A program made the position numbers and the translations under genes. Below are positions 1-38,290 of a stretch of DNA of 38,290 nucleotides, in pieces; the stretch's first letter is position 1, and each line of letters opens with the position of its first letter. The notes under the pieces are model-generated. The model was not told the DNA's origin, did no database searches, and saw only the letters and a list, made by a program, of their open reading frames with translations. Source of the stretch: a candidate division SR1 bacterium (GTDB lineage: Bacteria > Patescibacteriota > Gracilibacteria > Absconditabacterales > Absconditicoccaceae); contig JAPLUU010000004.1 of the NCBI GenBank assembly GCA_026397515.1, forward strand, positions 1 through 38,290, in the 5' to 3' direction.

Positions 1-22
1 AATAATCAAACAAAAAACATAA

Positions 23-48
23 AAAAATCCGCTTAATCGCGGATTTTT
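23..48 (-). terminator. Rho-independent terminator of the pilin/TraC-like operon
   Basis: A 10-bp perfect inverted repeat (AAAAATCCGC, 23-32; GCGGATTTTT, 39-48) with a 6-nt loop. Read on the minus strand it lies about 20 nt after the TAA of the TraC-like gene and ends in a T-run, so it probably closes that operon. The stem ATCCGC is also used at 28620-28637. Confidence 0.8.
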
Positions 49-69
49 ATTGTATTATATTTTCTCTAT

Positions 70-774
70 TTATTTAATAAGTGGTGCTTGAGAACTATGC
101 AGCAATGGATTGTAGCAACGAAAAATAAGACTTATGATATCTGATGTAGGTATTTTTTCTGCACCGATTCCCATACCATTGAGCCCATCGATAATAAGAT
201 TTACTCTTGTGTCCAATCAATTTCTTCCTTTGAGAAATTGTCTGTATCTCGTAACGACTTTTTCTACGCTATCTTTAGCATTGAGGACATCAAGTAACTT
301 TCCCCATCGTGATCTTTGGATTTGTCCTTTATCTTGTTCACTTTCGTAATAGGGGACAATGATATAAAACTCTTTGTTGAAGATCAATCATTGTTGCATA
401 TCGATATTTTGAAGGAATCTATAATATGCTTCACCTTGCTGTTTAAGTACGGGATTTTCTATGTTTTTGATATTACCGTCGATGTAGGTTAGATAATTTG
501 AAAGGTCTAGGAAGGTATTACGAACAAGGATCTGAATAGGATATTCCAATCAGTTTAAGAATTTTTTATATTGTTCTAATACTATCTGTTGCTCTTCACC
601 ATTTTTGAGATCAAGATTTATTCCATTGATTTTTAGAATAGCTCTGAGTCCTCCATCTTTCATAATAAGTGTATCATTTCTAATTTCTGAGATCGGCAAC
701 ATCGTCTCTGTATTGAAGAGATTTTCATGTTTAAGTTTTTGTATTTTGTTTTTTTCTCACAAACCGAATACCAT
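70..774 (-). CDS. TraC-like domain protein of a CPR type IV secretion-like module
   Basis: A 234-residue protein with TGA read as Gly at several sites (for example in F-L-N-G-L-E-Y and M-Q-Q-G-L-I-F). It begins M-V-F-G-L-G-E-K and contains a pattern like L-E-Q-Y-K-K-F-L-N-G-L, P-I-Q-I-L-V-R and D-L-S-N-Y-L, which I recognise from the TraC-like N-terminal domain of VirB4-type ATPases. In candidate-phylum bacteria this domain is often a separate gene beside pilin-like genes. No Walker motif is present, so the ATPase is not here. It is the last gene of a three-gene minus-strand operon, 23 nt after the preceding gene, and is followed by a terminator. The ATG at 774 is chosen because TAA lies just upstream in frame. 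The domain call is from memory of the family; its function is inferred. Confidence 0.72.
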
Positions 775-797
775 CCGTCATTACAAAAAGATAAAAA

Positions 798-1340
798 TTA
801 GTTAGTTACTGTCGTATATATATCAAAGAAGAAGCTAGCGATAAACCATGATAATCACATTATTGCGAGTGCTATCCCGACACCGATAAGAATCTTTTTT
901 GCTTTACCGACACCATCTTCACCTTTGGAAAAGAAGATAAGATAAAATGCAAAGATAACCATCACCAGTGAAAGAAAGCTTACAAGTCCTAGGAATATAT
1001 TCAATATCCATTTAACGTAATTGGTAGCTATAGAGGTAGAAGTTCCACCTGTTGGATTATAAGAAGTTCCACTGAGTCTAAAAAAATCAGTAAGTCTTTT
1101 GATTATACTTGTAGAGGGATTTACGGTATCTGTCTTTACTACATCCGCCAAATTAGTTGTTTCACCAACACCTTGGAGTGGTGTAGTGGAATTTATATCA
1201 TAAGGAAATGCTGTCTCTGTTGGAGCAAATTGTCCTATAGATATGCTCGGTACGAAACTCGCCAAAGCCAAAAATCCTCCTACGATAAAGAAGATGTTTT
1301 TAATGATTGTGTGATGTACTACGGTAACATATCTTTTCAT
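798..1340 (-). CDS. Pilin-like two-helix membrane protein (T4SS pilin/TrbC-VirB2-like)
   Basis: A 180-residue protein. An N-terminal hydrophobic signal-like helix (residues about 13-33) is followed by a Ser/Thr-rich linker. Two C-terminal hydrophobic helices follow, separated by a short charged loop (F-F-S-K-G-E-D-G-V-G-K-A-K-K). The second helix includes a TGA-encoded Gly (A-I-M-G-L-S-W-F). This layout of signal, linker, helix, basic loop and helix is that of the VirB2/TrbC-like pilins common in candidate-phylum genomes. The gene starts 4 nt after the stop of a similar gene, so the two are probably co-transcribed paralogues. Without reading TGA as Gly the protein would lose its last 19 residues, half of the final helix. 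Confidence 0.7.
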
Positions 1341-1344
1341 ATTT

Positions 1345-1839
1345 TTATGGTCAAATGATTAAAGCAAGTAACCAGAATATCGCACTTACTATAAGCCAGC
1401 TTGCACCAATTCCAGCAATAGCGATACCTGCATATTTTACTCCTGATAGTCATTTTTTGTATTGGGTATCATCACCTGCTGCGGTCACAATCAAAAATCC
1501 ATGATAGATGAGATATACAAGAGCAATGAGCGACACCATTCATAATGCATAATTAATAATATTTTTAATGACATCCATGACTTTGCTTTGGGCATTTTGG
1601 TGGCTAGATATTTCATTCCCTACGCCTACCACTCCTGATAATACACCTGTTCACATTCCGGGATTTATTATATTGTATGCTCATTGTCTCAGTGGGTCAT
1701 TAATATTTTCTGTATTGAGTACCTGTTGATCATTTTCATTGAGAATATAATTTTGTGAATCAGGAACTATCATCTGCGCATATCAAACGACGAGCAGTGA
1801 TGCATACATAATGATTCAACCGATAATAAGCTTTTTCAT
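1345..1839 (-). CDS. Pilin-like two-helix membrane protein, first gene of operon
   Basis: A 164-residue protein beginning M-K-K-L-I-I-G-G-I-I-M, an N-terminal signal-like helix whose glycine is partly TGA-encoded. A soluble stretch rich in Asn and Gln follows, then two hydrophobic helices (roughly residues 95-115 and 130-160) joined by the loop T-A-A-G-D-D-T-Q-Y-K-K-G. The architecture matches the neighbouring protein and VirB2/TrbC-like pilins, although sequence identity is low. It contains about eight in-frame TGA codons. It is divergent from the gene starting at 2032, and the space between carries a palindrome that could serve as a shared operator. Function in a secretion or DNA-transfer channel is inferred from context. 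Confidence 0.66.
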
Positions 1840-1970
1840 ATCGAACACTATTGAATATAAAGGTGAAAGTAGGATTTTTTGCTTTCTACGTACTACTTTC
1901 TCTGTATTACTATTTTATTTGTTTTTATACATTTTGCAAATTTTAACCTTGAAAAACACCTGCTATTGGA

Positions 1971-1988
1971 TATATATGCCCATATATA
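1971..1988. promoter_or_regulatory. Perfect AT-rich palindrome between divergent genes
   Basis: TATATATG-CC-CATATATA, with 8-bp arms, lies in the 192-bp space between the pilin-like operon (-) and the membrane-protein gene (+), about 30 bp before a TTGACA hexamer at 2000-2005. The symmetry and position suit an operator for a dimeric regulator. A palindrome of this composition can also arise by chance in AT-rich DNA, so this is a weak call. Confidence 0.3.
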
Positions 1989-2031
1989 GGTAAAATAGAT
2001 TGACATTTTTACTTAATATTATACATAATCG

Positions 2032-3159
2032 ATGAAAAAAAACCTTTTCCTTTTGTTTAGTATCTATTTCTTTGTATTACAACCCTTGATTATCGGTATT
2101 TTGCGATGACAAGCAAATTTTTTCTGGTTGGGCGCAATCAATCTTGTAGCGATTATTTTGATTGGAATGCTCTCTAGTAGCGTAGAAGCTGAAAAAGAAA
2201 AGACCCATGACCATGAAAAAAAACCAGAAGTAGTCAAAGAAGCTAAGGTATCCTTTCATGATCATTTTCGTGCCGTAGCCAAAGAACGTAACAAAAAATC
2301 AGAATTAGTACTTCCTACTATTATCAGTTTATTGGTAGCTATTCTTATTTTCTTTATGTTTCAATCCAATAACGCTGCTCTACAGGTTATAATATTGTTT
2401 GCTGTTGTCATTGGATTTATCGTATTTCTTGGATTGACACTTATATTCAAACATCGTATCACTAAACGTTTTTGGACTTTAGTAGGAACAAAAATATATT
2501 TGATTCTTTTGATCGCTAGTCTCGCATTGACGGCATATGATTACTACCAAGTACACAAAGATTTCAATGCAACCTTCCAAGATTATGTCGCACAAAATCT
2601 CCTCGGAGAAGAAAGAATTCCAACTGACGGATATGTATTCACGGGTGAAGGAACAGTATTAGGAACTGGACTAGGAAGCACCACAGGGGTACAAGAAGTT
2701 TCTTCAGATATCTTTACGGGAACAACAGTAAATTCTGATATACAAGAAGCAACAGGAACCGTTTTGTGAACCTCTTCTGAAGTAATTACTCCTACGACTA
2801 ATACTGCTGCTACAACTCTAGGTAATCAGAAACTTATGGATGCAGTACTCTATCTCTTGAAAAAATATGATATTCCTCTGATTACCAAAAAAGATATTTC
2901 ATTTACCTACGTAACGTTTAAAAACCCATACTACAACGAATGGAGAACGGCCTACGCAAGTAAACTTATCGGGAAATCAACTAATCCAAGTAAATATATC
3001 GTCTGTGAAAGTTATATCGTCATGAAGTGAATATTAGAAAAATGGAACGTCCCTTATACATCAACAACTGTTTTAGCGAAATTCCGAGCAGAAGCAGTAA
3101 AAAGAAATGCCTTGAACGGATGTGTTAAAGGTAAAATTGTAACTGATACAACATTATAA
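2032..3159 (+). CDS. Membrane-anchored protein with SLH-like C-terminal region
   Basis: A 375-residue protein. Hydrophobic helices lie at about 5-25 and 30-50. A charged His/Lys/Glu-rich cytoplasmic-type loop follows, then three helices at roughly 95-115, 118-138 and 148-165, and a Thr/Gly/Ser-rich linker (about 190-265). The C-terminal 110 residues contain L-M-D-A-V-L-Y-L-L-K-K-Y-D-I-P-L and a second similar repeat, G-I-L-E-K-W-N-V-P. These resemble the repeating helices of S-layer-homology-type domains, though I cannot confirm this. In-frame TGA codons join the linker to the C-terminal part. The start codon sits 9 nt after a TATTAT hexamer (2017-2022), suggesting a very short or absent leader. 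A terminator follows at 3185-3201. Function unknown. Confidence 0.7.
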
Positions 3160-3184
3160 ATATACTTTCACCGTTTAAAAAAAG

Positions 3185-3201
3185 CCGACCAATGAGGTCG
3201 G
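3185..3201 (+). terminator. Rho-independent terminator after the membrane-protein gene
   Basis: CCGACC-aatga-GGTCGG followed by seven T residues, 25 nt after the stop codon at 3157-3159. The stem is preceded by an A-run, so it could also work on the opposite strand. Confidence 0.85.
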
Positions 3202-3301
3202 TTTTTTTGTCTTTAAATTTTTCTATTTCATTCTAATATCTTGAAAACAATTAAAGAAAGACTACTCTATTGAGTACATCTTTTATTCATTACTCTATGG
3301 T

Positions 3302-3829
3302 ATGACATTGGATGAAAATATATTGGAAGCAAGCAAACAGACAAAAATAATAGCATCAAATTTATTGAAAGAAAAAAATATATTGAAAACTTTATCTCTG
3401 GTAGGTACACCATTGATAATTGGAAGTTATGCGTTAGATCTCATGGTTGATCCTGATATTGATATTGTTGTTCAAACCAATTTTCCAAAAAAAAAAGCCA
3501 AAGAAGCTTTGGATATATTTATAGAAAAAGAAACCGTGCAAAAATATGAATTTTGAGATTTTGTAAAATTTCCAAGAAAAAACCGTCCAGAATGATATAT
3601 AGTGAATTTAAGGATAGAATATGAGGGTATCAAACGAGAGATAGAAATATGGTTCTTGGGAAATATTGATATATATAAAAAACAATTAGACACCTACAAA
3701 AGTAAGATTAACGAAGACAATAGATTAAAAATTCTCAATGCAAAACAGGAAAGAAATACACTGGGACAGACAAAGCATAACAAAAGCAGTATAGAAATAT
3801 ATGATAAAATATTAGATATACACCAATAA
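3302..3829 (+). CDS. Nucleotidyltransferase-fold protein
   Basis: A 175-residue soluble protein. Around residues 40-60 it carries G-S-Y-A-L-D-L-M-V-D-P-D-I-D-I, which fits the nucleotidyltransferase hallmark of a G-S pair followed by a D-x-D metal-binding pair. The rest is rich in Lys and Glu. Two TGA codons encode Gly (Y-E-F-G-D-F and P-E-G-Y-I). Proteins of this size and motif occur in many bacteria as uncharacterised relatives of MNT/aminoglycoside nucleotidyltransferases. The gene stands alone between a terminator and the two-component locus. There is no partner gene of the MNT-HEPN antitoxin type beside it, so substrate and role are unknown. Confidence 0.65.
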
Positions 3830-3840
3830 AAAAAATACAA

Positions 3841-3872
3841 TTTAATGTTTATTTAAGGTATATCAGTAGAAT
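3841..3872 (+). promoter_or_regulatory. Phased TTTAAGG repeats and -10 box upstream of the sensor kinase gene
   Basis: TTTAATG (3841-3847) and TTTAAGGT (3852-3859) are direct repeats with an 11-bp period, as is usual for OmpR/PhoB-type response-regulator sites. Seven bases later comes TAGAAT (3867-3872), a plausible -10 element. The same arrangement, TTTAAGGT, 7 bp, then a -10 hexamer, precedes the exported-protein gene at 5896. The inference is that the regulator encoded at 5146 activates its own kinase gene. Confidence 0.5.
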
Positions 3873-3901
3873 GTTACTGTTTTATAGTATATATCACTAT
3901 C

Positions 3902-5130
3902 ATGCAAAACTATTTTAAAGATATGATACACCATCTGAAAATGAAGTTTTCACGTTTCACGTTCAGATTTTCTGATCTCAAGACATCGACACAGATAAGT
4001 CTAAAATTCACATTATTCACTATGCTACAAGTATTGCTATTTAGCATATTGGCAAACGGTATTTTTTTCGAAAACTGGTATAATAGACAACAAGGACAGA
4101 TTCCACCGATACCTGGTCCTATCATGATGCAGAAAATGGTTCTAGGAAAAAATAGGATGCCGGAAGCAGAAATATTCGATGTCGATAGTCCAGAGTGAAC
4201 ATCACTTCAATCATCACATCGAATAAAATGAATCGCAAAAATAGATGATATGTATTTTATGTATAAAAAAGTTTGAAATGAACTTCTAGTTACTAATGTC
4301 ACCCAACATGTGATTGTCCAAAAAAATCTCATCTGGATTAGTATTTATTTGATGCTTATCTTCTGAGCTATCGCCTATATACTCTCTCGCTTTTTTGTAA
4401 AAACATCATTAAAAAAACTTACTCAATTACTCTGATTTCTTGATCACGTACATATTGATAACCTGAATGAAAAAATCGAGATCTCTGGACATCCCTATGA
4501 TGAAATAAATAGAGTCAGTGAAAAATTTAATGAAGTCTTGGAAAAAATTCATAAACAGACTTTGAGTCTAAAGGATTTTGTAACGAATGCTTCGCATGAA
4601 TTGAAAACACCACTGATGAGTATGAGTACAGAAATAGATTATGCAACTAAGACGAAGCAATATGCAGAAGGACTTACTAACCTAAAACAACAGCTCAAAT
4701 GAATGAATGCACTTCTAGAAACACTTGTTACCATAAGTAAATTAGAAGCATTGGAAACACTAAAAACAGAGCAAATAGATATGAGCACAAGTACAGAAAC
4801 TATTGTGAATGATGTACAAAAAATCTATCAAGCAAAAAATATTACCCTCACCCATCATATCGCGAAAAATATTTCCAAAAAAATACACAAAGAGAGTCGG
4901 AATATTATTGTAAAAAAAAATTTTTTATCAAAGATAGCGGGAAGTGAATCTCACCAAACGATCTTGAGCATATCCGGGAAAGATTTTGGCAGGCTGACCG
5001 TAGCAAAACCGATACAAAGAGCTTTTGATTATGATTATATTTAACGAAACTGCTCGTAGAAAAACATGGATGGAAAATAGGAATTACTAGTAAAATAGAT
5101 ACGTGAACGGTCTGTACCATAATATTTTAA
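3902..5130 (+). pseudogene. Sensor histidine kinase, frameshifted and lacking the N-box
   Basis: The first frame gives two transmembrane segments (about residues 35-55 and 145-165) around a short external loop. A linker and a HisKA helix with N-A-S-H-E-L-K-T-P-L follow; the phosphorylated His is about residue 232. After about residue 335 the frame must change at an A9 run (4912-4920) to read F-I-K-D-S-G-K-G-I-S (D-x-G-x-G box), E-R-F-W-Q-A-D, then S-F-G-L-G-L-Y-L-T-K (G2 box, both Gly as TGA) and the end at TAA 5128-5130. Besides the shift, the Asn-containing N-box helix that should lie between K-E-S-R-N-I-I-V-K and F-F-I-K-D is absent, so about 20 residues are missing. ATP binding should therefore be lost. 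The two halves are otherwise well preserved, so this is either recent decay or an assembly error at the homopolymer. Confidence 0.78.
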
Positions 5131-5132
5131 AC

Positions 5133-5138
5133 TATAAT
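5133..5138 (+). promoter_or_regulatory. -10 box of the response regulator gene (leaderless or nearly so)
   Basis: A consensus TATAAT lies 7 nt before the ATG at 5146. Normal initiation 6-8 nt after the hexamer would place the transcript start at or next to the start codon, so this mRNA is probably leaderless. There is no Shine-Dalgarno sequence. The promoter lies within the last bases of, or just after, the damaged kinase gene, giving the regulator its own transcription. Confidence 0.5.
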
Positions 5139-5145
5139 ATAGCTC

Positions 5146-5799
5146 ATGAAAATACTTCTTGTCGAAGACAATAAAACTATCGGAAATAATATCAAAAAAT
5201 ATCTCGAGCTTGAACACAACGAAGTCATGCGAGCTGAAAATGGCTTGTATGCTTTGGAGATTATGAAGCATCATGAATTTGATGTTATCATTTTGGATAT
5301 CATGCTTCCGGGAATGGATGGTATACAGTTGTGTAAAAATATTAGAAAAAAATATCCCACGACCGCTATTCTTATGACAACCGCAAAGTGAGAACTCGAT
5401 GATAAATTGGAATGATTTGCTTGTGGTGCTGATGATTATATTGTCAAACCATTTGATCTCAAAGAACTTGATGCTAGAATAACTGCAGTTTTGAAAAGAG
5501 TTCCTACAAGAAATATTTTGGATCATAAAACTATCCGTATCGATAGGGATCAGAAAAAAGTATTCAAGAATAATAAAGAAATCAAGACGACCTTGAAAGA
5601 ATTTCAGATATTAGAATATCTTTTGGAAAGAGAAGGAAGAACTATTTCCAGGACAGAAATCATAGAAGAGGTTCGAGGCAATGATCAGATTTTTGAAGAG
5701 GATGCAAAACTTGATGTATATATTTCCAACCTCAGAAAAAAATTAGGGAAAACTATCATAGAGACAATTAAAGGCTTTGGCTACCAAATTCCACATTAA
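5146..5799 (+). CDS. OmpR-family response regulator
   Basis: A 217-residue protein. The receiver domain (1-115) has the acidic pair E7-D8, the phospho-acceptor D51 in I-I-L-D-I-M-L-P-G-M-D-G, a Thr at the T-T-A-K switch site, and Lys in D-D-Y-I-V-K-P-F-D. Two TGA codons supply Gly in T-A-K-G-E-L and L-E-G-F-A-C-G-A. The C-terminal winged-helix domain (about 125-217) ends with D-V-Y-I-S-N-L-R-K-K-L and I-K-G-F-G-Y-Q-I, typical of OmpR/PhoB DNA-binding domains. It lies 15 nt after the kinase gene and forms its cognate pair. Direct repeats matching OmpR-type spacing occur before the kinase gene and after this gene. All key residues are intact even though the kinase looks broken. Confidence 0.93.
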
Positions 5800-5805
5800 A
5801 TTTCA

Positions 5806-5848
5806 TTTAAGGTAATCTTTAGTTTTCTTTAAGGTCAGTGTGTATACT
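5806..5848 (+). promoter_or_regulatory. Phased TTTAAGG repeats and -10 box upstream of the exported-protein gene
   Basis: TTTAAGG at 5806 and TTTAAGGT at 5828 are 22 bp apart, with a degenerate copy (CTTTAGT) at 5817 and perhaps another at 5795, all in 11-bp register. TATACT (5843-5848) follows the last repeat after exactly 7 bp, as at the kinase promoter. A transcript would start near 5855, giving a leader of about 40 nt. The evidence is the sequence pattern alone. Confidence 0.52.
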
Positions 5849-5852
5849 GAGG

Positions 5853-5872
5853 GCGTCAAAATAAATTGACGC
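5853..5872 (+). terminator. Rho-independent terminator after the response regulator gene
   Basis: GCGTCAA-6 nt-TTGACGC followed by TTTTATTA, 54 nt after the regulator stop codon. It overlaps the predicted transcript start of the next gene, so part of the same hairpin may sit at the 5' end of that mRNA. Confidence 0.65.
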
Positions 5873-5895
5873 TTTTATTATTTACTATACAAGAC

Positions 5896-6543
5896 ATGAA
5901 AACAAAAATTATCGTAGCGAGTAGCCTCGGGTTACTTGGAATCACAAGTATGATTGTATGAGCGACAACATTTGCTGCAAACACAGGTACAGACAAAACT
6001 TTGGCATATGGTTCATGAATTAAAATGATGGGGAATCGTGGTGGTATGATGAAATTATTTACCAACACTGGAGATGCACAAGCATTTAAAACAGCAGTAG
6101 AAAACGCTATAACGAATAAGGACTTTGCTGCATTCACAGCGGTACACGTAAAATATGGTATCACTATGAATATTACACAAGATCAATTTAATGAAATGAT
6201 TGCCGTAAAAACTCAAATGGATGCTTTACATCAAAAAATAAGTGCCGCACTCAAAGCTGGTGATTATGCTGCATGGAAACAACTCAACAAAGACACACCG
6301 ATCTTGACTAAAATCGATACGGAAGCTAAATTTAAAAAACTTGCAGAGCTAGAAACGTATAGAGAAAAAATCGATGTCATCAGTACAGACCTCTGAATTG
6401 GCGAACTCAAGGGTGATGATGAACATTGAGATAAATTGGGAATGTGGTTTGATATGTGAAAATGAATGGAAAAATGATTGGGTATGAAAAAAGGAACCTG
6501 AGTACATAGGTGATTTGGAGCATATACATGAAAAGCTAACTAA
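5896..6543 (+). CDS. Small exported protein, predicted target of the two-component system
   Basis: A 215-residue protein. An N-terminal signal peptide (M-K-T-K-I-I-V-A-S-S..., cleavage probably near A-T-T-F-A-A) is followed by an all-helical body of about 120 residues with repeated K/A/D-rich helices. It ends in a Gly/Lys/Met-rich tail. About ten glycines are TGA-encoded, and eight of these fall in the last 45 codons. The position directly after a two-component pair, with matching operator-like repeats, and the small helical periplasmic character recall CpxP/Spy-type stress accessory proteins. I see no LTxxQ motif, so that is only an analogy. The downstream region holds several hairpins. Confidence 0.75.
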
Positions 6544-6548
6544 TATTA

Positions 6549-6618
6549 CCAGCTAAATTACTGGACATATAATCTCGACGGACTACACCCGTCGCTCTCT
6601 GCCGGCACCCGTCGGCAG
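6549..6618 (+). other. Run of three short hairpins downstream of the exported-protein gene
   Basis: CCAG-8-CTGG (6549-6564), CGACGG-7-CCGTCG (6576-6594) and CTGCCG-8-CGGCAG (6599-6618) follow one another, starting 6 nt after the stop codon and leading into the terminator at 6622. The 9-mer CACCCGTCG occurs twice (6586-6594 and 6607-6615). GC content is far above the surroundings. It may be a structured 3' UTR or a small RNA; no known family was recognised. Confidence 0.45.
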
Positions 6619-6621
6619 AAC

Positions 6622-6654
6622 AAAAAAACCTGGACTGCATGGCCAGGTTTTTTT
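6622..6654 (+). terminator. Strong rho-independent terminator
   Basis: A 12-bp perfect stem (AAAAAAACCTGG, 6622-6633; CCAGGTTTTTTT, 6643-6654). It closes the hairpin-rich tail of the exported-protein transcript and, because both arms carry A/T runs, can act in both directions. Confidence 0.85.
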
Positions 6655-6661
6655 CTATAGT

Positions 6662-6695
6662 AGCACCCGGGTGTGTTACATACCACCCGGGTGCT
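6662..6695. repeat. Perfect 12-bp inverted repeat of a GC-rich palindrome
   Basis: AGCACCCGGGTG (6662-6673) and CACCCGGGTGCT (6684-6695) are separated by 10 nt. Each arm contains CACCCGGGTG, itself a perfect 10-bp palindrome, and a third copy lies at 25311-25320 inside the U32 gene. It sits between two convergent genes but lacks a T-run, so it is not a standard terminator. Confidence 0.7.
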
Positions 6696-6702
6696 TACGA
6701 AA

Positions 6703-7023
6703 TTACATAAACATTCTTTGTAAGTCTTCGTCTTTGATCATAGTCTGATTCCATGTTGGCTCGAAAGTGATTTCTATAGCAACGGCTGTACCAGGGACAA
6801 CTTCAAGGACCGCATTAGTTACCATCTCTTTAAGCATATCTGCCATAGGGCAGAAGGGCGTTGTGAACGTCATAAGGATGTTTACTTTTTTCTCCTTAGG
6901 CAAAAAATCGACGGTATAAATCAGTCATAAGGTATAGATATCAATCATCGGAAATTCAGGATCATAGACGGTCTTGAGTTTTTCCTCGATATCATGAACT
7001 GTTTTAGATATGTGGGAATTCAT
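6703..7023 (-). CDS. DUF59/MIP18-family (SufT/PaaD-like) protein
   Basis: A 106-residue protein containing Y-D-P-E-F-P-M-I-D-I-Y-T-L-G-L-I-Y and T-F-T-T-P-F-C-P-M-A-D-M-L. These match the MIP18/DUF59 pattern D-P-E-x-P-x-x-(I/D)-L-G-L-V-Y ... T-x-x-x-C-P. Members help assemble Fe-S clusters or act within PaaD-like complexes; the conserved Cys is present. The glycine in the Y-T-L-G-L motif is a TGA codon. No suf genes are beside it. Its start overlaps the 3' end of the upstream membrane-protein gene by 20 nt (7004-7023), so the two are translationally linked. Confidence 0.85.
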
Positions 7024-7396
7024 TGGTTGTTTTCTTTTGCTCAGAAAATAAAACTACTTGAAGGATAATAAATCCTACGAGAAGAATAATTCAGAGAAAT
7101 TTACCTCGATATCATAGAAGAAGAAATAGTGCGTTAATAAGCACATAAATACCAAATAAAAGCGAAAGCTTATAACTATCTTTTACTAAGCGCTCTTGAG
7201 AAACTTCACGAAAAAATTTTTGCAAACCAAGAAATACATAAAAACTTGCCCCTCGCGCAGCGATAAACAATCAGAGCATACCGAGCCCTATACCTATGAT
7301 TGGATCTTCATATACATTGATTGATGTATACGTGATGATCATAATAAGGACACCGAGTACAAATTTTATAAGTGATGCTATGTGATAGAGATACAT
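7004..7396 (-). CDS. Small integral membrane protein
   Basis: A 130-residue protein with four predicted transmembrane helices (about residues 8-27, 36-58, 80-97 and 101-120). The 2-3 loop is basic (Q-K-F-F-R-E-V-S-Q-E-R-L-V-K). Three TGA codons give Gly inside or at the ends of helices. I recognise no family. It is co-transcribed with the DUF59 gene, with overlapping ends, which suggests a shared but unknown role. Confidence 0.65.
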
Positions 7397-7428
7397 ACGT
7401 TAAGACAAATTCTAAATTTAGTTAATTT

Positions 7429-8724
7429 TTAGTTTTCAACATTTACCTCATCTGCCTCATCTGCTGTATTCGTGGTATCAGTTCAATTGGTTTCTTCCCC
7501 ATCAGTTTCTGTACATGATGGGATATAGAATCCATTATTTCCAAGTTCATATGATTTGTAATATATTTTTTCTCGGATACCTGATCCAAAAGGGATCACT
7601 GCATATCCAATCATAGGAGGAATCAACATAAACAAATAAATTTTTTGTTGCACTGCTGCAGATCCAGATGATTTATAAATCAATGCATATGCAAGAAATG
7701 CTAATGTAAAACCTAATACATTTCCCATAAATGATGATGCACTATAGTTTGGATTGGCTGAAAATTCTATCTGAGCAGCTGACGTGAATACTGAAAAAAG
7801 GATATGAAATCCTAATACAAGAAACAAAATATCTATCTGGCTTGCAAATACGATATAAATAGGAGCAAGAAAGAAAAAGAGAATTCCATTGGTCAAAAAT
7901 AAGAGACCAAACATTTTGCCTGTGTTGTAGTATTTTGTGTTGTAGAACAAACTATATATTCCACCGACAGCGATATTTCCTATGAATGTACTAAGGAATC
8001 CGATGAAGAGTAATACCAACGATAAGAGTGGATTTACTACAGAACCAGCCTGTGCACCGAAAGCACTCGTAAACATCCCTCCCATAAATGAAAGAATCAC
8101 GAAAAGTAATGCAGCGATAACTCCTCCAATAAGGATACCGATAAGCACTTTACCTACCAATTGCCATCCGGTGAGGTTACTTGGTTCGTTAAAGAAATCT
8201 GATTGAGATGCCATGACTACGTAATTGATATCTTTTGAATAAGCACTTGCTAATGAAATAATGTATAACGATTGATCATCAGTAAGAAAATATTGTCCAT
8301 CATATACGGTTTGATTATCTAGTTGATAGGAAAATGCGGTTATATATCAAGAATATTGTAGAGTACCACATTTCACTTTTTTGGACGTATTGTCTGTGGA
8401 TGTATATTTCAATAATTTTATTTGGAGTTTTTGTGTGTTTGACTCAACGAGTGCTTTCATATTTGTTCATGATTGGATTGATGTTTTGATAATCACTATG
8501 GAGTTGATAAATCCTGTATATCAGGTCCCCACTATTTGTTGCATCTCTGCGAGTGGTTTCATTCAATTAATCGTAGTAGTTAATGGTAATGCTTTATATT
8601 GTTTGTTGTTGTCATATATTTTTATCGTAAATCCATCAAATGTCAGAGAAAATGTAGTTTTGGAGCCACATCATCAAAGTATAATCAACGTACATACTAC
8701 TATCAGTAGAGAGATTTTTTTCAT
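7429..8724 (-). CDS. Lipoprotein domain fused to a polytopic membrane domain
   Basis: A 431-residue protein. The N-terminus is a lipoprotein signal (M-K-K-I-S-L-L-I-V-V-C-T-L-I-I-L-G-G-C-G-S); the two glycines before the lipidated Cys are consecutive TGA codons. Residues about 25-170 form a soluble, mainly beta domain outside the membrane. After Y-V-V-M-A-S-Q-S-D-F-F, about seven hydrophobic helices extend to residue 400, then an acidic tail (E-T-D-G-E-E-T-N-G-T-D). An internal ATG at 8214 could start a membrane-only protein of 261 residues, but no stop separates the two parts and the frame is open from the lipobox onward. Read with TGA as stop, the lipoprotein half vanishes. Function unknown. 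Confidence 0.68.
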
Positions 8725-8763
8725 TCAATTTACCATCTAAGGTCTAAAGCTTCAGTTTTTATA

Positions 8764-9057
8764 TTAGATAAACATATAGGTAATAGCTAAGAGGACACCA
8801 AGTGTAACTCAGAAGATAAATGATCTGATATAAATTTTATTTTTGTGCGGATGATCTTCTTCATATCCGAGTTGGATGCGTGCAAGAATATATCCAAACA
8901 TTGTTCCACAAAATACCAAATATCCTGGCATCAACATTTGCTTGATGATGAGTTCGTATTCTGGGCCGAAAATTACACCTCCTCTCAAAAGGAAAAGTCC
9001 AACAACTATGGTAAGAAAAAAGAAAATTCACTTAATTATTTCAAAAAATGTATTCAT
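8764..9057 (-). CDS. Small membrane protein
   Basis: A 97-residue protein with three hydrophobic helices (about residues 10-25, 40-60 and 77-96) and a charged loop (Y-E-E-D-H-P-H-K-N-K) between the last two. Two Gly are TGA-encoded. It precedes the lipoprotein-fusion gene by about 40 nt in the same direction and could be co-transcribed with it. No family recognised. Confidence 0.6.
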
Positions 9058-9113
9058 GTCTTATAGCTAATTGGGTAAATAGATTGTTTATACAAAGTTT
9101 TTTCCACGATACG

Positions 9114-9485
9114 TTATTTTCAAATATTCTGTATCTTTTGGATAATTTGTTCCATAAGACCGATATCTTCTTCGTTAAGTTTAGTTTCATCTCCTGATTG
9201 TGTTTTTCTAGCATCAATGAGTGCTTTTGCTTCAGCAGTTACACCAGTATTTACATCTACTCATTCACTACCAGCAACCGTAGGTACTATTCATGAATCA
9301 AATGCTCCAGTAAATTCTTCCATAGCTGATGATGGAACAACTACACCGGTAAGTTCTGTCCCGGTAATTTCTGTTCATGTCATAACCGCACCTGTAGAAA
9401 GTCCAGGTAATGTAGGTGTTTTAAGTGTACATCCTGTGATACTAGCAGTAACTAGTAACAACCCTAGCATGTATAATTTTTTCAT
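9114..9485 (-). CDS. Small Thr/Gly-rich lipoprotein
   Basis: A 123-residue protein. The lipoprotein signal peptide ends in the lipobox S-I-T-G-C, with Cys at about residue 19. A low-complexity Thr/Gly/Val-rich stretch (T-G-T-E-I-T-G-T-E-L-T-G-V) and a short charged C-terminal helix (D-E-T-K-L-N-E-E-D-I-G-L-M-E-Q) follow. Three or four Gly in the mature part are TGA. It opens the minus-strand series of membrane and lipoprotein genes that runs down to 6703. The exact role cannot be told. Confidence 0.65.
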
Positions 9486-9612
9486 GTTTTTGTTTAAAAT
9501 TTAAAAAATCACCAGAATAGTACTGGTTTCAAGGCAAAAATCAAATAATTTTTGTTTCTTGTTTGTCGTTGAAAAAGCAGAGTAACTTCACTACTCTATT
9601 AAAAAAACTTTT

Positions 9613-9722
9613 GTCCTCCTTTTGAAAAGGAAGAGGTATCCGCCGATGCGGATGGAGGATTTAAAAGTATTTTACTCCATAAATCCCTCTCCCCTTCGGG
9701 TTTCTCCCTTTTACAAAGGGAG
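9613..9722. repeat. Palindromic element, variant of the family at 17961 and 18668
   Basis: TCCTCC (9614-9619) pairs with GGAGGA (9654-9659), enclosing a small stem ATCCGC-cgat-GCGGAT-type hairpin. A second half carries a CCC-cttc-GGG hairpin and CTCCCTTTT pairing with AAAGGGAG. The stretch near 9671 (TTTACTCC, then AA, then CCCTCT) matches the left end of the two other copies. It fills most of the 266-bp space between the lipoprotein gene and truB. Confidence 0.55.
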
Positions 9723-9751
9723 TCAGTATTTTAATTATTAGTTATTGAATT

Positions 9752-10477
9752 ATGTTCCTCGCAGTCGATAAACCAGCACGAATTACGAGTTTTGATGTGA
9801 TCCGCATCTTCAGGCGTCATTGGCCGAAGCAGAAAATGTGACATAGTGGAACGCTTGATCCTATGGCTACAGGACTAATGATTCTCGCACTCGATAAAGA
9901 CACAAAAAAACTCACAGAATTAATCTGACTGGACAAGTCCTATATCGCTACGATTGATTTTTCTAAATTGACGGACACGCGAGATATGGAAATTTGGGAG
10001 AAAATTACGAATTTTGAGCTCGTAATGAAAGAGGGAAAAAAGTTTGGATTAGAAATGGAAAATTGAACAATTGAAGCGCCTACATTAGCTGAAATTACAA
10101 AAAGATTAGATAAGCTTATCCCTGAATATGATTTACCACTCCCCGCTTTTAGTGCAAAAAAAATCGCGTGAAAAAAATCGTACGATGATGCAAGAGCAGG
10201 AACTATCAGGGAAGAAAATAAGGTAATGAAGGTCCAGAAATATGAAATTTTGAAGTATGATTTTCCTATTTTACAATTGAAACTCGATGTCGGTTCCGGA
10301 ACGTATATCAGATCTATCGCCTATCGGCTTGGTAAGGAATTATGAATGGGAGGCACTTTGATCCAACTGAGGAGAACAAGAATTGGTACCTACGATATCG
10401 ATCAGCTTCTCAACTGGGAAGAACTACATAATACCTATAAAGACACCATAGAAACCATTAGATATACTATATTATAA
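9752..10477 (+). CDS. truB: tRNA pseudouridine(55) synthase TruB
   Basis: A 241-residue protein that makes pseudouridine 55 in the T-loop of tRNAs. The N-terminal motif K-M-G-H-S-G-T-L-D-P-M-A-T-G contains the catalytic Asp (about residue 36), and the first Gly of this nearly invariant motif is TGA. Also present are K-S-Y-I-A-T-I, L-P-P-like L-P-L-P-A-F-S-A-K-K-I-A-G-K-K-S-Y, and V-G-S-G-T-Y-I-R-S-I-A-Y. It is about 50-60 residues shorter than E. coli TruB and lacks the C-terminal PUA-type extension. Five or six Gly are TGA. The start ATG has no Shine-Dalgarno sequence. Confidence 0.95.
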
Positions 10478-10488
10478 TACATTATTTA

Positions 10489-10516
10489 TTGACTTTCTAT
10501 TATATATACATATAAG
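10489..10516 (+). promoter_or_regulatory. Promoter of the 133-residue hypothetical gene
   Basis: TTGACT (10489-10494), 16 bp, then TATAAG (10511-10516); TAAGAT two bases later is an alternative -10. The start would be near 10523, leaving a leader of about 25 nt before ATG 10549. Confidence 0.45.
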
Positions 10517-10548
10517 ATATAAAATATAAATAAATATTACCCGTATCT

Positions 10549-10950
10549 ATGAAAAATAAAAAAATCTGTCCTCATCCGTTTTACACAGATGATAGGATAG
10601 AAACCAAAATTCTCAAAGAACTTTGTAATCTTGGAATTTTGGACGAACGACATGCATTATTGTGTTTTCCCGATTCAGCAACAATACACATCGGGTATTT
10701 GGATACAAAAGAAATGAATCCGAAACACATTCCATCATTCGATGGAACATATATCAAAATATACCTCTATTGTAGCAATAATCCCGTTGGAGCTAACGGC
10801 ACTATCTCTACATTCAAAGAAATGCAACTTTTCTCTTTAATCTACAGTAATTGGGGACCCATAGTTACTGCATTATTACCATCAGTTTCTCAAGAAGAAC
10901 CATCTGTATATGAAAAGGCAAAAGAAAATGTTGCCACGTGGAACGCATAA
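10549..10950 (+). CDS. Hypothetical soluble protein
   Basis: A 133-residue protein beginning M-K-N-K-K-I-C-P-H-P-F-Y-T-D-D. It has a beta-rich middle (I-H-I-G-Y-L-D, Y-I-K-I-Y-L-Y-C) and no signal or membrane helix. All of its glycines are GGN and none is TGA, unlike most neighbours, so the gene may be a recent arrival. It has its own promoter and terminator. No family recognised. Confidence 0.6.
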   Translation: MKNKKICPHPFYTDDRIETKILKELCNLGILDERHALLCFPDSATIHIGYLDTKEMNPKHIPSFDGTYIKIYLYCSNNPVGANGTISTFKEMQLFSLIYSNWGPIVTALLPSVSQEEPSVYEKAKENVATWNA

Positions 10951-10971
10951 AAAAAATTCATTATTGTATGT

Positions 10972-10996
10972 CCGACGGTATTCGTCGGCTTTTTTT
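10972..10996 (+). terminator. Rho-independent terminator
   Basis: CCGACG-gtatt-CGTCGG followed by C and seven T residues, 22 nt after the stop codon of the preceding gene. Confidence 0.85.
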
Positions 10997-11001
10997 AATC
11001 A

Positions 11002-11029
11002 TTGACATTTTTTATTAAATCATTATAAA
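11002..11029 (+). promoter_or_regulatory. Promoter of the YunG-like gene
   Basis: TTGACA (11002-11007), 16 bp, TATAAA (11024-11029). Transcription would start near 11036, giving a leader of about 20 nt before ATG 11057. This is one of the clearest sigma-70-type promoters in the window. Confidence 0.55.
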
Positions 11030-11056
11030 ACATTTTATTTTATCTTATATGAACTC

Positions 11057-11500
11057 ATGAAAATTTCTGTAAAGAAATTTGAGCAAATACTTCCTGAATG
11101 TCGAAGCAAAGAAACTTCTGGTGATATGGAATGATGGTCTCCAGAAAATCCTTCACATAGACAATGCGATGTAACTGCTCTCCTTTCACATACACTTTTA
11201 TGATATGATATTTATGCAGAAAAAGTGCTCCTTGAAAGTGGTTATGAAAACTACCATTATTTTAATAAAAATAAAAAAAACAAAGCCATCCGTCTTTGTG
11301 AAGAACAATTTGTTCAAGATAAAATCATTCAACACAATCCTGAAAAATTATTAAAAAATGATAGAATCGATATATTCCTAAGTTTATATCCTGATATTAA
11401 ACAAAGATACACTCTTCTCGAAAAAAAATTTTTAGAAAAACTCTCAACAAAAAACATTAAAAAAAGAGCTGAAGAACAACTTCAAACAGCATTATCTTAG
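11057..11500 (+). CDS. YunG-like protein
   Basis: A 147-residue protein. The N-terminal half reads M-E-G-W-S-P-E-N-P-S-H-R-Q-C-D-V-T-A-L-L followed by Y-E-N-Y-H-Y-F-N. This matches the pattern of the YunG family, W-S-P-x-N-P-x-x-G-Q-C-x-V-T-A-L ... H-Y-W-N, including the Gln-Cys pair and the later His. YunG proteins are small uncharacterised proteins; the conserved Cys and His suggest a cysteine-peptidase-like fold, which is my inference. The C-terminal half is a Lys/Glu-rich helical extension. Two TGA codons encode Gly (M-E-G-W and L-L-G-Y-D). Confidence 0.65.
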
Positions 11501-11523
11501 TTTTTTATTTTTTGTTATTGTCC

Positions 11524-11667
11524 ATGAAAGAAGATAGCATAAGCGAAGAAATTACCAATGAATTTAATGAGCTTTTGGAAGATAGTGAATGATTACAGGA
11601 TGAAAAAGAAGACATTGTAGAGTACATCAATAATCCTTATGGAGCTCAGTGTACTGCTAAATATTAA
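11524..11667 (+). CDS. Small acidic hypothetical protein
   Basis: A 47-residue protein beginning M-K-E-D-S-I-S-E-E and ending G-A-Q-C-T-A-K-Y. It is highly acidic, with one TGA-encoded Gly (D-S-E-G-L-Q). It lies 23 nt after the YunG-like gene on the same strand and could be its co-transcribed partner. The short length makes the call uncertain. Confidence 0.45.
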
Positions 11668-11696
11668 TTTTTTTATTACTCGTACATTTTAAAAAA

Positions 11697-12155
11697 CTAT
11701 TTTCTCTTATATACTACGAAATCCATTTCATCAGTTTGTTCTCTTTCTACCTCACTAAATTCGTTTTCAAATTCAGGAAAGCTTGTGTCTCATTCATAAG
11801 CTTTTTTTATTTCCGTCAAATAAATGACATCCGCCATCGGAAGAAATTGGCGATAAATACTGGCTCATCCGATGATAAAGATCTGATCAATATGTTCTGT
11901 ATTGAGTTGTTTCATCATATTTTCTATACTATCATAGGTTTCCAACCCTTCGACTGGTTCTTTGGAGAGAATGATATTTCTCCTATTGGGAAGCTCTCTT
12001 CCTATCGAAAGAAAGGTATTGTATCCCATCACGACGATATGTCCACTGGTGACTTTTTTGAAATGCTGTAAATCTGCAGAATAATGTCGAGGAAGTTGAT
12101 TTTTGTTTCCGACAATCCTATTTGAAGCCATCGCGGCAATCATATTTATAAGCAT
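11697..12155 (-). CDS. folA: Dihydrofolate reductase
   Basis: A 152-residue protein that reduces dihydrofolate to tetrahydrofolate with NADPH. M-I-A-A-M-A-S-N-R-I-V-G-N and L-P-R-H-Y-S-A-D-L-Q-H-F-K-K-V-T contain the substrate-binding acidic residue (D in A-D-L). They are followed by V-V-M-G-Y-N-T-F-L-S-I-G-R-E-L-P-N-R-R-N-I-I-L-S, then I-F-I-I-G-G-A-S-I-Y-R-Q-F-L, where the second Gly of the cofactor-site G-G pair is TGA, and I-Y-L-T-E-I. The Trp usual after L-P is Arg here. Translation could also begin at the Met four residues in. No thyA is beside it; it is convergent with the small gene at 11524. Confidence 0.93.
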
Positions 12156-12255
12156 ACTAACAACTTAATGGATTAAAGATATAGTGAAATACTATGTATT
12201 TATTTTATTTTTTCAATGAATTAAATAGCGGAAAACAAGTTTAATCGTATTGAAT

Positions 12256-12385
12256 TTTCCTGCTGGAAAGTCTGCTCTGATGGTCTAGTGAGGAAAAATG
12301 CCCAAAACTGGATTCCTTTCAGTCAAATGGCGGATCATTTTTCCTAGAGTTTTTGCTTACTTTTGGGGCAATGCCAAAAGTAAGC
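12256..12385. repeat. Palindromic intergenic element with two long stems
   Basis: The 334-bp space between folA and the IleS-domain gene has no convincing gene. It holds AGGAAAAATG (12291-12300) pairing perfectly with CATTTTTCCT (12336-12345) around a smaller hairpin. GCTTACTTTTGG (12355-12366) then pairs with CCAAAAGTAAGC (12374-12385), a 12-bp perfect stem with a 7-nt loop. Neither has a T-run. They look like mobile palindromic elements or structured RNA rather than terminators. Confidence 0.6.
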
Positions 12386-12489
12386 CCAGCGGAGCGTTTA
12401 AAAAAAATAATGTATAAAAAACTTCAATTGCTTTTTTGCCATATATTTTTATACTAAGAGTCACATTTTATACCTCTATTGATTACTTT

Positions 12490-13110
12490 ATGACTATATC
12501 AACACAGGCACTTCTCAAGAAGTACGAAGACATCATCAAAGAAGAAGTAAACGTAAAACACGTTGAAGAACTCGATGATTCGTTGAAAATACAAAAAACG
12601 TTCAAACCTATTGGCTCTCAGCTTTCTGCTAAATTTGGTAAAGATACGGGGAAGATTATCCAGTATGGAAAACAAGGAAATATCAAAGATGCCGGTGACG
12701 GGAAAATGATTATTTTTGATAATGATGGTAATGAATGGATGCTCGAAAGTGGTGAATACGAAATAGCATATGAGGGTTTAGAGGGAAACACTACCGCAGT
12801 CGATCAGAATATCATAGCTAAATTGGATCTTGAACTCACGCCCGCACTCCAGAGAGAATGAGTTGCTCGTGAAATCTCTAGATTTTTGAACCAAATGAGA
12901 AAAGACGCTGACTATAGTGTGGATACGAAAGTTGTGATGTTGTACTCTACAACCGATGAAAACTTGGCGAATATTGTGAAGGAGTTTAAAGACTTTTTCA
13001 AACATGAAGCATTAATTTCTGACATACAATCAACAGATAAACCTGAAGGAGAAATCGTCGCATTATTTACTAGCAACGAATCGACTATCAACTTTGCGTT
13101 AAAGAAATAA
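12490..13110 (+). CDS. Stand-alone C-terminal domain of isoleucyl-tRNA synthetase
   Basis: A 206-residue protein. The motifs I-I-K-E-E-V-N-V-K-H-V-E-E-L, P-I-G-S-Q-L-S-A-K-F-G and L-D-L-E-L-T-P-A-L-Q-R-E-G-V-A-R-E-I-S-R-F-L-N-Q-M-R-K are those of the C-terminal region that follows the anticodon-binding domain in archaeal/eukaryotic-type IleS. The catalytic domain, HIGH and KMSKS motifs are absent, and the sequence upstream is intergenic with palindromes. One Gly (R-E-G-V) is TGA. The frame is intact, so it is either a split subunit of IleS whose catalytic part lies elsewhere, or a retained domain with another tRNA-related job. The next gene, recX, starts 20 nt on. Confidence 0.75.
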
Positions 13111-13129
13111 TTTTATATTACCTATTCCT

Positions 13130-13561
13130 ATGCAGTGTTTTGACTACGCACTTAAATATATTTATCGTTATCCCAAGACTGAAAAAGAGTTGAAGATTCA
13201 GCTGTATACGAAATGATATAATACCAAAGATATCGATCGGGCCATAACCGAACTTAAGAAAAAAAATTATGTAAATGATGAAATGTTCGCAGAAAGTTAT
13301 ATCAGAAGTGAAGTTGTGAACAAAGGAAAACCAGCGATTAGAATCATCCAAAAATTATATCATAAATGAGTTCCCCAAGAAATCGTCAGAGATATTTTGA
13401 AAAAATATGAGAATGAAATGGGTGAAGGTATCCATGATAAAATCAGAAAAGAAATCGCAGCATATAAGAAAAAAGAGGTAGATGGATTTGATATCATCCA
13501 GAAACTAATGAGAAAATGATATAAGCTTGAAGACATAAAAAAAGTTATCGAGAACAAATAG
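13130..13561 (+). CDS. recX: Regulatory protein RecX
   Basis: A 143-residue protein. C-F-D-Y-A-L-K-Y-I-Y-R-Y-P-K-T-E-K-E-L is the RecX N-terminal motif. It is followed by L-K-K-K-N-Y-V-N-D-E-M-F-A-E-S-Y-I-R-S and K-G-K-P-A-I-R-I-I-Q-K-L, then a second three-helix repeat (I-I-Q-K-L-M-R-K-G-Y-K-L-E-D-I). RecX binds RecA filaments and limits RecA activity. Three of about seven Gly are TGA. No recA adjoins. Start ATG at 13130 lies 10 nt after a TATATT hexamer. Confidence 0.9.
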
Positions 13562-13593
13562 ATAAAAATATTTTGCTATTGTAATTATTAAAT

Positions 13594-14028
13594 ATGACTA
13601 TAGGTTTTACTACACCACCAGAAAATTTTAAAAGTACGATGATTATCGTAGGAATTTTCTGTATATATAATGACAAACTCCTCTACCTTTTAAAACAGGA
13701 CCATAAACACGAATGAGGGAAATGGACCGATCCTTCGGGAAAAGTAAACCTTGGCGAAGAACCTAAGCAAGCAATGCTCAGAGAACTATTTGAAGAAACA
13801 TGAATTCAATTGGACGATATAGAATTTGTGAAAACATATTATGAAAGATACCCAGATATGGATTTTGTCTATCACAAATATAGATGCGTTTTACAACAGG
13901 AACCAACGATCATTCTTAGTCCAGGAGAACATAAAGCATATAAACGAATTACTCCTCAAGAAGCATTAGAAGACAATCTTATCTTAGGGGAAGATGAGAT
14001 TATTAGAGACATTTATAACATCAAATAA
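13594..14028 (+). CDS. Nudix hydrolase
   Basis: A 144-residue protein. The Nudix box spans residues 49-71: G, K-V-N-L-G, E, then R-E-L-F-E-E-T-G-I, matching G-x5-E-x7-R-E-U-x-E-E-x-G-U with all metal ligands. The conserved Gly of E-E-T-G is TGA, and another TGA gives the Gly of H-E-G-G-K-W. Such enzymes hydrolyse nucleoside diphosphates linked to another group; the substrate cannot be told from the sequence. It lies between recX and yebC in the same direction, with gaps of 32 and 35 nt. Confidence 0.93.
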
Positions 14029-14063
14029 AAAATATTTACTACTTTATACTTTGTACTAAAAAG

Positions 14064-14816
14064 ATGGGAAGATGGCATAGTATCGCAGCTAGAAAAGCAT
14101 CATGAGATGCGAAGAAATCACAAGCGTATGCAAAAGTGTGAAAAATCATCCAAATAGCTGCTAGAAAAGGAGCGGATCCCAAAATGAATCCATCACTCGA
14201 ACTCGCACTCAGCAAAGCAAAACAATATAATCTTCCGAGAGAAGTTGTAGAAAAAGCAATTTTAAAATGATCTGGTCAGCTTGAAGGAGAAAATCTTGAA
14301 GAAATATTCTACGAAGGATATGGTCCAGAAGGCGTAGCATTACTTATCAAAGCGTTGACGCCCAATACCAATAGAAGTGCTATGAGTGTAAAACAAATCA
14401 TGTATAAATATGGTTGAGTACTCGGGGCTATCGGTTCTGTAGCTTGGCAGTTTAAAGAACAGGGAGTTATTGTCATCGATGGTATCAGTGAAACAGTTCA
14501 AGAAAAATGAAAGACTAGTGAAAAAGTTCACCCGCTAAATAAAGATGAACTCGAAGAACGTGCTATGGAACTTCCTATAGCGGATATTGAAGTCGATGAA
14601 GATAGTGTGGTAATTTATGTCGACAAGACAAATTTTTCTCTTGTACAAAAAGCGCTCGAAGCATTCCATTATCATATGCTTGAATCAGATATCCAATTCA
14701 TTCCTGAAAATACGGTTAAGCTTGATGAAGCAAACACCAACAAACTCTATACCCTCCTCGACGCACTAGATGACGATGAAGATATCGATCATGTTTGGCA
14801 CAACCTTTGAAATTAG
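14064..14816 (+). CDS. yebC: YebC/PmpR-family protein
   Basis: A 250-residue protein. It begins M-G-R-W-H-S-I-A-A-R-K-A-S-G-D-A-K-K-S, a form of the family signature M-S-G-H-S-K-W-A-x-I-K-x-K-K-x-x-x-D-x-x-R. It continues G-A-D-P-K-M-N-P-S-L-E-L-A-L-S-K-A-K, N-L-P-R-E-V-V-E-K-A-I, Y-E-G-Y-G-P-E-G-V-A and N-T-N-R-S. YebC proteins act as transcription regulators and as ribosome-associated translation factors. Nine or so Gly are TGA. Reading TGA as Gly adds only Gly-Asn at the end before TAG 14814-14816. Confidence 0.93.
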
Positions 14817-14817
14817 A

Positions 14818-14892
14818 ATGCTAAATGCTAAGTGTTAAATGTTAAATAAAAAATTTCATTCTACTTAGAACTTAACACTTAGAACTTAGAAT
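14818..14892. terminator. Bidirectional terminator-like inverted repeat between convergent genes
   Basis: The segment after yebC and the segment before the stop of the minus-strand gene form an imperfect inverted repeat with a perfect core, CTAAGTGTTAA (14827-14837) against TTAACACTTAG (14872-14882). It also shows short direct repeats of the ACTTAGA type. It lies exactly between convergent genes. The composition is like dispersed palindromic units, so it may be both a repeat and a transcription end. Confidence 0.5.
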
Positions 14893-14902
14893 TTATATTT
14901 GT

Positions 14903-16402
14903 TTATTTACAAAGTCCTGCATCAGAAAGCATTCTATACAGTTCGAACAGCTTTATAGTTTTTTTATAATTACTCAATGTTGGGAAATCAGTATTGAGTT
15001 GATCAACTATTCCTTTAAGTTCTCGGAGATTATCTCCATAGCTCTTGTCTATTTTGTTGACGTCAGAGAGTTTCATAATTGCACTTTGAATAAGACTAAT
15101 TCCATCTTGCGTAGTAAGTGGTTTAACTTCACCCAAACATTTACTACCAAGTGCTTGAGCTATTTGATCTACTTCTTGTGCGCTCGCACTTCTTCCGTAG
15201 ACGACGATGGTAACTTTTCCTTGATACTTACTATTGGCAGCGTCAGAGAGTGTCGGTGATTTTATTTTGTCGAATTCGAATGATTGAATCGAGAAGATTG
15301 GTGGTAATTGCAACATAAATCTCTTGAGATTTTCCGCTCCGTTGGTACCAAAATCCGTACCTAAGAGATAGCCAAATGTCGGAATGTCTCTGTACCTTTC
15401 TCTAAATTTGTAATAGCATACTTCGTCGGTTTCGTTGTTACATGAGATAATACTTTTGATGGTCTTATCGATAATAGTGTCATCAATGAGTGTGTTTTTA
15501 CCACCATTGTATATCCGATTATACAAATTATATCAAATCAATTTATCCTGATCTATTGCCTGACCTGATCAAAATGTCGTCGTATAACTACTTTCCAATG
15601 CTTTGATTTCTGTCGCCTTTCCTTTTTTTATTTCTCCTCGAAGATAATAAAAGAATTCATTGATGAGAGAAATATTTTCTTTATTCGATGTCATAGAAAG
15701 CTTATCTGCAAGGAGAAGAAATGCACGTTTAGAATTTGCTACAAAGGAAACCGTGATTGGCATATTAAAAAATCCTGAGGTATCCTCTGTAATATCTCCT
15801 ATATTCATATCAAGTATATCATTTGATTCGTTATTGTCTCAAAGGTTTTTGAAAAAGTCACCTCGTTTTTGAAGTAAGGTAATATCATTGAATGGATTCT
15901 TTTCGAGAAATTTTATTCAGATTAAATTAGTATCTATTTTGTCGGTGTAATTTTCTTTCCATACGTTGAGCGAAGGAAGATAGACGTATTTGAGTAAGTA
16001 CGTATATGGTGTCTGGAGCGATGAAAGATAGTCTGTATATTTGGATATTTCTCACTCAGTGGTTGTATTTTCTTGAATCAAATCTTTGATAGTATCTGAA
16101 TTTTTGAGGATATTTTGCGTAATAGGATCAGCTTCTAACGTACGTGTATCATAACTTGATAAGGTATTGAGCACAGAAGATTTTGCGTTGAGCGAAGTGA
16201 TATCGTTATAGAGTTGGATACCAAAAAATATCGCTAAAGCAGAGGTTATTATAGCTATGATCAACATTATTTTACTATTGTTTTTATTGTCTTTGAAAAA
16301 ATTATAGAGTCAAGTTAGATATTTTTTTATTACATCAAGAAAAGAGGTAATCTTCTGGAGATCTATCTTCAACACCTTTTTTTGTGGCGCTTGGTCTATC
16401 AT
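14903..16402 (-). CDS. Large bitopic protein, possible pilus-assembly or secretion component
   Basis: A 499-residue protein. A short basic cytoplasmic N-terminus (K-K-V-L-K-I-D-L-Q-K-I) is followed by one transmembrane helix (about residues 45-65, I-M-L-I-I-A-I-I-T-S-A-L-A-I-F-F-G) and an extracytoplasmic domain of more than 400 residues. That domain is rich in Asp, Asn, Leu and Ile. It includes a stretch like I-V-V-Y-G-R-S-A-S-A-Q-E-V near residue 390, which suggests an alpha-beta fold of the ferredoxin type seen in PilN/PilO/BON-like domains. At least five TGA codons join the parts. It follows a similar bitopic gene after 7 nt, and the pair may act together. A prepilin peptidase gene lies 7 kb away. 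The family is not recognised. Confidence 0.6.
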
Positions 16403-16409
16403 ATTCGTA

Positions 16410-17846
16410 TTATGGCGAAGAAGTAAAAATCGGGTCTATATAATCACTGATCTCTCTTTCTGATCATTTCTGGATGGGGAGAACAAAATCCATTGTCGAG
16501 TTATTGACGTTGAAGACTGAACTTCCTATCTTGATAACCTTTGGAGATATTTTGATTGATTTAGCATCGATATTTTCTGAGACAACGAATACACTTTGTT
16601 TTATAAGATTTAATAAATTACTCAGAATGAAAATATGTGGGTTGATAATTCCTTTCTTGATCAATGCGACCTCGTCTTGTTTGAACGTATTTACGTCGAC
16701 AGTGAAGCTGATTTGTTTTTGTGTTGGATCATATTTTTTGAACGTGATAGAAAAACTTGGTAAATCTGTCTGTTCTAATTTTGTATCTACATAATACATC
16801 ATCTTCTTGAAAAAGTTTGTATCCGGTGGCGTTTTCTCTTTGTCCACGAGTGCATAATATCTATCAAAATCGCCGACCATATTACAGTCGTAATCGATTT
16901 CATAGGGATTGAGATAACAGTTGTTGAGGTAGACGAGAATATCTTTTTCTCCTCTATCTGCGAATGTATTCATTTCCGTCTGAACAGTTGCTGGTGGTAA
17001 TTTAAGCGCATTAGCTAGGCTAGAAACGAAGGTATCTAAATAACTAAAGACTTTGATTGCACTACTAAATTTAATGATCTCGAGTGAAAGCAAATATTTT
17101 TTGATAGATGTTGAATACTCTTTGTTTTCTAGCATGGTATACAACTCCTGTGAAAAAAATCCGTACTTGGAAATATCTTCTTTGAGTGTTGTCAGCTTTT
17201 GATTATTGGTTACAAATATATCTGAAAATCCATTGAGTGCCAACTGAAGGATATCTTTTTTCTGGATATAACTCAGTGTTTTTTCGTTGATAACTTTATC
17301 TACATTTGTTTCTTCTCCACTACCTACAATCGATAATGATGTATATTGTTGATAATTACTGAGATGTAATGTTTTGTCGAGAAACGTTTGTCATTGTTTG
17401 TAGGTATCTATGTAGGTCTGGTAGGTTGGACTAGGAATTGCTTGTGAAGCGTAATAGACATAACGGCTGTATAAGCGTAAAATTACTGATGCTATACCCG
17501 TTACTAGGATAACAAAAAATGATATCAAAAACAATTTTCGATACTGATTATGATATTTCGATTTATTCCTACTCATCAGACCACTATCACCCAACGACAC
17601 ATGATTTGCTTTCGTTTCGCTTGGTTGAATTATCGTCCCAAGATTTAGATTTTCCAATTTTAGTTCCTCTCTCGGTGCCCTTGTTCATTCTTCTTTATTA
17701 GCTTCAGAGATAAGGTTGGGAGCGGTTGGTTGTATTTCTAAATCATTGAGTTTTAAATTCGATAATCATGAAAAATCTGGTCCAGATGAACCTGAAGTAT
17801 TGATATTTGGTGTAGTTGTATTTTCGTTTTGTTTCTCTTCTGTCAT
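16410..17846 (-). CDS. Large bitopic protein, partner of the next gene
   Basis: A 478-residue protein. About 110 residues of Asn/Thr/Pro-rich, probably disordered cytoplasmic N-terminus precede one transmembrane helix (L-F-L-I-S-F-F-V-I-L-V-T-G-I-A-S-V-I-L near 100-120). A 350-residue extracytoplasmic domain follows, with a Cys pair (N-N-C-Y-L-N and Y-D-C-N-M) that may form a disulfide. The layout of disordered tail, single helix and large outer domain matches the downstream protein. TGA supplies Gly in D-F-S-G-L-S, K-E-E-G-T-R, Y-K-Q-G-Q-T and I-Q-K-G-S-E. Two terminator-like hairpins and a palindromic element lie upstream. Function unknown; a role in a surface machine is a guess from topology. 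Confidence 0.6.
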
Positions 17847-17907
17847 TGAGACTATCTGAATAAAATCTCGTACTATGAGTATAATCAGAATGGACTGAAA
17901 AACCAAA

Positions 17908-17931
17908 AAAATAGCCCTCTTGAGCTATTTT
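17908..17931 (-). terminator. Minus-strand terminator-like hairpin
   Basis: AAAATAGC (17908-17915) pairs with GCTATTTT (17924-17931) around an 8-nt loop. On the minus strand the stem is followed by a T-run. It lies downstream of the palindromic element at 17961-18055 and just upstream of the bitopic-protein gene, isolating that gene from upstream transcription. Confidence 0.55.
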
Positions 17932-18521
17932 GGATTGACAAATTTATAAAAAATGACGTGTTTACTCCCCCAACCCCTCTCCCGCCTTGCGGGACCTTGT
18001 TCCACAAAGGGGAGAAATTCCTCCTCTATTTTAGAGGAGGGTTGGGAGGAGTAAAAAAAACAAAAAAAAACCGGGACGAATACCGTCCCGATGTAATATT
18101 GTATTGATGATAATCACCAATTTTTCTTTATAAAGTCCATCACTTCATTAGATGGCCGAGCTCGCATAGTAGTGGACATAGAAAAAAAATCCGAATCATG
18201 TTTACCAAGCTTATCGATAAGCTTTACCAATCTGATGAAAATCTTTTTGATGCTCTTTTTGGTTTCTTCATCAAACTTAAGTTTTTTATCCTGTAAGGAA
18301 AGAAAAATTCCCTTTTCGATGATTTCAACATAGATTCCAATGTCGATGGTCATATCACAATCAGATATTTTCCCTTTGCTGTGCTGGAAAGAATTGATAC
18401 TACGAGTGATTGCAGCGACATTCGATTGGACAAGATCCTCGAAACAACGAGCCTCAAAGGTAAGTCCTACATTTAATTTTTCTGATGCAAAAATGATTGA
18501 AGGAATGATTTCTGTATACAT
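17925..18521 (-). CDS. Hypothetical protein with UGA before its terminator (formal code-25 ORF)
   Basis: The convincing part is 18114-18521: 135 residues, soluble and mostly helical, beginning M-Y-T-E-I-I-P-S-I-I-F-A-S-E-K-L-N-V-G and ending D-F-I-K-K-N-W before a TGA at 18114-18116. If that TGA is Gly, as elsewhere here, the frame runs on for 63 codons to a TAG at 17925-17927. It then passes through a strong rho-independent terminator and a whole palindromic repeat, giving a protein tail (F-V-P-V-F-F, K-I-E-E-E-F) that looks like noise. All five Gly of the 135-residue part are GGN. The real end may therefore be the UGA, or the gene may have lost its stop. Family not recognised. Confidence 0.5.
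17961..18055. repeat. Palindromic element, copy B
   Basis: About 95 bp with inverted ends: TTACTCCCCCAACCC on the left and GGGTTGGGAGGAGTAA on the right. Inner hairpins are CCCGC-ctt-GCGGG and CCTCCTCTA-ttt-TAGAGGAGG. A related copy lies at 18668-18760, and a variant at 9613-9722 shares the left end. No ORF of its own and no obvious target-site duplication. It looks like a small non-autonomous mobile or REP-type element. Confidence 0.65.
18072..18090 (-). terminator. Strong terminator of the 135-residue protein gene
   Basis: CGGGACG (18072-18078) pairs with CGTCCCG (18084-18090) around 5 nt. On the minus strand the stem is followed by a G and a long T-run (18062-18071 region). It begins 24 nt after the UGA at 18114-18116, with no TAA or TAG between in the gene's frame. 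Confidence 0.85.
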
Positions 18522-18667
18522 ATATTTATTTTTATTTATTTATCTTATATATATTTCCTATAAAATGTCAACAATTATTGAAAATATCCCTCAGGATAAT
18601 TTCGACCTCATAAAAATTTTCAATGCTTCAAATTTTCATTGGGTCTCAATTAAAAAAAATCCCTTTT

Positions 18668-18760
18668 TTTACTCCCCTAACCCCTCTGAAACAAAGGAGA
18701 ACAAAAAAATGCCCACCTTCGTGGACAAGTCCCTCTATTTTAGAGGGATTTAGGGAGTAA
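18668..18760. repeat. Palindromic element, copy C
   Basis: About 93 bp. The left end TTACTCCCCTAA is inverted at the right end as TTAGGGAGTAA. The right half holds CCCTCTA-ttt-TAGAGGG, and the centre carries CCACC-ttcg-TGG-type pairing. It has the same family and orientation as the copy at 17961. A 62-codon open frame from 18565 runs into it but seems accidental. Confidence 0.65.
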
Positions 18761-18780
18761 GAAATTATCCTCTAAACTTA

Positions 18781-18886
18781 TATATCGTCCTTCAAAAATA
18801 TTTTCTATTTTTGATTGAACGATATATAATTTCCTGCTATAATAATTCCTCATTATATTTTGGAATTATTTATGTAGGAAATTATA
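18781..18886. other. Two adjacent long hairpins at the FemAB gene 3' end
   Basis: Hairpin 1: TATATCGT (18781-18788) and TCAAAAATA (18792-18800) pair with TATTTTTGA (18806-18814) and ACGATATA (18819-18826). Hairpin 2: TATAATTTCCT (18825-18835) and AATAATTCC (18841-18849) pair with GGAATTATT (18862-18870) and AGGAAATTATA (18876-18886). Each has 17-20 bp broken by one small internal loop, and they abut. The FemAB stop codon (18866-18868) is inside the second stem. There is no T-run, so this is structured RNA or a palindromic insertion rather than a plain terminator. Confidence 0.55.
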
Positions 18887-19858
18887 GTAGAGTTTAAATA
18901 CCCAGTATAAATACTTATTTAACACAATATCATAACTTCCATATAATTCACTTTTGCTTCCACCTAACGATTCTTTGAAGGTACTTACGCTTGCAAGTGG
19001 ATGTTTGTCGAAACCTGTTGGTGCTCACCCACCTGTATCTACAATGGTAAACCCATTTTCTCTGGCTCGTGAAAAGAGTTTAAATTTCAAAAAATGTTGT
19101 ACTCCTATATTACTAAACCTTCTATCGAAAAATCCATATGGACAGTACATAAATTTTTCATCGAACAAACAAATCGTTCATGCAATCATTTCGCCATCGA
19201 GAAATGCGCCGATCAACATTCATTTTCCCTTCTCAATATATTTCAAAAGTCATTCGTACTGTAATATTGAGATAGTATTGAATCCTTTAGTGTCTGCGGT
19301 TTTTTGTCGTTTAGAAAAAAATATTTCGTAATCTTTTTTGTCGATGATACGATACTGCATTCCTCCCGCGATAGATTTTTTGATGCGTTTTCTACAACTT
19401 TCATTCATATCTTTGAGAAGTTCTTCGTTAGATTTTGTGGTATCGTAAACGATTCCTGCAGTCGGCATATTCTCTCTAAATGCTGGTATAATCTGATAAT
19501 CTAGCTGTAATCTTTTTTGCAATCCAAGTCTGAATGCTTTCATATCTTCTTTGAATTCGTTACATTTGTGTCGACTATTTTCGAACGTAACGATGTCATT
19601 GATAATTCCTAATTGGAAGAAAAATCATTTTCCATTGAGTTTTTTGCTCAGGTTTGCTAATTCTTTTTTGACATATTCCGTGTCCTCGGGAAGCTCTATT
19701 CCCATGATCTGATATCGTCTTGTCGTGAAGGGTCAGATTTTTTTTTCTTTGATAGAGCCGAAGTATTCTTTACCAAAAAGCTCAACCGTAAACATAGGTT
19801 TACAATAGATCTCGTGCTGGATATCCTTTCGAAGTTTGGATTGGTAAAAATTGTACAT
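18866..19858 (-). CDS. FemAB-like aminoacyltransferase (GNAT fold)
   Basis: A 330-residue protein. The first half contains F-G-S-I-K-E-K-K-I-G-P-F-T-T-R-R-Y-Q-I-M-G and M-N-E-S-C-R-K-R-I-K-K-S-I-A-G-G-M, the C-R-x-x-I-R-K-A-type motif of FemA/FemB/MurM. The second half contains G-A-F-L-D-G-E-M-I-A-G-T-I-C-L and V-D-T-G-G-G-A-P-T-G-F-D-K-H-P-L-A-S-V-S-T-F-K-E-S-L-G-G. It ends with N-K-Y-L-Y-W-V-F-K-L-Y-Y-N-F-L-H-K. FemAB enzymes use aminoacyl-tRNA to add amino acids to the peptidoglycan cross-bridge. A Shine-Dalgarno-like AGGTGG precedes the ATG. It follows valS after 20 nt, fitting a tRNA-using partner, though that link is only suggestive. Seven or so Gly are TGA. Confidence 0.82.
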
Positions 19859-19878
19859 CACCACCTAGCAGATAAAGA

Positions 19879-22293
19879 TTATTCTACAGTTATATGTATT
19901 TCTCCTGTTTGAAAACTAACTTTTGTAGCTCTTGTCCCTGACATAATATCATCAGCAAATACAGAAAGATCATTTTTGGAAGTAACTATAAGATGGGCTA
20001 ATTCTGTTCATAATCATAATTGTTTTTCTGTCTTATATCCACGTACCTTTTCTATAACGGTAAGTAATTCTTCTACTGCAGGATTGATGATTGCTAGATC
20101 CTGCGCGATAGGAAATACATCGTTGTTTGGAAATGATAAGGTATGAATAGATTCAGATTTTATATCATTTTTATAATATGTCTGATATAATTCTTCCGTG
20201 ATAAATGGTAGATATGGTGCTATAAGTTTTATAATAGCTGCGAAAGTATGATAGAGCGCAAATTGAGCGGAAAGTTTTTGTTTATTTCCGTCAGCGTATT
20301 TTTCTGGTTTGTAGATTTTTTCTTTGACGATCTCTAAATAATTATCACAAAAATCATGTCGGAAGAATTTCTCAAATTCAAGTTTTGCTTGACCATATTC
20401 ATAATCATTGAGATATCCAGTCATGGCTTTTGATGTAGTATTTATCTGATTAAGGATTCGAAGATCTATAGGATACAAATCTTTTTCGTCCATTTTTGTA
20501 GTAGTATCGAAGTCAGATAAATTCATGAAAACAAAATTTGCTGCGTTTCGTAATTTTGTCACAAGTTTTTGTCCGATCTTAAATTCGTTTTCATCGAACA
20601 TAATATCTTTACCAAGTTGTCCTCAAGAAGCTCGATATCTCACTGCATCAGCTCATCGTGTTACAATCACTTGTTCAGGATCAAATTTTGCATTACCCTT
20701 GGATTTTGAAAATTTTTCTCCTTTTTCTGCGAGACAAAATCCTGACATCATTACATCATGAAATGCAACTTCTCCGGTAGCAAAATGACTTTGTAATGTC
20801 GTATATAATAACCACGTACGGATTATATCATGTGCTTGTGGTCTCAAATTCATCGGTAAGATTTTCTGAGTATATCCATCTCTTTCGAGATATTTCTGAT
20901 TGATTTGTGGAGTAAGTCATGACGTAAACCATGTATCAAGAACTAATATTTCTCCTCTTACTTGTTCAGTAGTATAGCCATCTGGTAATTCAGATGTTGG
21001 GTCGATTGGACCTCTTGCTAATTGTTCTGCACTTGGTAAAATTATTTCGTCATTTGAAACATTATATCGTACAGGAATAGGTATTCCGTATTTTCTACTA
21101 CGAGAAATATTTCGATCTCGTTCAAGATTTTCTATCCAATCGTTTGATCTTTTTTTCATAAATTCTGGATGCCATTTCATTTTATCATTTTGTGCGAGCA
21201 ATAATTCTTTTTTGTCGAGTAAATTTACAAACCATTGTTTGATAGGGATAATCTCTACTGGCACCTTTCCTCTTTCAGAAATCTGTTTGGATTGGACTAT
21301 CGGATCCCTTTTTTCTACAATTCATCATTTGGACTCAAAAAGTTCCATAATTTTTTCTCTCGCTTCACTAATCTTGAGACCGTCTATTTCTGGCACTCCT
21401 GTATTTTGCATTTTACCATATCTATCGATAACTATTTTTTCTCAAAGATTATGTTTTTTTATCCAATATACATCAACTTCATCACCATAGCTACAACACA
21501 TTACGACTCCTGTTCATTTATCCATTTTTACTTTATCGTCAGCCAAAACTGGTACGCTAACACCGATTGGTGTCGTAATAGTTTTACCTACATATTTGGT
21601 AAATCTCTCATCATCAGGATGAACGAAAACAGCACGACACGCAGGAAGCAATTCTGGTCTTGTAGTAGCGATTACAAGGATTCCCCCACAATCCAATGTG
21701 AAATTTAAGTAATTGAAAAATTCATTAAATTCCTGTTCTTCTGTCTCCGCTTGTGCAACAGTTGTTTGCATTTTAGTACACCATAAAGCAGGAAATTCTT
21801 TGAAGACAATATGTCATTCACTATATAATTTTACAAATGTTGATTGTGAAATTTGTTGCACCTCAGGAGAAATCGTAGTATATGATCTCTTTCGATCAAC
21901 CGACAATCCCAATGATTTTCGAAGATCAGAATATATTATTTTATACTTATCTACGACGTCTAAACATTTTGCGATGAAGTCTTTACGTTCTACATCTTTG
22001 ATATTTATCCCCAATTCCTTTTCTACCAATTGCTCGGTTGGAATTCCGTTATTGTCATATCCCATAGGATAGAAGACATTGTATCCAGACATTCTTTTAA
22101 ATCTCGCGATGATTTCCGCTTGAGTATACGAAAAAATATGTCCGATATGAATTTTTCCTGAAACGGTAGGAGGAGGTGTATCTATAGAATAGACTGGTTT
22201 CTTTTCATCTTTGGAAAACATAAAAATCTGTTTTTCTTCTCGATGTTTCTGCCATTTGGCTTCTGATTCTTGATAATTGTACTTGTTTGCCAT
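19879..22293 (-). CDS. valS: Valyl-tRNA synthetase
   Basis: An 804-residue class I synthetase that charges tRNA-Val. The start is M-A-N-K-Y-N-Y-Q-E-S-E-A-K-W. P-P-P-T-V-S-G-K-I-H-I-G-H holds the HIGH motif (residues 49-52). The editing domain includes A-T-T-R-P-E-L-L-P-A-C-R-A-V, D-P-T-S-E-L-P-D-G-Y and V-L-D-T-W-F-T-S. G-E-K-F-S-K-S-K-G-N supplies the KMSKS loop (about 527-531). The C-terminal half has the anticodon-binding helices. It lacks the long coiled-coil tail of E. coli ValS and resembles the archaeal-type branch (K-I-H-I-G-H rather than L-H-M-G-H). Many Gly are TGA. The start codon lies about 11 nt after TATAGT, so the leader is very short. Confidence 0.95.
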
Positions 22294-22471
22294 TTTCTGA
22301 AGTAACTATAAAATTAGGTGATTTGTGTATACTTAGTTGGCTGGAAATTTCAAGGTTAAAAGGTATGCACTGAGATAAAAAAAAATACTATCAAGAAATA
22401 ATATTTCATTGTAAAAATTTTCAAAATACATACACTCAAGTGTCGTAATTTCTTTATTTTTTTCTATCATT

Positions 22472-22969
22472 ATGAATCATATAAATAAACCAATGGATAA
22501 TATTGTTAGAGAAACTCCTATCCAACTTATATTCAGAATAGTTTGGATCAGTATAATATTCAATATCATTTATGCTACTCTCTCTATCCTCGGAGATAGC
22601 TCTAGCATATTCGGTAACTGAAGTGCTGTCGGCTCTATTACTTATGATACATTTTTCTTACTTCTATTTATAATAATACAGCTATTAATCATTACATATC
22701 TCATTATCAGTCGATATAGTGTCTATTATAAAATAGAGGAAGACTATATCCTCCACAAGACGGGAATTTTGACAAAAAGAGAGGAAAGGTTTAAACTTAA
22801 TGGTATTAGAGCAATACATATTCACAAAAAATTTCGAGGTAATCTGTTACAATATGGAGATATAGAGATCATTGCACAAATGGATAAACAACAAATCACG
22901 TTATATGCCATACCAAATCCGGAACAACTCGTATATTTTATAGGACAAATTGAAAATACACAACAATAA
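22472..22969 (+). CDS. Bacterial PH-domain (bPH2/DUF304) membrane protein
   Basis: A 165-residue protein with two transmembrane helices (about residues 20-42 and 65-88). It continues I-S-R-Y-S-V-Y-Y-K-I-E-E-D-Y-I-L-H-K-T-G-I-L-T-K-R, I-R-A-I-H-I and Q-Y-G-D-I-E-I-I-A, the pattern of YdbS/YdbT-type bacterial PH domains (W-x-x-x-x-Y-x-V-T-x-x-R-I ... G-x-G-D-I-x-V). The extracytoplasmic loop carries a TGA-encoded Gly (F-G-N-G-S-A). Its role is unknown. It lies alone upstream of the prepilin peptidase gene, with a gap of 50 nt. Confidence 0.78.
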
Positions 22970-23019
22970 TGTAATTTTCTTTACTCATCTATACTTCAAA
23001 TATCTGTATGTGAATACTT

Positions 23020-23850
23020 ATGATATTTCTATGACTTATCTTCTGATCACTCGGCTCTGTCATGATGACCAGATTTTCTGATTGAATAACGCGAACAAAA
23101 CTTCGTGGGTTTTTTTTCGGTCGTTCACAATGTCCTGATTGTAAACATATTTTGAAAGCAAAGAATTTAGTGCCCGTAGTAAGCTATCTCGTTCAATGAG
23201 GGAAATGTGCATATTGTAAGAAAAAAATCAGTCGAATATATCCCGTCTTAGAAATATTGTGTGCCATTGTTTTTCTCATCACGTATTTCTTATTAAAAGA
23301 TTTCTGAATGGAAACATTGGTTTTCTGACTCTTGATGAATCGATTCCTTATTCTCCTTTTGGTGTATGATCTGCAGACATATGAATTACATATGGTACTA
23401 CGAATACTTCTCACAACTTTGGGCGTAGTAGCAAATATTAATATCTCTGGAGGAAGCGATGGAAATTTTTTGATGAGTACTATTATGTTTGGAATGACGT
23501 TTTTTTTGATCTATGTATTTGCGAAACGATATGTGCAGATGAGATTTAAAAAACATGAAGAATGATTTGGCCAGGGAGACGTCTTTTTGGCGGTAAGTAT
23601 ATGACTATTATTTCCCATCGTTCTCTGGTTCCAACACCTTTCATTCTCTCTCATGCTGTTAGCAAAGACCTTGATTTTGTTTGTCATATTGAGTAGTATT
23701 ATTGGGTTAATTGGCACATGATGAGCATATCTGATTACCAAAAAAGCTCGTAAAATAATTCCTTTTTTTCCAGCCATGATTATCGCATTTTGGATACTTG
23801 CTTGGAAACTTAGTTTCTTTATCTCTCTTGTCTTTCCTCTCGCATGATAA
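23020..23850 (+). CDS. pilD: Prepilin leader peptidase / N-methyltransferase
   Basis: A 276-residue polytopic membrane protein that cleaves type IV prepilins. The N-terminal domain reads M-I-F-L-G-L-I-F-G-S-L-G-S-V, R-S-Q-C-P-D-C-K, then G-G-K-C-A-Y-C, giving the two zinc-binding CxxC pairs (C38, C41, C63, C66). The peptidase has its two aspartates in V-Y-D-L-Q-T (D117) and G-F-G-Q-G-D-V-F-L (D187). The ATG at 23020 is chosen because it gives the full N-terminal G-S-x-x-N/G-V helix; the ATG at 23033 is in another frame. About ten Gly are TGA, including part of the G-x-G-D context. Its end overlaps the next gene by 7 nt. Confidence 0.93.
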
Positions 23851-24785
23851 CAAAAACCGTTATACCAGTTCAAGAAAAAACAGTATTTTCACGAAAGTTT
23901 TGGACATTTTGAATCTTGAGTATCATTGCTTATGCACTCTTGTTTTCTACCTTGTTTATGAATTTTTTGGTACTTCAATCCATGATATATGTCTTGGTAT
24001 TTTTTCTTTTTTTCCATTTCTTCTATCTCGAAATCCGTAAATTTCCGATCAAATATTTGCTTATAATTATGCTCATTGTTAGTATTTTTGGATGACTTTT
24101 TATCGGATATAGTCATTTTTTTCTCATACTTTCTGTGTGGTGTATCAATGCGGGAATCGTAATGCTTGCACGATATCTTCAAGGTGAATCTCATGATAAA
24201 ATCAAATTCAGTTCTATAAATTATTTCAATGTCGGTGGATATATTTTCACGGTATTTATTACCCTAGGATATAGTTTTTTCGTCTTGGGATATTATGCAA
24301 AATTTCCGTTTACGTGTCAAAATCTTTCTGATGCATCAAATCGCGTAATCAACATATTTACCCGTCCTGTAGTGGCTTGAGTAACAAAAGTAAAGACGGA
24401 TACAAGTACGTTTTTTACTACAAAAGTAAAAGATATCGCCATAATCGGGCAAGATATTTCTTTACAGACAAAACAATCCAATTATTCTTTGATTGTACAA
24501 AAATTTAATCTCTTCAAAAAAAATCTTGTCGATCAGACCCTCAAAGATAATACTATGGTCAATATGGGAATATGTGATTACCTGCTTGGCCAAATGAACC
24601 AAATCTATAATAATCCAGCATTCAAAACTTCCGTGATTTTATTGATGTTTTTACTACTTTATAGTTTTGTAAGAATTGTGTTTTGGGTGATGACAGGTAT
24701 CGCTTTTGTAATATTTAAAGTACTCTTTGCATTGAAAGCATATCGTGTGCATACAGAAATGAAAGAAGTTGAAGACCTTGAATAG
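23844..24785 (+). CDS. Polytopic membrane protein downstream of pilD
   Basis: A 313-residue protein. Helices lie at about residues 20-45, 48-62, 68-88, 92-105 and 128-148. An extracytoplasmic domain of about 110 residues (C-Q-N-L-S-D ... G-I-C-D-Y) carries two Cys, and a last pair of helices lies at 262-300. The start overlaps the pilD stop (ATGATAA), so translation is coupled. TGA gives Gly in W-T-F-G-I-L, F-G-G-L-F and V-V-A-G-V. I know no family. The coupling suggests a role in the type IV pilus or in surface assembly. Confidence 0.65.
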
Positions 24786-24791
24786 CACACA

Positions 24792-24819
24792 TTGACTTTG
24801 TTTGAAAAATAAATATCAT
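24792..24819 (+). promoter_or_regulatory. Promoter of the small basic membrane protein gene
   Basis: TTGACT (24792-24797), 16 bp, TATCAT (24814-24819), 7 nt after the previous stop codon. The start would be near 24826, with a leader of about 18 nt. Confidence 0.4.
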
Positions 24820-24843
24820 ATGTAAAATACAAATATATAATAT

Positions 24844-25209
24844 ATGAACAAAAAAACCAAACACAAACGCAGACGCATTAAGGTACGACAGTTTTTTGAA
24901 TTTATATTCTTACCGATTATTATTAGTGGTCTTCTTCTCTTACTCATGGTATGGGTAATGATCGAGCCATTAGGTATTCGATTTTCATCTGAGATACAGA
25001 TGTTAACTATATTGATTATTATAATCATCGTTATCGGAAGCGTATTATTCGAGATTTCCAGAATAATTATAAAAAAACTTATGCATTATTCTAATCCCGA
25101 TATCATCCAAAGTATGATCAAAAAACTTTTTAAGAAATGATACTGACTTGCGTTTTTCGTGGGTCAGTTTTTCTATTTGAAATTTTTGTTCACTATCATA
25201 TATACATAA
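24844..25209 (+). CDS. Small membrane protein with UGA before its terminator (formal code-25 ORF)
   Basis: The core is 98 residues (24844-25140): a very basic start (M-N-K-K-T-K-H-K-R-R-R-I-K-V-R), two transmembrane helices (about 20-42 and 50-72) and a basic C-terminal helix ending K-K-L-F-K-K. A TGA at 25138-25140 follows. Read as Gly, the frame adds 23 residues to TAA 25207-25209, but a rho-independent terminator begins only 1 nt after the TGA and lies inside this extension. The three Gly in the core are all GGN. The protein may therefore end at the UGA. The basic N-terminus recalls small insertion- or ribosome-associated membrane proteins, but no family is recognised. Confidence 0.5.
25142..25172 (+). 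terminator. Rho-independent terminator immediately after a UGA codon
   Basis: ACTGACTTGCG (25142-25152) pairs with CGTGGGTCAGT (25158-25168) as an 11-bp stem with three G-U pairs and a TTTTT loop, followed by TTTT. It starts 1 nt after the TGA at 25138-25140. Confidence 0.7.
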
Positions 25210-25220
25210 TATGTTTTTTT

Positions 25221-25267
25221 GTAGGGGCAATTCATAATCGCCCAAAGCGGATACTATCCGCCCCTAC
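25221..25267. repeat. GC-rich inverted repeat
   Basis: GTAGGGGC (25221-25228) and GCCCCTAC (25260-25267) enclose a second hairpin, GCGGAT-acta-CCGC-type, at 25247-25261. It stands out against AT-rich flanks between the small membrane protein and the U32 gene, and resembles dispersed palindromic units known from many bacterial genomes. There is no second copy in the window. Confidence 0.55.
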
Positions 25268-25288
25268 GTTTATTATTTATTACTAATT

Positions 25289-26530
25289 ATGCATAAACCA
25301 ACAATAGTTGCACCCGGGTGATCACACGATAAAGCTATGGTAGCGAGCCATTACGGAGCTGAAGAAGTCTACGTCGGTGTACCATTCACCTCTTTGAGAA
25401 TGAGGCAGAATAAAATCTATAGTTTTGATGATGTGAAGAAAACTGTAGACGATTTACATGCCAATGGAAGCAAGGCGTTGCTCACGATGAATATTTTTCC
25501 GAGAAATGCAGATATCAAAATATTTGAAGATACGGTAAAAGAAATAGCGAACGTCGGTGCTGATGCTATCATTTTTTCTGATCCAGGAACGTTTCATATT
25601 ATCAGAAAATATTTGCCAGATATTCCCCTTCATATGAGTACACAAAGCTCGACTATGAACTGGGCTGCGGTTAAATTTTGGAAAGATATGGGTGTAAAAA
25701 GAATTGTCTTCGCGAGAGAATTATCGTTGGAAGAAATCAAAGAAATTAGAGAAAAAGTTCCATGAATGGAAATAGAGGTATTTGTCCATGGTGCTATGTG
25801 TATGAGCTATTCTGGACGTTGTCTGCTCGGTGACTATATGAGTGGAAGACCAGGTAATAAGGGTGAATGCTCGCATGCATGCAGGTTTAAATATAAAGTA
25901 CGACTTGAAGAAGAACGTAGACCAGGAAAGTTATTTCAGCTCGAAGGAGATGAAGAATGAAGTCATATTTTGTCGTCCAAAGATTTGTGTACGATAGACA
26001 AACTCAAAGAAATACTCCCGTACGTCGATGCGATCAAAATTGAAGGAAGAAGCAAATCAGAATTTTATGTCGGAGCTATAGTAAAGGCATATAAACACGT
26101 CCGTGATGCGATTGTTGAATGAAAAAAAATAGATGAACATATAGCAAATTTGGTGAATGTGATTCCGCACAGAGCATATCGGGATGGATTTTTATTCAAT
26201 ACATTACAGGATTTTCCTGAATGAGAAACTCCGATTGGCTCAACGACTTTGGATAGCGCTTGACCATTATTCAACAGAAACTACTTCGGAATGTTTTCTG
26301 ATCAATCCATAGAAAAAGATGGTAAAAAATATTTTCATATCGAACCCAAAGAAGTCATCACTCCAGGAATGAAGATTAAATATTTGAGTCCTACAGAAAT
26401 GGGTGAATTAGAGGTCTTAGACATCCTGGACGCCAAATGAAATCAGGTAGAAAAAGCACATTGTAATAGTTGAACAATGTATATGTTGACCGACAAAAAA
26501 CTTGAAGGTTGGGAAATTTTATATGAATAA
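25289..26530 (+). CDS. Peptidase U32 family protein (TrhP/YegQ-like)
   Basis: A 413-residue protein. The start, M-H-K-P-T-I-V-A-P-G-G-S-H-D-K-A, matches the family's P-A-G-x-x-x-x-x-x-A, with a TGA Gly. The U32 signature is clear: E-V-F-V-H-G-A-M-C-M-S-Y-S-G-R-C, then G-E-C-S-H-A-C-R. The four Cys (171, 178, 194, 198) are placed to bind an Fe-S cluster. I-K-I-E-G-R-S-K-S-E-F-Y-V and the C-terminal barrel-like domain follow. Despite the name, TrhP and its relatives act in hydroxylation of tRNA wobble uridine, using prephenate in studied bacteria. Which subfamily this is cannot be settled here. The next gene starts 8 nt on. Confidence 0.9.
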
Positions 26531-26538
26531 AATCTATC

Positions 26539-27228
26539 ATGGTTGATTTCACTATCAATGTACAACTCGATCTTGAAAAAGATGCTCGAAATTATCGAAG
26601 AGCTTTTAATGCCAACACGCATGCAATCAAACGGAAAGAACAAGTAGCGCAAATCACCATTATTGATTTGAACAAGATATCAGGCATGTCAGAACATGAT
26701 ACCTATATTTTTTTACGTGACTATCTGGAACAATTTTGGGAAAATAACAAACAAAAAGCTGAGGAAAAAATAAAAACAATGCAAGAAACATTGGATTTAC
26801 ACCAACAGCGTTTTTTTGTAGATATGGAAAAACTTACTAAACATTCTATCTACAGAAATGATTTCACTATTTTCCTTACCTCACTCAATCGCTGACCATA
26901 TAATTATTCTTATTGATATACCTGGTCTTATATAGATTGGGATTGAGTGTGTAGAGCTTTCGTTCATGAACTTCTTCATTTTCAAACTATACATTATTAT
27001 AAAGAGCATATCATGAGTAGACTTCATGATGAGAAAAAATTCGAAGATCTCAAAGAGTCGTTAACTTTTTTATTGAACTATGCACTCAAAGATAGCATCG
27101 AAGGATATGATATGTGATATCCACAACATCAAGAATTAAGAAAAAAACTCGAAGACTATCGAGTTCATTCAGATAAGGACTTTGATAAATTAATTGATTA
27201 TGGATGTGATATACTTGCTAAGGAGTAA
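26539..27228 (+). CDS. Putative zinc metalloprotein with HExxH motif
   Basis: A 229-residue soluble protein. The N-terminal half is beta/alpha, with Y-R-R-A-F-N-A-N-T-H-A-I-K and a coiled-coil-like segment (N-N-K-Q-K-A-E-E-K-I-K-T-M-Q-E). Residues 143-147 are H-E-L-L-H within A-F-V-H-E-L-L-H-F-Q-T-I-H-Y-Y, a possible HExxH zinc site; a third ligand cannot be fixed. Several TGA codons just before the motif give Gly. It lies 8 nt after the U32 gene and is probably co-transcribed. Its stop overlaps the 3' end of the convergent MFS gene by 11 nt. The peptidase role is inferred from the motif alone. Confidence 0.6.
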
Positions 27229-28507
27229 TTTTTCTTCTCAATATACCAAATCTTCTTACGAGCCCCGCAAGTGCAAATATAAATATAGTTATACCTACTA
27301 ATATGAAAGATGTCTGGATACCGAAGATGGTGGAAGATATTCCAAAAAGAATAATTCCTATCATTTCTCCTCATCTAGCAACAAATTCTTCTACTCCAGA
27401 AATTGTTCATTCATCTTTTGGATCCACACAGTCAGAAACAAATGCAGAAATTACAGGACGCATAATGGAAAGGCCAAATGATATAGCAAAGGTAATTATC
27501 ATAATACTTCGGAATCATTCATTATATCCAAGTAACATGTAGAGAAAAGAAATAAAGAGCAATACGAAGAAAAGGAATTTTCTCTTGCTCGTATGATCAG
27601 CAATATTTCCCGTAAAAAAATCTATCAAATACGGTACACGCATTACAGCGAATACAATAGCAATCTCTGGAAGTGTTAAATGATTTTGTACAGAAACGAT
27701 GGGGATAAAAATAAATCCTATATAATTGAGGAGATTAAACATAAATTCAAATCCAAGCGCATAATATAATCTGTGAGAATAATCTTTCATAGTTAGAAAT
27801 GCTCTTTTGATTGCACGCAAAGAAAATACTTCAATAAAAAATCTGTGAATAAATGTATCTCTACCAAGAAATGCTTTGATTTTTTCCTTACTCAGACGAG
27901 GAAGTTGTTTATCCGTAAAAAATGAAATCACTGCAAAAAGCGAAATAAACAAAAACATATATGGCAAATCAACATACTTTACAAGTACTGCAGCAATGAG
28001 TGCGCCTACGACGTATGCAAGATTACTAGCTGAAAAATACAATCAGAATGATGTTCCCCTAGTATTTCTTTTGCTATGTTTACGGATAAATGCTTGATAG
28101 GTGGTGAGTAATGTCGCTGTTGCAAATCCGTTGAGTAAGACAGCAATCAAGAGAAATACTGGCGATTTTCATATCCCCGCAACGAAGTATAGTAGTCAGG
28201 TAATCACATATGCTCATTTACTCAAAAACAATACTGACTTGAGATCTGCATGATCATCTACTTCTCCGACAGGGATAGAAAACAACATTTTTCCTAATGA
28301 TAATATTGCTCAGATTATTGAAATCCATAATACATTATCTACGATAGTCTTTATATATACAGAAAAAAATGTGTCCGCTCCAAGTCCTCGTCCTAAAAGA
28401 AATATAAATAAAGAAAAAGATACCATCCTAATCGAAATCGGAACTGAGAAAAAATCTTTTTTGATGATCTTAATAATAGTATTGTGTTCATGATTATTTT
28501 GTTCCAT
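27218..28507 (-). CDS. Major facilitator superfamily transporter
   Basis: A 429-residue protein with about twelve transmembrane helices in two halves. The 2-3 loop contains G-E-V-D-D-H-A-D-L-K-S-V, a form of the MFS motif G-x-x-x-D-x-x-G-R-R. The second half has G-N-I-A-D-H-T-S-K-R-K at the equivalent place. The start at M-E-Q-N-N-H-E-H-N is preferred over a TTG 48 nt upstream because -10-like hexamers (TATACT, TATATA) lie between them. Many Gly are TGA. The substrate is unknown. Confidence 0.82.
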
Positions 28508-28619
28508 ATATTTCTCGCTATATAAATAGTATATTGTAATTGTATTCAAAAACAAAAAATTGTCAAAAAATTGGATATAGTATATTTTCGATACATCAAA
28601 GTTTTTAAAATCAAAAAAA

Positions 28620-28637
28620 AATCCGCCTAAGCGGATT
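28620..28637 (-). terminator. Rho-independent terminator of the small basic protein gene
   Basis: AATCCGC (28620-28626) pairs with GCGGATT (28631-28637) around 4 nt. On the minus strand it is followed by a T-run. It begins 18 nt after the stop codon at 28656-28658 and shares its stem sequence with the terminator at 23-48. Confidence 0.8.
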
Positions 28638-28655
28638 ATTCTATAATAGTATATC

Positions 28656-29000
28656 TTAACGTTTCAACATAGTTGCTTTTCTAAGTCTTGCTCTTGTCCA
28701 TCATGACTGTGGCGCATCTACGATTTCTGTACCACCGGCTGGTGTCCTAATAAATCTGTATCCATCTGGATCTGTTCTCAATCTTGTTTCTCGACAAATT
28801 TTTCTTCCTCTGAGAAATCGAGTATAATCACGACCTTTAGGATTTTTTACTACACCGACTACGCCGAGATCTTTTGCTTCTTCCATAGTGAGTTTTCTTT
28901 TTGGATATTCAAATCTCTTATTACCTCTGAGTCTGGTAGCTTGTCTTTGTTGTTGAGATTTCTTTTTAGCAATACCCTGCTTATTTGTTCTTGATGCCAT
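28656..29000 (-). CDS. Small very basic protein, possibly RNA- or ribosome-binding
   Basis: A 114-residue protein beginning M-A-S-R-T-N-K-Q-G-I-A-K-K-K-S-Q-Q-Q-R. About a third of residues are Lys or Arg. The middle reads D-L-G-V-V-G-V-V-K-N-P-K-G-R-D-Y, then F-L-R-G-R-K-I-C-R-E-T-R-L-R. The end is R-L-R-K-A-T-M-L-K-R after one TGA-encoded Gly (P-Q-S-G-W). Charge and size suit a ribosomal or nucleic-acid-binding protein, but I cannot match it to a named ribosomal protein. It has its own terminator, and the tRNA-Thr gene lies upstream on the same strand. Confidence 0.65.
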
Positions 29001-29152
29001 TTTGCAATATGTATAAATAATAAATTATAGATGATAGAGTATGGAAATGTACTATAAATTCAAGGTAGACCATAAACTCACCGTTTTGATAGATGCTTGG
29101 TATATTTTTTTGGTATTAATTTAAAACTTTTGATTTTTGAGTTTTTTAAAAT

Positions 29153-29225
29153 AGCCACGAACGGGAATCGAACCCGTGACCTCTCCCTTACCATGGGAAC
29201 GCTCTACCGGCTGAGCTATCGCGGC
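29153..29225 (-). tRNA. tRNA-Thr (anticodon GGU)
   Basis: A 73-nt cloverleaf on the minus strand. The acceptor stem is GCCGCGA/TCGTGGC with one G-U pair, and the D-arm is GCTCAGCCGGTAGAGC. The anticodon stem TTCCC/GGGAG carries the loop ATGGTAA, so the anticodon is GGT. The T-arm is ACGGG-TTCGATT-CCCGT. The discriminator base is U, and CCA is not encoded, so it must be added after transcription. Confidence 0.95.
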
Positions 29226-29483
29226 ATTATGGTAAATATCAGACGCTTATAATAAAATATCAAAAAAAATCAAACGCTTTCAAAAAATGATATCATTCTC
29301 TCTCGATATATTTCAATTCTTCTCTCTTTTAACATATTATATCATTTTTTTATAAAAATGGTATATCAAATAGAACTAAAAGGAACTCAAATTGAGTAAA
29401 TATTTTTTTTCTGAGTACTATTGTATGTGTATCGGATATCTCGATATGACTAATACGCTTTTATTTGAGAAAGCCTTATTTGT

Positions 29484-32400
29484 ATGTCAATTATTGATGA
29501 CAATAGTCCAGAAACCGTAAGTGAAAGAAATTTATCGATTGACTGGATTGCGGAAGAAAACAATGTAAAAGATATTCAATCAAACTTAAGTGCTCTTAAG
29601 TCAGATATTTTAATTAAAATAAAAGCAGATAAAACCAATGAGTACTTTTGAACCAAGGTAACCGACAATGATGAACTCATCAATAAAGCTCTTGATGAAC
29701 AATTTAAATCAATTGATCATAATGCAGAAAGTTTATTTGATACGTTTGCTCATTTACATGAGGATGAATTGAATACTATTATCAAGGCTGATGATATAAC
29801 AGCACCTGCACTACTTAAAGATTTAGAAATTAAATTTGAAACATATTTATTCGATTCATCTGATATGAAAGATACATTCAACGCCATGAAAGCAATGGCG
29901 GGTGATGTAGTAAAATTTGAACTTACAGATTTGAGAGCAAAAGTCTTAGCTTCGACTACGAAAAAAGATGGTACAGAAGAAAATAATGGTAATGCTAATG
30001 TATTACTTAATAACTTATGAGAATGAACATGAGAAAATAAAGAAAAATATGATGGTACACAAGATTATGTGTCGAAATATCCAAGTTGGAAAGATATACC
30101 AGTTGGGAAAGAATATGATATAGAAAACATCTATAAAGATAAAAAAATTGAAAAAGTAATGGAAAGAATTTTTGATGATGAAAAAGATCAGAAAGAAATC
30201 AGAAAATGAACATTTAAAGTTAATCTCAGTAAAGAGGATTGACTTGCAGGTATAATTATTGCTATTCGTGAAGCAGTAAAATATAAAGATCTGGAAGATG
30301 AAACTGATCCAAATTATACATATACAAAAATCTTCAAAGGTATAAAATCACTTAGTGTAGATGAAACAACCGGAGAAGTTAGTTTATGATCAGATAATAC
30401 ACAACTGAGAAAAGAACTTGATAAACTCATCAAGGATGGATTACTTACTTACGAACGTAAATGAGGACTTGATCGAGAAATGAATAAAATTGCAAAAATA
30501 CTTACCAGAGCACAACGAAAATATCTTGATGCATTCGCTGCACTTGCACAATCAAAAGACGATATAGAAATGGCTATCTTTCAGTGGAATAATTCATTGG
30601 AAGTAACCGGACAAAGCAATGAAGATGGAGAAGAAAAAACTCCAAGTCTCATCAATGCAAACAATGTATTAGAATTTTTATGTGACTTCAATGGTGAAGG
30701 AACTATTTCTATAGAATATAAAAGGAAAAATAATACAGAACAAAAAAATCAATGAGATGTAGGAACACTTTCTTGACCACAAGTGATGTGGACCATCGAA
30801 CAAGCAATAAAACTCAAAGATGTAGAACTTGGGAAATGAAAGGGAGAACAATTGGTAATACAAAATATCATCAAAAATATGGATGTGAGTGATAGTAGAA
30901 AACTTACTAATACTGAAGAAGCATTTATAGATAATATGATGACAACTCCTGAATATTGTACCAAAGTTAATCTTAGTATACTCATCAATGGATATCATCC
31001 TACTTCTGAACAATTAGAAAAAGATAGAAAAGACGATACTATGAAATTAATATTTACTGTACTCCACAATAATTATAGTGATGCTGGAGAATCTTTTGAT
31101 GGAATGCCAGAAATGAAAATATTATTTCAAGATGCCATCAAAAAAATTAATGGCTGAAGCGAAGAAGTTACTCCCGATCTAGAAGAAACACTTGTCGGTG
31201 ATGAAGCAGAAAAAATAGCTGAGATTGACGATACTGAGGCACAAATAAAAGCAACTATCGATACTCGATTGGAAGAGGTAAAATGATTGGATAGTGAAGA
31301 TCAGAAAGAACTCAGAGAACTTATCAAAACACAATGAGTAGTTCGTGTAAGAGAGACTATATTCACCGCTATTATGAAAGCGATGGACAATCTTACTATT
31401 ACAACAAATGATTGAGCAAAAACAAATCTTCAAGCCGGATGACTATCAAAATCTCGAGAACTTCGTTCAACCAAAAAAGAGATTTTGGAGGAAACAACAA
31501 AGACACTTGTCGGCGGAGGCATCCATTATAGTGCAACAGATGGATTGAGACTCACTATAGGAATAGGACAAAATGGAAAGAGTAAATCAGGTAGAACTAC
31601 ACGAAATCGATGAGCAGAAACAGGTGTCGTAGTAGGGACTGAATGAATAAATCTCTATATAGGAATCTCATGAGAAGTTGCTGAACAATATAATTATGGA
31701 AATGTTATCAATGCAGATTTATCACAAGTCAAAAGTGCAAAATATCTTTGATTAGAAGCTTGAGCTAGTGCAAGCATCAGTGTAACTGATGGAACATGAG
31801 TAGAGGTTTCTGGTGGTATCAATCGACAACAAGATCCAGCAGAATGAATCAATCAAATCGATAAACACTATAGAGCGGTTTCAGAAGAAATTTTTGATAT
31901 CAATGGATTGGATGTAAGTAAGATAAGTAGTAAGACAGAATTCTCTTCTTATATAGAAAACAAAATCACGGGATATACATGAGGCAAATATAAAAAATTT
32001 GTAGAAACGAATAAACAACACCTCAAAGACAATCTCGCCTTCATGATAAAATATATGGAAGCGAATAAATTTTTCTGAGATGATGGAAAAATCGCACAGC
32101 TTGATGATGCAAATAAGGAAATTGCAATGAATGCTTTATTGGATATTATCCAATCAGGAAGCATCGAAACACGAAGAAGTAATCTTATCGAAGGACTTCA
32201 TGGTCATGTTGCACTTACTAAATTATCATTTGGTGTGACTACCAGTGCACTTACCTTTAGTAGTGATAAATGATCTTCAGCCACTCTCTGACAGGATAAA
32301 TTTGGTATCGCTGGATTCTATATCGGACTCAGAATTTCAACATGGAGAAATATGTATGTACCAAATGATCAACAATATCTTTATACACAATATGAGATGG

Positions 32401-34379
32401 GACAAGGTGTCGCAGACTATATCAAAAATCCAGAACGTGATATACAAAAATATGCAGAATATCTTCAAGCATTATACAATGATACAAGATTGAAATGTAA
32501 AAAAGATAAAACCACTAATAAGATAATCATCACATTCTCCGCAGAAACATTATCCAAAGTCACCTTGACACAATTCTTAAATCTTCATGCGACTACTGCT
32601 GCAGAGAAAAATTTTTCATTAAAAGATAATGTACTCACTATAGGAAATGTTGGTAACATATGAGCATATACCGTTACCGAGCCACAAGGTATTCGTAGAG
32701 TACTTTCTCTAGGAACTGAAAAACTTGACGACACTCATCGTATAACTGATGACAAAGTAAATACTACTATAGAAGAAATAACAGATAAAGTCACTGGTAG
32801 TCAAAACTTAACACAAAATGATATTAACACAAAGATTATTGATAATATGAAAGGTCCTGCTACTACACCAGCAGCTGATCTTCTTAAAATTCAAACAGAG
32901 ACAAAAACATTTTTTGATACTGATGGATCACTTCTTACACCGACTGGTGCTACAATAACGTATGAAGGATGCGCTCAATGAGACATACTTACTACATGAG
33001 TATTGACCATCACCAAAACTGCAAACAACACGTATACAGTCAAACTTGTAGCCTCAACTGCTCCAGTTACTGCTACTTCTCAAGAAGAATTGACTATCGA
33101 ATATATTGATCAAACCGTTTATGAAATAGCAGTGAATAATATCGCAAACCGAAATAAAACAGAATATCTCCTATCAAAAACCGACAAACTTTTGAAATTT
33201 GAAACCGGTACAGAATATGCTCAAGCACAAATTATACTCAATGATTTATCTAAAGATCTGGCGTATCTAGAAAATAGTACATCTGGTAATACAGCTCTTT
33301 ATGCAAAATTTATGACCCATGCATCTAATATCGAAAATGATGATGGTGTAATTAATGAAAATGAAATCACTAATGCTATAGAAGATCTCAATACGCTTAT
33401 CAGTAATACTAAATATACAAAATTACAGACTATGCTTACCACGACTGATGAAGGAGTGAAGGCATATATTCTTGATAGATTAAAACAAATCTTTGCAAAA
33501 GAAAAAGAATATATCGGTAAGACTATAGGATATATAGTATCAGAACATGCAACAACTACATGATGGGAAAGCATTTCTGGCCCTTCAAATGAATTTTTGA
33601 AAACCAGCTATCCAGCGCTCTTCAAGGAAATCCAAAAACAAAGAACAACTTGGATGACAGATAAAACCACCTATAATGAAACCCCTGATATCAATCCAAA
33701 TTTAATATGATATACTGCATTCTATAGAGATCTCTGAGCTTCCTATAAAAATAAAAAATTCTCTTTGACAGCTTTGTGAGAGACTACTACACAATTATCA
33801 TCTCCTATATCAGACATAAATAAAACTGATGCAAAAAAATGGTTCTTAGGAAATTTTGAAGTTAATGAGCCAGAAGTAGAACATTTAGCTACCAGCTTAG
33901 AAGCCAAATTTAAAGAAAAAGGGGTAACTATAAAATTACAAGAAACTACCTATGAAAAGACACGAAGCAATATAGAAAAACTCATTAATTGAGAAGCTAT
34001 TACTCTTGACTCTTCTACAAAAATAAGTATAGATATCAATTGGGTATTCTACCTTCTTGGAGATTGTTGTAATGAATCTCTGGGAATGGAAATATCTAAA
34101 ATCAATATTTTAAAAATCAAACCTGAGGTTGTTCTCGAATGAAAATATAGCGCTAAAGCCACAACTCCAAAAACGTATGATAATGGTATGAAAATATATG
34201 CAGATAGTCACTCTATCACGGGTAAAGTTATTGCACAAGAAGAAAGAGTGAGTTGGAGACATCATAAAGGTATAGCAGAAAAGAAACCAAAAGATAAGGA
34301 AAATGATGATCAAAATGTAGAAGATGAACAAGACGATCAAGGTTGAGACGATGAAAATGATGATCAATATAATGATTAA
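29484..34379 (+). CDS. Giant 1631-residue protein with acidic tail
   Basis: The frame is open for 4.9 kb only if TGA is Gly; several dozen TGA codons interrupt it otherwise. There is no signal peptide (M-S-I-I-D-D-N-S-P-E-T-V-S-E-R-N). Residues 1-660 are mostly charged and helical. Residues about 670-790 switch to a Gly-rich alternating pattern (L-R-L-T-I-G-I-G-Q-N-G-K-S, A-S-A-S-I-S-V-T-D-G-T-G-V-E-V-S-G-G), and again near 910-960 (L-S-F-G-V-T-T-S-A-L-T-F-S-S-D), as in amphipathic beta-hairpins of pores or barrels. The remainder is mixed, and the last 35 residues are almost all D, E, N, Q and K. It lies 36 nt before an exported surface protein and is probably in the same locus. No family is recognised; it may be a surface or toxin-like protein exported without a classical signal. 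Confidence 0.72.
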
Positions 34380-34415
34380 AAACAATCTCTATTTACTTTA
34401 TATACTTATATGCTC

Positions 34416-37406
34416 ATGAAAAAATTACTTTTAGCTCTCACGATCTTACCGATCTCATATCTATGAAGTATCGTATTTTGAGCTGTAGCTCCATTGAATG
34501 GTTCTATACCTGTCAATACTACAGCACTGAATGCTGGTAACGTCACTACCTATTGGCAAACCTGCATCGATCAAACCAACAGTAACGATAATGTACAGAG
34601 AGCTTTATATGTAGGACAAAATATCGCTCCAAGATTTTGATATACCTATAGCAATACCAACGCTATTCGTGCAAGAGCTGTTATGGATGCTACAGAGATG
34701 CTTATATATAACCCATGAACATTTTCTACTAATGGACAGTTTTCATTTTTATCAAATATCAATCCCAATCTCAATGCACCTAATCCGTTTTCTATAGTTA
34801 TTACTCAACCAAACAATTCTGTAGTAGCAGTAAATAATGCCGTAGGAAGAAGTGCTGTTGCAGGTATGTATATCTTACATGGAACCTATCAAACATTCAC
34901 CTTTGGATGAAATACTAGTGCAAACATATATTGATATAGAACAAGTTATAATCAAAATCCCGCTACTTATTTCAACAAAAATCTAAGTGATGGTGCTACT
35001 CCTGCGGAACGTTTTTCTTGTGCAAGATATTTTGTAGCCAAATGTTGAGATGGAATTCAAGATAATGCCAACAAAACATGTGCTGGCTGAGCTCCTGATT
35101 GTGACGGTAAAAGCGGTATCAGTGCTTATTGATCTATAGTACCTTGGTCATCTACTTCACCTAATGAAGCATGTGATGGAACTGATGGTGTACCTGCTTG
35201 ATATACCTGTACAAGTTCATGTACACTCCAAGCAATCGTTGTCAAACCTACCTGTACACTTTCTGTAAATACATGATCTATTATCATAGGAGACTCTGTA
35301 CAGACCTCTTGGACTATTAATGGAAACTATACAAATACTCCACAAATCACCTATACACCTACCACTTGGAATATTACCTGATTGCCACATACCGTATCTA
35401 CTAGTATGGGACAACACACTATAACACCTACACATACGGGAGGATATACATTGAGTATGACGGTTAGTAATAGTGCATGAGCAAACACTTGTACTGCACC
35501 ACTCCTTGTCAAACCACAACCACAACATCTTTCATGTACCTTGAGTATAAATCCAAATCCGGTATTAGCAAATCAATTTGTATCTATAGGATGGAATATT
35601 ACTTGATGAACATTTCAAACAACCTATATTATGGTATTCCCTCAAGGTGTTCGAGTAGGATGAGCTTGGCCACATCAAGTACTTACTAACACATATAATG
35701 GCGTAAGTACCGTACAACCTATACAGACAGGTGATTATACTTTTAGTATGAGTGTGCAAGGTATGCCACGATGATGATCAACAATGGAAACCGTTGTATG
35801 TACATGAATTCTTCATGTCATACCAAATATTCCTCCGACATGTTCATTGACTCCTACTACAGTAAATATCACTTCTGGACAAACAACAACACTCAATGCA
35901 TCATATACTAATGCTACATTGGCGGATTTAAATCCAACTATTGCATGAGTAAATTTTACGTATCCAAATCGAAATACTACCAATCTTTCTGTACATCCAA
36001 CAACAACAACAACATATACTCTTGTAGTAACATGAGCAGCAGGTACATCACCTGCTATTTGTCAATCGACAGTTAATGTTACAGAAATTCCTATCCCTAC
36101 CTGTTCATTGACAACTACTACTCCGACTATACAACCATGACAGACAGCAATACTTAATGCATCATATACTAATGCAATACTAGCAACTATGACACCAAAT
36201 ATTACTGGATTGAATTTCATATTTCCAAATCGAAGTAATTCTAGTATCGCCGTTACTCCAACTACTACGACAACATATACCCTAAATACGCTGTGAATAT
36301 CATGATCATGAGCTCTATGTACGACTACGATCAATGTTATAAACACATCATTAACGCTTAATAAAACATTGATATCAAATATACTCTATCATTCTGGTGA
36401 CCTTGTAAGTTTCAAAATAGATTTTACCAACAATGGTCTTTCTACGGCAAATGGTGTTATTCTTTCAGATTATCTTCCTGCTGGACTTGAATATGTAAGT
36501 AGTCAAATATACGGAGTCGCTCCATATACATCTGCCGTGGGTATAAATGGAATAAATCAATTTGTAGAATATTCTTGATTTAGTTTAACACCTGGCCAAG
36601 CTGGATATCTTATCGTTGTAGGAAGATTCAAATGATATGCATATTCAAATCAAACACTTAATAATGCATTTTTGAAATCAGATACCACACCTATGTTATA
36701 CGCTGCAGCATTATTTAATGTATATACGCCTACTGGAAATGCGTTGGTGGTAAAGACATCTGACAAACAATCATACTATCCTGGTGAAGATACAAAATTC
36801 ACTATTGCCGTAACTAATAATGGCCCTGATGCAATCGATCATGTAACTATTACTGATGATCGGCCAAATACACCATATCTTCTTGCTGATAGTCAATGGA
36901 CATCAAATGTACCGTTAACTATGACTAATAGTACTGATCCTTATGTATGGACATACAACGGTTCATTAGCGGTTGGACAAACAATATATGTATACCTTAC
37001 CGGACATATAAGTAATACTCCTTCATCTGTAGGAACATATATTAATACCACATTACTCAGTTATATGGTCAATGGACAAATCAAAACAGGCCAAGCAAAT
37101 GCGACTATCAATGTAGCAATCGTGCCTGCCTCTACTATGATTTTTGAAAAAAGATTGATACAATATGGAAACAATGTTTGAGATGGAGTAACATTTGAAC
37201 TCCTTTATCAAAACAATGGAACAGCTACTATCACAAATTATGATATCGTAGATTACTGGCCAGGAACATTAAATTTTGTCTCTGCTAGTCCTATGCCTAT
37301 TACTCAGACACCAACTTCTGGAGGCGTATTACTTCACTGGATATTTACTACCCCAATTGCTCCAAATTGATCGGGGAAAATAACTCTTAATGGAACGATT
37401 CATTAG
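34416..37406 (+). CDS. Exported surface protein with Cys-rich, Ig-like and DUF11 modules
   Basis: A 996-residue protein. A signal peptide (M-K-K-L-L-L-A-L-T-I ... F-G-A-V-A) is followed by a unique domain to about residue 205. A Cys-rich segment (C-G-D-G-I-Q-D-N ... E-A-C-D-G-T-D-G ... C-T-S-S-C) resembles the DUF4215/Myxococcus Cys-rich repeat. Four Ig-like modules of about 85-100 residues each open with C-(T/S)-L (about 270-640); the last two are close copies (L-N-A-S-Y-T-N-A, T-T-T-T-T-Y-T-L). Three DUF11-type repeats follow (I-D-F-T-N-N-G, I-A-V-T-N-N-G-P-D, L-L-Y-Q-N-N-G). There is no LPxTG or C-terminal helix. ATG 34416 is preferred over 34410 because TATACT (34401-34406) is very close. 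Probably an adhesin. Confidence 0.82.
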
Positions 37407-37481
37407 TATCAAGTAAAAAGTAAAAAAAATATTTTAATGCTTACGTCTAAATAAAATCTTTAAACTCTTACTGTTACGGAA

Positions 37482-38290
37482 ATGAAAAAAACATTTTATA
37501 TCATCGCTCTTGGACTCTTGTGATTACTCTGATTTGCGTCAGCCGATATCACTAGTCTTACCCTCACACCGACAACACAGTCGGCGATTTCTGGTTCGAG
37601 CGTGACCTTCACTATTACGTGAACAAACACCACAGGTGTCATGTATTTGAAATATATTTTGCCACAATCGGCATCATATCAACTCATGTACCAAAATTCA
37701 AATATCACACCTATAAATATTGGGTATATTAATCCACTAAGTCCTGATCCAATATTTTCTCTTGCTGCACACAGTAATTTTTCCGTAACGATTACTGCAA
37801 AACTTCTGACTACTAATCGATCATTTTCTCCTATACCTACTCTAGCAACTTTCGGTACTGATCAACGAGTTACTACTGCACTTACTTCTGCTGTAGCACA
37901 AATTACTCCTATCGCTGATTTGATGGTAACAAATATTTTGACAGGAATGAATCCAAGTTTTTCTGGAGATATCGTATCTTATTATATTACTTTACAAAAT
38001 ATCTGATCAACTAACGCTACAGGAATCTCATATATGAGTAATATTCCTGTCACTACATTTGGTGCTCCGACTGCGACATTTAATGGTGCACCACACATGT
38101 ATGATTATATCGATTACATTCTTCATGAATTTGTATGGACAGGAAATTATCTCAACAACTTGAATGCATGAGCAAGTATGATAATTACCATAGATACTCC
38201 TATGCTACAAAATCTTTCTGTAGGAACTCTATTCAATCAAATAGCTAGAGTGACTACCGCAAGTTCTGAATATACTACAGGAAATAATTC
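37482..38290 (+). CDS. Exported DUF11-type surface protein, cut by the window end
   Basis: At least 269 residues. The signal peptide is M-K-K-T-F-Y-I-I-A-L-G-L-L-G-L-L-G-F-A-S-A with two TGA Gly. An Ig-like domain of Thr/Ser-rich strands follows, then a DUF11 repeat (A-D-L-M-V-T-N-I-L ... D-I-V-S-Y-Y-I-T-L-Q-N-I-G-S-T-N-A-T-G). It is a smaller relative of the preceding surface protein, 75 nt downstream and likely co-expressed. The frame is open at the last base, so the true length is unknown. Confidence 0.8.

Follow-up and report, generated by a model that had tools for sequence, protein, structure and literature searches.

A gene that ends in UGA in front of an intrinsic terminator in a bacterium predicted to read UGA as glycine

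How does a gene end when the only stop codon at its end is one that its host is expected to translate? The window, a stretch of 38,290 nucleotides from a candidate division SR1 bacterium, features a 135-codon gene of an accessory family on the minus strand (MYTEIIPS...FIKKNW, 18117-18521) whose last residues, KKNW, are followed by TGA (18114-18116, minus strand). A perfect 7-bp hairpin, CGGGACG-GTATT-CGTCCCG (18072-18090, minus strand), lies 23 nt behind the TGA. RNA folding gives this hairpin -14.8 kcal/mol with z = -4.1, and it is followed by a T9 run (18062-18070, minus strand), so that it forms an intrinsic terminator and the message probably ends at the T-run. On the 5' side the gene features a promoter-like element, TTGACA...TATATAAGAT (18542-18571, minus strand), and then an A-rich leader without a Shine-Dalgarno sequence. 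A preliminary description had reported the KKNW-TGA end, the hairpin and the T-run, and their coordinates and sequence are borne out. It had also reported that all three frames are free of TAA and TAG between the TGA and the hairpin, which is true over the 52 nt that follow the TGA. The absence of a backup stop is ordinary when taken alone, because 129 of 273 gene ends in a sample of the genome (47%) are followed by 52 nt with no in-frame TAA or TAG, and for 22 of the 273 these 52 nt are free of both in every frame. What calls for explanation is the TGA, which stands exactly on the stop position of the gene family and is followed in frame by a terminator, an unusual combination.

The genome that contains the window (1.21 Mb, about 95% complete) uses genetic code 25, in which UGA encodes glycine, and UGA accounts for 2714 of 8483 glycine codons (32%) in 438 kb of it. 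RF2 was found over the curated cut-off in none of the 36 genomes of the same family, compared with 20 of 23 other genomes of the class. The genome encodes only two proteins with an RF-1 domain, RF1 and a small ArfB-like protein whose tail is basic, and this two-member pattern is common to all nine genomes of the genus. The RF1 features a PAT motif and a GGQ motif, the first glycine of which is itself encoded by UGA. A tRNA-Gly(UCA) at L005:1884-1957 features the glycine identity bases G1:C72, C2:G71, G3:C70 and U73, the identity criteria being those of PMC8629427; ARAGORN labels the same gene as tRNA-SeC. A tmRNA with the tag AKTLNRAFALVPSYSLAA, which ends in SLAA, is also encoded, as is an SmpB that scores slightly under the curated cut-off (113.7 vs 119.1 bits). 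As judged from this gene content, UGA should be decoded as glycine and stalled ribosomes can be rescued, because RF2 is absent and tRNA-Gly(UCA), tmRNA, SmpB and an ArfB-like factor are all encoded. Among the options of the preliminary description, which had proposed a search for the RF2 and tmRNA genes, residual UGA termination is not supported. Termination at UGA to some degree, through misreading by RF1 or through an unidentified factor, would agree with the several UGA-ended genes that remain intact reading frames and with a predicted fold of the window protein that is complete at residue 134. However, it conflicts with the lack of RF2 across the family, with an RF1 that carries the RF1 motif and with the frequency of UGA as a glycine codon genome-wide, and it is considered very unlikely.

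Homologues of the window gene occur in 4 of the 99 genomes searched, its own included. In the genus-mates G004 and G006 the homologue lies between the same two conserved genes as in the window, where they encode 332 amino acids on one side of the slot (18866-19864, minus strand) and 498 amino acids on the other (16410-17906, minus strand). The flanking genes in these two genomes are 70-71% and 55-81% identical to those of the window, and the window gene is only about 44% identical to its homologues there. The same slot (16410-19864) is empty in G007 and holds unrelated genes in G001, G002 and G008, and the presence of the window gene in this variable slot is patchy. Both slot homologues end in KKW-TAA, with the TAA at the codon aligned to the TGA of the window gene, and in G006 a nearly identical terminator and a similar palindromic repeat follow. 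In the window the repeat is about 90 bp long and lies beyond the terminator (17964-18053), and a second copy lies upstream of the gene (18671-18760). The core of the repeat is also found in G001 and in another contig of the same genome as the window.

The AlphaFold model of the window protein is confident and consists of a small beta hairpin and a helical bundle, the last helix of which ends at residue 134. The TGA is taken to be the true end of the protein because the homologues stop at the aligned codon and because of where this last helix ends. The preliminary description had pointed out that under code 25 the frame extends for 63 codons through the terminator and a repeat, and the frame is indeed open as far as a TAG at 17925-17927 (extension 17925-18113, minus strand, including glycine at the TGA). 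Its proposal to see where homologues end gives a clear answer, since the 63-residue extension is not shared by any of them. The extension could be a real part of the protein if transcription continued through the terminator, and the frame is open up to a TAG that stands beside the next hairpin; however, no homologue shares it and its codons would come from the strong terminator and the palindromic repeat, which makes this reading highly improbable. All five glycine codons of the window gene are GGN, as had been noted before. With UGA at 32% of glycine codons, five GGN in a row in one gene have a chance probability of P = 0.15, and the argument from the window gene alone was dropped. It is stronger across homologues and further cases, and among five homologues none of the 27 glycine codons is UGA.

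A scan for terminators in frame behind a TGA covered 880 of the 1210 kb of the genome and gave four convincing TGA-ended genes, the window gene and three others. These are a gene of 384 codons (L066:7818-8969), whose extension would traverse a tRNA-Ser gene in antisense orientation, a gene of 190 codons (L080:17999-18568) and a gene for a complete CheY-like receiver (L200:6408-6773), each with its TGA before a terminator. One candidate of this kind was also found in G004 (L182:915) and one in G001 (L122:8780), the latter in the slot that corresponds to that of the window gene. The L080 gene ends in EYIAIAW-TGA-TAT, whereas its homologue in G004 (65% identity) ends in EYIAIAW-TAA-TAT with a homologous terminator behind it, and the homologue in G007 ends in TAA too. 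The four genes of the window's genome contain 30 glycine codons, all GGN, and the six TGA-ended genes contain 39, none of which is UGA; against the expected 32% this corresponds to a probability of about 3e-7 with codons taken as independent. When glycine is left out, the four genes are so foreign-like in codon usage that only 1.9, 4.8, 3.5 and 4.8% of native genes equal them, the figure for the window gene being 1.9%. A promoter-like TT[GT]AC...TATATAA motif is located 23-31 nt upstream of the ATG in all four and precedes only 17 ORFs in the sample. The arrangement TT[GT]AC-N-TATATAA, about 20-35 nt before the ATG and without a Shine-Dalgarno sequence, is seen in TGA-ended genes and in several genes that contain no UGA codon (UGA-free genes). 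A sequencing, assembly or strain-mixture artefact, with A as the true base and TAA as the true stop, would account for the one-base difference from the relatives, and the genome is a draft of 23 contigs with 4% contamination. However, independent errors at the stop codon are unlikely to have produced three more cases in this genome as well as a single case in each of G004 and G001, and an artefact is judged to be quite unlikely.

Other candidates did not hold. The nonstop frames at L069:8307, L181:18071 and L183:14353 were discarded as they look non-genic. Within the window, a small membrane-like gene at 24844-25209 features a C-terminus that is longer than, and different from, those of its homologues in G004 and G007; it was rejected as a similar case, its TGA being internal in the relatives too. 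In G008, the native gene L088:16382-17359 features a TGA and then a TAG a few codons on, and its orthologue in the genome of the window ends in TAA. This gene is a stop-to-glycine extension with a near backup stop.

The TGA-ended genes resemble a larger class. In the 880-kb sample, 47 genes with at least 8 glycine codons are UGA-free, examples of which are found at L158:7204-8193, L187:8654-10207, L190:3321-4325 and L195:747-1796, and in 438 kb there are 19 UGA-free genes where about 2 are expected. The class features a GC content of 0.366 vs 0.327, less AGA and more CGT, TTC, AAC and CAG, leaders with 55% A vs 33%, and often a terminator of its own. The broad pattern is the same in G004 and G008. 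In orthologue pairs at 31-65% identity both members lack UGA codons (for example, 37/0 and 32/0 glycine codons), and where UGA-free genes have orthologues that are 76-92% identical, those orthologues are mostly not UGA-free. The codon usage of the four TGA-ended genes, with glycine again left out, resembles that of this class. Among plasmid records, the best match of the UGA-free SAICAR synthase is in Bacteroidota at 52-55% and that of the UGA-free agmatinase is in Bacteroidota at 44%. The thymidylate synthase and the radical-SAM protein gave no clear lead to a donor, and the CheY-like gene gave none. From these sequence comparisons the source of the UGA-free class is likely to be standard-code bacteria, with hints of Bacteroidota.

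The window protein has no convincing family in Pfam, NCBIfam, PHROGs or PADLOC and no Foldseek match at E <= 0.001, and VIA-align gave only the Z values of a generic helical bundle. Its family was not found in standard-code organisms, phages or plasmids by pattern searches, which miss distant homologues, and no relative of the gene was found in viral contigs. Viral contigs, phages and plasmids likewise gave no relatives of the L066 and L080 proteins, and viral contigs gave none of the L122 protein. Because a standard-code homologue was not found, the import of the window gene is inferred from the features of its class.

The explanation that is preferred here, and to which we give an even chance, is that the window gene, an accessory gene that is complete and of foreign, standard-code type, occupies a variable slot in a Gracilibacterium-like host with code 25, and that it still ends in UGA, which this host cannot read as a stop. 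Gene and UGA would have arrived together from a standard-code donor, and in the relatives that keep the gene UAA would have taken the place of the UGA. The ribosome would decode the final UGA as glycine, add about 18 mostly hydrophobic residues and run off the terminated mRNA at its 3' end with no stop met. Trans-translation by tmRNA-SmpB would then free the ribosome, adding the tag that ends in SLAA, and the product would be degraded; alternatively, ArfB would free the ribosome and the product would be released with a short tail. If the gene came in with its UGA stop, it would be clear why its family contains no UGA codons, why its codon usage is foreign, why occupancy of the slot is patchy and why only genes of this type end in TGA. 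Import had been among the options offered at the outset, and the evidence supports it for the gene class, through the absence of UGA, the foreign codons, the A-rich leaders and the three further cases, and leaves it putative for the window gene. The slot and its neighbours are common to G004 and G006 and the terminator is common to G006, which is a caveat on import and fits an old arrival with a later change of TAA to TGA. Additionally, high expression could be an alternative cause of the suppression of UGA. Confidence in import is limited because terminator-linked genes are often UGA-free. The comparison of UGA-free status between TGA-ended and other terminator-linked genes gives Fisher p = 0.04 in this genome and p = 0.003 across the sampled genomes, values that are modest because 42% of the terminator-linked genes of this genome are UGA-free anyway.

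In-situ stop loss is a possible but rather unlikely alternative, in which a resident gene ending in UAA acquired UGA by one A-to-G change, became nonstop and is rescued, and is UGA-free by chance or through its expression. TAA, which differs from TGA by one base, is the stop of the homologues in this slot, the L080 gene and its G004 homologue differ as TGATAT and TAATAT before homologous terminators, and native genes of G008 show changes of a stop to TGA with a backup stop close by. Stop loss explains the one-base difference from the relatives more simply than import. However, all four TGA-ended genes are UGA-free and of foreign-type codon usage, and stop loss leaves the restriction of TGA ends to UGA-free genes unexplained. 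Mutation of TAA would also be expected to produce TAG no less often than TGA, and TAG still works as a stop, but it ends none of the 21 UGA-free terminator-linked genes. Whether the UGA was imported or arose by in-situ stop loss, the message would be nonstop, and import is compatible with the rescue of a lost stop by tmRNA, which had been listed as a separate option. The tmRNA, SmpB and ArfB-like factor that rescue calls for are encoded, and rescue itself is only inferred.

Codon reassignment is often expected to shut out foreign genes. The genome of the window, in contrast, appears to hold standard-code genes, some of which are ended by a codon that no longer stops translation. We suggest tentatively that the code-25 bacteria of this family may keep a standing pool of standard-code genes that come repeatedly from organisms with UGA stops and in many cases have a promoter and a terminator of their own. 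In such a pool the UGA-ended genes would be natural nonstop genes that the cell tolerates, since their ribosomes are cleared by trans-translation and ArfB, and rescue would lower the barrier that recoding sets to transfer. If confirmed, these genes offer natural nonstop genes in which the fate of imports after recoding can be measured, and they would show whether ribosome rescue makes imported genes tolerable.

Three known systems can be compared with this locus. The phages predicted for Gracilibacteria are code-11-compatible and typically use stops other than TGA (PMC10746230). The window gene is like them in having no in-frame UGA in a code-25 setting, but it differs in that UGA is its stop and in that a viral relative was not found. 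In arfA of E. coli and brfA of B. subtilis, the frame runs into a hairpin or intrinsic terminator before it reaches a stop, which leads to nonstop mRNA that is open to trans-translation, and both ArfA and BrfA work through RF2 (PMC8012679). The window gene resembles these genes in that its terminator precedes any in-frame stop, so that a nonstop mRNA is predicted; however, the cause is codon reassignment and not a conserved design, the orthologues have a normal stop and the product is no known rescue factor. Deliberate nonstop control of the arfA/brfA type, in which trans-translation keeps the product low and the product accumulates when tmRNA is saturated, would fit the shared layout and a hydrophobic tail like that of arfA (PMC8012679). 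The layout is not conserved, however, because the orthologues in G004 and G006 use TAA, and the RF2 that ArfA and BrfA need is absent here, and such control is hardly credible. Code 25 of Gracilibacteria and Absconditabacteria features UGA as glycine, loss of RF2, retention of RF1, a tRNA-Gly(UCA) and UGA that is common in genes (PMC8629427). The genome of the window agrees with this system in its lost RF2, its retained RF1, its tRNA-Gly(UCA) and the common use of UGA inside genes, whereas the window gene, with UGA on the stop position of its family and no further stop, lies outside the stop set of the code.
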